From Hymenobacter citatus (GTDB taxonomy: Bacteria > Bacteroidota > Bacteroidia > Cytophagales > Hymenobacteraceae), in the NCBI RefSeq assembly GCF_014333615.1, contig NZ_JACSCY010000004.1, positions 124,001 to 188,000 of the forward strand: a stretch of DNA of 64,000 bases, written 5' to 3'. The translations under genes and the position numbers were made by a program. Below are positions 1 to 64,000 of the stretch, piece by piece (within the stretch, counting starts at the first letter, position 1; each line of letters opens with the position of its first letter). Under the pieces are notes generated by a model. The model was given only the letters and a program-made list of their open reading frames with translations, searched no databases and was not told the DNA's origin.

Positions 1-1
1 A

Positions 2-907
2 CTGGTCAAGAAAGAGCAATTTTATCAGGAGGAGGCAATCTACGAGAAAGCCGGCCTGCAATACGTGGTGCCTGAACTGCGCGAGGGTAGGGGCGAGCTG
101 GCCCTGGCCAAAGAGCAGAAAATCCCGCGCTTGCTGGAAGACACCGACTTGCGCGGCTCCCTGCACAACCACAGCAACTACTCCGACGGCGCCCACACCC
201 TGCGCCAGATGGCCGAGTGGCTGCGTGACCACCAGTACCAGTACCTCGGCATTTGCGACCACTCGCAGGCGGCGCACTACGCCAACGGCCTCTCACCGGA
301 ACGCGTGCGCCAGCAGCAGCAGGAAATCGACCAGTTGAACCAAGAGCTGGCGCCGTTCCGCATTTTCAAGGGCATCGAGTGCGATATTTTGGGTGACGGA
401 GCGCTGGATTACACACCCGACGTGCTTAGCTCGTTCGATTTTGTGGTGGCCTCCGTACACAGCAACCTGCGCATGGATGAGCGCAAAGCCACCGACCGCA
501 TGTTGCGCGCCATCGAAAACCCGTATTGCACCATGCTGGGCCACCCCACCGGCCGACTGCTGCTGCGCCGTGAGGGTTACCCGCTCGATTTCAAGGCCAT
601 TATCGATGCCTGCGCAAAGCACGGAGTCATCATTGAAATCAACGCCAACCCCTGGCGCCTCGACCTGGACTGGCGTTGGGTGCGCTACGCTCTAGACCAG
701 GGCGTGCGCCTCAGCATCAACCCCGATGCCCACCACACCGATGGCTACGCCGACATGCGCTACGGCGTGCTAATGGGCCGCAAAGGCATGCTAACGCCCG
801 ACATGACCTTTAATGCACTGTCGGTGGAGGAGGTAGCGGCCTATTTTGCGGCGCGGAAGGCCACTATCACGCCGCCATTGGAGTATAAGAAGTCGTTGTT
901 TGAGTAG
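2..907 (+). CDS. polX: DNA polymerase/3'-5' exonuclease PolX, C-terminal part (PHP domain), 5' end outside window
   Basis: This is the C-terminal 301 residues of a family X DNA polymerase; the open frame continues upstream past the window edge. The visible part begins with the linker typical of bacterial PolX (PELREGRGE) and then a complete PHP phosphoesterase domain. Metal-binding motifs are HNHSNYSDG (H-x-H), GICDHS, GIECDIL, the GHPTGR histidine, EINANP and NPDAHH. In bacterial PolX proteins this domain carries a Mn-dependent 3'-5' exonuclease and AP-endonuclease activity used in base-excision repair. An internal GTG at 65 is not a true start, because the conserved frame runs through it. 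A glycosyltransferase gene follows after 9 bases. A free-standing PHP protein is excluded by the PolX linker, but the polymerase domain itself is not visible here. Confidence 0.93.
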   Translation: MVKKEQFYQEEAIYEKAGLQYVVPELREGRGELALAKEQKIPRLLEDTDLRGSLHNHSNYSDGAHTLRQMAEWLRDHQYQYLGICDHSQAAHYANGLSPERVRQQQQEIDQLNQELAPFRIFKGIECDILGDGALDYTPDVLSSFDFVVASVHSNLRMDERKATDRMLRAIENPYCTMLGHPTGRLLLRREGYPLDFKAIIDACAKHGVIIEINANPWRLDLDWRWVRYALDQGVRLSINPDAHHTDGYADMRYGVLMGRKGMLTPDMTFNALSVEEVAAYFAARKATITPPLEYKKSLFE

Positions 908-916
908 AAAGCGCGC

Positions 917-1987
917 ATGAAAATTCTGGTTCTGCGTTTTTCCTCCATCGGCGACATTGTGCTGACTACCCCCGTAGTACGCGCCATCCGGCAGCAGGTG
1001 CCTGGCGCCGAGGTGCACTTCTGCACCAAGCCCGCCTACCGCGGCTTGGTCGAATCGAACCCATACATCAGCAAAGGGCATTACCTCAGCGGCTCCCTGC
1101 ACAAGCTGGCCGCTGAGCTACGCGCCGAGCGGTTCGACTACATCGTTGATCTGCATAATAACTTACGCACTAGATTGTTGAAGGCTCAACTGCGCGTGCC
1201 CAGTAGTAGTTTCGATAAGCTGAACTTCCAGAAATGGCTGCTGGTACGGTTCAAAATCAACCGCCTACCCCACGTGCACATCGTGGACCGCTACCTGGCC
1301 GCGGCCGCGCCCCTGGGCGTGCGCAACGACGGCCAGGGCCTCGATTATTTCATTCCCGAAAAGGATGAGGTGGACCTTACCACCACGCTACTCACCCATT
1401 TTCAGCGCGGCTATGTGGCCTTTGCCATTGGGGCACAGCACGCCACCAAGCGCCTACCCGTAGAGCGCATTATTGAGCTATGCGGGCAGTTGGGCCGGCC
1501 TGTGGTGCTGCTGGGCGGCCCCGAGGACGAAAGCACTGGCCATGTGGTGGAGCTGGCCTTCGAAAAAGAGGCAGCTACCGTAGCCCCTCCGCCCCCACAA
1601 ATTCCCGATAGCCCTTACTACTTCCCCAAAACCAAGACCTCAAGCCCCCAAGCCCCCAAGACCCTCATCTACAATGCCTGCGGCAAGTTTAACCTGAATC
1701 AGTCGGCCTCGCTGGTGCGGCAGGCGCAACTGGTTGTCAGCCACGATACAGGCCTGATGCACATTGCGGCGGCGTTCAAAAAGGAGATTTTCAGCGTGTG
1801 GGGCAACACAGTGCCGGCCTTTGGCATGTATCCCTATCGCACGGAGTTTCGGGTGCTGGAGGTGGAAGGACTGGCGTGTCGGCCGTGCTCTAAAATCGGC
1901 TTTGCGCAGTGCCCACAAGGCCACTTTAAATGTATGCGCGACATTCGGTTCAACCTCGATTTGCCACCCGCACAGGATGGACGATGA
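917..1987 (+). CDS. Glycosyltransferase family 9 (ADP-heptose:LPS heptosyltransferase-like)
   Basis: A 356-residue GT9 family protein, cytoplasmic or membrane-associated, expected to transfer heptose or a related sugar from a nucleotide donor to the lipopolysaccharide core. The N-terminus has the family signature KILVLRFSSIGDIVLTTP, with the acceptor-side Asp in SSIGD. The C-terminal half shows the nucleotide-sugar motif SHDTGLMHIAAAF and then VWGNTVPAFGMYPY, as in RfaF/WaaF and WaaC relatives. A cysteine cluster near the C-terminus (CRPCSKIG, QCPQGHFKCM) is common in Bacteroidota members. Residues about 217-246 form a Pro/Ser/Lys-rich insertion with no family counterpart that I know. The gene starts 9 bases after polX and may be co-transcribed with it. 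The exact sugar specificity cannot be read from sequence. Confidence 0.9.
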   Translation: MKILVLRFSSIGDIVLTTPVVRAIRQQVPGAEVHFCTKPAYRGLVESNPYISKGHYLSGSLHKLAAELRAERFDYIVDLHNNLRTRLLKAQLRVPSSSFDKLNFQKWLLVRFKINRLPHVHIVDRYLAAAAPLGVRNDGQGLDYFIPEKDEVDLTTTLLTHFQRGYVAFAIGAQHATKRLPVERIIELCGQLGRPVVLLGGPEDESTGHVVELAFEKEAATVAPPPPQIPDSPYYFPKTKTSSPQAPKTLIYNACGKFNLNQSASLVRQAQLVVSHDTGLMHIAAAFKKEIFSVWGNTVPAFGMYPYRTEFRVLEVEGLACRPCSKIGFAQCPQGHFKCMRDIRFNLDLPPAQDGR

Positions 1988-2087
1988 GGTGTTGCCGTTC
2001 TATATATTAAAAGTGCAATTATGGCATAGAGATTGAGAGGAAAGCGCCTGATTCAGTCAGGTAGAATCATATTTAACTCATCCTTTC

Positions 2088-2753
2088 ATGTTTTCTATGC
2101 GATTTTTTACTCTTCGTGTACTAGCTGTTCTGCTAGTATCTAGTTTATTAACGGCTTGCGGCCCCAAAATTTACCTGGCCAACGATTTCAGTGCCTATGC
2201 GCCCAAGCACAAGGTAGTGGCAGTGCTACCGGCAGCAGTTACTATGGAGCTACGCCCCAATCAGGCCAAGCGTACCAGCGCCGAGCAGCAGCGCGACGTT
2301 GAATTCAAAACCGGCCTCGACTTTCAGGAGCGCATTTATAGCTGGTTACTGCGTCGGAGCCAGCAACAGCGGGGCTTCACGGTGCAGTTTCAGGATATCA
2401 TGCAAACCAATGCCAAACTGCGTGAAAGCGGTATTCCGTTTGAAGAATTGCGCGCCCATTCTCCGCAGGAACTGGCCCGTATTCTGGGTGTTGATGCCGT
2501 GCTGACGACCAACGTGCGCACTACCAAGCCCATGAGCGATGGTGCCGCTATTGCCGTTGGTGTGCTGGTAGGTGCCTGGGGGGCTACCAATCAGGCCAAC
2601 ATCACCGTAAATATCCACGAAACTCAGGAAGGCAAGCTCCTGTGGAAATACGATTATCTGGCCGCAGGCTCGGTAGGAAGCTCCACCGAAAATATGGTAA
2701 ATGCGCTCATGCGCAACGCCTCTAAAAAATTTCCCTACGCTCCCAAATCGTAA
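2088..2753 (+). CDS. Conserved lipoprotein of unknown function
   Basis: A 221-residue predicted lipoprotein. The N-terminus is a type II signal peptide with lipobox LLTAC and the modified cysteine at residue 24. A second in-frame ATG at 2097 gives a shorter signal peptide and is an equally good start. The mature part has KVVAVLPAAVTM, resembling the first strand of periplasmic proteins that assemble at the outer membrane, and a glycine/alanine-rich segment near residues 145-165 followed by NITVNIHETQEGKLLWKYDY. I do not recognise a specific family; general resemblance is to DUF799/GNA1162-type or curli-assembly-type lipoproteins. It is monocistronic, with its own terminator downstream. Confidence 0.8.
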   Translation: MFSMRFFTLRVLAVLLVSSLLTACGPKIYLANDFSAYAPKHKVVAVLPAAVTMELRPNQAKRTSAEQQRDVEFKTGLDFQERIYSWLLRRSQQQRGFTVQFQDIMQTNAKLRESGIPFEELRAHSPQELARILGVDAVLTTNVRTTKPMSDGAAIAVGVLVGAWGATNQANITVNIHETQEGKLLWKYDYLAAGSVGSSTENMVNALMRNASKKFPYAPKS

Positions 2754-2786
2754 AACGACTACCCCTACCTTCTGCCTGACGTTTAG

Positions 2787-2818
2787 AAAGCTGCCTCCAC
2801 CAGGGCAGCTTTTCTTTT
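2787..2818 (+). terminator. Rho-independent terminator after the 2088 lipoprotein gene
   Basis: Stem AAAGCTGCC (2787-2795) pairs with GGCAGCTTT (2804-2812) across an 8-base loop and is followed by TTCTTTT. It lies 33 bases after the stop codon. Confidence 0.8.
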
Positions 2819-2885
2819 ATGCATAGTTGCTGGTACATTCGTGTAGTGGCTTGTTCTTCAACTTCCAACGAACGTATACCCGCCT

Positions 2886-3152
2886 ATGGCTGCCCTTTGC
2901 CAACACCTTGCTGGTCTTACTCAACTTATGCCAGCTGCTGAACACGTGTGCCCCGAATGCGTGGCGCTAGGCGACATCTGGGTGCATTTGCGCGTCTGCC
3001 AGACCTGCGGCCACGTGGGTTGCTGCGATTCTTCCAAGAACAAACATGCCACCCGGCATTTTCGCGACACCCAGCACCCCGTGGTTGCTTCCGCCGAGCC
3101 CGGCGAGCAGTGGGTGTGGTGCTATGTGGATAGTCAGATGGCGGAGTATTGA
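2886..3152 (+). CDS. Stand-alone UBP-type zinc finger protein
   Basis: An 88-residue protein consisting almost only of a UBP/BUZ-type zinc finger. Visible ligands are CPEC (residues 22-25), CQTCGHVGCCDSS, HATRHFRDTQHP and a C-terminal WVWCYVD, the standard spacing of the ZnF-UBP fold. In eukaryotes this fold binds the ubiquitin C-terminal tail; bacterial single-domain versions exist and their partner is unknown. The first 20 residues are not part of the finger. The 3' end overlaps that of the convergent gene at 3134 by 19 bases. Confidence 0.85.
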   Translation: MAALCQHLAGLTQLMPAAEHVCPECVALGDIWVHLRVCQTCGHVGCCDSSKNKHATRHFRDTQHPVVASAEPGEQWVWCYVDSQMAEY

Positions 3153-3520
3153 AAGACAAAATTAGCTAAGCCGAGACTATCCAAAACACCTGCGAAGGCC
3201 GTAGAAGTTAATGGTCGGCTGATTGCCTTTTGAACTGCTGGATCTCCTATATCCGATGCTCGGTCTTGCTTTCGGTTGATGCAGTAAAACTTGTTGGATG
3301 ATTGTACAAAGACGAAAGCTGCGGTGTAGCCTACCCTATCTACATTTCGTATTCTTTCGGCCATCAAGCCGTCAGATAAGTAGTAGTATAATGTTTTATA
3401 AGAGCCAGCAGGATCAGTAGAAATATAGTAAGGTCCAACTAGGTGTTGCTCACCTGGGTGCAGACAGGAAGTGAGCAAAAGCAGAAGTAAGACAAGATGC
3501 TTCGCGTACTTAATAGCCAT
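3134..3520 (-). CDS. Small lipoprotein, unknown function
   Basis: A 128-residue predicted lipoprotein with a leucine-rich signal peptide and lipobox LLTSC (Cys at residue 19). The mature part has no motif that I recognise; it contains YYISTDPAGSYKTLYYYLSDG and FVQSSNKFYCINRK. Base composition is more AT-rich than its neighbours, which can indicate recent acquisition or weak codon selection. It overlaps the convergent zinc-finger gene by 19 bases. Confidence 0.65.
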   Translation of the reverse strand: MAIKYAKHLVLLLLLLTSCLHPGEQHLVGPYYISTDPAGSYKTLYYYLSDGLMAERIRNVDRVGYTAAFVFVQSSNKFYCINRKQDRASDIGDPAVQKAISRPLTSTAFAGVLDSLGLANFVFQYSAI

Positions 3521-3538
3521 TTTTGAAGATACATAAGA

Positions 3539-3592
3539 AAAGCCTCAGGCTCAACAAGCGTGTAGAACGCCATGTTGAGCCTGAGGCTTTTC
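3539..3592 (-). terminator. Strong hairpin terminator downstream of serS
   Basis: A perfect 18-bp inverted repeat (3539-3556 pairing with 3575-3592) with an 18-base loop. Read on the minus strand the right arm ends in CTTTT and TTCTTATG follows. It sits 21 bases after the serS stop and before the start of the next minus-strand gene. Confidence 0.85.
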
Positions 3593-3613
3593 TACCCAAT
3601 GTGAATGCATTGC

Positions 3614-4888
3614 CTACCCAATCTTGCTGAACCCGCAGTACGAGTGCAGCACCTCGGGCAGCGCAATACCATCCGCCGTTTGGTTGTTTTCCAGCAGCGC
3701 GGCCACAATACGGGGTAGGGCCAGCGCCGAGCCATTGAGCGTGTGCAGCAACTGCGTTTTGCCACCCTCGGCGCGGTAACGCAGCTTGAGGCGGTTGGCC
3801 TGGTAGGTTTCGAAGTTGGAAGCCGAACTCACCTCCAACCACCGTTGCTGGGCGGCGCTCCACACCTCTAAGTCGTAGGTGAGGGCTGAGGTGAAGCCCA
3901 TGTCGCCGCCGCAGAGGCGCAGCACCCGGTAGGGCAGCTGTAGCTTTTGCAGCAAGCTTTCGATGTGGCCTACCATCTGCTCCAAGGTAGCGTAGCTGTG
4001 CTCGGGCTCCGTAATCTGCACAATTTCCACCTTGTCGAATTGATGCAGGCGGTTTAGGCCGCGCACGTCGGCGCCCCAGCTGCCGGCCTCGCGGCGGAAG
4101 CAGGGCGTGTAGGCGGTGTTGCGGATGGGCAGCTTCTCTGTGGGGATAATCTCGTCGCGGTAGAGGTTGGTAATGGGCACCTCCGAAGTTGGAATCAGAT
4201 AGAGATTATCCTGCGCATCGTGGTACATCTGCCCCTCTTTGTCGGGTAGTTGGCCAGTGCCGTAGCCCGAGGCCTCGTTCACCAGAATGGGGGGCTGCAT
4301 CTCGGTGTAGCCGGCGGTGCGGGCTTCGTCGAGGAAGAAATTGATGAGTGCCCGCTGCAAACGGGCGCCCTGGTTTTTATACACCGGAAAGCCTGCGCCA
4401 GTGATTTTCACGCCCAGCTCAAAGTCGATGATGTCGTACTTCTTGATCAGCTCCCAGTGGGGTAGGGCATCGGCGAGTAACGCGGGTTTGTTGCCTACCT
4501 CGCGCACCACCTCGTTGTCTTGGGCCGAGCGGCCTTCGGGCACGCTGCTGTGGGGTAGGTTGGGTAGCTTCCAGAGCACTTGTTGCAGACCTTGCTCCAC
4601 CTGCGCCAGCTCGTCGGCGTGCTGCTTGGTTTGCTGCTTGAGGGTAGCGGTGCGGGCTTTCAGCTCCTCGGCTTCGGCCTTGTTGCCAGCCTTCATCAGG
4701 CCACCAATCTGGCGGGCCAGCTCATTGGCTTCGGCCTGGGCCGAGTCATGCTCGGTCTGGAGCTGGCGGCGGCGCTGGTCGAGGTCGAGGACGGCTTGCA
4801 CGTCGGCTTCGGCAGTTTTATAATGCTTCTTGGCGAGGGCAACCAGCGCCTCGGCGGTGTGCTCGCGCAGGACGGAAACTTGCAACAT
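3614..4888 (-). CDS. serS: Serine--tRNA ligase
   Basis: A class II aminoacyl-tRNA synthetase of 424 residues, charging tRNA-Ser (and tRNA-Sec where present). The N-terminal 100 residues form the long antiparallel coiled coil that binds the variable arm of tRNA-Ser. The catalytic core shows motif 2 (TPCFRREAGSWGADVRGLNR), the TSEVP serine/ATP-binding segment, and motif 3 (LNGSALALPRIVAALLENNQ). I chose the ATG at 4888 because the protein then begins MLQVSVLRE, the usual beginning in this family; an in-frame extension to 4921 adds 11 residues without similarity. It is divergent from rho. Confidence 0.97.
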   Translation of the reverse strand: MLQVSVLREHTAEALVALAKKHYKTAEADVQAVLDLDQRRRQLQTEHDSAQAEANELARQIGGLMKAGNKAEAEELKARTATLKQQTKQHADELAQVEQGLQQVLWKLPNLPHSSVPEGRSAQDNEVVREVGNKPALLADALPHWELIKKYDIIDFELGVKITGAGFPVYKNQGARLQRALINFFLDEARTAGYTEMQPPILVNEASGYGTGQLPDKEGQMYHDAQDNLYLIPTSEVPITNLYRDEIIPTEKLPIRNTAYTPCFRREAGSWGADVRGLNRLHQFDKVEIVQITEPEHSYATLEQMVGHIESLLQKLQLPYRVLRLCGGDMGFTSALTYDLEVWSAAQQRWLEVSSASNFETYQANRLKLRYRAEGGKTQLLHTLNGSALALPRIVAALLENNQTADGIALPEVLHSYCGFSKIG

Positions 4889-5265
4889 AAGACGGAGATA
4901 TCGCGAAATGGGAGAAAGCAAAAGTACGCAGCCGGAACGGAAGCGCCGTACCCAGCGTTAGCCCACCAGTACCAACACGAATCCAGGGGCAGGGATTTTT
5001 TGAAAATCCACGTATCCCATTTGGCAAAGTGCGCGTATTACCCTAACATTGCGCTAAACAAGCCGGCCGCTGTTGCCGGGCCTACAGGTAATTTGTACTG
5101 TTGTGAGGCCCATGCCGATTTTCCAGCGCCTCCCCAGTACCTCCATTCTTTCTTCGTCTGATTTCGCGCTTCGCGCCGCTCGGCGGTTGCCTTCGTTGCC
5201 CAACGTAAGCCTATGCGGCCGTGTGTTCGGTCCCGAGTCCGCCCTTTCGCCCCTACTACCTAATT
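4889..5265. other. Divergent intergenic region between serS and rho
   Basis: 377 bases separate the two start codons. The half next to rho (about 5100-5265) is GC-rich and pyrimidine-rich on the plus strand and probably contains a long rho 5' leader. I see no clear consensus promoter and no recognisable riboswitch. Rho autoregulation through its leader is known in other bacteria; here it is only a possibility. Confidence 0.5.
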
Positions 5266-7338
5266 ATGTACACTATTGACGAGTTAAAGAACCGTCTGCT
5301 GTCCGAGTTAAAGGAAATTGCAGAAGAGCTTAAGGTTGGTAACTTCCGCAGACTCAGCAAACAGGATCTGATTTACAAGATTCTCGATCAGCAGGCACTT
5401 TTGCCCGCCGATCAGCTCCCTCAAAAAAATACAACTCCTGCCCCGGTTGAAGCAGCAGAGGCACCGGCTGCGCCCCGCGCCAATGGTCGGGCTCCCCGTG
5501 CTGCTGCGCCGCGCCGGGCAGCCAGCCCCAAAACGGCCTCTCCGGAAGCAGAGGTGGCCGTAGCGGAGGCTTCGGTAGCAGAAGCTACTCCTGCATTGGA
5601 GGTTGCGCCTGCGCCAGTAGCAGAAGCAGCTCCTATCCCAGAAAAGCTCTCTGAGGAAGCTCCGACAGAAGCTCCTACCGGTAACGACCGCCCCATTAAA
5701 CTATATCAGCGCCCCGAGCGCCGCCCCCGCAACGGGCAGAGCAGCCGGGAAAACGTGCCGGAAACGGCTATAGCTGCTAGCGACGTGGCAGTAGCCGACG
5801 AGCCAGCAGCAGTGGAAACCACCGCTGCTCCTGCGCCTATCCTCCGCGACCAGCCCACCGCTTTTGTGCGGGAAGGCAGGGAGCCGCGCCCCGAGCGTGA
5901 CCAAAACCAGAACGGCCGCGACGGTCGGGAGCCCCGTGAGGGCCAGCGTAACGACGCGCCCCGGGAATTCCGCACCAACGATCGGCCCCAGCGCAACGAC
6001 GCCCCGCGCACCGATGGACGGGAGCCGCGCCCCGAGCGTGACCAGAACCAGAACGGCCGCGACAACCGCGAGCCACGCCCCGACCGCGACCAGAGCCGCG
6101 CCGAACGCGACCAGCGCCGCGAGGAGCGGTTTGCCGCCCGTGAGCAGCAGCGCCAGCAGCGCCGCGAGGAGCAGCAGCAGAACCCGCGCCAGCAGCAGTC
6201 CGCCCCCGCTCGCAACGATTTGGATATCACCATTCAGAGCGAAGGCACGCTGGAAATGATGCCCGACGGTGGCTACGGTTTCCTCCGCTCGCCGTTTTAC
6301 AACTACCTGGCTTCGCCCGACGATATTTACGTGGCGCCCCAGCAAGTGAAGCAGTTTGCCCTAAAAGCTGGCGACACAGTGAAATGCACCATTCGCCCGC
6401 CCCGCGAAGGCGAAAAATACTTTGCGCTGGTAAACGTGGAAAACGTGAACGGCCGCTCACTGGAAGAAGCCCGCGACCGGATACCGTTCACCAACCTCAC
6501 GCCGCTTTTTGCGGAGGAGCGCCTCAAGCTCACCACCAAATCCGGGCAGTACAGCACGCGTATTCTGGACCTGTTTGCCCCTATTGGCAAAGGCCAGCGC
6601 GGTCTGATTGTGGCTCAGCCCAAAACTGGTAAAACGGTGCTGTTGCAGGAAATTGCAAACTCCATTTCCGAAAACCACCCCGAGGTCTACCTCATTATTC
6701 TGCTGATTGATGAGCGCCCGGAAGAGGTAACGGATATGGCCCGCTCGGTGAAAGCCGAAGTGCTCAGTTCAACCTTTGACGAAACCGCCGACCGCCACGT
6801 AAAAATTGCCAGCATTGCGCTGGAAAAGGCCAAGCGCCTGGTAGAGTGCGGCCACGACGTAGTGATTCTGCTGGACTCGATTACGCGTCTGGCGCGTGCC
6901 TACAACACGGTGCAGCCAGCTTCGGGCAAGATCTTGTCGGGTGGTGTGGATGCTAATGCCTTGCATAAGCCCAAGCGCTTCTTCGGCGCAGCCCGCAATG
7001 TGGAAAACGGCGGCTCGCTCACCATCATTGCCACGGCCCTCATCGAAACCGGCTCCAAAATGGACGAGGTGATTTTTGAGGAATTCAAAGGCACCGGCAA
7101 CATGGAATTGCAGCTGGACCGCAAATTGGCCAACAAGCGCATCTTCCCAGCCATCGACGTGCCGGCTTCCGGTACCCGCCGCGAAGACCTGCTGATGAGC
7201 AAAGAGGAGCTGAACCGCATCTGGGTGCTACGCAAGTTCATGTCCGACATGACGGCCTCCGAAGCCATGGAGTTCCTGAAAGACCGCATGAAAGGCACCA
7301 AGGACAACGACGAGTTCCTGATTTCGATGAATGGCTAA
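5266..7338 (+). CDS. rho: Transcription termination factor Rho with long disordered insert
   Basis: The hexameric RNA helicase that ends transcription at Rho-dependent sites. I take the ATG at 5266 ([19 protein letters not shown]), which starts the Rho_N helical domain; an in-frame extension to 5221 looks like leader sequence. Residues about 60-320 are a low-complexity insert, first Ala/Pro/Glu-rich, then Arg/Asp/Asn/Gln-rich, containing an exact 15-residue direct repeat ([15 protein letters not shown]). After that come the cold-shock RNA-binding domain ([10 protein letters not shown]), Walker A (QPKTGKT, about residue 452) and Walker B ([16 protein letters not shown]), then the Q- and R-loops. 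Such inserts are known in Bacteroidota Rho and make the protein 690 residues, against about 420 in E. coli. A hairpin terminator follows. Confidence 0.97.
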
Positions 7339-7358
7339 GAAGTAATCGTTTAGCAATG

Positions 7359-7395
7359 AAAAGGCCCGCTTCGCGCAATGCGAAGCGGGCCTTTT
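7359..7395. terminator. Hairpin terminator between rho and the convergent gene at 7421
   Basis: A perfect 16-bp inverted repeat (7359-7374 and 7380-7395) with a 5-base loop GCAAT. It has A-runs on the left and T-runs on the right, so it can work in both directions for the two convergent genes. Confidence 0.9.
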
Positions 7396-7420
7396 TGCTT
7401 ATTGTAAAACCGAAAGCCAA

Positions 7421-8167
7421 TTACGGCTGCCGCTTGTCAAGAACCTGCTCGAGCACAAAGGAAATCTGTGTGCCGTCGTAGAAGCGGTAGTGCATCTCAG
7501 TAAAGCCGTATTGCGGATGAAAATAGAAGTCAAGATAGCTCCTGCCCAGTTTGCTGTGCTCGCCAACGGCATGGATCAGCCAGCAACCAGGTAGGGTTAG
7601 CGAACCATACTGACGAACTTCTTGCTTATCAACTTGGTAGGTAGGCGTAACCTTTCCCTTAAATGCTCCCCAGCCCATCATGATATATAATGGATTTTCT
7701 TGCCAGCTGCCTCCTACCCGCAACGACGCGGGCTTAACCTGTGGGAATGGCGCCACTTCGGTATAGGCATACTGATTACCGCGGATAGGATGCATCCAGA
7801 TTTCCTGCCTGTTCTCGATAGCACCAGTAATCTCCTGTTCGTGCCACCAATATTTCTCTGGTTTGTCTAATCGCTTCGTTTTTGGATTTGGGTAGGCCAG
7901 AAACGTCAGCGAATCTTGAGTGGTGTAGGTATAGCGGACCTGAAAGCCAGTTTGTCGTTTGGGCTGCCCTACCCAAGGCTGTCCTAGAGGTTGAAATGTG
8001 ATGCGTTCCTGGCTCAGCGTATCGCCTTTGGGACTGACGAAAATGGCGTGGTAATGATAGGTACGATTGGCGTTGAAAATAACGAGGCTGTCGGGTGGGG
8101 GCTGAGGTGCTGATAGCAAGCTGGTTAGCGAAAGAAAAAGTGGCAGCATTAGGATGGATTGAATCAT
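7421..8167 (-). CDS. Secreted protein of unknown function
   Basis: About 248 residues with a hydrophobic N-terminal signal (MIQSILMLPLFLSLTSLLSA). I prefer this ATG at 8167 because it places the signal peptide at the N-terminus; the frame stays open to an ATG at 8215, which would add 16 residues. The mature protein is rich in aromatic residues and has no recognised domain; segments such as TYHYHAIFVSPKGDTLSQERITF and DFYFHPQYGFTEMHYRFYDGT suggest a beta-rich fold. Convergent with rho and divergent from the DsbA-like gene at 8232. Confidence 0.75.
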   Translation of the reverse strand: MIQSILMLPLFLSLTSLLSAPQPPPDSLVIFNANRTYHYHAIFVSPKGDTLSQERITFQPLGQPWVGQPKRQTGFQVRYTYTTQDSLTFLAYPNPKTKRLDKPEKYWWHEQEITGAIENRQEIWMHPIRGNQYAYTEVAPFPQVKPASLRVGGSWQENPLYIMMGWGAFKGKVTPTYQVDKQEVRQYGSLTLPGCWLIHAVGEHSKLGRSYLDFYFHPQYGFTEMHYRFYDGTQISFVLEQVLDKRQP

Positions 8168-8231
8168 AGAAAATAATAGTAGGCTATTTCGAACCAAAGT
8201 AAGCATAACGCTCATCCATTACCTTTACCCT

Positions 8232-8894
8232 ATGGAACAGACCGCTGACCGCCCCGAAATTCTCTACCTCTTCGACCCTCTATGCGGCTGGTGCTACGGC
8301 ATGAGCCCCGTGATTCGGCAGGCGCAGCAGGCCTTTGCGGGCCGCGTAGACGTATCCGTGCTGTGCGGCGGCATGCTGACGGGCAACGATGTAGCGCCTA
8401 TTGGCGATAGTTGGGACTTTCTGAGCGGCGCGGCCGCGCAGATTGGCGAAGTGACAGGCGCCGAGTTTGGAGCCGCCTACCATACAGTGGGGGAAGAAGG
8501 AGCGGTGCAACTGAACTCGGAGCCACCGAGCCGCGCCATTGCCGTGTTTCGCCAGCTGGATGGCGACCAACAGCGCACCATTCAGTTTGCGCACGATGTG
8601 CAGACTGCTTTGTTCCGCGATGGTGAGAATCTGAACGACCTCGCTACTTATTTGCCGTTGCTTGCGCCGTACGACATCGATGCGGCTACCTTTCAGCGCC
8701 TGTGGGCCGCGCCAGAGACTATCCAGGTAGTGCAGCAGGAGTTTGCTACCGTGGGTCGGCTCAACCTGGAAGGCTTACCTACTACCGTGTTACGTGTGGG
8801 CAATGAGGGCTATATACTAGCCAAAGGATATCAACCCTACACCGTATTTGCGGCCGGACTAGAGCAGGCCTTAGCTGAGAAAGCCGGAGGGTAG
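8232..8894 (+). CDS. DsbA-family (FrnE-like) thiol oxidoreductase
   Basis: A 220-residue thioredoxin-fold protein with an inserted helical domain. The N-terminus has YLFDPLCGWCYGMSPV, with redox motif CGWC at residues 18-21, and the cis-proline region is LNLEGLPTTVLRVG. There is no signal peptide, so it is probably cytoplasmic, as for FrnE and other DsbA-like proteins with a PxCPWC-type centre. Family members act as disulfide oxidoreductases or isomerases, often in oxidative stress. The stop codon is a TAG embedded in the GGGTAGGG motif that is common in this genome. Confidence 0.88.
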   Translation: MEQTADRPEILYLFDPLCGWCYGMSPVIRQAQQAFAGRVDVSVLCGGMLTGNDVAPIGDSWDFLSGAAAQIGEVTGAEFGAAYHTVGEEGAVQLNSEPPSRAIAVFRQLDGDQQRTIQFAHDVQTALFRDGENLNDLATYLPLLAPYDIDAATFQRLWAAPETIQVVQQEFATVGRLNLEGLPTTVLRVGNEGYILAKGYQPYTVFAAGLEQALAEKAGG

Positions 8895-8907
8895 GGACAA
8901 GCAGGAG

Positions 8908-9549
8908 TTAACTGCCGAAGCCGCCCAGCTGTACTACCTGCTTTTTAAGGGGCGAATAGGCAATCCGTCGGCGGTCCTCTTTCCCTACCAGATATTGAAA
9001 GCCAATAGCATCTGCGCGGCGCTGAACGTCGGCCCACGTGTCGCGGTCGAGGGGGTTGCCGGCGGGGAAAGGAGTTGAAGAGGGTAGGGCAGGCTGATGA
9101 AAGTTCTTATCAGCAAAAAAATCATCCATACGGCGGCGCACGTACGCCTCGCGGGCCCCAGGGGTGGGGGGCGTGGTACCAGCCATGTCGTAGACCATAG
9201 AAGCCTCCAGATCGGCGGCTGACAGCCTTTCATGAAAAATTACCTGTCCGGTGTGGTCAGTGATAGTGAAGTCTATTTGGCCGCTTAAAACATCCTGGCC
9301 GCGCAATACCAGCCGAAACACGTCGGGTATGCTGGGAGTGGAAAAGTCATGTCGCTTCTGTACCACTTTCAGCGTGTCAGACTGAGCCGACACCTTACCG
9401 GCACGGGCGGTATCGGGTGCTTCCAGCGGCGTAGTAGCAGCGGCAGTCGTCGTATCGGCAGCGAGGGGAGAAGGAGCCGAATATTGGCTACTTTGTTGAT
9501 AACAGGCACTGGTGAGCAGTAGGCAGGAGAAAGCAATGAGAGGGCGCAT
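8908..9549 (-). CDS. Lipoprotein of unknown function
   Basis: A 213-residue predicted lipoprotein. I take the ATG at 9549 because it begins a clean lipoprotein signal (MRPLIAFSCLLLTSAC); the frame is open upstream to 9816, but that part overlaps the end of the UbiA gene in another frame and looks artefactual. After a Ser/Thr/Ala-rich linker (residues 20-60) the protein has a conserved-looking core (DVFRLVLRGQDVLSGQIDFTITDHTGQVIF) and ends KKQVVQLGGFGS. No known domain recognised. Confidence 0.75.
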   Translation of the reverse strand: MRPLIAFSCLLLTSACYQQSSQYSAPSPLAADTTTAAATTPLEAPDTARAGKVSAQSDTLKVVQKRHDFSTPSIPDVFRLVLRGQDVLSGQIDFTITDHTGQVIFHERLSAADLEASMVYDMAGTTPPTPGAREAYVRRRMDDFFADKNFHQPALPSSTPFPAGNPLDRDTWADVQRRADAIGFQYLVGKEDRRRIAYSPLKKQVVQLGGFGS

Positions 9550-9617
9550 ACTGTAGAGGAGGAGTGGACGAGCTAGTTTAATACGGCAAGGTCTTGCTTG
9601 GCGTTTTCGGCTACTCG

Positions 9618-10502
9618 TTACCACCAGCGCCAGAGCAACATCGCCACAAACGCCGCGCTCATACACAGCGACGATACTTGGTTCATGCGCATGGTATAAT
9701 CGAAATTGGCGGCGCTGGCATCGTGCCACACCAACCAGATCCAGCGGCCAAACAGCCCAACTACGGGTAGGGTAGCCACCAAAAACAGCAGCGCATGCGG
9801 CCACTCCTGGCGCCACGTATACACGGCCACCAACAGGGCTGCCCCCGCACCCAACGCCGCGCCCGCAAACACAAACGTGCCCCGAATGCCCAGGCGAAGG
9901 CTCAGCGTCCGGTCACCACGTTGAGCATCTTCTTGATGCTGATATACTTGCGTGAGGGGATAGGAGCCGCACAAAAACAAGGTGCTCACGAGGGCAAGCA
10001 GCAAGTTGCTAGAGTCCAGAATAACCGCTGGAGAAGCGCCTACCCCTATCTGCGTTATTAGAAATGTATAGGCCCCCTGAAACACCACCACCACCAGCGT
10101 ACTCACGAGCGGGTACTTTTTCAAGCGGATGCCCTCGTAGCTATACGCCTTCGATACCAGCAGATACACGGCCACTAAACCCGCGAAGGGTAAGGACAAG
10201 AGTGCCCCGCCCAGCACAGCCAGCGCATCGAACAGCCACACCAAATGCAGCAATTCCCGCGACACAGGCGGCGGCTGACGCAGGCCGCCGATGCTGCCTT
10301 CGTCGCGGTCGTAGTAGCTATTGTAGCCGTTGGACGCAGGGTAGGCCAGCAGGTGCAGCACCACAAACACGCCCACCGCCCGCCATAAGCTAAATGGCTC
10401 CCGCAAGGCGCTCAGCCCAAACCAGAACACAGGCATCAGGTACACCGAAAATGGAATCCGCAATAGCGGCAGCGCCCGACGGTAGGAAGTCAGAAGTAAC
10501 AA
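9618..10502 (-). CDS. UbiA-family prenyltransferase
   Basis: A 294-residue multi-pass membrane protein of the UbiA superfamily, which transfers prenyl groups to aromatic or other acceptors. The first Asp-rich motif is NGYNSYYDRDEGS (residues about 58-70, pattern N-x3-D-x-D/E), and hydrophobic segments follow at regular intervals. The second Asp motif is weaker (YQHQEDAQRGD, around residue 190). The frame has no ATG near its start; the reading given begins at a TTG at 10502, after an in-frame stop further upstream, so the exact start is uncertain. It lies downstream of a methyltransferase and two membrane-protein genes in the same direction. The acceptor substrate cannot be told: menaquinone, heme O and homogentisate enzymes all share this fold. 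Confidence 0.82.
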   Translation of the reverse strand: MLLLTSYRRALPLLRIPFSVYLMPVFWFGLSALREPFSLWRAVGVFVVLHLLAYPASNGYNSYYDRDEGSIGGLRQPPPVSRELLHLVWLFDALAVLGGALLSLPFAGLVAVYLLVSKAYSYEGIRLKKYPLVSTLVVVVFQGAYTFLITQIGVGASPAVILDSSNLLLALVSTLFLCGSYPLTQVYQHQEDAQRGDRTLSLRLGIRGTFVFAGAALGAGAALLVAVYTWRQEWPHALLFLVATLPVVGLFGRWIWLVWHDASAANFDYTMRMNQVSSLCMSAAFVAMLLWRWW

Positions 10503-10625
10503 TGAGTAATTGAAATAAGAATCAGCAGGCGGTTATTCGCGCAGCTTGCGGCATGCTTTCTATACTGGTGCAGCAGATGGTTGTGTTGGAAGCCGCACCA
10601 ATAGAATTGCCCCCAATTTTAATTC
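10503..10625. repeat. Intergenic region with AT-rich inverted flanks
   Basis: At the left end AATGAGTAATTGAAATAAGA and at the right end TTTTAATTCTTAATTTTCAA form imperfect inverted flanks around a GC-richer centre. A similar arrangement of AATTATGAATT-type flanks is found at 27629-27735. It may be a degenerate interspersed element. Confidence 0.4.
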
Positions 10626-11432
10626 TTAATTTTCAACTTCTACTCGATGCTTCGGCCAGCCCGTAAGGTAGAGCACCTGAGAGCCAGACCAGTGGCGGGC
10701 CTTGCCCACGCGCCATTCAAACGCGCCGGTAGGGTCGGCGCGGCGGGTTAGAGCCAAGAGTTGGTCGGGTGGGTACAAGCGTAGAATCGATACCACACCG
10801 TCCCAGATGGTGCACACCGGAATGAGGGGGATGAGGTAGGTGAACAGCAGCCGGCTCCAGCGAAATGGTCTGACAAACGGTGTAATACACAGCAACGCAA
10901 TGGGCATGACGAAAGCTGCCAGCGCCACTTCGTGCCAATGCTTGCCGGCCCCCTCAAACACGCCAATGCCCGCTCGTTGCCGCACGGCGTCGGCCAATAT
11001 GGCCTCGGCCACTGCAGGCGAAAAATGATGAAAAGCCGAAAACACCACCCGAAACCCCGATAGCGTGGCCGGCACACGGGTAGCATCCACGGGGGTAGGC
11101 ATGAATGTAAGGCCGCCGCCCGTGCGCTCGTGTAGGTGTTGCCAGGCGGTGGGCTGGGGGTAGAGGTCGGTGAGGATAACGCCTAGTTGGGGTAGGCCTG
11201 TTGCCTGCAACTCCCGCCAGACGCCCTCCGTACCGCCGCCTGCGCCCGCACACAGCTCCAGCAGTTGGGTTTGGTTGGTGTGTTGGAGTGCCTCGCGCAG
11301 GAGGGAAACGATAGGCTGGTAGATTTTCAGCCCCGAAATCATGAAGCGCAGGTAGTCCATCATGCCCGCCCGCACCGCCTCCGGAAACCACGGCAGGTCT
11401 TCAAACTCGAATAGTTGCAAGCGTAGCTTCAT
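10626..11432 (-). CDS. Class I SAM-dependent methyltransferase, membrane-associated
   Basis: A 268-residue protein. Residues about 45-150 are a Rossmann-type methyltransferase domain: motif I LLELCAGAGGGTEGVW, motif II VILTDLYPQ, and VVFSAFHHFSP in the motif IV region. After this come two hydrophobic segments (around residues 165-215, LAAFVMPIALLCITPF and LLFTYLIPLIPVCTIW), which suggest anchoring in the membrane. The start codon overlaps the stop of the upstream gene by 4 bases (ATGA), showing translational coupling. With the downstream UbiA gene it may modify a lipid or quinone-like compound; that is inference from position only. Confidence 0.82.
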   Translation of the reverse strand: MKLRLQLFEFEDLPWFPEAVRAGMMDYLRFMISGLKIYQPIVSLLREALQHTNQTQLLELCAGAGGGTEGVWRELQATGLPQLGVILTDLYPQPTAWQHLHERTGGGLTFMPTPVDATRVPATLSGFRVVFSAFHHFSPAVAEAILADAVRQRAGIGVFEGAGKHWHEVALAAFVMPIALLCITPFVRPFRWSRLLFTYLIPLIPVCTIWDGVVSILRLYPPDQLLALTRRADPTGAFEWRVGKARHWSGSQVLYLTGWPKHRVEVEN

Positions 11433-11935
11433 GCGGCCGAGTAATGTGGCAATAGGTCATGGTTGACGTATACCGCTGCTACTAAAGCCGCTACCAGCCA
11501 GGGTAGGCTAATAGGTAGGCTCACCCAGCACACAACAAACAGCACATCGAAGTGAAAACTGCCCAACTTGCTGTACTCAGCTAGCAACCAGTAGCAGCCA
11601 TACACCGCAAAAAACACCGCCACGAAACTCACAAAAATTCGGATGGTACCCCACAGCAAAGCCATTCGCTGCTCCGTCGAATCAGGTAGGAGGGCTGAGC
11701 GTATAAATAGCCATTTCATATGCAGGATGCGGAAGCATCCTGCTAAGAAAGCCCAAAAACCACCACAGAGCGAAAGGCATAGGTGACCCCAAAAGCCCAT
11801 TGGAGTATCAGCTACTACCAGAAGCACAAACCCTAGCACGGTGCCGCCCCATGTGGTGTGCCACAAGTGCTGCCAGACCCTTTTTAGAGCCAAGTTGTTT
11901 TTCCGAATGTCCTTCATTGCCAACGTATCGTCCAT
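11429..11935 (-). CDS. Integral membrane protein, unknown function
   Basis: A 168-residue protein with four predicted membrane segments (about residues 28-45, 50-68, 97-117 and 125-155). No family recognised. A second ATG six codons downstream is possible as start. It overlaps the methyltransferase start by 4 bases and is therefore probably part of the same operon as the methyltransferase and UbiA genes. Confidence 0.7.
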   Translation of the reverse strand: MDDTLAMKDIRKNNLALKRVWQHLWHTTWGGTVLGFVLLVVADTPMGFWGHLCLSLCGGFWAFLAGCFRILHMKWLFIRSALLPDSTEQRMALLWGTIRIFVSFVAVFFAVYGCYWLLAEYSKLGSFHFDVLFVVCWVSLPISLPWLVAALVAAVYVNHDLLPHYSAA

Positions 11936-12010
11936 GGGCAGGCGGCAGAGCAGCGCCGGATATGCCCTACTGCTACGCCGACTTCGCCTGAAACGTTAGC
12001 TGCTACCCGC

Positions 12011-12430
12011 TTAGGCGTTCTGGAAACGCGGTGGTGCTGGCTCGCATAGAAAATACACCGCCGCCAAAGCCGCCGCCAGATATGGCAACGACATGGTGAG
12101 TAGGCTGCGCAGATCAACCACTGGCAAATGATGCATCACAAAAAAGTTGGTCAATGCGTAGCATCCTACTACAGCCACAGTGCCAATGGTGCGCCGGGCC
12201 GAGCAGGTAGGCAACTGCCCTAGCAACCTGAACAAGGGTACACACAAGGGTAGCACTGCCAAAGAAACCAAAGCCGCCAATAAGCCACTGAACAGGCCAA
12301 TAGAAAAATCAGCAGCGCGGTCGAGTGCAAAGTCAAGTGTCAGCAGCACGGTGCCGCCCAGATTGCTGAGTAGCCACAACGATAACGCCTTGCGCAAAGA
12401 GTAGTTGGTTAGTGAAGTAGAAAATAACAT
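12011..12430 (-). CDS. Integral membrane protein, unknown function
   Basis: A 139-residue protein with four hydrophobic segments (near residues 15-35, 42-68, 80-100 and 108-128), ending in a short hydrophilic tail. It has the same size class and topology as the product of the next gene downstream (11429-11935), and both contain a GGTVL segment near the start of the first membrane region, so the two may be distant paralogs. First gene of the minus-strand cluster. Confidence 0.68.
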   Translation of the reverse strand: MLFSTSLTNYSLRKALSLWLLSNLGGTVLLTLDFALDRAADFSIGLFSGLLAALVSLAVLPLCVPLFRLLGQLPTCSARRTIGTVAVVGCYALTNFFVMHHLPVVDLRSLLTMSLPYLAAALAAVYFLCEPAPPRFQNA

Positions 12431-12870
12431 ATAATGAAGCAGTAAAGAGTTGGAAAAAGTAGTGACGAAACGAGAGTTAAAAAGAATTTCTATTTTCTGG
12501 AAGCATTTCCCAAAAATGGGAAAAGTGAAACTGTATCTTGATTTTATATACGAAAGGGCGGTTTTACAGGATTTTTATCATTTGGAACTTTTTTTACGAA
12601 GTGCCTCATAACACCCAATCCAGGGCTTTTTATTGTAATTTTTTTACGGGCCGGCATATGCATAGCATGCAGCACTGCTATACGCTTATCTGTTGGGGCA
12701 ATAAAAAATAGAACATGAAGAAGTACCGGCCAATAGAACGTCCCATTTTGATAGTAGCTGTTAGTCGCAGATTGGCCAATACCTAGGTGTTCTACCACAC
12801 AGTTAGAAGAGGGTATTTGGAAATGATGAATCTATTCACAAGCTTTGCATCACAAAGTGCTCTGTACGCT
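12431..12870. other. AT-rich intergenic region upstream of two divergent units
   Basis: 440 bases with clearly lower GC than the surroundings. I see no gene; an 84-codon GTG-initiated minus-strand frame (12544-12798) has no recognisable similarity. The right end contains the CTTTG-N5-CAAAG dyad annotated separately. Confidence 0.5.
12842..12858. promoter_or_regulatory. Putative operator dyad CTTTG-N5-CAAAG (site 1)
   Basis: GCTTTGCATCACAAAGT is an inverted repeat with a 5-base spacer, located 12 bases before the ATG at 12871. The same arrangement occurs at 13833-13849 before the next transcription unit. Both flank the winged-helix regulator gene at 13515, so autoregulation is the simplest reading. 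Confidence 0.55.
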
Positions 12871-13518
12871 ATGAAGCCAGTTACTGATCCGCTCGCCCAA
12901 CTCACGGAAATCCGCGCTATTATGGAGCGCTCGTCGCGGTTCATCTCGCTTAGCGGCCTGTCGGGGGTAGGGGCGGGAATAGTGGCGCTGGCTGGGGTAG
13001 GCGTGGGTAACTGGTACCTTAATAGTCAGTACGGCGAAGGCGGCTTTATGCGACTAATGAATGGCAACTACGCCAGTCGACTGGAAGCCCTACCGTTTCT
13101 GCTAGGTTTGGCGGCCATTATTATTGTGTTGGCACTAGGCGTGGCTTTCTTCTTCACCCAGCGCCGCGCCCGGCAAAACGGTATAGCTTTGTGGGGGCCA
13201 CTGGGGCGGCGGCTGGCACTCAGCCTGGCCATTCCGCTGACGGCAGGTGGGTTGTTTTGCTTGATGCTTTACCTGCGCGGAGCCGCCGGACTGGTGATAC
13301 CAGGCATGTTGTTGTTTTACGGTCTGGCCTTGCTCAATGCTAGCAAGTATACTTTGGATGAAATCCGTTGGCTGGGTCTCACCCAAATTGGGCTAGGACT
13401 GCTCGCAACCTTGCTTCCGGTTTGGGGGTTACTGTTCTTTGCCTTCGGGTTTGGGCTGTGCCACATCGGCTACGGCCTGCTCATGTATAACCGTTACGAA
13501 CGTTCCCGCCCCGCGTGA
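12871..13518 (+). CDS. Membrane protein, partner of winged-helix regulator
   Basis: A 215-residue protein with a short cytoplasmic N-terminus (LAQLTEIRAIMERSSRFISLSGLSG) and about six membrane segments. This N-terminal pattern is, as I recall, typical of a Bacteroidota family that is regularly encoded next to small winged-helix regulators. I chose the ATG at 12871: it keeps the conserved N-terminus and leaves the operator-like dyad at 12842-12858 outside the gene. ATGs at 12823 and 12826 would add 15-16 residues without obvious similarity. The stop overlaps the start of the regulator gene by 4 bases (GTGA), so the two are translationally coupled. Confidence 0.75.
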   Translation: MKPVTDPLAQLTEIRAIMERSSRFISLSGLSGVGAGIVALAGVGVGNWYLNSQYGEGGFMRLMNGNYASRLEALPFLLGLAAIIIVLALGVAFFFTQRRARQNGIALWGPLGRRLALSLAIPLTAGGLFCLMLYLRGAAGLVIPGMLLFYGLALLNASKYTLDEIRWLGLTQIGLGLLATLLPVWGLLFFAFGFGLCHIGYGLLMYNRYERSRPA

Positions 13519-13811
13519 AGTACGCCATTCATACGCTCAATAAAGCTTTCGATAACCGCGTGCGGCTAGGCGTCATGGCCGTGCTCATGACCACCGACTC
13601 GGTGAGCTTCAACGACTTGAAAGAAGCCCTGGACCTCACCGATGGCAATCTGGCCAGCCACGTATCGGCCCTGGAAAAAGCCGGCTACGTGACCGTCAGC
13701 AAGCAGTTTGTGGGCAAGAAGCCCAATACCACCTACACCGCTTCAAGCGAAGGCAAGCAAGCCTTTCAGGACCACCTGAATGCTCTGGAAAAGCTACTGA
13801 AAGGAGGGTAA
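13515..13811 (+). CDS. Winged-helix transcriptional regulator (MarR/ArsR-like)
   Basis: A 98-residue DNA-binding protein with GTG start. It reads as a single winged-helix domain: helices from LGVMAVLMTTDSVSFNDLKEAL, recognition helix GNLASHVSALEKAGYVTV and wing FVGKKPNTTYTASSEG. It has no visible ligand-binding domain. The same architecture (one wHTH domain, PF13601-like) is common in Bacteroidota. It is translationally coupled to the upstream membrane protein. The CTTTG-N5-CAAAG dyads on both sides are candidate targets. Confidence 0.85.
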   Translation: MKYAIHTLNKAFDNRVRLGVMAVLMTTDSVSFNDLKEALDLTDGNLASHVSALEKAGYVTVSKQFVGKKPNTTYTASSEGKQAFQDHLNALEKLLKGG

Positions 13812-13832
13812 GCTCTTTTTTTTTGTGCATAA

Positions 13833-13849
13833 ACTTTGAAATACAAAGT
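13833..13849. promoter_or_regulatory. Putative operator dyad CTTTG-N5-CAAAG (site 2)
   Basis: ACTTTGAAATACAAAGT is a perfect 6-bp inverted repeat with a 5-base centre, 19 bases before the ATG at 13869. It matches the dyad at 12842 in half-site and spacing. Confidence 0.6.
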
Positions 13850-13868
13850 ACTTTAATAAAAATAAATT

Positions 13869-15512
13869 ATGGCAACTTATTCACCCAGCGCTGCCTACCA
13901 TTCTGTAGCTGCACCCACCGCGCCGCCTTTTCCGCTCACGGCCCTGCAAAAGCTAGCCTTGCCAGTAGGCGCCATCCTATTTGATGTTTTGTTCTGGCAC
14001 GAGCGCATGGCGCTAAATATGCTGGTATACACAGTATTTGTGCTGGGCGTGAGCGTAGCCGGACTGCCACGCACGGCACCACAATGGCGCTCGGGCTATT
14101 GCTGGCTGCTGCTGCTAGGCACCATACTGAGCGCCTGCTTGGTGGCCGTGTACGCCTCCGGGGCAGCGCAGTTGGCGGCGGTGGTATCGTTGGCCGGGTG
14201 GTTGGGCTACCGCAACCAGCCCCACTTGCGCCTGGTGCTCTACGCTGTGTTCACGGGCTTGCTGAACCTGGGGCCGGCCACACAGCGCCTGTTCCAACTG
14301 CTGCGCTTGCCAGCCAACCTGAGCGACAGGGTAGGACGGGGCTGGTTCTATGGTCGGCTGCTGCTATTGCCGCTGGTGGCGCTGGTAGGCTTTCACTTGC
14401 TGTTCGTGCTGGCCAATCCGAAGTACGAAGCCCTCACGACGCGATTCTGGGAGATAGTAGGCGAGGCCCTGGACCTGCTATTCAGCCGATTGTCGGTGCC
14501 GCACGTGTTGTTTTTTCTGCTAGGGTTGGTGCTTACGGCGGGGGCGCTGCTAGTCCTACCCATTCATTACTTCATCGACCGTGAGTCGCGCTTCGGAGAA
14601 TTTGTGCAGCGGCAGCGCGACCGGGTAGCCTCGCTGGGCGTGCGTCGCCCCGATTTTCGCACCGACCGTTTTCCACCCCTGGGCCTGCGGCGTGAGTACT
14701 TAATAGCCATGAGCCTGCTAGTGCTAATGAACCTGCTGCTACTCGTGGTCAACCTCATCGACATCAGCTGGATCTGGATAGATTTCCGACCTTCTGCCAG
14801 CTTCGACCTCACGCAGTTCGTGCATGAAGGCACGTATGTACTCATTCTGAGCATCTTGGTAGCCATGGGGATTGTGCTGTGGTTTTTCCGACGCAACCTC
14901 AACTTCTACCCTCGGGGCTTGCCTACCCTGCGGTGGCTGGCTACCGTGTGGGTGGTGCAGAACGCGGTGCTGGCTGTGTCGGTGGGGCTGCGCAACTACT
15001 ACTATATTGTATACACGGGCCTTGCCTACAAGCGCATCGGCGTGTATGGCTTCCTACTGCTGACGTTCTTCGGCCTGCTCACGGTGCTATTGAAAATCTG
15101 GCAGCGGCGCTCGGCCTACTCTCTGGTGCGCCTGAACATGCTGGCCGCCTACGCGGTGCTGCTCCTGCTGGCTGCCGGCAACTGGGAAAGCTGGATGGTG
15201 CGCTACAACCTGCAACCCCGCTTCCACCGCGTCGACTACGGTTTCTTACTGGATATGCCCGACCGTGTGTTGCCCGAGCTGGCTGCTGCGGCGTCTACCC
15301 TCGTCGGCCGCGAGCTAGTGCAGGAAAACAACTACAACCAGTGGGTAGCCCTACCCGAAACCGAGGCGCAGTCCCGACTGCACCAGCGCATCCAAAACTT
15401 TCGGGCGCTGGAAGCCCAACGCCACTGGCCCAGCCGCTCCTGGGCCGATTGGCAGGCTATACAAACCCTCAAAGCAAACCCAGCTGCTCATGTTTCTCAA
15501 CCTCGCCCTTAG
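13869..15512 (+). CDS. DUF4153/DUF4173-like multi-pass membrane protein
   Basis: A 547-residue integral membrane protein with about ten hydrophobic segments. The C-terminal half carries the pattern LRNYYYIVYTGLAYKRIGVYGFLLLTFFGLLTVLLKIW and NWESWMVRYNL, which I associate with the DUF4153/DUF4173 group. The biochemical function is unknown. It follows the winged-helix regulator and has its own operator-like dyad, so it is probably part of the same regulated locus. The next small gene starts inside its last 23 bases. Confidence 0.8.
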   Translation: MATYSPSAAYHSVAAPTAPPFPLTALQKLALPVGAILFDVLFWHERMALNMLVYTVFVLGVSVAGLPRTAPQWRSGYCWLLLLGTILSACLVAVYASGAAQLAAVVSLAGWLGYRNQPHLRLVLYAVFTGLLNLGPATQRLFQLLRLPANLSDRVGRGWFYGRLLLLPLVALVGFHLLFVLANPKYEALTTRFWEIVGEALDLLFSRLSVPHVLFFLLGLVLTAGALLVLPIHYFIDRESRFGEFVQRQRDRVASLGVRRPDFRTDRFPPLGLRREYLIAMSLLVLMNLLLLVVNLIDISWIWIDFRPSASFDLTQFVHEGTYVLILSILVAMGIVLWFFRRNLNFYPRGLPTLRWLATVWVVQNAVLAVSVGLRNYYYIVYTGLAYKRIGVYGFLLLTFFGLLTVLLKIWQRRSAYSLVRLNMLAAYAVLLLLAAGNWESWMVRYNLQPRFHRVDYGFLLDMPDRVLPELAAAASTLVGRELVQENNYNQWVALPETEAQSRLHQRIQNFRALEAQRHWPSRSWADWQAIQTLKANPAAHVSQPRP

Positions 15513-15714
15513 TCTGCTCGCGCTGCTGAGTTGCGGCGGTGGGGTAGTGGTCTTGGCCGTGGTACTCACCTGGCAGGAGCACGCCGCCACCCCCGATGTG
15601 CGCTGGCGGCGGCTGGTGTACTTGGTACTACCCGTTACGGCGCTGGTAGCGGGCCTTATGCTTGGGTCATTGACGTTGGTTTTTCGGTATTGGACGCCGG
15701 CTGTGGCGGGATAA
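15490..15714 (+). CDS. Small membrane protein
   Basis: A 74-residue protein with two hydrophobic segments (residues 3-27 and 44-68) separated by a short polar loop. It overlaps the end of the DUF4153/DUF4173 gene by 23 bases in another frame and is followed after 6 bases by a further membrane-protein gene, consistent with an operon. No family recognised. Confidence 0.6.
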   Translation: MFLNLALSLLALLSCGGGVVVLAVVLTWQEHAATPDVRWRRLVYLVLPVTALVAGLMLGSLTLVFRYWTPAVAG

Positions 15715-15720
15715 TTCCTT

Positions 15721-16074
15721 ATGTTTTATCTACTGGTTGAGGCTGGGTACTTCCTGCTACGAGCGTTTCGCCTGATTCCGGCGTTGCTATGGTGGGCACT
15801 GGCAGGATTGGTATTTGCTGGTTTGAATCTAGCGTTGCAGGATGAAGTGTGGCCCAACACGCCCGCCGCCGCGCCCGCTGCGGAGCTGCTAGCACTGAGT
15901 TGCCTACCCGTGGCACAATGGGGGATGATCATCACCCTGGAGAGAATCCGGCGCACCGTGCGACATACCTTCTGGTGGGCCTGTTGGTCGTTGGCATGGC
16001 TGCTGAGTATCTTGGCGTTTGCTGGGTTGGTACTTCTGTGCGTGTTTGGTGGTATAGAAGTGCTGAGGCAATAG
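15721..16074 (+). CDS. Small membrane protein
   Basis: A 117-residue protein with three or four hydrophobic segments (about residues 3-40, 55-70 and 85-112). It is probably the last gene of the 13869-16074 unit. No family recognised; a minus-strand frame of identical length overlaps it, but the plus frame has the membrane-protein character and fits the operon. Confidence 0.55.
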   Translation: MFYLLVEAGYFLLRAFRLIPALLWWALAGLVFAGLNLALQDEVWPNTPAAAPAAELLALSCLPVAQWGMIITLERIRRTVRHTFWWACWSLAWLLSILAFAGLVLLCVFGGIEVLRQ

Positions 16075-16229
16075 AACATCAGCGAAAACCAGTGGGCCCG
16101 ATACGGTCGGGCTACATCTGTGCGTTGAAGGGCTTTGCCTACCGTTCTGTGCCCGCCCGCGCCTAATCTGGTATATTTGTACCTGCCAGGCCCCTACCCG
16201 TTGCGCGGGCCGGTCCCAACGCGCTCCGC

Positions 16230-18611
16230 ATGTCCGCTCCCGACCTTCCGAATCAAGAGAATTCTGCATCTGCCCCGCCTCGCCGCCGTTGGCCCAACCG
16301 CTTGTCGCGCTTTCTGTGGGCACTGTTTATCATTGGGGTAGGCGTGTTTCTGCTCTACCCTATCTTGGTGAGCACCAACTTTCTGTTTCTGTTTGGGAAG
16401 TCGCCGAGCTTGGAGGAGCTAGAGGACCCCAAAGTGGAGCAAGCCTCGGAGCTCTACTCGTCCGATGGCGTGCTGATGGGCACCTACTTCCGCGAAAACC
16501 GCTCGCCGGTGGCGTACAGCAAGATTTCGCCTTTGCTCATTAAAGCCCTGATTGCCACTGAGGACGTGCGTTTCTACGAGCACTCCGGCATTGATGCCAC
16601 CGCCCTGGCCCGCGCCGTGGCGGGTGTGCTTAGTGGCGATACGCGCAGCGGCGGCGGCTCTACCATTACGCAGCAGCTCGCCAAAAACCTCTACAAAACC
16701 CGTCGCGGTGAAACCCGCGGCGGACTGGGCCACATTCCGGGCGTGAGCACCATCATCAGCAAAACCAAGGAATGGCTGACGGCCGTGGAGCTGGAAAAGC
16801 GCTACACCAAAGAGGAGATCCTACGCATGTACCTCAATACGGTAGAGTATGGCTCCAATGCCTACGGAATTAAGGTAGCCGCTAAAACCTTCTTCAGCAC
16901 CTCCCCCGACAGCGTGGCCCCTCAGGAAGCGGCTATGTTGGTAGGTCTGCTCAACAACCCTACTGCCTTCAACCCCCGCTTTCACCCCGAGGCTGCTTTG
17001 AAACGCCGCAACTTGGTGCTCACGCGCATGGAGCAGGCAGGCTTTCTGCAACCCGCTGCCGCCGATTCCTTGCAAAAGCTGCCTATCGCGCTCCAGTATC
17101 ACGTAGAGCGTCACATCGATGGACCGCCTACCTACTTCCGGGGCGCCATCAGCCAGGCGCTGAACACATGGTGCGAGCAAAATGGCTACGACCTCTACCG
17201 CGACGGCCTGCGCGTGTACACCACCATCGACTCGCGCATGCAGGAGCACGCCGAGTACGCGGTGGAAAAGCACATGAAGAACCTGCAACGGCGGTTTGAT
17301 ACGTTCTGGCGGAACCGCAACCAGAATCCCTGGGTGAACGAGAAGGGCAAGGAGATTCCGGATTTCATCGAAACCCAGATGAAGCGCACCCAGCAGTACA
17401 AGATGCTGGCCGCTGAATTCAAGGGCCAACCCGCCCGCCTGGATTCGGCCCTGCACGCCAAGCGCCCCATGAAGGTATTCACCTGGAAAGGCGACAAAGA
17501 CACGACCCTACTGCTTTCCCCATTAGACTCGCTGGCCTACTATAAACACTTCTTGCAGGCAGGCATGATGACGATGGATCCCTTCACCGGCCAGATAAAG
17601 GCTTGGGTAGGCGGCCTCGACTACCGCTTCTTCCAGTACGACCACGTGAAGCAGGGCAAGCGCCAGGCGGGCTCTACGTTCAAGCCCTTCGTCTACCTCA
17701 CTGCTATTGACAACGGCTATACTCCCTGCGACCGAATCCGCGATGAGCGCGTAACCATCAAGTACGTGGAGGACGGCAAGCCCATGGAGTGGCAGCCCGA
17801 TAACGTAACGCGCTCTTATACAGGCACCAACATGACGCTGCGCCACGCTATGGCGCGCTCCGTAAATTCCGTGACGGCCCAGCTTACGGAACTGGTGGGC
17901 TGGGACAAAGTGGCCGAGTACGCACACAAGGTAGGTATCCGAAGCAAGTTATTGGGTGTGCCCAGCATCGGCCTGGGCTCGGGAGGCGATGTGAGCGTGT
18001 ATGAGATGGTGAATGCCTACAGCACCTTCGTGAACCAGGGCTTCCGCTCTGAGCCGCGCCTGATTACGCGCATCGAAGACCGCAACGGCAACGTCATTGC
18101 CCAGTTCGACCCGCGCCAGAAACGGGTTATCTCGGCCGAAACGGCCTGGCTGATGACCTACATGCTGCGCGGTGGCATGGAAGAGCCCGGCGGCACCTCG
18201 CAGGCGCTGTGGGACTATGAGCTTTGGAAAAATAACAACCAGATTGGCGGCAAAACCGGCACCACCTCCAACTATTCCGACGGCTGGTACATGGGCGTGA
18301 CCAAGGACCTCGTAACGGGCGTGTGGGTAGGCGGCGAGGACCGCAGCATCCACTTCCTCCACTCCGAGCAGGGTGAAGGCGGCCGCATGGCCCTGCCCAT
18401 CTTTGGCCTGTACATGGAGAAAGTCTACCAGGACAAGGAGTTGGACTACAAAATGGGTCCGTTTCCGAAGCCTACCGTCAAAATCAATAAGAAATACCAG
18501 TGCGTGACGGAAGCTCCCCGCCGCCAGCGCGAAGCCGTCGACTCGCTGCGGATTGATAACCTGCTGGATCAGATCAACTCCGGGCGGAGCAGTGTACCGG
18601 ATAGTTTATAA
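16230..18611 (+). CDS. mrcA: Penicillin-binding protein 1A, bifunctional transglycosylase/transpeptidase
   Basis: A 793-residue class A PBP that polymerises and cross-links peptidoglycan in the periplasm. After a Pro/Arg-rich cytoplasmic tail, one membrane anchor spans about residues 25-48. The GT51 domain has catalytic Glu in IATEDVRFYEHSGID (about residue 111) and the motif GGGSTITQQLAKNLY. The transpeptidase domain has GSTFKPF (Ser about 482), SVNS (about 543) and KTGTTSNYSDGW (about 673). Both activities look intact. The C-terminal 50 residues are basic and polar. It is followed by a long inverted repeat that also separates it from the convergent epimerase gene. Confidence 0.96.
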   Translation: MSAPDLPNQENSASAPPRRRWPNRLSRFLWALFIIGVGVFLLYPILVSTNFLFLFGKSPSLEELEDPKVEQASELYSSDGVLMGTYFRENRSPVAYSKISPLLIKALIATEDVRFYEHSGIDATALARAVAGVLSGDTRSGGGSTITQQLAKNLYKTRRGETRGGLGHIPGVSTIISKTKEWLTAVELEKRYTKEEILRMYLNTVEYGSNAYGIKVAAKTFFSTSPDSVAPQEAAMLVGLLNNPTAFNPRFHPEAALKRRNLVLTRMEQAGFLQPAAADSLQKLPIALQYHVERHIDGPPTYFRGAISQALNTWCEQNGYDLYRDGLRVYTTIDSRMQEHAEYAVEKHMKNLQRRFDTFWRNRNQNPWVNEKGKEIPDFIETQMKRTQQYKMLAAEFKGQPARLDSALHAKRPMKVFTWKGDKDTTLLLSPLDSLAYYKHFLQAGMMTMDPFTGQIKAWVGGLDYRFFQYDHVKQGKRQAGSTFKPFVYLTAIDNGYTPCDRIRDERVTIKYVEDGKPMEWQPDNVTRSYTGTNMTLRHAMARSVNSVTAQLTELVGWDKVAEYAHKVGIRSKLLGVPSIGLGSGGDVSVYEMVNAYSTFVNQGFRSEPRLITRIEDRNGNVIAQFDPRQKRVISAETAWLMTYMLRGGMEEPGGTSQALWDYELWKNNNQIGGKTGTTSNYSDGWYMGVTKDLVTGVWVGGEDRSIHFLHSEQGEGGRMALPIFGLYMEKVYQDKELDYKMGPFPKPTVKINKKYQCVTEAPRRQREAVDSLRIDNLLDQINSGRSSVPDSL

Positions 18612-18625
18612 GGCAGTTCGAGCTT

Positions 18626-18699
18626 GTCATTCCGAGCGGAGCGGGGAATCTGAATAATCCCTTAGGTTAACTCAGATTCCTCGCTCCGCTCGGAATGAC
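18626..18699. repeat. REP-like inverted repeat R1
   Basis: Imperfect inverted repeat with arms of about 28 bases starting GTCATTCCGAGCGGAGCG and ending with its complement. It lies between two convergent genes (3' ends at 18611 and 18702), so it may also stop transcription from both sides. Its core resembles the GTCATCCTGAGCG family at 40.5, 44.1, 47.3 and 51.1 kb. Confidence 0.8.
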
Positions 18700-18701
18700 A
18701 C

Positions 18702-19616
18702 TTACTCCTCCGGCTCGTAAATTTCCTCCAGCGCCTCCTGCAAATGCGGATATTCAAACCGAAAGCCGTGTTGCAGCACCTTATCAGCACTCACACGCTG
18801 GGAAGCGAGGACAATCTCGCTCATCTCGCCCATCAGCAGTTTCAGGCCAAAAGCAGGTACTTTGGGAAGAACTAGGGGGCGATGTAACACTTCAGCTAAG
18901 GTTTCGGTGAACTCGCGGTTGGTGACTGGGTGAGGGGCCACGCCGTTGTAAACCCCGCGCCACTCGTTTTCCTCCATGGCTTGGATGAACAGCCGGCACA
19001 GATCATCAATATGAATCCAGGACATATACTGCTTGCCTGAACCCAGCGGTGCGCCCGCGCCCAGCTTGGTAGGCTTGGCAATAGCGGGTAGGGCGCCCCC
19101 ATCGGCGCTGAGCACAATACCAATGCGAATAACCACCGTACGAATGCCCAGGGCCTGCACACGCTGGGCTGCTACTTCCCATTTACGGGCCACTTCAGCC
19201 AAAAAGTCGTCGGGGTCGGGGGGCGTATTTTCGTCTACCGTGTCGCTACCCTGGTCGCCGTAAATACCGATTGCCGAAGCTGACAGAAACGTCTGTACAC
19301 GGTGGTTGTCGCGGGCTAGCGTGCGGGCCAGTAGGTTGGTACCCTGCAAGCGGCTGTCGATAATCTCCTTCTTGCGCTCATCCGTCCATTTTCCGTCCGA
19401 CACGCTGGCACCAGCCAAGTTAATCACATAGTCAGCGTAGGGAACGGCATTTTCGTCGATATCGTCGTGGCGCGGGTCCCAGTGAAAGCGTCGGAATCGC
19501 TCGGCGTGGGCTTCGCGGCTAAGCAGCGCCACTTCATAGCCAGCATCAATCAGCATTTCGGCCAGCCGGGTGCCAATCAGGCCAGTGCCGCCCGAGATGA
19601 GTACTTTTCGCGACAT
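18702..19616 (-). CDS. TIGR01777-family NAD(P)-dependent epimerase (SulA/YfcH-like)
   Basis: A 304-residue short-chain dehydrogenase-type protein. The N-terminus has the dinucleotide-binding motif ISGGTGLIGTRLAEML. Further signatures are NLAGASVSDGKWTDERK, SASAIGIYGDQGSDTVDE, and the C-terminal DUF1731-type part (MGEMSEIVLASQRVSADKVLQHGFRFEYP). I use the ATG at 19616; the frame extends 14 codons further upstream without similarity. The physiological substrate of this family is not well established. Confidence 0.92.
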   Translation of the reverse strand: MSRKVLISGGTGLIGTRLAEMLIDAGYEVALLSREAHAERFRRFHWDPRHDDIDENAVPYADYVINLAGASVSDGKWTDERKKEIIDSRLQGTNLLARTLARDNHRVQTFLSASAIGIYGDQGSDTVDENTPPDPDDFLAEVARKWEVAAQRVQALGIRTVVIRIGIVLSADGGALPAIAKPTKLGAGAPLGSGKQYMSWIHIDDLCRLFIQAMEENEWRGVYNGVAPHPVTNREFTETLAEVLHRPLVLPKVPAFGLKLLMGEMSEIVLASQRVSADKVLQHGFRFEYPHLQEALEEIYEPEE

Positions 19617-19663
19617 GCAGAAGGGAATTGCAGAGTGTAAGGAAAGGTCGTGATACAAACAAA

Positions 19664-19702
19664 CGGCTGTCGGGCAGCAGAGTTGTAGCCCCCCGACAGC
19701 CG
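19664..19702 (-). terminator. Terminator after folE
   Basis: Stem CGGCTGTCGGG (19664-19674) pairs with CCCGACAGCCG (19692-19702). On the minus strand it is followed by TTTGTTTGT. It lies 42 bases after the folE stop codon. Confidence 0.8.
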
Positions 19703-19744
19703 CAAGCTAATCCATAGGCTGTAATTGGCAACGATGATGCCGGC

Positions 19745-20422
19745 TTACTTGCCAATCAGCCGCAGAAACTCCTGCCGTAGTTGGGCATCCTGGCCAAAGG
19801 CGCCGCCGTACTCGGCCGTGAGTGTGCCGCTGCTAGTGTCGTTCACACCCCGGCTCATCACGCACAGGTGGTCGGCCTCAATGAGTACGGCCACATCCTC
19901 GGTGTGAAGGGCGTTTTTTAGTTCCTCAGCAATCTGGCGCGTCAGGCGTTCCTGCACCTGTGGGCGGCGGGCATAGTACTGCACCACTCGATTGAGCTTG
20001 GATAGCCCTACCACGTGCTCGCCGGGTAGGTAGGCCACGTGGGCTTTGCCAATGATGGGCACAAAATGGTGCTCGCAGCAAGAAAAAACCGTGATGTCGC
20101 GTTCTACCAGCATCTGCTGATAAGTGTAGCGGTTCTCAAACAAGCGTACCTCCGGCCGGTGTTCGGGATTCAGCCCCCGAAACCACTCCTGCACGTACAT
20201 TTTGGCTACACGGTGCGGCGTGCCTTTCAGGCTATCGTCGGTGAGGTCGAGGCCCAGCAGGTGCATGATTTCGCGGAAATGACCGGCAATAGCGTCAATT
20301 TTTGTTTCGTCGGTCAGCGCAAAGGCATCGTCGCGTAGGGGGGTGCGTAGCTCGGGTGCCAAGTGGGTATCGGGGCCAGCGGAGTGGGACGAAACCGGCT
20401 CCGTCGGGTTAAAGTTGTCCAT
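19745..20422 (-). CDS. folE: GTP cyclohydrolase I
   Basis: A 225-residue enzyme converting GTP to 7,8-dihydroneopterin triphosphate, the entry to folate and other pterins. The zinc and catalytic residues are visible: FSCCEHHFVPIIGKAHVAYLPG and EADHLCVMSRG. The N-terminal 40 residues are a polar extension. The start overlaps the end of queD by 14 bases, so the two pterin genes are one transcription unit; a hairpin terminator follows folE. Another pterin gene, folB, lies separately at 44298. Confidence 0.97.
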   Translation of the reverse strand: MDNFNPTEPVSSHSAGPDTHLAPELRTPLRDDAFALTDETKIDAIAGHFREIMHLLGLDLTDDSLKGTPHRVAKMYVQEWFRGLNPEHRPEVRLFENRYTYQQMLVERDITVFSCCEHHFVPIIGKAHVAYLPGEHVVGLSKLNRVVQYYARRPQVQERLTRQIAEELKNALHTEDVAVLIEADHLCVMSRGVNDTSSGTLTAEYGGAFGQDAQLRQEFLRLIGK

Positions 20423-20822
20423 GATATTCTACAAAGTTGCGGTCGGTTTCGTAGAGCGTTACCGACAGGTGCAGGTCGGCGGCAAGGTGCGGGCGCAGCC
20501 GATTCCAGATAACGACGGCAATGTTTTCGGCCGTAGGATTGAGGTGGCTAAAATCGGCCACATCCAGGTTAAGGTTTCGATGGTCAAAGATACCCAGAAT
20601 CTCGCGTTTCAATAGCTGGCTCAGGTCCTTCATATCATATACATACCCGGTTTCGGGATCTACTGCACCGCGCAGGCGCACGGTAAGCTCGTAGTTGTGC
20701 CCATGGTAATTCGGGTTGCTGCACGCACCAAAGACCTGCTGGTTTTGCTCGTCGCTCCAGGCAGAATTATATAAGCGGTGTGCAGCGTTGAAATGTTCTG
20801 TGCGGCAGACGGTGACTTGCAT
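20409..20822 (-). CDS. queD: 6-carboxytetrahydropterin synthase / 6-pyruvoyltetrahydropterin synthase family
   Basis: A 137-residue protein of the PTPS/QueD family. Zinc ligands are in FNAAHRL and HGHNYEL, and the catalytic cysteine is in FGACSNPN. It acts on dihydroneopterin triphosphate, the product of the FolE enzyme encoded directly downstream. In most bacteria the role is the second step of queuosine synthesis; a tetrahydrobiopterin-type role cannot be excluded from sequence alone. Confidence 0.92.
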   Translation of the reverse strand: MQVTVCRTEHFNAAHRLYNSAWSDEQNQQVFGACSNPNYHGHNYELTVRLRGAVDPETGYVYDMKDLSQLLKREILGIFDHRNLNLDVADFSHLNPTAENIAVVIWNRLRPHLAADLHLSVTLYETDRNFVEYHGQL

Positions 20823-21106
20823 AGGACAGGTAAAACCGGTAGGGGTAGTAGAAGTTTCAGCTCTTTAGCCTAACAGCAGAAAGATAGATAGCCAACGAAA
20901 AGTGATGATGTGAGTAAGAGCGAAGGGTTTTTGGCAGTTAAATAATATGCCGTAGTATTTATTGAACAAAATTTGATAATCCCTGAAAAAATCAATTGTG
21001 GCGTAGCATTTGTAGTAGCGCAAGAGGGTAGATTTGGCGAGGTAGAATAGCTGATGACCACATTTATAAGACTGTAACCCCTTCCTTTCAACATACTTTG
21101 GCGCAT
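20823..21106. other. AT-rich intergenic region between divergent queD and the 21107 gene
   Basis: 284 bases of AT-rich sequence that must hold both promoters. I see no gene: minus-strand frames here have no recognisable similarity and one runs into the 21107 gene. Confidence 0.5.
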
Positions 21107-21814
21107 ATGAAACGAAGCCTACTCCTCTCTTTTTTACTATTGGCGTTGACCGTTGTAGGATATGCTCAACGCTCACCCGTAGATGAAACCGAAATGGCTG
21201 TGAAGGGCATTCCCCGCAAAGGCCAACGCGTAACGGTGCAGTTGGACAACAAGCGGGTAGAAGATGCCTGGGCCAAACAATTAAACGAAAAGTTTGGTAG
21301 CAAGCTGAAAAACGATAAAGGTATTTACACGCTCGACGGCGTAGTAATTGAGGAAATATCCAAAACGCCTATTCGCGTAATCAGCAAAGTAGACGCCGCG
21401 CCTACCGGTACCGCCGTGTGGTGGTCTATCGACCTGGGCAACGCCTACCTAAGCAAAGAGTCGACCCCGGCACAGTGGAAAGCCTCGGAGGACTACCTGA
21501 AGACATTTGCCCGCATGCTCTACCGCCAGGATTTGGCCGTGCAGGTGCAAGAAGCCGAAAGAGCTTTATTGGCTTCGCAAAACAACCACAGCGCGGTAAT
21601 TTCCAAGCAGGATAACATCAAGAAAGACATCGAAAAGAACAAGGCGAAGAAAATAGAGATTCAGCAGCAGCTGGCGCAAAACGCCGCCGAACTGCTTAAT
21701 CTCAACAACCAGGTAGACATTAACCTGAAAGAGCAAGAAGCTGCTCGCGCCGATATTGTGAATATGCGCGTGGCCTTGGAGGCAGTGAAAGACCGCATGA
21801 ACAAGCTTGAGTAA
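21107..21814 (+). CDS. Secreted coiled-coil protein, unknown function
   Basis: A 235-residue protein with a signal peptide (MKRSLLLSFLLLALTVVGYAQ, cleavage after A-Q). The mature N-terminal half is a small mixed domain (AVKGIPRKGQRVTVQLDNKRVEDAW, then TAVWWSIDLGNAYLS). The C-terminal 100 residues, rich in Gln, Glu, Lys and Ala, are a long coiled coil. It is probably periplasmic. I use the ATG at 21107; a TTG three codons upstream is less likely. A strong terminator follows. Confidence 0.78.
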   Translation: MKRSLLLSFLLLALTVVGYAQRSPVDETEMAVKGIPRKGQRVTVQLDNKRVEDAWAKQLNEKFGSKLKNDKGIYTLDGVVIEEISKTPIRVISKVDAAPTGTAVWWSIDLGNAYLSKESTPAQWKASEDYLKTFARMLYRQDLAVQVQEAERALLASQNNHSAVISKQDNIKKDIEKNKAKKIEIQQQLAQNAAELLNLNNQVDINLKEQEAARADIVNMRVALEAVKDRMNKLE

Positions 21815-21841
21815 GTTAGTGTAACAGCACTAAATAGAGAA

Positions 21842-21869
21842 CCCCGCCTAGCAAGGCGGGGTTTTTTTT
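21842..21869 (+). terminator. Rho-independent terminator
   Basis: Stem CCCCGCC-TAGCAA-GGCGGGG followed by eight T residues, 28 bases after the stop of the 21107 gene. Confidence 0.92.
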
Positions 21870-21893
21870 GTTGCCTTCGTAAGCGCCATATGC

Positions 21894-22499
21894 TCAATGC
21901 GTAGCTTCCTGCACCTGTTGTTGCGCAACTTGTTCATCCTTCCACCCCGCTACGCGCACACTTCCGGCAGTGGTGCCCGTTTGTCGGAACCACTGCTCCA
22001 GCATCGGCCGCACATGGGGGTAGTCTCGCTGGACTGCCGCCCACGTGGTAGCGCCGGGTAGGATGCGTAGACTTGGGCGTGCAGGCACTGCCAGGAGTAA
22101 CTGCCGGGGTGTACCAGCCTCATCGAGCCGCAACAGCGCTATAGGCAGAATCTCCAGCACGGTGCCGGCCGGCTGACTTTCGGCCAGGATAAGCGCAGCG
22201 AGGGGCTGGCCTTGGGGGTAGCGTTTGGTAGGAATAGTATGAGTACCGGGCACAAAAGCCAGATTGCCGGGGTAGGGCAGAAACTCCACTACGCGGTCGG
22301 TGCCGGCGCGCTGTACGCGGCGGAAGGTGCGCGTAGCAGGGTCATACTGCTGTATATGGTTGGTGCCAGCCGGAATTTCTACCACCGCCTGCAACAGATG
22401 GTGTTCAGTGGAGAAAGTTGGGAGGTCGGCGTAATCGGTGCGGCAACTGCATAGTAGACTCAGTGCGCCCAAAAAGAAGAAAAGAACGGGTACGCGCAT
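21894..22499 (-). CDS. Inorganic pyrophosphatase-like lipoprotein, probable pseudoenzyme
   Basis: A 201-residue lipoprotein (signal MRVPVLFFFLGALSLLCSC) whose mature part follows the family I soluble pyrophosphatase fold: QAVVEIPAGTN, DRVVEFLPYPGN, PLAALILAESQPAGTVLEILPIALL, DEAGTPRQLLLAVP, VAGWKDEQVA. Compared with E. coli Ppa, Glu20, Arg43, Tyr51 and the Asp97-Glu98 pair appear kept. Lys29, Glu31, Tyr55, the three metal aspartates Asp65/67/70 (here Gln, Gln, Ala in QGQPLA), Asp102, Lys104 and Tyr141-Lys142 appear replaced. Bacteroidota often encode pyrophosphatase-like lipoproteins, but loss of the metal site argues against hydrolysis here. The alignment was made by eye. Confidence 0.8.
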   Translation of the reverse strand: MRVPVLFFFLGALSLLCSCRTDYADLPTFSTEHHLLQAVVEIPAGTNHIQQYDPATRTFRRVQRAGTDRVVEFLPYPGNLAFVPGTHTIPTKRYPQGQPLAALILAESQPAGTVLEILPIALLRLDEAGTPRQLLLAVPARPSLRILPGATTWAAVQRDYPHVRPMLEQWFRQTGTTAGSVRVAGWKDEQVAQQQVQEATH

Positions 22500-22656
22500 A
22501 GACAAAGGGTAGGAAATAGCGGTTAGCCATCAAGCTAATGAACTAGGTCAAGTTTACGGAATACTACTCAACTGCAGTCCCCCAACCTTTCCCTACCAGT
22601 CGCGTTTGCATAAGCACTTTCCACCTGCTGCTCTGGCAGCGTAACACCTACAACCC

Positions 22657-23079
22657 ATGTCTTTTCATAAAGAGCCCAAAAACGATACCCAGCACCAAAA
22701 CCATTTGGATGGCACTACCAAAGTCCTGAACTCTGATTTGCAGGAAGAAGCTAACCGTGCCGGCTTGGATAACACCTTGCAAAACTGGATTCAGGACATT
22801 AAGGACGCTGACAATCCCGAGTTTCATCAGATTGTGACTGATTTGCAGGATCTGAAAGCGCACTTCGGCTCCGGCACGCTCGATAAGAGCACCATCAAGC
22901 GCCTGCTCAACCGGTTGGGCGAAAATACGGTGAAGGCAGCTGTATTCGCCGAAAACCCGAATACGGCCGAGCGCGTGACAAAACTAGGCGAAGCACTGCT
23001 AGCAGCTAGTAAGCAGGTGCAGAGCAATGAAAATACGCCCGCGCAAGACCTGGCAGAGGATTCTGCTACCAACAAATAG
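22657..23079 (+). CDS. Small soluble helical protein, unknown function
   Basis: A 140-residue, highly charged protein without signal peptide or membrane segment. The middle (residues 35-120) looks mainly helical: LDNTLQNWIQDIKDADNPEFHQIVTDLQDLKAHFGSGTLDKSTIKRLLNRLGENTVKAAVF. The ends are polar and probably disordered. Codon use is normal for the region, and it has a terminator of its own. No family recognised. Confidence 0.75.
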   Translation: MSFHKEPKNDTQHQNHLDGTTKVLNSDLQEEANRAGLDNTLQNWIQDIKDADNPEFHQIVTDLQDLKAHFGSGTLDKSTIKRLLNRLGENTVKAAVFAENPNTAERVTKLGEALLAASKQVQSNENTPAQDLAEDSATNK

Positions 23080-23095
23080 TTAGCGCAACCCCACT

Positions 23096-23129
23096 AAAAA
23101 AGCCTACCCCGCAAAGGGTAGGCTTTTTT
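23096..23129. terminator. Bidirectional terminator between convergent genes
   Basis: Perfect 14-bp inverted repeat AAAAAAGCCTACCC / GGGTAGGCTTTTTT with a 6-base loop, between the 22657 gene (+) and rplS (-). The stem includes the GGGTAGG motif that is frequent in this genome. Confidence 0.92.
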
Positions 23130-23151
23130 ATGGATGCTATACAAGCACACC

Positions 23152-23511
23152 TTATTTCATGCGACGCTCCTTGATACGAGCAGCTTTGCCCGACAGGCCA
23201 CGCAGGTAGAACAGACGAGCACGACGTACTTTACCACGACGGATCAGTTCAATTTTCTCGATGTTGGGCGACAACAGTGGGAAAATACGCTCGGTACCGA
23301 TTTGGTTCGAGATTTTACGCACCGTGAACGTCTCGCCGTTCGAGCTGGCGTTCTTGCGCTGAATTACTACGCCCTGGAACTGCTGAACGCGTTCCTTGTT
23401 GCCCTCGCGGATTTTCACGTGGACGTTGATGGTGTCGCCGGCGGCGAAAACGGGGAAGCTGGCGCGGCGCTCCTGGGATTCCTGCTGGATAAAATCGAGT
23501 AGTACGCTCAT
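23152..23511 (-). CDS. rplS: 50S ribosomal protein L19
   Basis: A 119-residue L19: [36 protein letters not shown] and the C-terminal [27 protein letters not shown] use the ATG at 23511 ([10 protein letters not shown]); upstream extension gives MIFFSV, which is not part of L19. It is the last gene of the conserved order rpsP-rimM-trmD-rplS, although 224 bases of non-coding sequence separate it from trmD. Confidence 0.97.
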
Positions 23512-23579
23512 GACTGAAAAAAAAATCAAATGGACGGCGCCGCCGTCCGGCTAGGTTTCGGGTAAAGAGGCGCAAATAT

Positions 23580-23735
23580 AGCCCTCTGTTTTGAAGATTG
23601 CAAGTCTGGAAGATAAATGACTGAATTGTTAAATGGTTGAATGGCTGAGTGATTGGCTGTTTTGCCATTCAATAGGCAAACCAACAACTCGCCTTTTCGC
23701 TAGGTAGCTATTCAATCGTTTCACAATTGGGCCAT
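23580..23735. repeat. AT-rich intergenic segment with imperfect inverted flanks
   Basis: Between rplS and trmD. The left side (GAATTGTTAAATGGTTGAAT) and the right side (ATTCAATCGTTTCACAATTG) are imperfect inverted copies. Composition differs from the adjacent genes. It resembles the tandem-flank elements at 33.8, 44.3 and 51.0 kb in style but lacks their GTCATCCTGAG core. Confidence 0.4.
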
Positions 23736-24410
23736 TTAATTCAATAAATCGGGCCGGCGTTGCTGGGTGCGGGCCAGTGCTTGTTCGTGCCGCCACTCTT
23801 CCACGCGTGGGGTGTTGCCGGAAAGCAAGATATCCGGCACAGAATGCCCGCGCCACTCTGCCGGCCGGGTGTATACGGGTGGTGCCAGCAGGTTGTCTTG
23901 GAACGAGTCGCTGAGAGCCGATTCTTCGTTACCGAGCACGCCCGGTAGCAGACGCACCACGGCGTCTACCAGTACTGCTGCTCCTAGCTCACCGCCACTC
24001 AACACATAGTCGCCAATGCTGACCTCGTGGGTGATGTACGCCTGCCGGATGCGCTCGTCAACGCCCTTGTAGTGGCCGCAGAGTAGCAACAAATTCTCAC
24101 CCAACGACAAACGATTCACCAACGGTTGGCGTAGGGTTTCGCCATCGGGCGTGAGGTAGATGATAGCATCGTAGGAACGTTGGGCCATCAACTCATCAAA
24201 GCACGCCGCAATGGGCTCCACGCGTAGCACCATGCCTGCACCGCCGCCAAACACATAGTCGTCGATCTGGCCGTGCTTGTTGATGGCATAGCGCCGCAAA
24301 TCGTGCACGTGCAACTCTGCCAATCCTTTCTCCTGGGCCCGCTTCACGATGGAATAAGCAAAAGGACTCGTCAGTAACTCAGGCTGGCAGGTGACAATAT
24401 CGATACGCAT
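23736..24410 (-). CDS. trmD: tRNA (guanine(37)-N(1))-methyltransferase
   Basis: A 224-residue SPOUT-class enzyme that methylates G37 next to the anticodon and prevents frameshifting. Knotted-fold signatures are [29 protein letters not shown] and [25 protein letters not shown]; the C-terminal domain has [19 protein letters not shown]. The start [13 protein letters not shown] is standard. Part of the ribosomal operon with rimM and rpsP upstream. Confidence 0.97.
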
Positions 24411-24420
24411 GATGAATGAG

Positions 24421-24480
24421 TTGGCGGTTAGTTGTTGACTTCCGCTTTAGTAGAAAGCCAACAGCCATCAGCTAAACTGA
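24421..24480. repeat. Short imperfect inverted repeat between rimM and trmD
   Basis: GTTGGCGGTTAGTTGTTGAC on the left and GCCAACAGCCATCAGCTAAAC on the right are imperfect inverted copies. The AGCTGATGGCTGTTGGC motif recurs at 42945-43090. Confidence 0.45.
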
Positions 24481-24481
24481 G

Positions 24482-25021
24482 CTAAGAGCCTAGGTAAATA
24501 TCGAGCAGGCCTTCGGGTAAGGTTACGTAGAGCTTCTTGGCGGCTTGATCGGCGCGGGAGATGAGCTCATCGGCCACCGGAATAAGCACCTCCTGCTCTT
24601 TGTAGCGCATACCCATGACATCCTGTTGGGGAAGCTCGTAAAAGGCCTCCACAATGCCCAGTTCGCCCAGGTTTTCGTCTACTACGGTGTAGCCAATCAC
24701 ATCGTGGAAGTAGAACTGGTCTTCTTCCAGCTGAGGCAAATCGGCCAGTGGGCGGTAGAGCACGGCATTGCGGAGCGGCTCGGCGTCTTCTACCCGCTCA
24801 ATGCCCTTCAGCTTCAGCAACACCCGATCGGCTGTTTGGGGCTGCACGCGCTCTACGGTGTATTCCTGGGGCTGGTTGGGGGTAGCGGGTAGGGCCAGCC
24901 ACACCGCTTTCAGCTTGCGGTAGTCGTTCACGTTGTCTACGTCCAGAAACGCCACCACCATACCGCGTAGGCCGTGGGGTTTCACCACCGTGCCCAGCTG
25001 ATAATATTCGTCGAGATTCAT
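24482..25021 (-). CDS. rimM: Ribosome maturation factor RimM
   Basis: A 179-residue two-domain protein needed for 30S maturation around S19. N-terminal RimM domain: YYQLGTVVKPHGLRGMVVAFLDV and LKLKGIERVEDAEPLRNAVLY; C-terminal PRC-barrel: YFHDVIGYTVVDENLGELGIVEAFYELPQQDVMGMRY and IPVADELISRADQAAKKLYVTLPEGLLDIY. Located between rpsP and trmD as in most bacteria. Confidence 0.97.
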   Translation of the reverse strand: MNLDEYYQLGTVVKPHGLRGMVVAFLDVDNVNDYRKLKAVWLALPATPNQPQEYTVERVQPQTADRVLLKLKGIERVEDAEPLRNAVLYRPLADLPQLEEDQFYFHDVIGYTVVDENLGELGIVEAFYELPQQDVMGMRYKEQEVLIPVADELISRADQAAKKLYVTLPEGLLDIYLGS

Positions 25022-25040
25022 AAGAGAAAGGGCTAAACGT

Positions 25041-25114
25041 AAAAAGCAGAAGGCTTAGAAGGTAGGCCACGCGGGAAAGCCCGTCGTCACCTTCTTCCAA
25101 GCCTTCTGACTTTT
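25041..25114 (-). terminator. Long imperfect hairpin between rpsP and rimM
   Basis: AGAAGGCTTAGAAGG on the left pairs imperfectly with CTTCTTCCAAGCCTTCT on the right, with an inner GCGGG/CCCGT stem and TTTT/AAAA ends. It may act as an attenuator giving S16 more expression than the downstream genes. Confidence 0.55.
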
Positions 25115-25134
25115 ACTCAGGTAGAAGCTGGCAA

Positions 25135-25680
25135 TTAAGCGCCGGCTTCTTCCGTGGTTTCGGTAGCAGCTTCTTCCGTTGCTTCCGGAGCCTCGGCAGC
25201 AGGAGCTGCGGCGGCAGCGGCAGCAGCCTGACGCTGACGGATAGCCTCAGCACGCGCTTCACGCACTTTGGTTTCAGCAGCCAGCTGAGCCTGACGCTTC
25301 TCGGCTTGGGCGGTGCCCAGGCTGGTGCGCTTGTCCTCAATCTTGGCGTTCTTCTGCTCCATCCACTCGTTGTAGCGCTGGTCGGCAGTTTCCTGCGAGA
25401 TGGCGCCTTTGATTACGCCAAGTTGCAGGTGCTTGCGGTAGAGCACACCACGGTACGAAAGCATAGCCCGAACCGTGTCGGTAGGCTGAGCGCCCTTCAT
25501 GATCCAATCGAAGGCTTTGTCGCCGTCGAAGTTGATGCTGGCAGGGTTGGTGTTGGGGTCGTAGGTACCGAGCTTCTCGATGAAACGGCCGTCGCGAGGA
25601 GCGCGGGCGTCGGCTACTACGATGTCAAACTGAGCGGCCTTTTTACGGCCGCGGCGGGCGAGGCGGATTTTAACTGCCAT
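25135..25680 (-). CDS. rpsP: 30S ribosomal protein S16 with C-terminal extension
   Basis: A 181-residue S16. The first 85 residues are the normal protein (MAVKIRLARRGRKKAAQFDIVVADARAPRDGRFIEKLGTYDP). The rest is a coiled-coil and Ala/Glu/Thr-rich extension, which is usual in Bacteroidota. First gene of the rpsP-rimM-trmD-rplS operon. Confidence 0.96.
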   Translation of the reverse strand: MAVKIRLARRGRKKAAQFDIVVADARAPRDGRFIEKLGTYDPNTNPASINFDGDKAFDWIMKGAQPTDTVRAMLSYRGVLYRKHLQLGVIKGAISQETADQRYNEWMEQKNAKIEDKRTSLGTAQAEKRQAQLAAETKVREARAEAIRQRQAAAAAAAAPAAEAPEATEEAATETTEEAGA

Positions 25681-25830
25681 AAACCGGGTTGGTTAAGCGA
25701 CGCAACTCGTGCGTCTGGTTGAAAGTGAGGCGCAAAGGTACTCACATATTTCACAGATTGAAAGGATTGCGCCGAATTAGATTTTGTGCCTGCGATATGA
25801 TGGTTGAGTATCTGACAGCCAGTATAAAAG

Positions 25831-25863
25831 GAAAGGCCGTTACTGTCTGGTAACGGCCTTTTC
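25831..25863. terminator. Hairpin terminator downstream of the desaturase gene
   Basis: GAAAGGCCGTTA (25831-25842) pairs with TAACGGCCTTTTC (25851-25863) over an 8-base loop. On the minus strand CCTTTTAT follows. Confidence 0.85.
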
Positions 25864-25881
25864 AGAGAGGAAAATGATGCA

Positions 25882-26643
25882 TTAGGCTGCAACGCGCAGC
25901 TTGCTTCGGGTAGGCGTTTTGCGCTTGATTTTAATAATGCGCGCTTTGTCCAGCGTCCAGATGAACATATAGGTAGGATCAAATTCCCACCACTTCACAC
26001 CGAAGTTCACGCGCATGGGCAACTTGTGGTGGTTGTTCTGGAACAACTCACCGAAAGCCAGGAAATCCAGCGCCAGCGTGTTCTTGGAGTGGTCGTGGTT
26101 GTCGAAGTTCTGGTAACCGTATTTGTGGCCGCCCCAGTTCACAATAGCACCGTGCAACGGACCCATCAGAAAGTGCAGGGGTAGGAGCAGGTACATCCAC
26201 CAAGCCGTGGCAAAGTTGATGTAAAACAGCACATAGGCCGTGCCCCAGCCCAGGCGCGACATCCAGGAGTCACCGATTTTCTCAATCAGGTGCCACTCGG
26301 GGTAGTTGCCCTCGAAACGCTCGGCCAACTCGTAGTTGCGATTGAGTACGTCGTTGTAAATATTCTTGGTTTTCCACATCATCGTGAAGGCGTTCGACGA
26401 GTAAAGCGGAGAGTGCGGATCCAACTCCGTGTCGGAGAAGGCGTGGTGCATGCGGTGCAGCAGCGCATAAGCCCGTGGCGACAGGAACGACGACCCCTGG
26501 CAGATGTAGGTGAACAGGAAGAAGAACTTCTCCCAGAACTTGTTCATGGTGAACATCTTGTGCGCCGCATATCGGTGCAGATAGAACGTCTGCGTGAACA
26601 GCGACAGATAATAATGGGCAACAAAGAAAATGAGGATCGGCAT
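25882..26643 (-). CDS. Fatty acid (acyl-CoA) desaturase
   Basis: A 253-residue membrane-bound di-iron desaturase. All three histidine boxes are visible: HRYAAH (residues 23-28), HRMHH (64-68) and NNHH near residue 210; FLFTYICQGSSFLSPRAYALLHR links box one and two. It introduces a cis double bond in membrane lipids and thereby controls fluidity. Hydrophobic segments lie at the N-terminus and near residues 135-160. Family members of this size are common in Bacteroidota. It is monocistronic, with a terminator after it. Confidence 0.92.
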   Translation of the reverse strand: MPILIFFVAHYYLSLFTQTFYLHRYAAHKMFTMNKFWEKFFFLFTYICQGSSFLSPRAYALLHRMHHAFSDTELDPHSPLYSSNAFTMMWKTKNIYNDVLNRNYELAERFEGNYPEWHLIEKIGDSWMSRLGWGTAYVLFYINFATAWWMYLLLPLHFLMGPLHGAIVNWGGHKYGYQNFDNHDHSKNTLALDFLAFGELFQNNHHKLPMRVNFGVKWWEFDPTYMFIWTLDKARIIKIKRKTPTRSKLRVAA

Positions 26644-26842
26644 GGATCAAAAGAGTTAGAAACGCCGTGAGAAATCGAGGTGAATTGCCCAAACAAAGCA
26701 AACGGGCTATATTTAGTTCACATTCACTTCACAAACCTACGGCCAGAGCATGCGTCGTTCAATAATCCTGGCCAAAAGGCCAAAATATTATTAAATAGTG
26801 AAGCCGTGGAATGATAGCGTGAGCGGGATAGGTAGGAAAGAA

Positions 26843-26876
26843 GTCTGTCATCCTTCGCAAGCTCAGGATGACAGAC
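26843..26876. repeat. Short REP-like hairpin R2
   Basis: GTCTGTCATCCT (26843-26854) pairs with AGGATGACAGAC (26865-26876). It looks like a minimal version of the GTCATCCTGAG family, with only the outer ends left. It is downstream of the RluA-like gene (stop at 26914) and may serve as its terminator (CTTTTGTC follows on the plus side). Confidence 0.7.
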
Positions 26877-26913
26877 GCTTTTGTCACCTTAAACCAAACT
26901 TACCAATACGTTC

Positions 26914-27621
26914 CTACAAAAATGCCTGGGCGGCTTCCCAGTGAGCTACGTCGGGTAGGGGAGCCTGGAAGCACATAGCTTCTTTGGTAACGGGATGGTT
27001 GAATTCCAGCTGCCGGGCGTGCAGGGCAATGCTCACATCGGGTAGGGGAGCTAGGAAGCCGTATTTGACATCGCCCACAATGGGAGTGCCCAAGCCGGTG
27101 CTTAGTTGCGTCCGGATTTGGTGAGGACGGCCGGTGATGGGGTTTACCTGCACCAGCCAGCGCGAGCCGGCTTGCCCCAATACCTGATAGTCCAGCTCCG
27201 ATTTTTGACCTTGTGGGTGCAGCTTGGGGTAGGCCTTCGTGACGTTGCGGATGGGGTCTTTCACCAGCCAGTGGGTGAGGTGCCCTTCCAGCGACTCGGG
27301 CGCTTTGCCTACCAGCGCCCAATAGGTCTTGTGCACTTTATTGTCCCGAAACATCTCGTTGAGACGGCTCAGGGCTTTGCTGGTCTTAGCCAACGCTACC
27401 ACGCCGCTCACGGGCCGGTCGAGGCGGTGTGCCACGCCGATGAAGGCAGCGCCCGGCTTCTTGTACTTAAATCGCAAATACTCCTCCGCCTTGGCCGATA
27501 GGGGCTCGTCGCCGGTGGCGTCGCCCTGCACCAGTAGGCCAGCAGGTTTATTGATAATCAGCAGATGGTTGTCCTCGAACAGGATTTCGCGGCCCTCGGC
27601 CCAGATATTCGGACGATTCAC
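26914..27621 (-). CDS. RluA-family pseudouridine synthase
   Basis: A 235-residue single-domain pseudouridine synthase without an S4 domain. Motif I is NHLLIINKPAGLLVQGD; the catalytic Asp is in AHRLDRPVSGVVALAKTSKA; later motifs are YWALVGKAP, NPITGRPHQIRTQLSTGLGTPIVGDVKYG and LHARQLEFNHPVT. It modifies uridines in rRNA or tRNA; the specific site cannot be predicted. The start is a GTG. Confidence 0.93.
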   Translation of the reverse strand: MNRPNIWAEGREILFEDNHLLIINKPAGLLVQGDATGDEPLSAKAEEYLRFKYKKPGAAFIGVAHRLDRPVSGVVALAKTSKALSRLNEMFRDNKVHKTYWALVGKAPESLEGHLTHWLVKDPIRNVTKAYPKLHPQGQKSELDYQVLGQAGSRWLVQVNPITGRPHQIRTQLSTGLGTPIVGDVKYGFLAPLPDVSIALHARQLEFNHPVTKEAMCFQAPLPDVAHWEAAQAFL

Positions 27622-27628
27622 GGATAAA

Positions 27629-27735
27629 AAATTATGAATTATGAATTAGAAATTATGAATGATGAAATAAGAATGCAGTTGATCAGCGTAGCGTGCAGGC
27701 AATTCCTAACTCTTAATTTTTTAATTCATAATTAA
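27629..27735. repeat. AT-rich intergenic element with inverted AATTATGAATT flanks
   Basis: Left side is built of tandem AATTATGAATTATGAATTAG; right side has AATTTTTTAATTCATAATTA, its imperfect inverse. The centre is GC-rich. It lies between panB and the RluA-like gene, both on the minus strand. A similar arrangement is seen at 10503-10625. Confidence 0.5.
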
Positions 27736-27739
27736 AGAA

Positions 27740-28555
27740 TCAATACGCTTCTTCCTGGGTAGGGAAGTCGCGGTTTTTTACGTCTTGCACGTAGTGGCGC
27801 ACGGCGTCGCTCATGATTTCGTGCAGCTCGGCGTAGCGACGCAGGAACCGGGGCTTGAACTCTTTGTTGATGCCCAGCATATCGTGCACCACAAGCACTT
27901 GGCCGTCCACATCAGGGCCGGCTCCAATCCCGATTACGGGAATGGTCAGCTGCTCGGCTACCTGCTTGGCCAGCTTCGACGGAATTTTCTCCAATACCAC
28001 CGCGAAGCAACCAATTTCCTGGAGCAGCAAGGCGTCTTCAATCAGCTTCTGTGCCTCTGCTTCTTCCTTGGCCCGCACCGAGTAGGTGCCAAATTTATAA
28101 ATACTTTGCGGGGTAAGGCCTAAGTGACCCATCACGGGGATACCCGCCGTAAGAATGCGCGTGATGCTGTCTTTTATTTCGGCGCCGCCTTCCAGCTTGA
28201 GCGCGTGCGCCCCGCTTTCCTTCATCACGCGTACGGCTGAGCGCAGCGCCTCCGACGAATTGCCCTGGTAGGAACCGAAAGGCAAGTCTACCACCACAAA
28301 GGCCCGCTTCACTGCCCGTATCACCGACTGCGCGTGGTAAATCATCTGATCCAGGGTGATGGGTAGGGTAGTCTCGTGGCCGGCCATTACGTTGGAGGCC
28401 GAGTCGCCCACCAGCAGCACGTCGATACCAGCGCCGTCTAGAATGGAGGCCATCGAAAAATCGTAGGCCGTAAGCATCGAAATTTTCTCGCCGCGCTGCT
28501 TCATAGCCAGCAGCTGGTGGGTGGTCACGAGCTTCACTTCTTTGTGTTGAGACAT
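27740..28555 (-). CDS. panB: 3-methyl-2-oxobutanoate hydroxymethyltransferase
   Basis: A 271-residue TIM-barrel enzyme that makes ketopantoate, the first committed step of pantothenate and CoA synthesis. Signatures are [71 protein letters not shown] and [25 protein letters not shown] use the ATG at 28555 ([19 protein letters not shown]); a 21-codon upstream extension is non-conserved. No other pantothenate gene is in the window. Confidence 0.97.
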
Positions 28556-28715
28556 TTTAGGGTCTTGTGGGCTTAAGGACGTAGGGTCTTGCTTATGTAT
28601 AGGCAAGAAGCGGTGCAAACAATTTACAGCACCAGAAACTCACGCAGCAGCAGGAACAAGGCCCAAAGCTCCTAAAAAATCAGGATTTAAGCGGTACCAC
28701 TCCACTATCCGGCCT

Positions 28716-31697
28716 TTAGTTGTTCAGGAATGTCTTGTTGCGGTTCAGCTTCAGGCTCTGCAACAGCGCCGATTTAGCCGCAATAGTCACGTAGTAGCCC
28801 TGCGTATAACCAAAGGGGCGCCAGTTGCCGGTGATCTGCCAGCAGTGGAGGTCGCGCGAGAAGTCGAGGGAGGTGAACGTGACCGTGTTGTTCTTGAAAT
28901 CGTAGCCCGTGCTGTAGCCTAGGCGCAGGTTATCGGTGAGCTTCACGGAGCCGCTCAGGCTGAGCGCTACAGCTGTAAGGGGCACCGGCCGTGTGTAGTA
29001 CAAGCTGGTAGCGCGGGTACCGGGGTCTACATAGCTGGCGGTGAAGCTGGTGCTCAGCTCCCAAGGTAGCGTGAAATCCACATAATCCTCATAAGGATTC
29101 ACAGGAATGGGGGTACCTAGCATGGGGTCGTTGGTGGGCGCCACAGCGCGCGGTACCGTCGACTTTTTATTACCGGATGTTGGGTTGAACTGGTAGGAAA
29201 GCTGTACCGCAGCCGTGGTGAGGCGAGCAAGACGCCGCTTGGGTTGATCGAATAGGTAGCGGTTAATCAGCACGCCCGTAGAGTCGCGCTGATATACCAC
29301 AAAATTACCATTGATCAGGATATTAAGCTTGCGCGCCACCTGCGTGCGAAACGTGGCGGTAATCGGCGCGAAATTCAGCGAATCGACCGCAAAGTTGTAG
29401 CCAGTGCTAAAGTCGAAGCCATCAATCAGGCTTACTTTTTTGAAAGGGGTAGTGCCAGTGGTATCCTGGTCATCACGCACCTTCATTTCCAGAGAGTTCT
29501 GAAGAGAGAAAGTCAGGGCGCTGGTGCGTGTGCCGCTGGGCACACCGTAGGCAAAACCGTTGTAGCGCGATAGGGCCAGTTGATTGACAGGAACGCCAGG
29601 GTTAAGAGGGACGAGGTTACCACTCCGGTCCCGCACTGGCACCCCCTTTTCGGTTTTGAATTGGTTATACTGTAAGCCCTGCGAGTTCACCAGCGTACCC
29701 GTATTCAGCAGCGTGAAGTAGGCATCATTCGCAGCAAAGTTGGGAGAATATTGATAGTTCAGGCTGGGCGTAATCTTGTGGCGAATGGCCTCGATTTTCT
29801 TCCCCTTGATCTGATAGATACCATATAAATTAGTGCCCAGGTTTACACCGCCTGAGTAGTTATAGACCCGGTTGAAGCCCGTGACGGTATCAATCCGCAC
29901 GGCGCGTGCCTCTTCTGAGTAACTGTAGTCCAAACGTTTGAAGTACCAGGTTTCGCCATAGTTGACGGATGGCTGTACGGTCAGGTATTTCAGAAAGGCT
30001 ACCCGGTCGAGCAAGCCACCAAAAAATTGATCGGCCGTATAGCTACCCAACGAAATCTGAAACTGGTGCTGAATGCCGGTTTGTGCGTTGCGCAGCAGCG
30101 TGTTGATGTTGGACAGCTTTACGGGTAGGATTTGCGAAGTATTGGTGCCACCGATAAGCGGTATAGCTCCGCCCTCCAATACCCGCGACGGAATAGAATT
30201 GCTGATTTGGTTGCGGGCCGTGAGGGTATACGCCACGGCAAACTGCTCGTAGAATCGTCCTTTAGGTTGTAGACCTACCAGACTATACAGGTACTGACGA
30301 GCCACACCTACTGTCACGTCGGGCAGGGTGAAGTCCATCGTGCCGGTGGTGGTATTCTGGCTTTGGCTAGCCTGGATGGAGTAATTGATGGGTAGGTAAC
30401 GCAGCTGCTTGGAGTAGGTGATGTTGGAGCTGAATGCTGGCGTAAGGTAGTTGCGGGCGTTGAAGTTGTTTTGCCGGTTGTAGTTGTTGCTACCTGCCTG
30501 CACGCTGGCTGAGAAGCGGCCGCCGCCGGGGCGTGCTACCGGCGTGTGCGACCAGCTTAGCCAGAACGTGCGGGGCGTGTACACGCGGCCTGCCGTACTT
30601 TCCAGCTGTATACCCCCCGGATTCAGAATGCGTTGAGCCGGGCGCTGGTCGTAGCTGAAGCTGAACAGGCCGGAATAGGCGTAGCGCTTAGTGTACTGGG
30701 CCTCGGCTTGCCCGCGGAAGCCACCAAAGGTTTCAGCATTGCCGGAGTATACATCGCCGGTAAAGCGGATGCCGATGTTCTGGTTGGGCACCCAGTAGTA
30801 GCCGCCGTTGCGTAGGAAAAAGCCCCGGTCGGCGCTCTGCCCAAAGGTGGGGATGATCAGGCCCGACGCTCTTCCCTTACGCGGGGTAGGGAAGTAGCCA
30901 AACGGCAGGCCAAGAGGGGTAGGAATACCGCCAATCACCAGGTTGAACGGACCGGTAATTACCTTCTGGCCTGGTATAACCTTCATCTTGGCCGTGTTGA
31001 TATAGAAGTGCGGATGAGCCAGATTACACGTAGTATAGCGGCCGTTGCGGCCATATATCTCGTCTAAGTCGTTTTTCTTGACCACCTCGGCGTGTACAAA
31101 TCCCTCGCCCTGCTGGGTGACTACTTCCCCAATTTTGCCTTTGCGGGTTTTGAAGTTGTAGTCAATCTTGCCGGCCTGGTAGGTGGTGGCGCCCTGCTTG
31201 AACAGTGGCTGCCCCTGCGTGCGCCCCGTAGAATCGGGCACCCCCACGGCCGACATCAAATTCTTATTATAGTCGACGGTGATGATGGCCGCTTTCAGCG
31301 ACATGTCGCCGTAATCAACAGTTGCCTTGTCGTAGAGCTTGGCAATCTTGGCGTCGATATCGAACTCGATGGAGTCTTTGGCGGCGTATTTAACAGTAGT
31401 TTGAATCGGGCCTTTGGGCCGCGCCGCCAGTCGCAGCGAGTCGGCTACGCGCACAGAATCGGGCACGGGTTGCAGCGTTACGGCACGGGCGGTATCATTG
31501 GCATTGGGCCGAATGATGGGGTCGCGTCGCACGTCGGCGTTGGCCGGTGTGGCGGTGGTTTGCGGACGCTTATTGGTTTGGGCTACTGCATGCCCAACTA
31601 CCCCTACCCATAAGAGTAGCAGCAGGATAGTGGAGGGCAATAGCTGCCGGATAAAGCGTAAAAAGAATACGGAAGACAAGGGGATGGTCCGGGCCAC
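28716..31697 (-). CDS. lptD: LPS-assembly protein LptD/OstA-like outer membrane protein
   Basis: A 993-residue outer membrane protein, starting at a GTG with a signal segment (TILLLLLWVGVVGHAVAQ). Residues about 95-260 are the OstA/LptA-like beta-jellyroll domain (DSIEFDIDAKIAKLYDKATVDYGDMSLKAAIITVDYNKN, then LAHPHFYINTAKMKVIPGQKVITGPFNLVIGGIPTPLGLPFGYFP). The remainder is a large beta-barrel with alternating aromatic strands. It fits the Bacteroidota putative LptD, which inserts LPS in the outer leaflet. The gene is divergent from an amidase gene; only 70 bases separate their starts. Confidence 0.9.
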   Translation of the reverse strand: MARTIPLSSVFFLRFIRQLLPSTILLLLLWVGVVGHAVAQTNKRPQTTATPANADVRRDPIIRPNANDTARAVTLQPVPDSVRVADSLRLAARPKGPIQTTVKYAAKDSIEFDIDAKIAKLYDKATVDYGDMSLKAAIITVDYNKNLMSAVGVPDSTGRTQGQPLFKQGATTYQAGKIDYNFKTRKGKIGEVVTQQGEGFVHAEVVKKNDLDEIYGRNGRYTTCNLAHPHFYINTAKMKVIPGQKVITGPFNLVIGGIPTPLGLPFGYFPTPRKGRASGLIIPTFGQSADRGFFLRNGGYYWVPNQNIGIRFTGDVYSGNAETFGGFRGQAEAQYTKRYAYSGLFSFSYDQRPAQRILNPGGIQLESTAGRVYTPRTFWLSWSHTPVARPGGGRFSASVQAGSNNYNRQNNFNARNYLTPAFSSNITYSKQLRYLPINYSIQASQSQNTTTGTMDFTLPDVTVGVARQYLYSLVGLQPKGRFYEQFAVAYTLTARNQISNSIPSRVLEGGAIPLIGGTNTSQILPVKLSNINTLLRNAQTGIQHQFQISLGSYTADQFFGGLLDRVAFLKYLTVQPSVNYGETWYFKRLDYSYSEEARAVRIDTVTGFNRVYNYSGGVNLGTNLYGIYQIKGKKIEAIRHKITPSLNYQYSPNFAANDAYFTLLNTGTLVNSQGLQYNQFKTEKGVPVRDRSGNLVPLNPGVPVNQLALSRYNGFAYGVPSGTRTSALTFSLQNSLEMKVRDDQDTTGTTPFKKVSLIDGFDFSTGYNFAVDSLNFAPITATFRTQVARKLNILINGNFVVYQRDSTGVLINRYLFDQPKRRLARLTTAAVQLSYQFNPTSGNKKSTVPRAVAPTNDPMLGTPIPVNPYEDYVDFTLPWELSTSFTASYVDPGTRATSLYYTRPVPLTAVALSLSGSVKLTDNLRLGYSTGYDFKNNTVTFTSLDFSRDLHCWQITGNWRPFGYTQGYYVTIAAKSALLQSLKLNRNKTFLNN

Positions 31698-31767
31698 GTA
31701 GTTTTAATTCGTTTATTTTGTGGCTGCTTACAAAGGTAGCGGGTAGCTGCTCCAACTAACGAAAACT

Positions 31768-32586
31768 GTGCGGAATATTGTCATTGTCTGCACCGCTGTG
31801 CTGGTGTTTTTTGCCGGACCGTCGGTGGCCCTTGCGCCGGGTGTGGTGGCGCACACATCTACCGTACCACCTCAAAAGTACCGGATCAGGACGGTAGTGC
31901 TTGATGCCGGGCACGGTGGCAAAGATAGAGGCTGCGCTGGCACCTCGGCCCGCGAGGCCCAGGTAGCCCTAAAAACCGTGTTGGAGTTGGGGCGTCTCAT
32001 CGAGCAGAATATGCCCGACGTGAAAGTGGTATACACCCGCAAAACCGATGTGTTTGTGGAACTGGCCGACCGCGCCGGCATCGCCAACAAGCACAATGCC
32101 GACCTGTTTATTTCGGTGCACTGCAACTCGGGGCCGTCGGTGGCCTACGGCACGGAGGTCTGGACCATGGGCCCGCACAAAACAGACGCTAATTTGGCCG
32201 TTGCTAAGCGTGAAAACGCCGTAATTTTGCAGGAAGACGATTATAAAGAGCGCTATAACGGCTTCGACCCCCGTTCGCCCCAGAGTCATATTCTGTTCTC
32301 GCTGTTTCAGAGCGCCTACATGGTGAACAGCATCCGTTTTGCGCAACACATTGACGCAGAGTTTAAAACCCGTGTGCAGCGCCACTCGCGCGGCGTAAAG
32401 CAAGCGGGCTTCCTGGTGCTCTGGAAAACGGCTATGCCGTCGGTACTCATCGAGTTAGGTTTCTTGACCAACCGCAACGAAGAACAATACCTCAACGATA
32501 AATCGGGGCAGTCGTATATGGCCTCGGGAATATACCGTGCTTTCCGCACGTATCGTGACGAGTTGGAGGGCACCAGCGAAGGATAG
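31768..32586 (+). CDS. N-acetylmuramoyl-L-alanine amidase (AmiC-type, Amidase_3)
   Basis: A 272-residue zinc amidase that removes stem peptides from peptidoglycan in the periplasm. It starts at a GTG with a signal peptide (residues 1-25). Zinc and catalytic residues: VVLDAGHGGKDRG (His), LADRAGIANKHNADLFISVHCNSG (the second zinc His lies in SVHCN), and the C-terminal MPSVLIELGFLTNRNEEQYL (catalytic Glu). It has no AMIN or LysM domain. The next gene, an MCE protein, follows 71 bases later. Confidence 0.94.
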   Translation: MRNIVIVCTAVLVFFAGPSVALAPGVVAHTSTVPPQKYRIRTVVLDAGHGGKDRGCAGTSAREAQVALKTVLELGRLIEQNMPDVKVVYTRKTDVFVELADRAGIANKHNADLFISVHCNSGPSVAYGTEVWTMGPHKTDANLAVAKRENAVILQEDDYKERYNGFDPRSPQSHILFSLFQSAYMVNSIRFAQHIDAEFKTRVQRHSRGVKQAGFLVLWKTAMPSVLIELGFLTNRNEEQYLNDKSGQSYMASGIYRAFRTYRDELEGTSEG

Positions 32587-32657
32587 TTCATCCATCTGTT
32601 GCATCAGCCTTTTCAGTTTCCCAGTGCCTTATTATCTCATCTTTATTCTGACCGAAC

Positions 32658-33695
32658 GTGTCAAAAGAAATAAAAGTAGCGTTGCTGGGTATCGTAGCCA
32701 TAGCAATCCTGTTCATTGGTTTCAACTTTCTGAAAGGCTCTAACCTGCTTTCTTCAGACCGCACTTACTACGCCAAATACGATAACGTGGACGGTCTAGC
32801 CGTGGGCAACCCAGTGGTGCTCAACGGTATCAAGGTAGGGCAGGTGAAGCAGATGGAACTGCTGCCTAGCGAGCACAACCGCGTGAAAGTGGCGCTGGAG
32901 CTGGCCAAAGACGTAGTAGTGGGCGACTCTACCACGGCCAGCTTATCGGGCTCGTTGTTGGGTAGTAAGACCATCACGCTGTTTCTGGGCAAAAACTCGA
33001 AGGTGTACGACGGCGGCGAGGAGCTGCGCTCCTACACGGTAGCCAGCATTACGGATGCGTTTCAAGCGAAAGCCCTACCCGTGCTGGGCACCGTCGACTC
33101 CACGCTGATTAAAGTGAATAGCTTCCTGAGCAAGGATGCTCGTTTGAGCTTGCAGCAAACCTTGCAAAATGCGGAAGGGTCGTCGGAGGCGTTCAAGAAT
33201 TTGTTGTTGATGAACCAGCGCAACATCAACCAGATTACCACCAACATGGCCCGCCTTACCCACGACCTGGCCGTAACCAGCCAGAAATTTGACAAGATTG
33301 CGGCCAACTTCAACCAGCTCAGCGACTCGCTGAAGCGGGCGCCCATTGGCCCTACCATGCGTAAGCTCAACGCCACCATGACCGAAGCACAAACGGCCAT
33401 GACTACCCTGAACCAAGGTTTATCCAACCAACAAGGCTCGCTTAATAAGTTGATGAACGATGATTCGCTCTACAACAACCTCAACGCCACGGCAGCCAGC
33501 ACCAATTCCCTGCTCACCGACTTCCAGGCCAACCCTAAGCGCTACGTGCACTTCTCCGTATTTGGTGGTGGCAAGGATAAAGTGAAAAAGGAAGTAACCA
33601 AAAAGCCGAACGGCGAGGTTGAAATCGACACGAAGCGGGTAGATGGCACGCCTGGTGGCATTGTGCAGCCTGCTACCACACCCGCCGGCCAATAG
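32658..33695 (+). CDS. MlaD/MCE-domain lipid transport protein
   Basis: A 345-residue protein starting at GTG. One membrane anchor at residues 5-24 (VALLGIVAIAILFIGFNFL) is followed by an MCE domain (residues about 38-115, YAKYDNVDGLAVGNPVVLNGIKVGQV). A long helical region and a polar C-terminal tail follow. MCE proteins form hexameric tunnels that carry phospholipids between the membranes, with an ABC transporter of Mla type; no such transporter genes are in view here. A terminator follows. Confidence 0.92.
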   Translation: MSKEIKVALLGIVAIAILFIGFNFLKGSNLLSSDRTYYAKYDNVDGLAVGNPVVLNGIKVGQVKQMELLPSEHNRVKVALELAKDVVVGDSTTASLSGSLLGSKTITLFLGKNSKVYDGGEELRSYTVASITDAFQAKALPVLGTVDSTLIKVNSFLSKDARLSLQQTLQNAEGSSEAFKNLLLMNQRNINQITTNMARLTHDLAVTSQKFDKIAANFNQLSDSLKRAPIGPTMRKLNATMTEAQTAMTTLNQGLSNQQGSLNKLMNDDSLYNNLNATAASTNSLLTDFQANPKRYVHFSVFGGGKDKVKKEVTKKPNGEVEIDTKRVDGTPGGIVQPATTPAGQ

Positions 33696-33720
33696 ACATT
33701 CAGTTATTTTGATAGCTTTG

Positions 33721-33745
33721 AAATCCGCCCCAACAGGCGGATTTA
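33721..33745 (+). terminator. Hairpin after the MCE gene
   Basis: AAATCCGCC pairs with GGCGGATTT over a 7-base loop, 25 bases after the stop; followed by ATCGCTTTATT. Confidence 0.7.
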
Positions 33746-33761
33746 TCGCTTTATTGCCATT

Positions 33762-33956
33762 GGTGAAATAGTGAAGTGGTGAGTTTGTGAAATTATGAAT
33801 CATCTGTCGGTCTGAGTGAAGCGAAGAATTTTCTCACGTTCGCACGAGTCGTTGTTACGCCTGTCGTGCTGCGTGCATAAGGTCCTTCGATCTGCTCAGG
33901 ATGACAGACGTACTACCATTCACAGCTTCACAAACTCACCACTTCACCATTCCACC
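33762..33956. repeat. REP-like element R3 with outer GGTGAAATAGTG flanks
   Basis: A nested inverted repeat. Outer arms of 30 bases (33762-33791 and 33927-33956, two mismatches) are made of GTGAA/GTGAG words. Inner arms (33804-33907) are a diverged copy of the GTCATCCTGAG core. It ends just before the ATG of the carboxylase gene and shows that an upstream in-frame ATG at 33901 is repeat sequence, not coding. Confidence 0.8.
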
Positions 33957-33966
33957 CCACCCACCC

Positions 33967-35595
33967 ATGGATGTTGAATTCAACAAAAACGAAGACCACC
34001 TCAAGCAACTCACCTACCAGCTCTCGAAACGCTTACAGAAAGTAGCGCTGGGCGGAGGCGAGAAGCGCATAGCTGCGCACAAGGCTAAGGGCAAGCTAAC
34101 TGCCCGCGAGCGGATAGCCTACCTGCTCGATAAGGATGCAGAAATGGTAGAGGTAGGCGCGTTTGCAGGCGAAGGTATGTATGCCGAAGAAGGTGGCTGC
34201 CCTAGCGGTGGGGTAGTGGTGGTGCTGGGCTACGTACAGGGTAGGCAATGCGTGGTAGTGGCCAACGATGCCACCGTGAAAGCCGGTGCATGGTTTCCCA
34301 TCACGGCTAAGAAAAACCTGCGGGCCCAAGAAATTAGCATCGAAAACCGCCTACCCATCATCTACCTGGTCGATTCGGCGGGGGTATACCTACCCATGCA
34401 GGACGAGATTTTCCCAGACAAGGAGCATTTCGGCCGCATCTTCCGCAACAACGCGGTGATGAGTAGCATGGGCATTGTGCAGATTTCGGCCATTATGGGA
34501 CCGTGCGTGGCGGGCGGCGCCTACCTGCCTATCATGTCCGACGAGGCCATGATTGTGGAGGGCACCGGCTCAGTGTTTCTGGCTGGTTCCTATCTGGTGA
34601 AATCGGCCATTGGCGAAACCATCGACAACGAAACGCTGGGTGGAGCCACCACACACTCCGAAATTTCGGGCGTTACGGACTATAAGTTTGCTACCGATGA
34701 AGAATGTCTCGACCACATCCGCAACATATTCGATAAGCTAGGTGACACGCCCAAAGCTGGTTTCAGCCGCGCCACACCTGCCGCGCCGAAAGAGAATCCG
34801 CAGGACATCTACGGCCTGCTACCCGCCGACCGCGCCAAGCCTTACGATATGATGGACATCATCAACCGGCTGGTCGATAATTCGGAGTTTGAGCCCTACA
34901 AAGACCTCTACGGCCAGACGCTCATTTGCGGCCTGGCCCGCATCGACGGCTGGGCCGTGGGCATTGTAGCCAACCAGCGTAAAATCGTGAAATCGAAGAA
35001 AACCGGCATGCAGATGGGCGGCGTCATCTACTCCGACTCGGCCGACAAAGCCGCCCGGTTCATCATGAACTGCAACCAGAAGCGGATTCCGCTGGTGTTT
35101 CTGCACGATGTGTCGGGCTTTATGGTAGGCAGCCAGAGCGAGCAGGGCGGCATCATCAAGGACGGCGCGAAGATGGTGAATGCCATGGCTAACTCGGTGG
35201 TACCCAAGTTTTCGGTGGTGGTAGGCAACAGCTATGGCGCCGGCAACTACGCCATGTGCGGCAAAGCCTACGACCCGCGCCTGATCGTGGCCTGGCCAAC
35301 TGCCCAACTAGCCGTGATGAGCGGGGCCGCCGCTGCCAATACGCTCCTGCAAATACAAGTAGCCTCTCTGAAAGCCAAAGGCCAGGAAATCACGCCCGAA
35401 GCCGAGAAGGAACTCCTCGATACCATCAAAGCCCGCTACGAGGAGCAACTTTCGCCTTACTACGCCGCCGCCCGGCTGTGGGTAGATGCTATTATCGACC
35501 CGCTGGAAACGCGCAAGGTGATTTCACAGGGCATAGCGGCGGCCAATCACGCGCCGATAGAAAAGGCGTATAATGTGGGGGTAATTCAGGTGTGA
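33967..35595 (+). CDS. Acyl-CoA carboxylase beta subunit (methylcrotonyl-/propionyl-CoA type)
   Basis: A 542-residue biotin-dependent carboxyltransferase subunit. N-terminal half: AKGKLTARERIAYLLD, VVVANDATVKAGAWFPITAKKNLRAQEI, IYLVDSAGVYLPMQDEIFPDKEHFGRIF and GPCVAGGAYLPIMSDEAMIVEGTGSVFLAG; C-terminal half: RIPLVFLHDVSGFMVGSQSEQGGIIKDGAKMVNAMANSVVPK and GNSYGAGNYAMCGKAYDPR. The YLPMQDEIFPD region looks more like methylcrotonyl-CoA carboxylase than propionyl-CoA carboxylase. The biotin-carboxylase partner is not adjacent. I use the ATG at 33967; upstream codons to 33901 are repeat sequence. Confidence 0.94.
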   Translation: MDVEFNKNEDHLKQLTYQLSKRLQKVALGGGEKRIAAHKAKGKLTARERIAYLLDKDAEMVEVGAFAGEGMYAEEGGCPSGGVVVVLGYVQGRQCVVVANDATVKAGAWFPITAKKNLRAQEISIENRLPIIYLVDSAGVYLPMQDEIFPDKEHFGRIFRNNAVMSSMGIVQISAIMGPCVAGGAYLPIMSDEAMIVEGTGSVFLAGSYLVKSAIGETIDNETLGGATTHSEISGVTDYKFATDEECLDHIRNIFDKLGDTPKAGFSRATPAAPKENPQDIYGLLPADRAKPYDMMDIINRLVDNSEFEPYKDLYGQTLICGLARIDGWAVGIVANQRKIVKSKKTGMQMGGVIYSDSADKAARFIMNCNQKRIPLVFLHDVSGFMVGSQSEQGGIIKDGAKMVNAMANSVVPKFSVVVGNSYGAGNYAMCGKAYDPRLIVAWPTAQLAVMSGAAAANTLLQIQVASLKAKGQEITPEAEKELLDTIKARYEEQLSPYYAAARLWVDAIIDPLETRKVISQGIAAANHAPIEKAYNVGVIQV

Positions 35596-35602
35596 GAGCA
35601 GT

Positions 35603-35881
35603 ATGGAATCTAAGCAAGAATATATAAGCCAAGGACGTAGTGGCTATCTTCTCTATAAAGATGAACACTACTGTCTGAAGCTCTATTATGAGTTTGGAGG
35701 AGGTAATTGTGTCGTTATTATTCACGTTCCAACAATTGATGAGTGGGCGTCAGTAGCGAGTCGCCGCTTATCCGATAGAGCGCCGGTATTACGCTCCATA
35801 GCTGAGCAAGCCATAAAAGATCAGGCTCCAAACTGCTTTTACGTTCTCTCTGATAGGTATATTGAAATATTCAATAGGTAA
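35603..35881 (+). CDS. Small protein upstream of zeta-toxin remnant, candidate antitoxin partner
   Basis: A 92-residue acidic protein (RSGYLLYKDEHYCLKLYYEFGGGNCVVIIHVPTIDEWASVASRRLSDRAPVLRSIAEQAIKD). It lacks a signal peptide. It ends 7 bases before the ATG of the broken zeta-toxin-like frame, the spacing expected for a two-gene operon. Its AT-rich composition differs from the carboxylase gene before it. No family known to me with certainty; the antitoxin idea rests on position only. Confidence 0.65.
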   Translation: MESKQEYISQGRSGYLLYKDEHYCLKLYYEFGGGNCVVIIHVPTIDEWASVASRRLSDRAPVLRSIAEQAIKDQAPNCFYVLSDRYIEIFNR

Positions 35882-35888
35882 CGAGCAA

Positions 35889-36202
35889 ATGTCTAACCCC
35901 AAGCAACGTTCTGCACCCAGCAGAATAGCTGTAGTGGCGCAGGCAAAACTACTGCCGCCTACGCCCTGCTCCCGAATCTGCTGGACTGCCGGGAGTTTGT
36001 AAGTGCCGACGAAATAGCGCGTGGCATCTCACCCTTTCAGCCCGAAACGGTGAGCGTGCAGGCTGGGCGGCTGATGCTGACGCGGCTGCGGGAGCTGCTA
36101 GCTTCGGGAGAAACCTTCGCGCTGGAAAACTATGCTGACTATAACAGCGGGCTTAAAAATTACCTATCGCCTACCTTTGCCGCTCATTCAGCTTTGCCAA
36201 GC
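35889..36202 (+). pseudogene. Zeta-toxin / predicted ABC-type ATPase kinase, frameshifted and truncated
   Basis: The frame that opens with ATG at 35889 (MSNPKQR) stops after 38 codons. In the frame one base earlier, a clear zeta-toxin-like N-terminus appears: CSGAGKTTAAYALLPNLL (Walker A), CREFVSADEIARGISPF, ETVSVQAGRLMLTRLRELLASGETFALE. Family members continue with TTLATR and a further 100 or more residues; here homology breaks off near 36127. So there is a frameshift (one base lost or two gained, near 35900-35930) and loss of the 3' part. The open frame runs on without a stop into the next gene, which makes an automatic annotation fuse the two. Confidence 0.72.
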
Positions 36203-36670
36203 ATGACCGAGCCTACCCCTTCCGCTTTCGAAAAAGCCCGCACCGGCCTCTGGACCAGTCTGCAAAAACACCTGGCTGCCGTGTATGGCGCCGAGAAGTC
36301 TTTCCTGGCGGCTACGGCTTTCGTAGAGGCGTTTCCATTTGCCCTGCACGCCGCTACTGAGGAACAGCAAGCAGACTACCAGCAGGCTCGCCGTGTCCTG
36401 CGCGACCTGTACACCGACGAAACCACCCAGCTCGGCACGCTGGTGAAAGCCATCCGGACGAAAAGCTACACCGAGGACGAAAAGAAACAGCTGTACTTAC
36501 TGCTGTTGGGCTACATGGATATAGCAGCCAGCGTGTTTGCCTTACTCACCACGCACGTGCCCACCAAGCTACCCGAAGACGAGGAGCTGGCCGCCACAAT
36601 AGAAACATTTGAGCGCGTGCGCAAATTTGCCCGGCTGAACGTGAAGGGCCTGGCCGGGCTGCTGGGGTAG
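36203..36670 (+). CDS. Helical protein of unknown function
   Basis: A 155-residue, mostly helical soluble protein (MTEPTPSAFEKARTGLW, SLQKHLAAVYGAEKSFLAATAFVEAFPFALHA, SYTEDEKKQLYLLLLGYMDIAASVFALL). I choose the ATG at 36203, because residues encoded before it belong to the zeta-toxin remnant or to unrelated filler. The longer frame from 36050 would be a chimera. No domain recognised. The stop is a TAG inside a GGGTAGG motif. Confidence 0.65.
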   Translation: MTEPTPSAFEKARTGLWTSLQKHLAAVYGAEKSFLAATAFVEAFPFALHAATEEQQADYQQARRVLRDLYTDETTQLGTLVKAIRTKSYTEDEKKQLYLLLLGYMDIAASVFALLTTHVPTKLPEDEELAATIETFERVRKFARLNVKGLAGLLG

Positions 36671-36824
36671 GAAAAATAGCGTACGTAATAGTCGCGCCTC
36701 GTGACGCGCACTTTATGAATTTCTGGCAAGGCAACTGAGCGTGTATTCAGGTGCTCTGCTGCTACAAGTATTTGCTCTCTTGCAAGAAATACGTTTCGTC
36801 ACAGCATGGTAGGATAAAAAGTAG

Positions 36825-37244
36825 ATGGGCTACAATATAATCTTTATAGCAGGCATATTTTTCTTACTAGTTAGCCTGCTTGCTCTGAAAAGCAGGGTGT
36901 ATACTATTAAAAACCAGGAAAGTACGATGGCAACAGTTGTCAGAGTAGATCGTGAAAAAGACAGTGACGGCGATACTACGTACAGGGCAGTTTTTAGCTA
37001 TACTACACCCGGCAACCAGGAATTTATTTATACCCAGACTTCTTCTTCCAATCCAGCAGCATGGGAGGTAGGCGAACAAGTACGGATTGTATATGATAAG
37101 GAAAATCCTGGTGATGCAATTGTGCTGAGTTTCTTCGAGGCCTTCGGGATGATCATCATACTAGCCATCATCTCGTGTGTACTGCTGATAGTAGGCGGTG
37201 GCCATTACTTTGCAAACAAGCTGTTTGAGAGTGTCAGTGGTTGA
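36825..37244 (+). CDS. DUF3592-like membrane protein
   Basis: A 139-residue protein with a membrane segment at each end (residues 3-22 and 105-130) and an extracytoplasmic beta-rich domain between (TVVRVDREKDSDGDTTYRAVFSYTTPGNQEFIYTQ, then GEQVRIVYDKENPGDAIVLSF). This layout matches DUF3592, whose function is unknown. It is AT-richer than its neighbours. Confidence 0.75.
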   Translation: MGYNIIFIAGIFFLLVSLLALKSRVYTIKNQESTMATVVRVDREKDSDGDTTYRAVFSYTTPGNQEFIYTQTSSSNPAAWEVGEQVRIVYDKENPGDAIVLSFFEAFGMIIILAIISCVLLIVGGGHYFANKLFESVSG

Positions 37245-37438
37245 ATAAGTAGGGTGCGTCATTCTGTGGTGTTTTAGAAACTCCAAGCAGCTGTGAATCT
37301 ACGGCTCTGGAAAAGCGAAACCGTCCTTATTGAACGTGGCCTCGGCGTATTCCTGCTATAACCTTCTGTTCTAATCCGGTAAAGCGTCTCCCTACCCCTC
37401 GGCTTCCCGTATAGCCTTCGAAACGAAAACCGAAGACG

Positions 37439-39175
37439 ATGGCGAAGAAGAAAGTATCCGAAATTCTGATTGATACCCTGCTGGCCGCCGGCGTGCAGCG
37501 CGTGTACGGCGTGGTAGGCGACTCCCTCAACGGCGTGACGGACGTTATCCGGCAGCGCGACGGCATTGGCTGGGTGCATGTACGGCACGAAGAAGCCGGC
37601 GCCTTTGCGGCCGGCGCCGAAGCCCACCTCACCCAAGAGCTAGCTGTGTGCGCTGGTAGCTGTGGCCCCGGCAATACTCACCTCATCAATGGCCTCTACG
37701 ACTGCCACCGCAGCCGCGTGCCAGTGCTGGCCATCGCCTCCCAAATTCCAAGCGTGGAAATCGGGACGCAGTATTTTCAGGAAACCCATCCCGAGCGCTT
37801 GTTTCAGGAGTGTAGCGACTATTGCGAGCTGATTTCGACCCCCGAACAGGCCGTGCGCGTGATTGAAAGCGCCATCCAAACGGCCCTGGTGAAGCGCGGC
37901 GTGGCCGTGATTGTGCTGCCCGGCGACGTGTCGGAAATGGAGGTGGAAGCGCCCGAGCCGCGCCTACCTGCCCGGCACCGCTCGGCTACCTTGCGCCCTT
38001 CGGATACCGATGTAGCCGACGCTTCTACTATGCTGAATGAGGCGGAGAAAGTGACCATTCTGGCTGGGGCCGGCTGTGCCCAGGCGCACGCCGAGCTGAT
38101 GCAGGTAGCCAGCGCCCTAAAAGCACCCATCGTGCACGCCCTACGCGGCAAAGAATATATCGAATATGAAAATCCTTTCGATGTGGGCATGACCGGGCTG
38201 CTGGGTTTTGCCTCGGGCTATCACGCCATTATGGATGCCGACGTGCTGCTGATGCTGGGCACTGACTTTCCCTATACCCAGTTTCTGCCGCACAAAACCA
38301 AAACCATTCAGGTGGACTGCCGCGCCGAGCACATCGGCCGTCGTACACGGGTAGACATTGGCCTGGCCGGCGACGTGGGCGAAACTATTCGACAACTCCT
38401 ACCCCGTCTCACCACCAAAACCGAGCGGGCGCACCTGGATAAGGCTTTGTCGGATTACAAAGACTCACGCGAAAATCTGGATGAGCTGGCCATCGGCAAG
38501 CCCGGCGACGACTCCATGCACCCGCAGTACCTCACTAAGCTGGTCAATGAGCTGGCCGCGGAAGATGCTGTGTTCACCTGCGACGTGGGCACACCTACTG
38601 TGTGGGCAGCCCGCTACCTCACCATGAATGGCCAGCGCCGGTTGCTGGGCTCTTTCAACCACGGTAGCATGGCCAATGCCATGCCCCAGGCCATCGGGGC
38701 GCAATTAGTTTATCCCGGCCGGCAGGTAGTAGCCCTGGCTGGCGATGGCGGCTTTGCTATGTTACTCGGCGACCTGCTGACGCTGAAGCAGTTGAACCTG
38801 CCTGTGAAGCTCATCATCTACAACAACAGCTCCCTGGGTTTCGTGGAGTTGGAGATGAAAGAAGCGGGCCTGCTGCCCTTTGAAACGACCCTCGACAATC
38901 CCAACTTTGCTATGCTAGCCGAAAGCGTCGGCATCCGTGGAATACGGGTAGCTGACCCCGCCGACCTGCACGCGTCTCTGACAGAAGCCTTTGCCCACCC
39001 CGGCCCGGTTGTGATTGACGCTATTGTGAAGCGCGCCGAATTGTCTATGCCGCCTACCATTGAGCTGGAGCAGGCCAAAGGCTTCAGCCTCTATGCTTTG
39101 AAAGCCGTGATGAGCGGCCGCGGCAACGAAATCCTGGATCTGGCCAAGGACAACCTGAATTTGCTGGGGTTGTAA
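37439..39175 (+). CDS. poxB: Pyruvate dehydrogenase (quinone), thiamine diphosphate-dependent
   Basis: A 578-residue ThDP enzyme that oxidises pyruvate to acetate and CO2 and passes electrons to quinone at the membrane. The catalytic Glu lies in VHVRHEEAGAFAAGAEAHLTQELAVCAGSCGPGNTHLINGLYDCHR; IPSVEIGTQYFQETHPERLFQECSDYCELI is very close to E. coli PoxB. The central FAD-binding domain and the ThDP motif (GDGGFAMLLGDLLTLKQLNLPVKLIIYNNSS) are present. The C-terminus ends in an amphipathic segment, which in E. coli mediates membrane binding. Acetolactate synthase is less likely because of the PoxB-specific stretches. Confidence 0.93.
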   Translation: MAKKKVSEILIDTLLAAGVQRVYGVVGDSLNGVTDVIRQRDGIGWVHVRHEEAGAFAAGAEAHLTQELAVCAGSCGPGNTHLINGLYDCHRSRVPVLAIASQIPSVEIGTQYFQETHPERLFQECSDYCELISTPEQAVRVIESAIQTALVKRGVAVIVLPGDVSEMEVEAPEPRLPARHRSATLRPSDTDVADASTMLNEAEKVTILAGAGCAQAHAELMQVASALKAPIVHALRGKEYIEYENPFDVGMTGLLGFASGYHAIMDADVLLMLGTDFPYTQFLPHKTKTIQVDCRAEHIGRRTRVDIGLAGDVGETIRQLLPRLTTKTERAHLDKALSDYKDSRENLDELAIGKPGDDSMHPQYLTKLVNELAAEDAVFTCDVGTPTVWAARYLTMNGQRRLLGSFNHGSMANAMPQAIGAQLVYPGRQVVALAGDGGFAMLLGDLLTLKQLNLPVKLIIYNNSSLGFVELEMKEAGLLPFETTLDNPNFAMLAESVGIRGIRVADPADLHASLTEAFAHPGPVVIDAIVKRAELSMPPTIELEQAKGFSLYALKAVMSGRGNEILDLAKDNLNLLGL

Positions 39176-39183
39176 AGTCAGAA

Positions 39184-39379
39184 CGTCATTTCGACCAGCG
39201 GGAGAAATCTCGCGTGGTAGTAATTCGTCATGCTGAGCGTAGTGAAGCATCTCTACCGCAACGGTAATCCAAATCGTTAAGAACAACTTACGGTAGGGAT
39301 GCTTCGGCTCCGCTCAGCATGACGAATTACTATCTGCTGTCAGCACGCGAGATGCTTCGACTTCGCTCCGCATGACGGG
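39184..39379. repeat. Composite REP-like inverted repeat R4
   Basis: A nested palindrome after poxB. Inner arms 39221-39257 and 39293-39329 begin TAATTCGTCATGCTGAGCG and end in the complement. Outer partial copies of the same family (GTCATTTCGACCAGCGGG at the left, GCTTCGACTTCGCTCCGCAT at the right) suggest one element inserted in another. Confidence 0.75.
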
Positions 39380-39444
39380 CTGCGTAGTCGAAAATGACGC
39401 GTCAGTAGCTTTTAAATGAACATTTGCCGTAGTTAATGGTGTTG

Positions 39445-39485
39445 AAAGTAGCCGGTTTGGTGCGGAGCATCAAACCGGCTACTTT
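39445..39485 (+). terminator. Hairpin terminator upstream of the 39539 gene
   Basis: AAAGTAGCCGGTTTG (39445-39459) pairs with CAAACCGGCTACTTT (39471-39485), then TATTC. It lies between the R4 repeat and the next gene and probably ends poxB transcription. Confidence 0.8.
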
Positions 39486-39538
39486 TATTCAGTATCTCCG
39501 CTCTGCCAGTTCTGGCTCCCGCCGCCGAAGTATCGGCC

Positions 39539-40417
39539 ATGTCTATGACCAACAAAGAAATAAAGGCCCTTATCTCTCTGCTCGATGATCCGGAAGTAGC
39601 GCCTCAGATTCAGGGTACTATCCAGAATCTGGGAGAAAGTATCATTCCGTTTTTGGAAGAATCGTGGGAAGAAACACTGGACCCGCAGCAACAGCAGCGC
39701 CTCGAAGACCTCATTCATAACCTGCAATTCGATGGGCTGAAGCAGCGCCTGCGCGTGTGGCGCGACACCGGCGGCGACAGTCTGCTGGAGGGTATGTGGC
39801 TGCTGAACTCCTACCAGTATCCCGACGCCGATTTTCAGGCTCTGAACCGCGCCATTGAGCAGTTGCGCTTTGAGGCCTGGACCCAGATGCGCCCCGGCAT
39901 GCACCCCGCCGACCAAGTGCAGGTTCTCAACCACGTGCTGTTCCGCACGCACAAGCTGGCGGCCAATACCCAGAATTTCCACTCGCCGGCCAACTCCATG
40001 TTGCACCTAGTGCTGGAAACCCGGCGCGGCAACCCGCTCACGCTCTGCGTGATTTACTTATTGGTGGCACAGCGCCTAATGTTGCCCATCTATGGCGTGA
40101 ACCTGCCAAACCTGTTTGTACTGCTGTTCCGACCCACTAATCCTAACGTAGAGCCGTTTTACATCAACTGCTACAACCGCGGCCTCATCCTCACCCGCAC
40201 GGATATCGAGCATTACATTGCCCAGCTCAACCTCACGCCCAACGAGGTGTTCTTCGAGCCCTGCTCGCACCTCGACATCGTGCGGCGCGCCCTGCGCAAC
40301 TTGCAACTCAGCTTCGAGAAAATGCAGGAGCCTGCAAAGGCCGGCGAAGTAGCCGAGCTGCTAGCCATTCTCACGGATGAGGGCGAATCGATGACGGATA
40401 ATGAAGGGGAGGAGTAA
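39539..40417 (+). CDS. SirB1-family (transglutaminase-like) protein
   Basis: A 292-residue cytoplasmic protein. The central part (residues about 95-210) matches the SirB1/transglutaminase-like N domain: FEAWTQMRPGMHPADQVQVLNHVLFRTHKLAANTQNFHSPANSMLHLVLETRRGNPLTLCVIYLLVAQRLMLPIYGVNLPNLFVL. The active-site cysteine of true transglutaminases would lie at the LTLCVIYL position. The N-terminal 90 residues are helical and HEAT-like. Function unknown. A second Met at codon 3 is an alternative start. Confidence 0.85.
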   Translation: MSMTNKEIKALISLLDDPEVAPQIQGTIQNLGESIIPFLEESWEETLDPQQQQRLEDLIHNLQFDGLKQRLRVWRDTGGDSLLEGMWLLNSYQYPDADFQALNRAIEQLRFEAWTQMRPGMHPADQVQVLNHVLFRTHKLAANTQNFHSPANSMLHLVLETRRGNPLTLCVIYLLVAQRLMLPIYGVNLPNLFVLLFRPTNPNVEPFYINCYNRGLILTRTDIEHYIAQLNLTPNEVFFEPCSHLDIVRRALRNLQLSFEKMQEPAKAGEVAELLAILTDEGESMTDNEGEE

Positions 40418-40428
40418 GGGCGTGTGAG

Positions 40429-40600
40429 GGTAGGCGGGTGTGGGGGTAGGAAGTAAAAAAGGTTGTCATCCTGAGCGCAGCGAAGGACCTTACCACGCGA
40501 GAACGAGTCGTTGTTACGATAACTGTTCAACGTGATAAGGTCCTTCGCTGCGCTCAGGATGACAACCTTTTTTACTTCCTACCCTCACACCCGCCTACCC
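40429..40600. repeat. REP-like inverted repeat R5 with very long arms
   Basis: A perfect 45-bp inverted repeat (40448-40492 and 40536-40580) containing the GTCATCCTGAGCGCAGCG core, extended outward to about 40429 and 40600 with one mismatch. It lies between the two convergent genes ending at 40417 and 40618. The 43-base centre is unpaired. Confidence 0.92.
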
Positions 40601-40617
40601 CATACCCTCAACCAGCC

Positions 40618-41217
40618 CTAAAACTTCTTAATCAAACACCCCGCCACGCGGGTGTCGGCTACGCCGGCGGGGCGACCGGCTAGCAGGTTGTCGAGCACCT
40701 GGGCGAGGTAGCGCTGGCGCACGTCACTTTCCACCTGGGGGTTGTCGTCGATGGCGCCTTTGTAGCGCACCGTGAAGCCGTTGCCGGCGGGTTGCAGCAC
40801 CACCACTTCGGGCGTTTTGGTGGCACCGAGCTGGGTGCTCACCTTCTGGCCTTCATCGGTGAGGTAGGTGATATTGTTGCTGTCGCTCTTGAGTACGAGC
40901 TTTTGCGCATCGCCGGCGGCATCTATGTTGATGGGAGCATCGATGTACAGAAACTGCACGCCCTGCCCGCCGTACGAGGAGGCCAGCGCATTGAGGCGGC
41001 CTTGGTACGACTTGGAAAAGGGGCAGTTTTGGTTGATAAACACCACTACCACGGCCTTGCTACCGGCGTAGCTGCTGAGCGACACCGACGCATTAGCCGC
41101 ATTTTTCAGCGTAAAATCGGTAACGGTGCGCGTGCCTTGGGCACGTGCTACCCCTATGCCCACGGTGCAAAAAACCAAGGTAGCGGCAGCAAGAAGCGAA
41201 ATTCGGCGGAAAGACAT
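40618..41217 (-). CDS. Exported redoxin/thioredoxin-like protein
   Basis: A 199-residue protein with a signal peptide (cleavage after GVARAQ). The mature part is a peroxiredoxin/AhpC-TSA-type thioredoxin fold: VTDFTLKNAANASVSLSSYAGSKAVVVVFINQNCPFSKSY, KTPEVVVLQP. The active site is CPFS, so the second cysteine of the CxxC pair is missing; another Cys lies at the extreme C-terminus (VAGCLIKKF) and could be a resolving residue. This arrangement recurs in Bacteroidota redoxins. Periplasmic. Confidence 0.85.
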   Translation of the reverse strand: MSFRRISLLAAATLVFCTVGIGVARAQGTRTVTDFTLKNAANASVSLSSYAGSKAVVVVFINQNCPFSKSYQGRLNALASSYGGQGVQFLYIDAPINIDAAGDAQKLVLKSDSNNITYLTDEGQKVSTQLGATKTPEVVVLQPAGNGFTVRYKGAIDDNPQVESDVRQRYLAQVLDNLLAGRPAGVADTRVAGCLIKKF

Positions 41218-41272
41218 AGCGGGAAGTAAGAGGTGAGAAGCGTTGGGTGCGGAGGGCCAGCGTAAAGGGCTG

Positions 41273-41932
41273 CTACTCCAAGTTCATCAATTCAACGCAA
41301 TACGTGAGCACATAGCCGGGCGCGGGGCGCAAATACGTCAGCTGGTGCTGGCTGCGGGAGTTTTCAAGCAGCAGGTGAGCCGTCAACTCGCCTGCCTCCC
41401 GCAGCCAAAACGGGTCGAGCAATAACTGCTCTTTAAACACCAGCCCCCGGCGACTATGCAGCTTATAGAGCGTCTCCTTGGCACTCCAATAGAGGCTATA
41501 CTTGGCTGCATCGTCGCCGGCATCGGCCCGCTCGGCTTCCGATAGAAACCGCGAGGCCAGTTTTTGTGCTTTTCCACGAATTAATTCAACATCTATGCCA
41601 ACTCTGCCTTGAGGTGATACCAGACCGGCTACCCACTCGCCGGAATGCGAGAGCGACACCGCGTAGTGGGGCAGGGCGGGGAAGTAGGGTCGGCCGTTGG
41701 AATCGTTGGCCAGGGTGGCGGGCGTGGCAGTTAGGTTGGGTAGCAGCGCATGAAGTAGCAGGCGGCCTGCGGCCCACTGCGCCGCACGGGTAGGGTCGCG
41801 GCCGGCCGGGTACAGGGCCTGGTACACGGTAGGGTAGGGGAGCAGCGGGAGCAGCTCGTCGGCGGTTTCGGCGAGGCGCCACAGTCCCAGGTAGGCGCCG
41901 TGGGGTAGGGGAGTGAGGGAGTGCAGGGGCAT
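41273..41932 (-). CDS. 4'-phosphopantetheinyl transferase superfamily protein
   Basis: A 219-residue Sfp-type transferase that activates carrier proteins with the CoA arm. Signatures are YAVSLSHSGEWVAGLVS, VGIDVELIRGK (metal-binding Asp and Glu) and YWSAKETLYKLH. I use the ATG at 41932; the frame stays open upstream to 42253, but that part is antisense to the WD40 gene. The two genes are divergent, with 78 bases between starts. The carrier-protein target is not known. Confidence 0.9.
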   Translation of the reverse strand: MPLHSLTPLPHGAYLGLWRLAETADELLPLLPYPTVYQALYPAGRDPTRAAQWAAGRLLLHALLPNLTATPATLANDSNGRPYFPALPHYAVSLSHSGEWVAGLVSPQGRVGIDVELIRGKAQKLASRFLSEAERADAGDDAAKYSLYWSAKETLYKLHSRRGLVFKEQLLLDPFWLREAGELTAHLLLENSRSQHQLTYLRPAPGYVLTYCVELMNLE

Positions 41933-42010
41933 AAGCGGCAAAAAGGCCGTCAACCCATCGTGGCGCGGCACAAGCAAATCTGGCGTAATTTCGCCTAAAT
42001 TCTCGTGTGC

Positions 42011-42949
42011 ATGTCCGTCCCCGCCCGTCCTCAGGTCCAGAAACTCGCTACCCTCACTGGGCACCGCGACTGTGTATATACCCTGAGCGGGGCCGCCGAC
42101 GAAGCCACATTTTACTCGGCTGGGGCCGATGGGCTGGTGGCCAGCTGGAACGTGCTGGACCCCGAAGCCGACGGCCAGTTGGTGGCAAAGGTGGAGAAGT
42201 CGGTGTATGCGCTGCGCTACCTGCCGGCGCGGCAGCTGCTGGTGCTGGGGCACAACTTTGAGGGCGTGCAGGTGATTGATCTACAAAACCGCCAGTTGGC
42301 ACACGCCACTGCCCTGCCCCCGCTGGCCATCTTCGATCTGGCTTACTCCGAGGTGGCGCAACGCTTGTTTGTGGCCCTGGCCGATGGCACGCTGGCCGTG
42401 TTGCGCGCCACCGATTTCAGCCTGGAAAAGCTCCTGCGTCTCGCCGACAAAAGCCTGCGCTGCCTGGCCCTGCATCCTACCCGCCCGGAGCTGGCTGTGG
42501 GCAGCTCCGATACCACCGTGCGCGTGCTGGACGTGCACACGCTCGACACCCTGCACACGCTTTCCGACGCCACCAACTCCGTTTTCACCGTGGCCTATTC
42601 CCCCAATGGCCGCTACCTGCTGGCGGCCGGCCGCGACGCCCACCTGCGCCGCTACGACGCCACGGCCAGCTACGCACTAGCCGACACGGTGGTAGCCCAC
42701 ATGTTCACCATCAACCACCTCACGTTCTCGCCCGATGGCCGCTACTTGGCCACGTGCAGCATGGACAAATCCATTAAGCTGTGGGAGGCCGATACGCTGC
42801 GCCTGCTGCGGGTGGTAGACCGGGCGCGGCACGCCGGCCACGGCACCTCCGTGAACAAGTTATTTTGGTCGGGGCAGCAAAATCGGCTAGTTTCGTGTAG
42901 CGACGACCGCAGCCTGGCGGTGTGGCAGCTTACGTGGGCTGATAGCTGA
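42011..42949 (+). CDS. WD40-repeat beta-propeller protein
   Basis: A 312-residue protein made of about seven WD40-type repeats, with recognisable blades such as LTGHRDCVYTLSG, FYSAGADGLVASWN, VGSSDTTVRVLDVHTLDTLHTL, NSVFTVAYSPNGRYLLAAGRDAHLRRYD, INHLTFSPDGRYLATCSMDKSIKLWEADTLRLL and LVSCSDDRSLAVWQL. No signal peptide, so it is cytoplasmic and presumably a protein-interaction scaffold. I use the ATG at 42011; a GTG two codons upstream is possible. Confidence 0.92.
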   Translation: MSVPARPQVQKLATLTGHRDCVYTLSGAADEATFYSAGADGLVASWNVLDPEADGQLVAKVEKSVYALRYLPARQLLVLGHNFEGVQVIDLQNRQLAHATALPPLAIFDLAYSEVAQRLFVALADGTLAVLRATDFSLEKLLRLADKSLRCLALHPTRPELAVGSSDTTVRVLDVHTLDTLHTLSDATNSVFTVAYSPNGRYLLAAGRDAHLRRYDATASYALADTVVAHMFTINHLTFSPDGRYLATCSMDKSIKLWEADTLRLLRVVDRARHAGHGTSVNKLFWSGQQNRLVSCSDDRSLAVWQLTWADS

Positions 42950-43090
42950 TGGCTATCAGCTGTTGGCTTTGTGCTTGATAACCAAGCAGCGTACAGCGAT
43001 GCTGCAATAGATTGTCGGGTTGTGTCGTATTCTTACCACACGCAACGGCTGCTGGCTATCAGCTAACAGCTAGCAGCTAACAGCTATAAG
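42945..43090. repeat. Intergenic element with inverted AGCTGATAGCTG-type flanks
   Basis: Left: tandem-like AGCTGATGGCTATCAGCTG. Right: GGCTATCAGCTAACAGCTAG and further AGCTAACAGCT copies. The flanks are imperfect inverses of each other around a unique centre of about 80 bases. It lies between the WD40 and DivIVA genes. Related words occur at 24421-24480. Confidence 0.6.
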
Positions 43091-44131
43091 ATGAAAATCT
43101 CCGCCCTCGACATTCGGCAAAAGACCTTTGAAAAAGCCTTCCGGGGCCTTGATGCCGACGAAGTAAACGCCTTCCTGCTCACCCTCTCGCAGCAGTGGGA
43201 GCGGATGGGCGACGAAAACCGCGACCTGCGCAACAAGCTCGACTACGCCACCCAGGAAGTGCAGAAGATGCGCGAGATTGAAAGCTCGCTCTACCGCACC
43301 CTCAAAACCGCCGAGGATACCGGCCAGAACATCACCGAGCAGGCCCAGCGCAACGCGGAAATACGGCTGCGCGAGGCCCAGCTGCAAGCCGAGGAGCTAT
43401 TGTCGCAGGCCCGGCAGAAAGCCCGTACGCTGGTGGAGGATGCCTATAAGCAAGCCGAGCGCAGCGTGACGGAAATGCAGGTGGAAGTGAGCCGCCTCAA
43501 CCAAGAACACCAGCGCCTGGAAGGCGTGCTGGACTCTTTGGTGCGCGACTTGCAGCACCTGGCTACCGACACGATGGAGAAGGCCGATAAGGCCCGCAAC
43601 CGACCCAAAGGCGGCACGGCGGCCATCCTTTCGCGGGCGGCTAGCGTAAAGGTGAGTAAACCCGAACCTTCACCTGAAGCCACTCCCGCCATGCATATCA
43701 ACACTGCTGCCACTTCTTCTGCCGCTGCCGTAGGCGGCGCGCTGGTTGCCACCCAGTTTGGCAGCGAGGCCGCTACCTCGGCCCGCCCAATCGGGCCGCA
43801 GCCCGGCGCCTATAACCCAAAGCCCGGCCAGCAACCCGACCCCGGCGCGCCCGCGCAGATTCCCGGCCCGGAAATCAGCCCGGACCCTACCCCCAACGAA
43901 AACCCCGGCCAGGTACCGCCCTCCCGCATTGATGAGCCGGCCCCTTCGCGCATCATCGAGCCCGACTCGCCCAACGTGGAGCCCGTGCGCCCTGATATTC
44001 AGCCCGTGGGGCCCAGCCATCCCGAAATTGTGCCGCCGGCTCCGGCGCCGCAACCCGGTACAGGTAGCCCCGGTCCCGGCTTCAAAACTGAGCCGGCCGT
44101 AGCTGAGAAGTCGTTTTTCGACGAGATATAA
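43091..44131 (+). CDS. DivIVA-domain protein with Pro-rich tail
   Basis: A 346-residue protein. The first 60 residues match the DivIVA lipid-binding domain (MKISALDIRQKTFEKAFRGLDADEVNAFLLTLSQQWERM), followed by a long coiled coil to about residue 175. Residues 190-340 are a low-complexity region rich in Pro, Ala, Gly and Glu, ending KSFFDEI. DivIVA/GpsB proteins of Gram-positive bacteria mark poles and septa by binding curved membrane. A related role in cell division or polarity is plausible here but not shown. A REP-like element follows. Confidence 0.85.
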   Translation: MKISALDIRQKTFEKAFRGLDADEVNAFLLTLSQQWERMGDENRDLRNKLDYATQEVQKMREIESSLYRTLKTAEDTGQNITEQAQRNAEIRLREAQLQAEELLSQARQKARTLVEDAYKQAERSVTEMQVEVSRLNQEHQRLEGVLDSLVRDLQHLATDTMEKADKARNRPKGGTAAILSRAASVKVSKPEPSPEATPAMHINTAATSSAAAVGGALVATQFGSEAATSARPIGPQPGAYNPKPGQQPDPGAPAQIPGPEISPDPTPNENPGQVPPSRIDEPAPSRIIEPDSPNVEPVRPDIQPVGPSHPEIVPPAPAPQPGTGSPGPGFKTEPAVAEKSFFDEI

Positions 44132-44141
44132 GCCTGCAAAG

Positions 44142-44251
44142 CGCCTGTCATCCTGAGCGGAGCGAAGGACCTTATCACGCGAGAACGACCATCGTAACAA
44201 CGATTCGTACTGCCGTGATAAGGTCCTTCGCTGCACTCAGGATGACAGGCG
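44142..44251. repeat. REP-like inverted repeat R6
   Basis: 38-base arms (44142-44179 and 44214-44251) with two mismatches, containing GTCATCCTGAGCGGAGCG. To its right, 44266-44297 is a tract of TTTCACAATCTCACCACTTC words ending at the ATG of folB, matching one flank of elements R3 and R8. Confidence 0.88.
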
Positions 44252-44297
44252 TTTTTATTCATCATTTCACAATCTCACCACTTCACCATTTCACCAC

Positions 44298-44657
44298 ATG
44301 GGCCAGATTGCGCTGGAAGGCATGGAGTTTTTCGCTTTCCACGGGTACTACGACGAGGAGCAGAAAATTGGTAATAAATACGGGGTAGACCTGTATATCG
44401 ACACGGACTTACATGCCGCCGGAGCTTCCGATAAGCTTCAGGAAACCGTGAATTACGAGGTGCTGTACCGGGTAGTGGCCGAAGAGATGCAGGCGCCGGC
44501 CCGGTTGCTGGAGCATCTGGGGCACCGCGTGCTGGATCGGGTGCTGGCGGAGTTTCCCTATATCCATGGCGCCCGTGTGAGCGTGTCGAAGTTTAACCCA
44601 CCGCTGGGTGGTATCTGCCACCGCGCCCGCATTACCTTGGAAAGGCGGCAATCTTAG
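44298..44657 (+). CDS. folB: Dihydroneopterin aldolase
   Basis: A 119-residue enzyme of folate synthesis that cleaves dihydroneopterin to 6-hydroxymethyl-dihydropterin. Family motifs are ALEGMEFFAFHGYYDEEQKIGNKYGVDLYI (catalytic region with FHGYYDEE), ETVNYEVLYRVV, LEHLGHRVLDRVL and VSVSKFNPPLGG, which carries the conserved K-x-NPP motif. It follows a REP-like element directly. Confidence 0.95.
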   Translation: MGQIALEGMEFFAFHGYYDEEQKIGNKYGVDLYIDTDLHAAGASDKLQETVNYEVLYRVVAEEMQAPARLLEHLGHRVLDRVLAEFPYIHGARVSVSKFNPPLGGICHRARITLERRQS

Positions 44658-44818
44658 GTTGCGCACGTGCACCGTTTCTGGCTCCGTTGTACCATGCGTA
44701 CGGCGGAGCTTTTTTGCGTGATAGGGGGTACGTAAATTATTTTTTGCAGAGCACGTAACGAATGCTGAAATCGGCGGTACTCCTTTCAACTCTCTCCTAA
44801 ACGCCTACTCTTTCCGCC

Positions 44819-45355
44819 GTGCACAGCCCCAGCGACGAAACCTTGATGGCGCAGGTCCGCAACAACGACCTCGATCAGCTTACCCCGCTGTTCGAGCGCT
44901 ACCAGGGGCCGCTGTTTGGGTTTCTGCTGCGGCTCACCAACGACCGCGACACGGCGCAGGACCTCGTACAGAACGTGTTTCTGCGGGTGCTGAAATACCG
45001 CGCCAGCTACCAGCCTACGCAGCCCTTCCGGGCGTGGGTATACCAGCTGGCCCGCCACGTGCACGCCGACCACTGGCAGCGGCAGCCCGTGCCGGCCGGC
45101 GACCTGGAAGCGGCCGAGCGTACGCCTACCCTGCGCCGGGCCGCCCTGGCTGGGGTAGCAGCCAGCTCCGATGGTGCGCACCTGCACGAGGCGCTGGCGC
45201 TGCTACCCACCGCCCAGCGCGAAATCCTGGTGCTGCACCGCTTCCAGGGCTTCGACTACGCCGAGATAGGGGAGATGCTGGGCTGCTCGGAAGGGACGGC
45301 CCGCGTGAAAGCCCACCGCGCCCTGGAGGCGCTCCGCAAAATTTACTTCAGCTGA
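44819..45355 (+). CDS. ECF RNA polymerase sigma factor
   Basis: A 178-residue sigma-70 family factor with GTG start. Region 2: LIPLFERYQGPLF-type segment (LTPLFERYQGPLFGFLLRLTNDRDTAQDLVQNVFLRVLKY). Region 4: LPTAQREILVLHRFQGFDYAEIGEMLGCSEGTARVKAHRALEALRK. The next gene, 18 bases on, encodes its probable anti-sigma factor, and two DUF4097 genes follow; I infer that this is one envelope-linked regulatory group. Confidence 0.93.
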   Translation: MHSPSDETLMAQVRNNDLDQLTPLFERYQGPLFGFLLRLTNDRDTAQDLVQNVFLRVLKYRASYQPTQPFRAWVYQLARHVHADHWQRQPVPAGDLEAAERTPTLRRAALAGVAASSDGAHLHEALALLPTAQREILVLHRFQGFDYAEIGEMLGCSEGTARVKAHRALEALRKIYFS

Positions 45356-45373
45356 TTTACTGCCTGCTCTGTG

Positions 45374-46231
45374 ATGCTCGACGATAACAACCACTTCCTG
45401 ACTTCGCCCGAATGCGCTGCGCTGGAGCCGCTATTGGCCGACTACGCTGCCCAGGCCTTACCCCCGACCGATGAGGCGCGGGTGGCGGCGCACTTGTCCC
45501 AGTGCCCCGGCTGCCGGGAGCGGGTAGCGCAATACGCTTCCTTGTTAAATGCATTTGATGATGAGCCGGTTGCCATGCCGCCACTCGCTCTGCGCGACAA
45601 CTTTCTGGCGATGCTGAACGCCGAGAAAGCACTGTTGCCTGCCGCTGCACCGGCAACGTCGGTCACAGAAAAGCCGCCTGTGCCGATGTACCCGCCAGCG
45701 ACGGCCGGCAGCAATACCGCGCTGTGGCTGCGCATAGCGGCCAGCGTGGCGCTGCTGGCCATAGGTACTGTGCTGGGGCTGCTCTTAAACCGGCCGGCCG
45801 CGCCAGTGGTAGCAACGGCACCCGCCAAAGAAGCGCAGACCTTGGCGGCGCAGCTCACGGCCGCTACCCAGCAGCCAGCTACGGCCAGCCACCGTATTCA
45901 ATTGGTAAGTGATGCTACCGGCGACGCCCTCCCCGGCGACCCTACCGTGCTGGTGCTCATCAATACCCTGAATGCCGACCCCAACCCCAACGTGCGCCTG
46001 GCCGCTGCCGAAGCTCTCTACCGCCTGCGGGCCGATTCGCTGGTAGGCCCAGCCCTCATCCAGGCCCTACCTGTGCAAACCGACCCCAACGTGCAAATCA
46101 CGCTGATTGAGTTGCTGGTGAAGCTACGCGACAAGCAAGCTGTGCCCCAGCTCCGCCGCCTCTCCCAGCGCCCCGATGCCCTACCCGCCGTGCGCGACCA
46201 GGCCAAGCAGGGTGTCAGCCTCTTGATTTAG
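45374..46231 (+). CDS. Anti-sigma factor with zinc-finger N-terminus and HEAT-like C-terminus
   Basis: A 285-residue membrane protein. Residues 10-55 resemble an anti-sigma zinc finger (CAALEPLLADYAAQ, then HLSQCPGCRERV with H-x3-C-x2-C). One membrane segment lies at about residues 115-136 (LWLRIAASVALLAIGTVLGLLL). The outer part has HEAT-like repeats (VLVLINTLNADPNPNVRLAAAEALYRLRADSLVGPALIQAL and QITLIELLVKLRDKQAVPQLRRL). It should hold the ECF factor encoded upstream and respond to a signal in the periplasm. A GTG one codon upstream is an alternative start. Confidence 0.85.
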   Translation: MLDDNNHFLTSPECAALEPLLADYAAQALPPTDEARVAAHLSQCPGCRERVAQYASLLNAFDDEPVAMPPLALRDNFLAMLNAEKALLPAAAPATSVTEKPPVPMYPPATAGSNTALWLRIAASVALLAIGTVLGLLLNRPAAPVVATAPAKEAQTLAAQLTAATQQPATASHRIQLVSDATGDALPGDPTVLVLINTLNADPNPNVRLAAAEALYRLRADSLVGPALIQALPVQTDPNVQITLIELLVKLRDKQAVPQLRRLSQRPDALPAVRDQAKQGVSLLI

Positions 46232-46253
46232 CTTTTTTGGCCGCCTGAGCGGT

Positions 46254-46335
46254 GTAGAGACGCAAATAGGCGTCTCATCATTGAACGATATCGGCTACGC
46301 GGCGCGGACGACAAGACGCAACTATGCGTCTCTAC
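46254..46335. repeat. Inverted repeat of the GTAGAGACGC family, copy 1
   Basis: 26-base arms (46254-46279 and 46310-46335) built around GAGACGC-N6-GCGTCTC, so each arm is itself nearly palindromic. A related copy lies at 54803-54894. It separates the anti-sigma gene from the first DUF4097 gene. Confidence 0.75.
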
Positions 46336-46442
46336 GCTGCTCCAGATTAACTCAAACTTTCTCTCACTCTTCGCAGCGCTATCCACTGAAGTCCGCGGCT
46401 TCGGGCAGGCGTCTGCTCCTCATTCTCAGCAACACAAATCCT

Positions 46443-47231
46443 ATGAAAAAGCACCTGTTTTTCCTACCCTGCCTGCTGCTGCTTGCCAGCAGTACCCTGC
46501 ATGCGCAGGAGTTCAAGATGAAGCTGACCGGCAACGACCGCAAAGTCGTTATCGAGATGCAGAACAGCGACCATGTAACCGTAGAAGGCTACGATGGTGA
46601 CGAAGTAGTGGTGAAAGGTGAGGGCGGCCGGGCCACTGAGGAAGCGCCCAAGCGTGCCGAAGGGCTGCGGCCCGTGTACAACTCGACGGTAGATAATACG
46701 CGCCTCGGACTGGGCGTAACTAAAGAAGGTAATACCGTTCGTATTGTGAAGGCCTCGCGCCGGGAGGGTGGCTACGTGATTCGGGTGCCGCGCACGGCCG
46801 ATGTGGTGTATCGTGAGGCCCAGTGGGGCGGCAACCGTGTGCTGCTGCAAAACCTGCAAGGCAAGCTGGAAGTGATGATGAAAAGCGGCGACGCCAAGCT
46901 CCTGAACGTAACTGGCCCCGTGGTAGCCAACAGCACCAGCGGCGACATCACGGTGGTGTATACCACGCTGAAGGCCGGCCCCAGCTCCATCAGCAACATC
47001 AGCGGCGCCATTGATGTAGCTATGCCTGCCAGCACCAAAGCCTCCCTGACCATGCGCACCATTTCGGGCGAGGTATACACCGATTTCGACATCGCCCTAC
47101 CCAAGCCGGCCAACGCCAACAGCCTCGTGCAGATAGGCGGCCAAACCCTCAACGGGGCTGTGAACGGCGGCGGCACGGCCATTTCCCTGAAAAACGTGAG
47201 CGGCGACGTGTACGTGCGCAAAGCCAAATAA
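46443..47231 (+). CDS. Exported DUF4097-type protein
   Basis: A 262-residue protein with a signal peptide (MKKHLFFLPCLLLLASSTLHAQ). The mature part is a right-handed beta-repeat of the DUF4097/adhesin-like type, with repeated strand pairs such as VVANSTSGDITVVYTTLKA, SISNISGAIDVAMPA, LTMRTISGEVYTDF and ISLKNVSGDVYVRK. I use the ATG at 46443; the upstream open frame is part of the repeat region. It is paralogous in style with the next gene, and both follow an ECF sigma/anti-sigma pair. Confidence 0.85.
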   Translation: MKKHLFFLPCLLLLASSTLHAQEFKMKLTGNDRKVVIEMQNSDHVTVEGYDGDEVVVKGEGGRATEEAPKRAEGLRPVYNSTVDNTRLGLGVTKEGNTVRIVKASRREGGYVIRVPRTADVVYREAQWGGNRVLLQNLQGKLEVMMKSGDAKLLNVTGPVVANSTSGDITVVYTTLKAGPSSISNISGAIDVAMPASTKASLTMRTISGEVYTDFDIALPKPANANSLVQIGGQTLNGAVNGGGTAISLKNVSGDVYVRKAK

Positions 47232-47246
47232 CTGATTGAGTTGCCA

Positions 47247-47398
47247 GTTGTGCGTTGCGAGTGAAAACGTGTGTCATTCTGAGCGTAGCGAAGGACCTTC
47301 TCACGTCAGCACGACAGACGCAACACTGACTCGTTCGCGCGTGAGAAGGTCCTTCGCTACGCTCAGGATGACACACGTTTTCACTCGCAACGCACAAC
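47247..47398. repeat. REP-like inverted repeat R7 with 59-bp arms
   Basis: Arms 47247-47305 and 47340-47398 are inverse copies with a single mismatch, containing GTCATTCTGAGCGTAGCG and outer GTTGTGCGTTGCGAGTG. The loop is 34 bases. It lies between the two DUF4097 genes, inside what otherwise looks like one operon. Confidence 0.92.
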
Positions 47399-47432
47399 TC
47401 ACATCTCCAAACACCCAAACTCAACTCTTCCC

Positions 47433-48152
47433 ATGTTTCGTTTTTTATCACTGCTGTTGGTTCTGGTAGGACTGAGCAGCCTGGGTGCTCACGCCCAAAA
47501 AGTATTGGAACAAAAGGCTGATATCCGTGCCGGGCAGCGCCTGAATCTGGAGTTGAAACAGGCCTCCACCATCAAAATTCACGCGGGTAGCGGCTCGCAG
47601 GTGGTGCTGCGCGCCACTGCTACCATCAACGGCGGGCAGCTGAACGACGCGTTGCTGCTCACAACCAGCAAGACCAACGAAGGCGTGACCATCACTTCTG
47701 CTTTTGATGATAGCCTGGTGAAAACCAGCCGCAGCATCGAGTGCCCCGAGGGGCAGGGCTACACGCAGTGGGGTGGTAGCTGGCGCAACGGCAAGGCCGA
47801 AGGCCCAGCCTTATGCTTCAAGATTGATATAGACGTGACGGTGCCGGCCGGTGTGGCGGTGCACGTGAACACCATCAGTGGTAATATCGAAGTAACCGAC
47901 CTGACCGCTCCACTGGAAGCGAAGAGCATCAGCGGCTTTGTCGACGTGAGCTGGCCCGCCCGCCAGGGTGCCGAGGTAGCCTTTAAGACCATCACCGGCG
48001 AGGTGTATACCGACCAGGATATTGCCTTCGTTAACCGTAAAGAAAACCCCATTGTGGGCTACCAGCTGCGCGGTACGCTGGGTAGTACTGGTGGCCCCGC
48101 TGTGCGCCTGGAGTCGATTAGCGGCGACGTGTTTTTCCGCAAGCGTAAGTAA
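47433..48152 (+). CDS. Exported DUF4097-type protein
   Basis: A 239-residue protein with a signal peptide (MFRFLSLLLVLVGLSSLGAHAQ). It shares the beta-repeat pattern with its neighbour: VHVNTISGNIEVTDLT, LEAKSISGFVDVSW, AFKTITGEVYTD and VRLESISGDVFFRK. The motif SGxxxV recurs about every 20 residues, consistent with a beta-helix or beta-solenoid. Function unknown. A strong terminator follows. Confidence 0.85.
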   Translation: MFRFLSLLLVLVGLSSLGAHAQKVLEQKADIRAGQRLNLELKQASTIKIHAGSGSQVVLRATATINGGQLNDALLLTTSKTNEGVTITSAFDDSLVKTSRSIECPEGQGYTQWGGSWRNGKAEGPALCFKIDIDVTVPAGVAVHVNTISGNIEVTDLTAPLEAKSISGFVDVSWPARQGAEVAFKTITGEVYTDQDIAFVNRKENPIVGYQLRGTLGSTGGPAVRLESISGDVFFRKRK

Positions 48153-48158
48153 AGGTAT

Positions 48159-48196
48159 CCTACCCTGGCAGAAAACTGGCTTTCTGCCAGGGTAGG
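48159..48196 (+). terminator. Hairpin terminator after the second DUF4097 gene
   Basis: CCTACCCTGGCAGAAA (48159-48174) pairs perfectly with TTTCTGCCAGGGTAGG (48181-48196). There is no long T-run. Confidence 0.75.
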
Positions 48197-48259
48197 AGTA
48201 AAGGGCTGTTATGCTTCGACGAGCTCAGCAGGACAGCGAGTGTCTTCCTGAATAGATTC

Positions 48260-48275
48260 AACGAAATATTTCGTA
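48260..48275. promoter_or_regulatory. BlaI-type operator, TonB-receptor site 1
   Basis: AACGAAATATTTCGTA fits TACGA-N6-TCGTA with one mismatch. It lies 23 bases before the putative -33 TTG, the same position as the first of the three dyads before blaI (24 bases). Confidence 0.65.
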
Positions 48276-48282
48276 GATGATG

Positions 48283-48313
48283 TTGCATTTATAGATACAA
48301 CACTATATGTTTG
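48283..48313 (+). promoter_or_regulatory. Bacteroidota-type promoter of the TonB-receptor gene
   Basis: TTG at 48283-48285, 20 bases, then TATGTTTG at 48306-48313, an exact match to the TAnnTTTG -7 element. Transcription would start near 48320, giving a leader of about 230 bases before the ATG at 48552. Confidence 0.65.
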
Positions 48314-48316
48314 TAT

Positions 48317-48332
48317 TACGAAATTATTCGTA
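48317..48332. promoter_or_regulatory. BlaI-type operator, TonB-receptor site 2
   Basis: TACGAAATTATTCGTA, an exact TACGA-N6-TCGTA dyad, begins 3 bases after the -7 element and covers the expected transcription start. TTG-to-operator distance (34 bases) equals that at blaI. Confidence 0.75.
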
Positions 48333-48551
48333 CTAAAAACACCGGCTATTCTTCCTCGACGGAGCGCCCCCTAAGGCGCTGGTTCCGCATACCATTTCTG
48401 TTCCGTCGGCATTGCTGCCAGGCACCGCGCACCTACTGTAGCGTTGCTTCCTGTCCTTTCTCCGCTTGCTTGCTGCTACTGCCGCCCGGTATGTAGCGTG
48501 GTCTTTCGTGTGCCTTCACTAGAGCTGTCTGGCTCCCTATCACTTTCTGCT

Positions 48552-51017
48552 ATGTTAAAGTATATCACCCTTTTATGGGTGCTGCTGGGTGTGCTGTGCC
48601 CAGCCGTGGCCCAAACCAACAGCACCGGCCGCATTGCAGGCACTGTGCTCAACGCCACCACCAAACAGCCTGTGGAGTTTGCCACGGTGGCCCTGCTCAG
48701 CAAGGCCACTGGTAAGCCAGCAGACGGAACGGCCTGCGACGCCAAGGGCGCCTTCACCTTCGAAAAGGTAGCGCCAGGCGAGTACAGCGTCTCCATTAGC
48801 TTTGTGGGCTTCGAAACGAAGGTAGTAGAGAACGTGAAACCGGGTGCGGCAGCCGTAAACCTGGGCCAAGTGCTGCTCACGCCTACTACCCAGCAACTAG
48901 GCGAGGTGCAAGTGGTAGGGCAAAGGGAGCTGGTAGAAACCCACGCCGACCGCATTGTCTACAATGCCGAAAAAGACATCAGCAACGCCGGCGCTACGGC
49001 TGCGGAAATGCTGCGAAAGGTGCCCTTGCTCACGGTTGACAACGACGGCAACGTGGAGCTACGCGGCTCTACCAGCGTGCGGGTGCTCATCAACGGCAAG
49101 CCCAGCTCCATCTTGGCCAGCAGCGTGGCCGATGCCCTGCGCCGCCTACCCGCCGACAAGGTGAAAGCGGTGGAGGTGATTACCTCGCCGGGTGCAAAAT
49201 ACGATGCTGAGGGCTCGGGTGGGGTAATTAATATTATTCTGAAAAAGAATGATTTAACGGGAATGACGGGCTCGGTGGACGCCACGGCGGGCACGCGCTA
49301 CAGCAATTCTAATACGAGCCTGAGCATCCGGCGCGGCAAGCTGGGCGTCACGCCCGAGGTAGGCTCCTACGCCTACTACAACCGCAGCCGGGGCAGCATC
49401 AACCGCACCGATTTATTGCCTGAAAACCAAACGGCGCGGTTAAGCCAGGAGCAGCGCCTGCGCAACGGCGGCGGCGGTATCTACGCCCGCCTGGGCTTTG
49501 ACTACGACCTGACCGAAAAAGACGCCGTGACCGTGGGCGCCTACACCGACCTGTACCGCTCTACTGCTACGCAACACTTGGCCTCTACCTACGTGGCGCC
49601 GCAGAGCTTCGACCAGTTTGCGCGGGATATTCGTCGGCCGTGGGGAGCCAACTGGTGGCCCGAGTTCAGCCTGAACGGCAGCTACACGCATACCTTCAAG
49701 CCCAAGCACGAGCTGAGCCTGCTGGCCCTGCAAAACTACGTGTCGAACACTTCTATCTATAATCTTGACCAAACCCGCCCCGAGCAAGGCCTCGACTACC
49801 GCGAAACCGGCAACAACCGCAGCCGCAGCCGCGAAACCACCCTGCAACTCGACTACACGCAGCCCCTCGATAGCACCAGCCTGCTGGAGCTGGGCGCCAA
49901 AACCATCCTGCGTAACGAGCAGAGCGACTACCGCATCAGCGCCGACAGCCTCAACGGAGAACGATTCGTGCTGGTGCCATCACGCTCCAACGAGTTTAAC
50001 TACCAGCAAAACGTAGTGGCCGGCTATGCGTCCTACGGCCTTCAGCTAGCCAAAAAATACAATGTGAAAGCCGGGGCGCGGGTAGAGCATACCCGCGTGG
50101 ATGGCGACTTCCTGACCAGCAGTACCAGCGTGCGGCAGCGCTACACCAACTTTATTCCTACCCTGAACATCTCCCGCGAGTTTGGTAAGGAGAAGGAGCA
50201 CAAGCTCAACGTGGGCTACTCGCGCCGGCTCCAGCGCCCTTCTATCTACCTGCTGAATCCCTACATCGACGTGAGCAACCGGCGCGTGGTGCGGACCGGT
50301 AACCCCAACCTGACAGCTGAACTGACCGACGCCTACGAACTGGGCTACAGCACCACCATTCAAAAAACTACCCTAAATGTATCGGCCTACCTGCGCAAGG
50401 CAAATAACGCGTTTCAGCCCTTTGCGCGCACGGTGCCCACTAGCCAGGTTTTTCCTACCGATACCAGCAGCACCACGGTGTTCTTCACCAGTCCTGAAAA
50501 CGTGGGGCAGCGCACCACCTATGGCGTCAACCTGTACGGCTCCACGAAGCTGACGGACAAGTGGACGCTCAACGGCAGCATCAACACCTACCACGTTTCG
50601 GTGCAAAGCGGGGCGCTGGGCATTGCCAACCAGGGTTGGGTCTACAACGGCAACCTAACCTCTGCCTGGACCTTCGAGCATGGATTGAGCGCGCAAGCCG
50701 CTGTGTACATCAACTCGCCGCGGGTGTTTTTGCAGGGCCGCACCAACGGCAACGTGTGGCACAATATGTCGGTGAAAAAAGAGCTGTTCAACAAAAAGGG
50801 CAGCCTCACCCTCGGTCTCGACAACCCCTTTGCCCGCACCATTCGTTTCCGCACCACCATCACGCAGGCCGACTTATTCACCTCGCAGGAAGTGACCTAC
50901 GCCTACAACCGCGCCGTGCGCCTAAGCTTCAACTGGCAGTTCGGCAAAATGGACGACGCGCCCAAGAAAGCCCGCAAAACCATCAGCAACGATGACCGGC
51001 AAGGAGGGAAGGGGTGA
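48552..51017 (+). CDS. TonB-dependent receptor-like outer membrane protein with CarboxypepD_reg-like domain
   Basis: An 821-residue outer membrane protein. Signal peptide residues 1-20 (MLKYITLLWVLLGVLCPAVA), then a carboxypeptidase-regulatory-like beta-sandwich (TGRIAGTVLNATTKQPVEFATVALL, GAFTFEKVAPGEYSVSISFVGFET), a plug domain (ADRIVYNAEKDISNAGATAAEMLRKVPLLTVDNDGNVELRG, VEVITSPGAKYDAEGSGGVINIIL) and a beta-barrel of the OMP_b-brl_3 type. The substrate is unknown. I use the ATG at 48552, which gives the signal peptide; a frame to 48444 is leader. Upstream lie two BlaI-type operators and a matching promoter, so I infer control by the blaI product encoded at 59842. Confidence 0.92.
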   Translation: MLKYITLLWVLLGVLCPAVAQTNSTGRIAGTVLNATTKQPVEFATVALLSKATGKPADGTACDAKGAFTFEKVAPGEYSVSISFVGFETKVVENVKPGAAAVNLGQVLLTPTTQQLGEVQVVGQRELVETHADRIVYNAEKDISNAGATAAEMLRKVPLLTVDNDGNVELRGSTSVRVLINGKPSSILASSVADALRRLPADKVKAVEVITSPGAKYDAEGSGGVINIILKKNDLTGMTGSVDATAGTRYSNSNTSLSIRRGKLGVTPEVGSYAYYNRSRGSINRTDLLPENQTARLSQEQRLRNGGGGIYARLGFDYDLTEKDAVTVGAYTDLYRSTATQHLASTYVAPQSFDQFARDIRRPWGANWWPEFSLNGSYTHTFKPKHELSLLALQNYVSNTSIYNLDQTRPEQGLDYRETGNNRSRSRETTLQLDYTQPLDSTSLLELGAKTILRNEQSDYRISADSLNGERFVLVPSRSNEFNYQQNVVAGYASYGLQLAKKYNVKAGARVEHTRVDGDFLTSSTSVRQRYTNFIPTLNISREFGKEKEHKLNVGYSRRLQRPSIYLLNPYIDVSNRRVVRTGNPNLTAELTDAYELGYSTTIQKTTLNVSAYLRKANNAFQPFARTVPTSQVFPTDTSSTTVFFTSPENVGQRTTYGVNLYGSTKLTDKWTLNGSINTYHVSVQSGALGIANQGWVYNGNLTSAWTFEHGLSAQAAVYINSPRVFLQGRTNGNVWHNMSVKKELFNKKGSLTLGLDNPFARTIRFRTTITQADLFTSQEVTYAYNRAVRLSFNWQFGKMDDAPKKARKTISNDDRQGGKG

Positions 51018-51066
51018 GATGGTGAAATGGTGAGATGGTGAAATGGTGAAATGGTGAAATGGTGAG
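51016..51066. repeat. Tandem 9-bp repeat, left flank of element R8
   Basis: About five copies of a 9-base unit of type ATGGTGAAA/ATGGTGAG. The right-hand flank of the element (about 51197-51245) is the imperfect inverse, made of CACTTCACAAACTCAC and CACCATTTCACC words. The copy number suggests slippage. Confidence 0.8.
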
Positions 51067-51075
51067 TTAAAACCC

Positions 51076-51183
51076 GGCTGTCATCCTGAGCGCAGCGAAG
51101 GACCTTCCCACGATAGAACGAGGTGTTGCTACGCTAGTCGTTCAACTGGCATAAGGTCCTTCGCTGCGCTCAGGATGACAGCC
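51076..51183. repeat. REP-like inverted repeat R8
   Basis: Perfect 31-bp arms (51076-51106 and 51153-51183) with the core GTCATCCTGAGCGCAGCG and a 46-base centre. Located between the convergent TonB-receptor and ABC-permease genes. Confidence 0.92.
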
Positions 51184-51245
51184 CCTCTTTATTACTGATC
51201 ACTTCACAAACTCACTACTCACCATTTCACCATCTCACTACTCAC

Positions 51246-53783
51246 TTACCCCTCCCCGCGCAGGACCGCCAGCGGCGGCCGCGTGAGCACGTCGCGGCTG
51301 TTGAAGAGGCCGATGACGATAGTGAGAACTGTAGTGAGGGCGGCCAGCAGCAGCAAGGGTAGGGGCGAGGCGGTGAAGCCGATATCAAACACCCAGAAGG
51401 CCAGCGCCCAGCCGGCCAGCACGGCCATCACGAGGCCAGTGGCCGCCGCCAGCAAGCCTAGCAAGGCGTACTCTACCAGCGTGATACGCAGCATCTGGCG
51501 GCGACTGGCACCCAGCGTGCGCAGCAGCACGCTTTCCTGCACGCGCTGGTAGCGGCTCACCACCACGGAGCTGATGAGCACCACCAAACCCGTGGCGATG
51601 CTGAAGAAAGCCATGAAGCGAATTACAAAGGAAATCTTGCTCAGGATGTCGTCCAGGGTTTGCAGGATGAGGCCCAGGTCGATGGCCGACACGTTGGGGA
51701 AGCGCTGCACCAGCTCGCGCTGCACGCTGCCGAGTACCGTGTTGTCGGGTACGCGGGTGAGCAGCACGTAGAACTGCGGCGCGGGTTCTAGCACGCCATT
51801 GGGGAACACCACCCCAAAGTTGGTCTGCACCCGCGTCCAGTCCACGGTGCGCGTGCCGCTGACGATGGTCAGGAGCGGTGCACCCTGCACGTTGAAGGTC
51901 AGCGTATCGCCCAGCTTGAGCTTTAGGCGCTCAAAAAAGCCCGTTTCGATGGAAATATGCGGGGTGCCGTCGGCGGCGAGGTAGGGCAGCTTGCCTTCGG
52001 CCAGCTGCTCGGAGCTGATAAGCGTATCGCGGTACGTGACGCGGTACTCGCGGGTGAGGGAGCCCCGCGAGCGTCCGCTGGTGCTGTCCTTTTTTAGCTC
52101 GGAAGTAGGCTGGCCGTTCAGTTCTGTCAGTCGCATCGTCACGATGGGTACTTGCTGCAACACGGGTAGGCGGCGTTGGGTAAGCAGCTGGGCCACGTCC
52201 ACCCGCTGCGCCGGCTGAATGTCGAACAGCACCAGATTGGGCTGATTCTCGCCGCTGGCCACCTGCACCCGGCTCAGCAGCAAACCCTGCGTGATGTAGA
52301 GCGTCGCCATCAGAAACACGCCCAGCCCGATGGAGATGATGAGTAGCAGCGTTTGGTTGTTGGGGCGATACAGATTGGCCAAGCCCTGCCGCCACACGTA
52401 GCTCCAGGAGGTAGGGAAAAAGCGGCGTACCAGCCAGCGCAACCCCGCGGCCACGCCCGCCAGACCGCCCAGCGCCACCAGCAGGCCCGCGGCAAAGCCC
52501 AAGGCCAGTTTCACCTCGCGGGTTTGGAGGTAGGCGAAGCCCGTAATGAACACGAAAATCAACCCATACACCAGGTAGCGCAGCGGATCGGGCGCGGTGG
52601 TGTCTTCCTCAAACGACGCCCGCAACGTGCGCAGCGGCGACACCCGCCGGATGCTCAGCAGCGGCAGCAACGCAAACAGCACCGCCACCAGCACGCCCGT
52701 AAGCACGCCCTGCGCCACCGCCCCCCACGACACCTGTATGTCGACTGCCACGGGCAGGAACTCGGCAAACACCCGCGGGAGCAGCAGCTGCACCGCCGTG
52801 CCCAAAGCCGCGCCCAGTAGGGCACCGGCCAGGCCCAGGGCCGCTACTTGCAATAGATAGATCAGCAGCGCCTGGCTGCCGCTGGCGCCCAGGCAGCGCA
52901 GCACGGCCACCGAGGCAATTTTCTCGCGCACATACAGGCTTACGGCACTCGCCACGCCCACACAGCCCAATAGCAGGGCCACAAACGCCACCAGATTCAG
53001 GAAGCGGGTGAGGTCGGCGAAGGAGCGGCCGGTTTGCTGCTTGCGCTCGGCAATGGTATCGGAACTAATGTTGGCTGCGTCCAGGCGTTTTTCCAGCGGC
53101 TTGATGGTCTTGGCTACATCGGTGCCGGGCGCAAAGAGGTAGTAGGTGCGGTATTGCACCCGGCTGCCGCGCTGCAACAGGCCCGTGCCCGCCAGCACGT
53201 CGCCGGGGATGAATACGGTAGGTGCCACTGCCGCACTAAAACCCGACTGCCCCGGCGTTTCGCGCACGCGCCCGGCAATCAGAAACGTAAGTTTTCCTAC
53301 CCGGATGGAGTCGCCGGGCTGGGCGTTGAACTGTGCCAGCAGCGCATCGTCTACCAATGCCACGCGTTGCCCGCCCGTAGCCTGCCGGAACTGCGCCACG
53401 GCCGATTCGGGCTCGGTGCGCCACGTGCCGTAGAATGGAAAGCCACCCGTGATGGCGCGCACCTGCGCCAGTCGCACGCCCTGTCCCTTCGGAAACTGCA
53501 CCAGCGAGGCAAACGACACCTCACGGCTGCGCGTCCGGCCGAGGCGGTCCAGGGTAGGGCGCAACGTGGAGTCAATCGGCTGGCTGCTCGACAGCACCAG
53601 ATCAGCGCCCAGCAGCTCGCGGGCCTGCTCGTCGATGCTGCGCGCCAGGTTGGCCCCGAAGCCATTGATGCCCACCAGCGCCGCGATGCCCAGCACAATG
53701 GCCGCACTGAACAGCAAGAGCCGGGAGCGGCTGCGGCGACTGTCGCGCCAAGCCATGCGCCAGAGCCAGAGGAAGTTTGTCAT
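51246..53783 (-). CDS. ABC transporter permease, FtsX/YbbP-like
   Basis: An 845-residue permease with two FtsX domains. A membrane segment near residue 25 is followed by a large periplasmic domain, three segments (about 255-400, including VALLLGCVGVASAVSLYVREKIASVAVLRCLGASGSQALLIY), further segments in the middle, a second periplasmic domain, and three C-terminal segments (SVLLRTLGASRRQMLRITLVEYALLGLLAAATGLV). This size and layout match YbbP of E. coli. The ATPase gene lies upstream in the same direction and an arylesterase gene is divergent, the same grouping as ybbP-ybbA/tesA in E. coli. The substrate is unknown; lipids or peptides released in the envelope are candidates. Confidence 0.9.
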   Translation of the reverse strand: MTNFLWLWRMAWRDSRRSRSRLLLFSAAIVLGIAALVGINGFGANLARSIDEQARELLGADLVLSSSQPIDSTLRPTLDRLGRTRSREVSFASLVQFPKGQGVRLAQVRAITGGFPFYGTWRTEPESAVAQFRQATGGQRVALVDDALLAQFNAQPGDSIRVGKLTFLIAGRVRETPGQSGFSAAVAPTVFIPGDVLAGTGLLQRGSRVQYRTYYLFAPGTDVAKTIKPLEKRLDAANISSDTIAERKQQTGRSFADLTRFLNLVAFVALLLGCVGVASAVSLYVREKIASVAVLRCLGASGSQALLIYLLQVAALGLAGALLGAALGTAVQLLLPRVFAEFLPVAVDIQVSWGAVAQGVLTGVLVAVLFALLPLLSIRRVSPLRTLRASFEEDTTAPDPLRYLVYGLIFVFITGFAYLQTREVKLALGFAAGLLVALGGLAGVAAGLRWLVRRFFPTSWSYVWRQGLANLYRPNNQTLLLIISIGLGVFLMATLYITQGLLLSRVQVASGENQPNLVLFDIQPAQRVDVAQLLTQRRLPVLQQVPIVTMRLTELNGQPTSELKKDSTSGRSRGSLTREYRVTYRDTLISSEQLAEGKLPYLAADGTPHISIETGFFERLKLKLGDTLTFNVQGAPLLTIVSGTRTVDWTRVQTNFGVVFPNGVLEPAPQFYVLLTRVPDNTVLGSVQRELVQRFPNVSAIDLGLILQTLDDILSKISFVIRFMAFFSIATGLVVLISSVVVSRYQRVQESVLLRTLGASRRQMLRITLVEYALLGLLAAATGLVMAVLAGWALAFWVFDIGFTASPLPLLLLAALTTVLTIVIGLFNSRDVLTRPPLAVLRGEG

Positions 53784-53917
53784 AGGGATATTTGGGGACT
53801 GAGGGACCGGGGGACTGGGTAGGGGCGCGTGGCACGCGCCCGTCGTTGTGGGGGTAGAGCGACAAGAAGAAAGAACGTCATTTCGAACGCAGTAAGAAAT
53901 CTCGCTCGATAGTAATT

Positions 53918-54009
53918 GTCATGCTGAGCTTGCCGAAGCATCTCGCGTGCTGACGTTGGATTACTATCTTTCATCAGCACGCGAGATGCTTCGACAAGCT
54001 CAGCATGAC
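53918..54009. repeat. REP-like inverted repeat R9 (GTCATGCTGAGCTTG type)
   Basis: 36-base arms (53918-53953 and 53974-54009), one mismatch, starting GTCATGCTGAGCTTGCCG. The sequence is almost identical to R10 at 55760-55852. It lies between the permease and ATPase genes, so it sits within the presumed ABC operon. Confidence 0.9.
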
Positions 54010-54020
54010 TAGCGGTAGAA

Positions 54021-54692
<672 letters not shown>

Positions 54693-55022
54693 TGCGAGAA
54701 GAAAGGCAGATGAGAGAAGCGTCTAAGTAAGTAACGAGGCGGTGCGCAGAATACTTTAAGTGCGTGAGCGTTTTCTGATTCGTAGAACGGATGCATCAAA
54801 CGGTGTAGACGCGTATTCGCGTCTCATCGTCCGCGCCACCTGGTATTCAACCGCGAGTTGTTCAACGACGAGACGCAACTAGGCGTGTCTATATCTGCAT
54901 GAAACCACCGGATAAGCGAACAACAAAGCGCATACGCACACCCTACCCAAACGCGTGTGTGTCGGTTTGGTTAATCTTTGCGGCGGGTTCTGTCGTTACC
55001 CTTCTACTTCTTACGCTCTTCG
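54693..55022. other. Divergent intergenic region with a GAGACGC-family repeat
   Basis: 330 bases between the ATPase and esterase start codons. The centre (54803-54894) holds the second copy of the GAGACGC family of inverted repeats. No consensus promoter is clear to me. Confidence 0.5.
54803..54894. repeat. Inverted repeat of the GTAGAGACGC family, copy 2
   Basis: Arms GTGTAGACGCGTATTCGCGT (from 54803) and its imperfect inverse ending near 54894, with GAGACGCAACTAGGCGTGTC in the right arm. It matches 46254-46335 in both motif and arm length. Confidence 0.7.
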
Positions 55023-55733
55023 ATGATGAAACTACCCTGGACTGTCTTCTTCGGCTGGCTGCTACTCGCGCTAGCCAGCTGCAACACCAACGATTCCCCA
55101 ACCACCACTGAAACGCCCACGGCTGCCAGTAAGTCCGCTGCCCCGGCCACCACGAGCAAACCAACCATTCTGTTCTTCGGCAACAGCCTCACGGCCGGCC
55201 TGGGGGTAGAGCCCGACGAAGCCTTTCCGGCCCTGATCGGCCAGAAAATTGACTCAGTGGGTCTGAATTACGCTGTAGTAAATGCCGGACTTAGCGGCGA
55301 AACCACCGCCGGCGGCCGCAGCCGGGTAGGGTGGGTGCTGCGCAAGCCCGTGGCCGTATTCGTGCTGGAGCTGGGCGGCAACGACGGCCTGCGCGGCATT
55401 CCGCTCACCGATACCCGCCGCAACCTGCAAGCCATCATCGACACGGTGCGGCAGCTGAGCCCGCAGGCGCAGATTGTGCTGGCTGGCATGCAAATACCGC
55501 CCAATCTGGGCGCCGACTATGCCGCCGAGTTCAAGCAGCTCTACGGCGAGCTGGCCCAAAAAAACAACCTCGTGCTGATTCCTTTTCTGCTCGAAGGGGT
55601 AGGAGGCGTGGCCAAGCTCAACCAGCGCGACGGCATCCACCCCACGCCCGCCGGCCACCGGCTGGTGGCGCGCACGGTCTGGGGTATTTTGCGGCCGGTG
55701 CTACAGCAGCCCCAGCCTGCGGCGGGTAGTTAA
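55023..55733 (+). CDS. GDSL-type arylesterase/lysophospholipase, lipoprotein (TesA-like)
   Basis: A 236-residue SGNH hydrolase. Lipoprotein signal with LALASC; Ser/Thr/Ala-rich linker; block I ILFFGNSLTAGLG (catalytic Ser), block II Gly in NAGLSGETTAGGRSR, block III ELGGNDGLRG and block V DGIHPTPAGH (catalytic Asp-His). In block I, Asn replaces the usual Asp (GNSL), a common change. It should hydrolyse short-chain esters or lysophospholipids at the envelope. ATGs at 55023 and 55026 are both possible. Divergent from the YbbA-like ATPase, as tesA is in E. coli. Confidence 0.92.
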   Translation: MMKLPWTVFFGWLLLALASCNTNDSPTTTETPTAASKSAAPATTSKPTILFFGNSLTAGLGVEPDEAFPALIGQKIDSVGLNYAVVNAGLSGETTAGGRSRVGWVLRKPVAVFVLELGGNDGLRGIPLTDTRRNLQAIIDTVRQLSPQAQIVLAGMQIPPNLGADYAAEFKQLYGELAQKNNLVLIPFLLEGVGGVAKLNQRDGIHPTPAGHRLVARTVWGILRPVLQQPQPAAGS

Positions 55734-55759
55734 AATTGACCAACATAGCATTATAGACC

Positions 55760-55852
55760 GTCATGCTGAGCTTGCCGAAGCATCTCGCGTGCTGATGTCT
55801 GCATAGTAATCCAACGTCAGCACGCGAGATGCTTCGGCAAGCTCAGCATGAC
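55760..55852. repeat. REP-like inverted repeat R10 (GTCATGCTGAGCTTG type)
   Basis: Perfect 36-bp arms (55760-55795 and 55817-55852) around a 21-base loop, nearly identical to R9. It lies after the esterase gene. Confidence 0.93.
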
Positions 55853-55896
55853 GTTCTGATGATTCGAAACAGTACGATAACTCACCAAATTGCTCC

Positions 55897-56187
55897 ATGC
55901 AACAATACCTGATTACCGCCTACGACTACACCGACCCTGAAGCCCTGCAACGCCGCCTAGCGGTGCGCGAAAACCACCTGGCCGGCGCCCGCCGGCTCAA
56001 AGCAACCGGCAACTTCCTCACCGGCGGCGCCATCCTGGATGCCGAGGGCAAGATGATCGGCTCGATGATGGTGGCGCAGTTTGCCACGCCGGAAGACCTA
56101 GCCGCCTGGCAGCGCGACGAGCCCTACCTCACTGGCCGTGTGTGGGAGAAGGTAGAGATTCAGCCGTTTCGGATGGCCGATGTGTGA
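55897..56187 (+). CDS. YciI-like protein
   Basis: A 96-residue ferredoxin-like fold protein: QYLITAYDYTDPEALQRRLAVRENHLAGARRL, GGAILDAEGKMIGSMMVAQFATPEDLAAWQRDEPYLTGRVWEKVEIQPFRMAD. It keeps the His (ENHL) and Asp of the family. YciI proteins are small and cytosolic, some with enzymatic roles in chloroaromatic degradation; this one has no informative neighbour. Confidence 0.92.
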   Translation: MQQYLITAYDYTDPEALQRRLAVRENHLAGARRLKATGNFLTGGAILDAEGKMIGSMMVAQFATPEDLAAWQRDEPYLTGRVWEKVEIQPFRMADV

Positions 56188-56234
56188 TTTCAGAAAGTGT
56201 CATTAACTCCTGAAGGAGCAAGTGAAACGAGGCA

Positions 56235-56290
56235 AAACAGAGCGCTACCGATCAGTTACCTAAGCCGTGGCTGGTCGGTAGCGCTTTGTT
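56235..56290 (+). terminator. Hairpin terminator after the YciI gene
   Basis: AGAGCGCTACCGATCAG pairs with CTGGTCGGTAGCGCTTT across a 15-base loop and is followed by GTTCTTTT. Confidence 0.8.
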
Positions 56291-56422
56291 CTTTTCACGC
56301 TACCGTTACGTGGATTGCTCTATAGTGCATAGGCTGCTTGCTGCTCTATGTATAGAAATGTATATATTATTCCCCGAAGCTTATTATCAATTGTTTAACC
56401 AATATTAACCGGGTGAAAATGT

Positions 56423-57649
56423 ATGTGGAGCTACAGTAAAAAGTATTTGTCGATTTTTCTCTTGCTGGCCTTACTTGTTAGCTGTCAGCAAAAGCAAAAA
56501 AAGGAATACAGTTACCAAATTGTGGTCGACGCGGAAGGGTGTAAAGACTGTTACGCTAGGCTGTTTTTTTTTGAAGACACCACCGATCATCCTGTTGTTG
56601 ATAGTATAACTAGTCGGGACGGGCATTTTACGTTGCAAGGCAAAATCACTCAGCCTGGCTTCTATAATTTATACTACACTAGCAATACGGATAATACGGT
56701 AGTTTACTCTACTGATGTATATCTGCCAGCAGACTCAATCCACATCAAGTCCACAAAAAAGAATATTCGAACAAAGTTTTATCGAGTGCCCTCCACGGGT
56801 TCCTACCTTCAAAACACGGTTGTCTCCCCTCTTTCTCCCATGCAAAAGGAGTTAGAGCAGTACTTCATTCTCCGTGACAGCCTCTGGAACCAATTCTTTA
56901 CAGATACAGACTTAGTCAGAGCCAAGTTTGCCCAGACGTTCGACTCGGGTAACAAAGCGTTAGTTGAGCAGTGGGCCGATTCTGTAAAGTACTTCGACTA
57001 TAGGTTTTCCGGCTACTTGGCCGCCGCAGCTGATGCCTTCGTCCGGCAGCACCCTACCTCTGTGGTGTCGCTCTACGCCATGCTTGATAACCGAAGTGAC
57101 CGGCCTTCCACGGAACGCTTCCGCCAGTACTACCAAGCCATGCCTGCCGAGTTGCAGAGGGGTTTTTACGGCCGCCGGCTAGATGAGGAACTGGCCAGAA
57201 ACGAAAAGCGCGACGTGAACAACCAGCGCTTCGTGGGCCAGCATGTGCAAAGTTTGGCGGGCAAGACCCCGGATGGCAAGGAGCTGGACACGGAACAAAT
57301 TTTCAAGCAGAACAAGCTCACGCTGGTCGAGTTCTGGGCTAGCTGGTGCGGCCCCTGCCGCATGGAGATGCCCAAGTACTACGGCCTGCACAAGCAGTAC
57401 CAGGGCAGGGGCTTTGGTATGGTGGGCGTCTCGCTGGACACCAACCACAACAAGTGGCGGCAGGCCATTGCTGAGGACAGCTTACAGATGCCTCACTTGT
57501 CAGAGTTGAAAGGAACCAGCGGGGATGATATGCAGCGGTTTGGCATCAACGCCATTCCGGCGAATCTGCTCGTGGACGAGACAGGCAAAATTGTGGCCGT
57601 GGACATTCCCTACCCCAAGCTCAAAAAGAAACTGCAACAGGATTTGTAG
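56423..57649 (+). CDS. TlpA-like thioredoxin lipoprotein with DUF4369, tandem copy 1
   Basis: A 408-residue lipoprotein (lipobox LLVSC, Cys 21). Residues about 28-130 are a DUF4369-like beta domain (VVDSITSRDGHFTLQGKITQPGFYNLYY). A helical middle follows, then a C-terminal TlpA/AhpC-type thioredoxin domain (residues about 270-405) with FWASWCGPCRMEMPKYY: an intact CxxC pair. It is expected to reduce thiols in the periplasm, anchored to a membrane. It is a tandem duplicate of the next gene; see the findings for the identical 170-bp segment. The N-terminal half is AT-rich compared with the C-terminal half. Confidence 0.9.
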   Translation: MWSYSKKYLSIFLLLALLVSCQQKQKKEYSYQIVVDAEGCKDCYARLFFFEDTTDHPVVDSITSRDGHFTLQGKITQPGFYNLYYTSNTDNTVVYSTDVYLPADSIHIKSTKKNIRTKFYRVPSTGSYLQNTVVSPLSPMQKELEQYFILRDSLWNQFFTDTDLVRAKFAQTFDSGNKALVEQWADSVKYFDYRFSGYLAAAADAFVRQHPTSVVSLYAMLDNRSDRPSTERFRQYYQAMPAELQRGFYGRRLDEELARNEKRDVNNQRFVGQHVQSLAGKTPDGKELDTEQIFKQNKLTLVEFWASWCGPCRMEMPKYYGLHKQYQGRGFGMVGVSLDTNHNKWRQAIAEDSLQMPHLSELKGTSGDDMQRFGINAIPANLLVDETGKIVAVDIPYPKLKKKLQQDL

Positions 57650-57729
57650 AGGCTGATCTGATGCTTAGGTTTTTCTGTGTTTCAGCCTTTCGATATAACT
57701 GATTACCTAATTCTAACCGAGCGAAAAAT

Positions 57730-58959
57730 ATGTGGAGCTATAGCAAAAAGTACTTGCCGATTTTTCTCCTGCTAGCCTTGCTTGTAGGGTGCAAGCAAGA
57801 AAAAAAAGAGAAATACAGTTACAAAATAGCTGCTGATATAAAAGAATGTAAAGACTGCTACGTCAGGCTGTTTTTTATGCACAATTCTGATGGTAACGAT
57901 CTTATTGATAGTACAGCAGCCCGAGACGGACGTTTTACGTTGCAAGGCAAAATCGCTCAGCCGGGCTTCTATATGATACGGTATCAAAGTCAGACAGATG
58001 AGAATATAGGAGATTGGTTGACAGTATATCTACCAGCAGACTCCGTTCATATTAAGACTACAGAAAGCAGCAGCGTTCAGACGAAGTTTTATAAGATGTC
58101 TGATGGTAATTCTCCCCGGAAACAGATAGTTATTTCCTCGCCTTCTCCCTTGCAAGAGGAGTTGGAGCAGTATCTTTTATTGAAAGACAGTCTTGACCAC
58201 CAATTTCAAGTGGATAAAGAATTGATTAAGGCGAAGTTTGTCCAAACCTTCGACTCAGGCGATAAGGCGTTGGTCGAACAGTGGGCCGATTCTATAAAAA
58301 ACTTTGAATACAGGTTTCCCAGCTACTTAGCTGTGGCAGCTCATTTATTCATTCAGCAACATCCTGCCTCTGTGGTGTCGCTCTATGCCATGTTCGACAA
58401 CCGTGGCGACCTGCCCTCAGTGGAGCGCTTTCGTCGGTACTATCAAGCCATGCCCACCGAGTTGCAGCAAAGTTTCTACGGTAAGAGGTTGAATAAGGCA
58501 TTAGCTGAAGGCGAAGAACGCAACGTGAACAACCAGCGCTTCGTGGGCCAGCGTGTGCAAAGTTTGGCCGGCAAGACGCCGGACGGCCAAGAGCTAAATG
58601 CCGCCCAGGTCTTCCAGCAGAATAAGCTCACGCTGGTCGAGTTCTGGGCTAGCTGGTGCGGCCCCTGCCGCATGGAGATGCCCAAGTACTACGGCCTGCA
58701 CAAGCAGTACCAGGGCAGGGGCTTTGGTATGGTGGGCGTCTCGCTGGACACCAACCACAACAAGTGGCGGCAGGCCATTGCTGAGGACAGCTTGCAGATG
58801 CCTCACTTGTCAGAGTTAAAAGGCACGAGCGGGGAGGACATGCAGCGGTTTGGCATCAATGCCATTCCGGCCAATCTGCTCGTGGATGAGACGGGCAAAA
58901 TCGTGGCCGTGGATATTCCCTACCCTAAGCTCAAGAAGAAGCTGCAAGGCGCCTTGTAG
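57730..58959 (+). CDS. TlpA-like thioredoxin lipoprotein with DUF4369, tandem copy 2
   Basis: A 409-residue paralog of the preceding protein with the same domains (lipobox LLVGC, DUF4369-like part, helical middle, thioredoxin domain with CGPC). The N-terminal half has diverged to roughly half identity, while the thioredoxin domain is nearly the same at DNA level: 58624-58793 equals 57314-57483 base for base. Upstream sequences (CTAACCGAGCGAAAA before the ATG here, TTAACCGGGTGAAAA before copy 1) are also alike, so the duplication covered the upstream region too. Confidence 0.9.
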   Translation: MWSYSKKYLPIFLLLALLVGCKQEKKEKYSYKIAADIKECKDCYVRLFFMHNSDGNDLIDSTAARDGRFTLQGKIAQPGFYMIRYQSQTDENIGDWLTVYLPADSVHIKTTESSSVQTKFYKMSDGNSPRKQIVISSPSPLQEELEQYLLLKDSLDHQFQVDKELIKAKFVQTFDSGDKALVEQWADSIKNFEYRFPSYLAVAAHLFIQQHPASVVSLYAMFDNRGDLPSVERFRRYYQAMPTELQQSFYGKRLNKALAEGEERNVNNQRFVGQRVQSLAGKTPDGQELNAAQVFQQNKLTLVEFWASWCGPCRMEMPKYYGLHKQYQGRGFGMVGVSLDTNHNKWRQAIAEDSLQMPHLSELKGTSGEDMQRFGINAIPANLLVDETGKIVAVDIPYPKLKKKLQGAL

Positions 58960-58987
58960 ACGCTTAGCTGCGTGCTCGCGAATTGCC

Positions 58988-59596
58988 TTACTGTCTCCGT
59001 AATTCAATCTTGTCGATACCTCGGTTCAGACCACGCCACGTCATAGTGTTTGGGTCTGCTGTAGTTTCCACAGAAAAGTTGTCAACCAATCCAATTGATT
59101 TGAGGTAGGTCTCCTCAGCCTCCGGAAAACGAGTGCCTGATGGGAAATTATATTCCAACAGGAAGAAAGCCTGTGGCCCTGTCTTGTCAAATACGTGTTC
59201 GGCACTCGCAAGCAACCAAAAGTGCATAGGGTAGGATTTGCCTTTATACTGAATAGTACAGTCGAAATCGGGGTGGCGCAGGTCTTTGGGATTGGTGCGC
59301 GGAACTGCCGCCTGCCGAATGGAAAGGATAGCCAATTCCTGTAACACCGTATCGCGCTTAATACCTGCCTCGCTTTGGCTGCTATTATAGGACTGTCTTT
59401 TGATATGCACACGTTGTAACGACCAGTCGCCTACCATCTGCGGGGTAAGCTGGTTCATCAGCTTAATGCTCTCTTGATCGTAGTTGATTGCAGGCTTTGC
59501 TGTCGTACCTGGTTTTGCAGGCACTGCCTCCTCCTTTGTGCATTGCGTGAAGCATAGGGCAGTAGCCAGCAAGGATAAGTGTAGGTAATTCTTCAT
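58988..59596 (-). CDS. Lipoprotein of unknown function
   Basis: A 202-residue predicted lipoprotein (MKNYLHLSLLATALCFTQC). I use the ATG at 59596, which gives a clean lipobox; the frame extends 8 codons upstream. The mature part has no recognised domain (VGDWSLQRVHIKRQSYN, DFDCTIQYKGKSYPMHFWLLASAEHVFDKTGPQAFFLLEYNF). It is convergent with the second TlpA gene and divergent from blaI. Confidence 0.75.
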   Translation of the reverse strand: MKNYLHLSLLATALCFTQCTKEEAVPAKPGTTAKPAINYDQESIKLMNQLTPQMVGDWSLQRVHIKRQSYNSSQSEAGIKRDTVLQELAILSIRQAAVPRTNPKDLRHPDFDCTIQYKGKSYPMHFWLLASAEHVFDKTGPQAFFLLEYNFPSGTRFPEAEETYLKSIGLVDNFSVETTADPNTMTWRGLNRGIDKIELRRQ

Positions 59597-59747
59597 CAGT
59601 ATAGTATAGGTGATGAACAATAGTACGCAGGAGTTGTAAGCGAGCCTAGTCCACTAGTTTAAGGTATTGTTATACTATTAGAAGGGTAGAAAATAAAAAA
59701 GGAGTAGAGCAGTGATAGTAAGTAGATGTGGCGAGAGATGAATATTG

Positions 59748-59763
59748 TACGAAAAAAATCGTA
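59748..59763. promoter_or_regulatory. BlaI operator 1
   Basis: TACGAAAAAAATCGTA, matching TACGA-N6-TCGTA exactly, 24 bases upstream of the putative -33 TTG of the blaI promoter. Confidence 0.75.
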
Positions 59764-59771
59764 GATTAAGC

Positions 59772-59802
59772 TTGCATCTACGATATGTTTCGTATATACT
59801 TG
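59772..59802 (+). promoter_or_regulatory. Promoter of blaI-blaR1
   Basis: TTG at 59772, 20 bases, TATACTTG at 59795-59802 (TAnnTTTG with one mismatch). Spacing and the TTGCAT start are the same as in the TonB-receptor promoter at 48283. Confidence 0.6.
59779..59794. promoter_or_regulatory. BlaI operator 2
   Basis: TACGATATGTTTCGTA, an exact TACGA-N6-TCGTA dyad lying between the two promoter elements. The TonB-receptor promoter has only a weaker dyad (TACAA-N10-TTGTA) at the matching place. Confidence 0.75.
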
Positions 59803-59805
59803 CTG

Positions 59806-59821
59806 TACGAACTGATTCGTA
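59806..59821. promoter_or_regulatory. BlaI operator 3
   Basis: TACGAACTGATTCGTA, an exact dyad starting 3 bases after the -7 element and covering the expected transcription start, 20 bases before the blaI ATG. Confidence 0.78.
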
Positions 59822-59841
59822 CACTGTAACAACCTCGCCTC

Positions 59842-60246
59842 ATGCCTGATACCCCCATCCCTAAGCCTACCGAATCGGAGCTGGAAATTCTACAAGTGCT
59901 TTGGCAGCAAGGCCCCAGTACCGTGCGCTTCGTGAACGACGAGCTGAACCGCAAGCGCGAAGTCGGCTACACCACTACCCTCAAGCTATTGCAACTGATG
60001 CTCGACAAAGGACTAGTACTGCGCGACGATGATGCCCGCACGCACATCTACCGCGCCGCCGTGCGGCAGGAAGAAACGCAGAGCCTGCTGCTCGACCGAT
60101 TTGTGGAACAAGCCTTCGGCGGCTCGGCCATGAAGCTGGTGATGCAGGCCCTCGGCAACGGCCGCACCTCGCAGGCCGAGCTGGAGCAGATTCGGAATCT
60201 GCTGAATGAATTAGGCGAAAACGACCACCCTAACGCAGATAAGTAA
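59842..60246 (+). CDS. blaI: BlaI/MecI/CopY-family repressor
   Basis: A 134-residue winged-helix repressor. N-terminal DNA-binding domain: PTESELEILQVLWQQGPSTVRFVNDELNRKREVGYTTTLKLLQLMLDKGLVLRDD. The C-terminal dimerisation helices (LLDRFVEQAFGGSAMKLVMQALGNGRTSQAELEQIRNLLNEL) contain the region that the BlaR1 protease cleaves in staphylococci. The stop overlaps the start of the M56 gene by one base (TAATG). Three dyads upstream indicate autorepression. No beta-lactamase gene is near, so the regulated process is something else. Confidence 0.94.
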   Translation: MPDTPIPKPTESELEILQVLWQQGPSTVRFVNDELNRKREVGYTTTLKLLQLMLDKGLVLRDDDARTHIYRAAVRQEETQSLLLDRFVEQAFGGSAMKLVMQALGNGRTSQAELEQIRNLLNELGENDHPNADK

Positions 60247-62765
60247 TGAACTGGCTCGAACAAACCCTTTCGCCCGCCCTCGTACGCGCCCTGGGCTGGA
60301 CACTGCTCCACTCGCTCTGGCAAGGTGCCGTGGTGGCCCTAGCCTTAGTAGGACTCCTGCTGTTGCTGCGTCGCCATAGTGCCCAGGTGCGCTATACCAC
60401 GGCTGCCGTGGCTCTGCTCACCCTGCTGGTACTGGCCGCCGTTACGTTCAGCAAGTATTACCTCCTAGCAGCACCGGTGGCACCAGCTCAGGCAGCTGTC
60501 ACGTATGAGGTAGTGAACCTGGCCGCGCCTACCGGCACCGGTGAGGTAGCCTCGGTGCTACCTGCCGGGCCGGTAGGCACTGCATCGGTATGGCAGCGTG
60601 GGTTGCAGTATTTCGATCAGAACATGCCGATGCTGGTGGCGGCCTGGCTGCTGGGCCTGCTGGCCATGACGCTGCGCCTGCTGGGCGGGCTGGCCTATGT
60701 GCAGCGCCTGCGCCACTACCGCGTGCAGCCCCTGGGCCAGGACTGGCAGCGCCGCCTGGCCGAGCTGGCCCAGCGTGCCGGCCTGCAACGCCCCGTGCAG
60801 CTGCTGGAATCAGCGAGGGTGAAGGCGCCGCTGGTGGTAGGACACCTACGGCCGGTGATTCTGCTGCCACTGGGCACCGTTACGGGCCTGAGCCAGACGT
60901 ATATGGAAGCCATTCTGGCCCACGAGCTGGCCCATGTGGCGCGCCGCGACTACCTCATGAACCTGCTGCAATCCATAGCCGAAATCCTATTCTTCTACCA
61001 CCCCGCCGTGTGGTTTATGACGGCCTGCCTGCGCACCGAGCGCGAAAACTGCTGCGACGACATGGCTACTACCTTGGTAGGCGGCAATCCGCTCACACTG
61101 GCCCGCGCTCTAGCTGCTCTGGCCGAGCACACTGTAGTGCCAAAAGTTGCGCCGCAGCTGGCCTTGTCGGCCGTGGGGCCCGATGGCTCGTTGCTGGGCC
61201 GGATCCGGCGGCTGGTGCAAGGGCGCACGGCCCCTACCTTCACGGAGGGCTTTATGGCTGCCTGCGTAGTGCTGGTAGGGCTGGTGTTGCTGAGCACGGC
61301 CGTTACGCTGGCCGGCCCGCGTGCCGCGGCCACTTCTTCTGAGGCTCTCGCAGCCTCTTCCGAGGCAGTTGCAGTGGAGGCCGACCCCGTGCTGGTGCGC
61401 GAAACCACGGCACTTGCCCCAGCCATAGCACCCACCGAAATGCGCATTCTCAGCATCTCGGCCGATGGCAAGGCGCTGGCGCAAATCGGTGCCATGCAAG
61501 TGAGCTTCGACACGACCCTGAACCCCGGCGTGATGCGTCAGCTGCGGGCCCTGGGGCGCATAGAGGGTAGCGGCAACGGTACCGTGGTCATCAAGAAAGA
61601 CAAAAAAGGCCGCCTGGAAGAGCTGTATGTCGACGGCAACCGCGTGGAGCTGGACAAGACGAAAGGCAAAAAGGCCAAAGGCGAATTGGTGCAGGTAGTG
61701 CAGCTGCCGCCGTCTAGCAGTGACTATGATGAAGATATTAACATCAACGTCAGCGCCATCACCCGCGACGCCTTGCGGATAGCACAGCACGAACTGGCGC
61801 GCATCGACATAAATGGCATCACCCACGATGCCTTGGCCACAGCCGATGCGGCCCTGAGTGGAGTAGATATCAATGCCATTACCCGTGATGCTTTGCAGGA
61901 AGCCGAAGCTTCCTTACGGTCAGCCGAGCGTAATGCCAAAACCGACGAAGAACGCAACCAGATTCGGGAAAAGCGTGATGAGCTGCGCGAAAAGCAGCAG
62001 GAGCTACGCGAAAATATGCGGGAGCAACAACAGCAGATGCGGGAAGATATGGAAGATGCCCGCCGCGACATGGAGGAAACCCGGCGTGAGATGGAAGAAG
62101 ATGGCCGCCGCGACGCGCTAGACGAAGCCCTGGAAAATGCGTTGCTAAATGACGGTCTAATCAAATCTGCTGACAGCTACCAACTACGGCTTAGCCCAAC
62201 AGAGCTGATCGTGAACGGCACCAAGCAGTCGGCTGCGTTGCAGAAGAAATACCTGGCGCTCTACGAATCGGCGAGCGGGCGCAAGCTGAGCGGTACGGGC
62301 TCCGTGAACATCAGCAAGAACAGCACAGGCCGCACCAACACCATCAGCGGCCCGCGCGGTAGCACGCGGATATCGGGCTCTGTAACGCACTCTGGTACTG
62401 GCCGGCGCACGCCACCTACCCCGCCCGCGCCACCGGCACCGCCAGCACCGCCAGCTGCTCCTGCTATGCCCGCCCCGCCGGCCCCACCCGCTCCGCCAGC
62501 AGCACCGGGGGCTCCTAATGTGCCGGCCCCGCCCACGCCGCCTACCCCGCCTACGCTCGGCACCGACGAGCTACGCACGCAGCTGCGCAAAGACGGACTG
62601 CTGGGAGCCAACGAAAAAAGCTTCCAGTTTCAACTGGACAAAAAGGGCCTACGCGTAAACGGCAAGTCGCAATCGGAGGCCCTGACTGCCAAATACCGCC
62701 GAATCTACGACATCCCTACGAGCGGCAACTCCAACCGCACGGTGCAAGTGTCAGTGAGTGAATGA
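60246..62765 (+). CDS. M56-family metallopeptidase, BlaR1/MecR1-like sensor with unusual C-terminus
   Basis: An 839-residue membrane protein. Four membrane segments (about residues 15-40, 47-70, 127-147 and 335-360) enclose the zinc site HELAHVARRDY (about residue 225) and FFYHPAVWFM, then ERENCCDDMA. After the last segment the periplasmic part is not a penicillin-binding domain. It has a small beta region, three INxITxDAL-type repeats, a charged coiled coil (about 560-620), and a module of about 45 residues that occurs twice (about 632-676 and 774-824), separated by a Pro/Ala-rich hinge. Inferred role: to sense an envelope signal and cleave BlaI. Confidence 0.92.
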   Translation: MNWLEQTLSPALVRALGWTLLHSLWQGAVVALALVGLLLLLRRHSAQVRYTTAAVALLTLLVLAAVTFSKYYLLAAPVAPAQAAVTYEVVNLAAPTGTGEVASVLPAGPVGTASVWQRGLQYFDQNMPMLVAAWLLGLLAMTLRLLGGLAYVQRLRHYRVQPLGQDWQRRLAELAQRAGLQRPVQLLESARVKAPLVVGHLRPVILLPLGTVTGLSQTYMEAILAHELAHVARRDYLMNLLQSIAEILFFYHPAVWFMTACLRTERENCCDDMATTLVGGNPLTLARALAALAEHTVVPKVAPQLALSAVGPDGSLLGRIRRLVQGRTAPTFTEGFMAACVVLVGLVLLSTAVTLAGPRAAATSSEALAASSEAVAVEADPVLVRETTALAPAIAPTEMRILSISADGKALAQIGAMQVSFDTTLNPGVMRQLRALGRIEGSGNGTVVIKKDKKGRLEELYVDGNRVELDKTKGKKAKGELVQVVQLPPSSSDYDEDININVSAITRDALRIAQHELARIDINGITHDALATADAALSGVDINAITRDALQEAEASLRSAERNAKTDEERNQIREKRDELREKQQELRENMREQQQQMREDMEDARRDMEETRREMEEDGRRDALDEALENALLNDGLIKSADSYQLRLSPTELIVNGTKQSAALQKKYLALYESASGRKLSGTGSVNISKNSTGRTNTISGPRGSTRISGSVTHSGTGRRTPPTPPAPPAPPAPPAAPAMPAPPAPPAPPAAPGAPNVPAPPTPPTPPTLGTDELRTQLRKDGLLGANEKSFQFQLDKKGLRVNGKSQSEALTAKYRRIYDIPTSGNSNRTVQVSVSE

Positions 62766-62772
62766 GAAGAAT

Positions 62773-62808
62773 AAAAGGCCGGTAGCACTACGCTACCGGC
62801 CTTTTTTG
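62773..62808 (+). terminator. Terminator after the blaI-M56 operon
   Basis: AAAAGGCCGGTAGC pairs with GCTACCGGCCTTTT over a short loop, followed by TT. Confidence 0.92.
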
Positions 62809-62954
62809 TAGCAATAGTAGCACTATCGGTCGCCGCCGCTTTTATTCTGCGGCCACTAAGCAACGCTTGTATGCGGGTCTGCATCTATGGCGCCGTGTAG
62901 CTGCTCTACTGACCTGTTTTATCTATCGTCCCACCTCTTCCCGCCCCTTGTTTT

Positions 62955-64000
62955 ATGTTGCGTTTTTGTAGCCTGCTGTGGGTAGGCTTGGCTATGCTAT
63001 GCCTGCCCGTCATGGCCCAAACGCCGGCTTCGGCCGTTACGCTGGCCCCTAAAAAGCAACTCCAGGCCCTACGCATCACGGAGGCCATCAAGCTTGATGG
63101 CGTGCTGGACGAGGCCGTGTGGCAGCAGGCGCCGGTGGCCTCGCAGTTCATCCAGAACCGCCCCGCGCCCGGCCTACCCGAGCGGCACCCTACGGAGGTG
63201 CGCATCCTCTACGACGACGCCAACCTGTACATCGGGGCCGTGATGCACGACGTCAGCGCCGATTCCATTCCGCGCCAACTTACCCAGCGCGACAACCTCG
63301 ACGGCAACACCGACTTCTTCGGTATTTTCCTCGATACCTACCACGACAAGCTCAACGGCTACGGTTTTTTTGTGACCACGGGCGGCGTGCAGTGCGATGC
63401 GCGCTACTCACCGGCCGGCGGCGAAGATTTCAACTGGAATGCCGTGTGGGACTCGCGCACCGCCCTACGCGGCACCGACTGGGTGGCCGAAATCCGGATT
63501 CCTTACTCGGCCATTCGCTTCAGCAACGTGCCCGAGCAGCTGTGGGGCCTCAACTTTATGCGCCAGCGCAAGCGCGACAACCAGGGCTTTTTCTGGAACG
63601 AGGTGAAGCCCGCCGTGGATGGCTTCGTGAACCAGTGGGGCGAGCTGCGCGGCATCCGCGACGTGAAACCGCCCCTGCGCCTCTCGCTCACGCCCTACGT
63701 ATCGGCTTACCTGAACCGCAATGCCGTGAGCGTGGAGGGCCAGCGCCGCACCACCACCAGCTTCAACGGCGGCGCCGATGTGAAGTGGGGCATCAATGAG
63801 AGCTTTACGCTGGATGCTACCCTGGTGCCCGACTTCGGGCAGGTGCAGAGCGATAATCAGGTCTTGAACCTGTCGCCATTTGAGGTGCAGTTCAACGAAA
63901 ACCGACAGTTCTTCACCGAGGGTACCGAGCTATTCAATAAAGGTGGGCTGTTCTACTCGCGGAGGGTAGGGGCGCAGCCCATCGGCTACGGCAGCGTGGA
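62955..64000 (+). CDS. DUF5916/CBM9-domain protein, 3' end outside window
   Basis: The first 348 residues of a large exported protein; the frame is still open at the window end. Signal peptide MLRFCSLLWVGLAMLCLPVMAQ. Residues about 35-220 match the carbohydrate-binding family 9-like domain: ALRITEAIKLDGVLDEAVWQQAPVASQF, EVRILYDDANLYIGAVMHDV, DFFGIFLDTYHDKLNGYGFFVTTGGVQCDARY, WVAEIRIPYSAIRF. Then comes the start of the DUF5916 beta-barrel part (DATLVPDFGQVQSDNQVLNLSPFEVQFNENRQFFTEG). In Bacteroidota these are probably outer membrane proteins of unknown substrate. It lies directly after the blaI-M56 operon, with its own upstream region. Confidence 0.9.
   Translation, partial: MLRFCSLLWVGLAMLCLPVMAQTPASAVTLAPKKQLQALRITEAIKLDGVLDEAVWQQAPVASQFIQNRPAPGLPERHPTEVRILYDDANLYIGAVMHDVSADSIPRQLTQRDNLDGNTDFFGIFLDTYHDKLNGYGFFVTTGGVQCDARYSPAGGEDFNWNAVWDSRTALRGTDWVAEIRIPYSAIRFSNVPEQLWGLNFMRQRKRDNQGFFWNEVKPAVDGFVNQWGELRGIRDVKPPLRLSLTPYVSAYLNRNAVSVEGQRRTTTSFNGGADVKWGINESFTLDATLVPDFGQVQSDNQVLNLSPFEVQFNENRQFFTEGTELFNKGGLFYSRRVGAQPIGYGSV

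Follow-up and report, generated by a model that had tools for sequence, protein, structure and literature searches.

The window, which is the whole 64,000-nucleotide stretch of DNA analysed here, encodes a lipoprotein with the predicted fold of a family I pyrophosphatase (PPase) but without the residues which such an enzyme uses for catalysis. The protein appears to belong to a monophyletic lineage found across the family Hymenobacteraceae. It is fairly likely that this lineage lost catalysis near the origin of the family and was co-opted for a structural or regulatory role in the cell envelope. For the lipoprotein itself, the evidence leans slightly toward a lipid-anchored pseudoenzyme which descends from an exported PPase, probably faces the periplasm, and is retained for a non-catalytic binding or scaffold job. 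The gene and its parts are as follows.

21894..22499, minus strand: putative pseudo-pyrophosphatase lipoprotein gene, 201 aa plus stop (translation, Pfam, fold, family-wide orthologs)
22443..22499, minus strand: type II signal peptide (residues 1-18) and lipobox Cys19, sequence ..SLLCSC; Cys in 93/93 clade members
21897..22424, minus strand: family I PPase-fold domain (residues 26-201); PF00719 match 38-200, VIA-align 21-201 to 2prd
22197..22214, minus strand: former metal loop (DGDPxD in E. coli), here QGQPLA, residues 96-101; from alignment, variable in the clade
22098..22121, minus strand: former D97..K104 segment, here EAGTPRQL, residues 127-134; from alignment

Fold and membrane anchor

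The lipoprotein frame, 22499..21894(-), is intact and its translation begins with MRVPVLFFFLGALSLLCSC-RTDYADLPTFS. The protein matches PF00719 with an E-value of 2.5e-13 and 50.5 bits, which is above the gathering score of 23.5, and its best PDB match in phmmer is the Thermus PPase 2prd (E 1.1e-5). The AlphaFold model, built from an 88-row alignment, has a pLDDT of 93.2 and a pTM of 0.87. It superimposes on 2prd with a Z score of 23.5 and an rmsd of 1.8 A over 163 residues at 23% identity (VIA-align, residues 21-201), and the top structural matches, as listed, are pyrophosphatases throughout. Therefore, the fold is predicted to be complete and the resemblance reflects homology rather than chance, which bears out the assignment to family I that the preliminary description had made by eye. 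The NCBIfam equivalog model for inorganic diphosphatase (NF002317) gives 25.7 bits, under its threshold of 200 bits, and so does not classify the protein as this enzyme.

The protein was also proposed to be exported and membrane-anchored. It has a type II signal peptide with the lipobox LCSC at residues 16-19, in which residue 19 is the lipid-bearing cysteine, as in a bacterial lipoprotein. The cysteine is present in all 93 members of the clade described below and in 17/17 of the tree's catalytically intact sequences. The surface-export signal of Bacteroidota, defined in other genera, is K-(D/E)2 or Q-A-(D/E)2 beside the cysteine (PMC5080379). This signal is absent from the window protein and two acidic residues at +2..+6 occur in only 6/93 clade members, although its calibration does not extend to Hymenobacter. 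The simplest reading is that the lipoprotein would face the periplasm.

Loss of the active site

An alignment of the window protein to E. coli Ppa and about 120 relatives, numbered by the E. coli enzyme, shows the metal ligands to be changed by D65Q, D67Q, D70A, D97E and D102R, and the phosphate-binding or catalytic positions by K29I, Y55L, K104L, Y141T and K142G. Two further active-site positions carry E31Q and E98A. The protein thus has 0/8 of the core catalytic set (Lys29, Glu31, Asp65, Asp67, Asp70, Asp97, Asp102, Lys104), and neither the metal aspartates nor Lys29, Lys104, Tyr141, Lys142 and Tyr55, by which a family I PPase is recognized as an enzyme, are present. The loss of the metal site and the replacement of K29, E31, Y55, D102, K104, Y141 and K142 had been claimed from the sequence, and the alignment restores none of the aspartates. 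Equivalents of E20, R43, Y51 and N54 remain. The first three had been listed as retained together with Asp97-Glu98, but this pair is lost, since the DE of the window's LDEAG lies one position off in a gapless alignment which is anchored on both sides. Among the clade members, an Asp at D97 is found in only 16%.

Compared with E. coli Ppa and Thermus 2prd, the window protein therefore shares the whole fold and the equivalents of Glu20, Arg43, Tyr51 and Asn54. It differs in being an exported lipoprotein, in the loss of the metal aspartates and the catalytic or phosphate-binding lysines and tyrosines, and in a lengthened loop ahead of the metal site. The same genome has a second, ordinary cytosolic Ppa with all of the residues (G000:C25:142441-142893). 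In the PPase of Acinetobacter baumannii the mutation K30R, at the equivalent of Lys29, is enough on its own to abolish activity (PMC6770254); therefore, it is very unlikely, judging from these replacements, that the window protein would be active as a pyrophosphatase.

An exported pseudoenzyme of this kind had been suggested to bind phosphate-containing ligands or to act as a scaffold. Binding of phosphate ligands by the old pocket is rejected as unlikely, because the phosphate-binding lysines and tyrosines (K29, Y55, K104, Y141, K142) are lost along with the metal ligands. The phosphate-ligand positions are also variable, and R43 is kept in only 47/93 clade members. A scaffold or binding role for the lipoprotein is plausible on the basis of its sequence. 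Conservation of the QGQ motif was considered as well and is rejected, since the loop varies even among close relatives, which have HGQ or QGE.

Distribution and origin

Orthologs of the lipoprotein are found in 148/204 Hymenobacteraceae genomes. These comprise 66/120 genomes of Hymenobacter, the genus in which the preliminary description had proposed to look for them, and 82/84 genomes of five other genera. PF00719 matches of any kind are present in 203/204 genomes of the family. Some genomes have three or four (G013-G016, G018, G023, G043, G100, G105, G118-G121, G123 and others), suggesting further family I PPase paralogs beyond the cytosolic enzyme and the lipoprotein.

The ortholog alignment contains 122 distinct sequences. 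In a tree calculated without the catalytic columns, the 93 Hymenobacteraceae sequences form one clade with an SH-aLRT support of 99. The loss of the catalytic set is common to all 93 orthologs: 0-2/8 core residues are kept in 86 members and 3-4/8 in the other seven. The highest retention includes the genomes of genus g2, where the loop reads GDEQPLD and D65, D70, D102 and K104 are kept as a partial site. The E-values and the same loss throughout the 93 orthologs argue that the missing active site is not due to chance.

As its closest outgroups the clade has exported relatives with 7-8/8 core residues, which come from Flavobacteriia, Saprospiria and other Cytophagales. The tree contains 17 such catalytically intact sisters, mostly exported PPases, and a class-level survey added 27 further relatives with 7-8/8 in 27/27. 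A lipobox is recognisable in many of the intact outgroup and class-level sequences, and the starts of some could not be placed. A distant sequence from a MAG (L030) has 4/8 core residues. The exported Bacteroidota PPases nearest to the clade in the tree (L123/L124, L017-L020, L125-L134) are about 25-37% identical to the window protein and share with it a signal peptide with Cys as well as EIPAGT and FLPYPGNYGFIPST-like motifs. Unlike the window protein, they keep DGDxxD and 7-8/8 core residues and lie in other gene neighborhoods.

Since there is a single dead clade and its outgroups have 7-8/8 residues, catalysis was probably lost around the base of Hymenobacteraceae. The seven members with partial sites leave some latitude in when and how often the losses occurred; the clade may have lost catalysis stepwise or repeatedly. 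The ancestor would have been an exported, catalytically complete family I PPase of Bacteroidota. Its metal- and phosphate-binding residues would have been lost around the base of the family, with a normal Ppa alongside, and the remnant with the PPase fold would have been retained since then for a non-catalytic job.

Selection and the former pocket

The preliminary description took the gene to be maintained. Purifying selection points the same way as the intact frame and the orthologs across the family: dN/dS (NG86) is about 0.11 among the window gene and its two nearest relatives, and 0.01-0.20 in 16/17 ortholog pairs, the remaining pair giving no value because of saturation. The old active site is set apart from the rest of the protein. 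In the clade, 15 active-site positions have a mean information of 1.78 bits compared to 2.74 bits for the domain (permutation p 1e-5; 5e-5 without the loop), whereas the catalytically intact group has 3.89 bits at the active-site positions and 2.67 bits at other positions. Therefore, the former active site seems to be the most relaxed part of an otherwise conserved protein, and the comparisons indicate that the gene is under purifying selection outside of it. With the active site gone and the remaining protein under strong selection, a non-enzymatic job is probable.

Several positions are invariant in the clade and not in the intact group (Q37, A65, P75, E116, R141-P142, W186 and E189). An N-terminal YxxLPTF segment behind the lipid cysteine is also fixed in the clade and not in the intact group. 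The conservation of proline, glycine, tryptophan and aromatic residues could be caused by fold stability alone. The lipoprotein would most likely be a folded platform at the envelope, perhaps oligomeric, which binds another protein or an envelope component via surfaces outside of the old pocket; protein binding or scaffolding is a guess at the job.

These data also bear on whether the pocket was remodelled, so that the protein, through neofunctionalisation, came to bind a ligand or to catalyze another reaction. The replacements are patterned, with V, I or L in place of K104 in 82/93 clade members and P in place of D70 in 43/93. E20 is kept in 85/93 and N54 in all, and Q37, E116, R141 and E189 are new conserved polar residues. 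However, conservation at the former active-site positions is among the lowest in the domain, which disfavors a new shared pocket at the old site, and no constellation with a catalytic look was recognized. A remodelled pocket is therefore the strongest of the alternatives to a non-catalytic binding or scaffold job and is still unlikely.

Gene neighborhood and the M1 peptidase

The locus has a syntenic order of rpsP-rimM-trmD-rplS, a 140-aa protein, an M1 metallopeptidase (PF01433), the lipoprotein, a coiled-coil protein, queD, folE, an SDR and a PBP. In most relatives the M1 gene lies between the 140-aa protein and the lipoprotein, and it is lost at the window locus, where the two immediate neighbors are as follows.

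21098..21814, plus strand: coiled-coil protein, convergent downstream neighbor; syntenic across the family, signal peptide, no Pfam family
22657..23079, plus strand: 140-aa conserved protein, divergent upstream neighbor; syntenic across Hymenobacter, no Pfam family

Assigning a function from the gene neighbors was rejected, since the synteny is with housekeeping genes only (rpsP-rimM-trmD-rplS, queD, folE) and no conserved neighbor is indispensable. The contexts of the intact relatives, whose neighbors were identified by reading sequences, are all different (ftsZ, an amidohydrolase, a LytTR regulator, a CBS-domain protein, an M14 peptidase) and gave no functional lead. A search for a promoter consensus upstream of the lipoprotein gene found nothing usable.

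The M1 peptidase encoded just upstream in most relatives suggests that the lipoprotein might be its dedicated adaptor, inhibitor or stabiliser. An M1 gene is upstream on the same strand in 60/91 loci, with a spacing of -20 to +28 bp in 39/56 measurable cases. A close M1 homolog is found in 59/66 lipoprotein-positive Hymenobacter genomes compared to 28/54 lipoprotein-negative ones, and at no examined locus does the M1 gene occur without the lipoprotein. What weakens this link is that the lipoprotein has outlasted M1 in several lineages. The lipoprotein is kept without M1 in the window clade, in L116, in the L009/L159-L161 group, in L075 and in all of the Pontibacter-type loci, where it directly follows rplS with a gap of 120-170 bp. 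The window's genome has no close M1 homolog anywhere, and dN/dS nevertheless remains about 0.11 in the window clade. The M1 peptidase may be a partner where it is present and is not needed for retention of the lipoprotein; a dedicated role is less probable than a remodelled pocket and seems doubtful.

The lipoprotein and the adjacent M1 gene were lost once, with the flanks intact, in a subclade of Hymenobacter which is represented by 19 genomes. Since this is a clean single loss, the lipoprotein is not essential in that subclade. In Hymenobacter qilianensis (L016/L120, G060:C1:2480082-2480608) the lipoprotein frame is in two pieces, due to either a frameshift or an assembly error, and the M1 gene upstream is shortened to 779 aa.

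The single loss and this split frame are what a decaying relic without function would predict. However, the frame is open in nearly all genomes, dN/dS is 0.01-0.20, the lipobox cysteine is present in 93/93 clade members and the gene is retained in 82/84 genomes of the five other genera, making decay highly improbable. The idea that the protein is still a pyrophosphatase with substituted ligands draws on the intact fold and on the members with 3-4/8 core residues (GDEQPLD in genus g2), but can be practically dismissed given that the window protein has no metal aspartates, Lys29, Lys104, Tyr141 or Lys142, that the replacements at the lost positions vary freely between species, and that the change at the Lys29 equivalent inactivates the A. 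baumannii enzyme.

Relation to known proteins

Few enzymes are as conserved and as well understood as the family I PPases. The lineage described here resembles pseudokinases and pseudophosphatases such as PTPRU, in which the fold is conserved, the active site is dismantled and the protein is kept under selection, but it differs from them in fold and compartment. Searches of open-access literature found no description of an exported or lipoprotein family I PPase or of a pseudo-PPase lineage, which does not prove that none exists, and the words "inactive" and "lipoprotein" are both absent from a 2024 review of microbial PPases.

Since complete sisters and partial intermediates (3-4/8) are extant, the lineage may serve as a clean natural experiment in the conversion of an enzyme to a non-enzyme. 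Annotation by PF00719 only would label these dead proteins as pyrophosphatases. The finding also points to the exported and apparently active PPases of Bacteroidota, on which no open-access publication was found. Such proteins, which have the complete active site of a family I PPase and in many cases a lipobox, are scattered over the phylum (L017-L020, L031, L123-L134, L182-L210).
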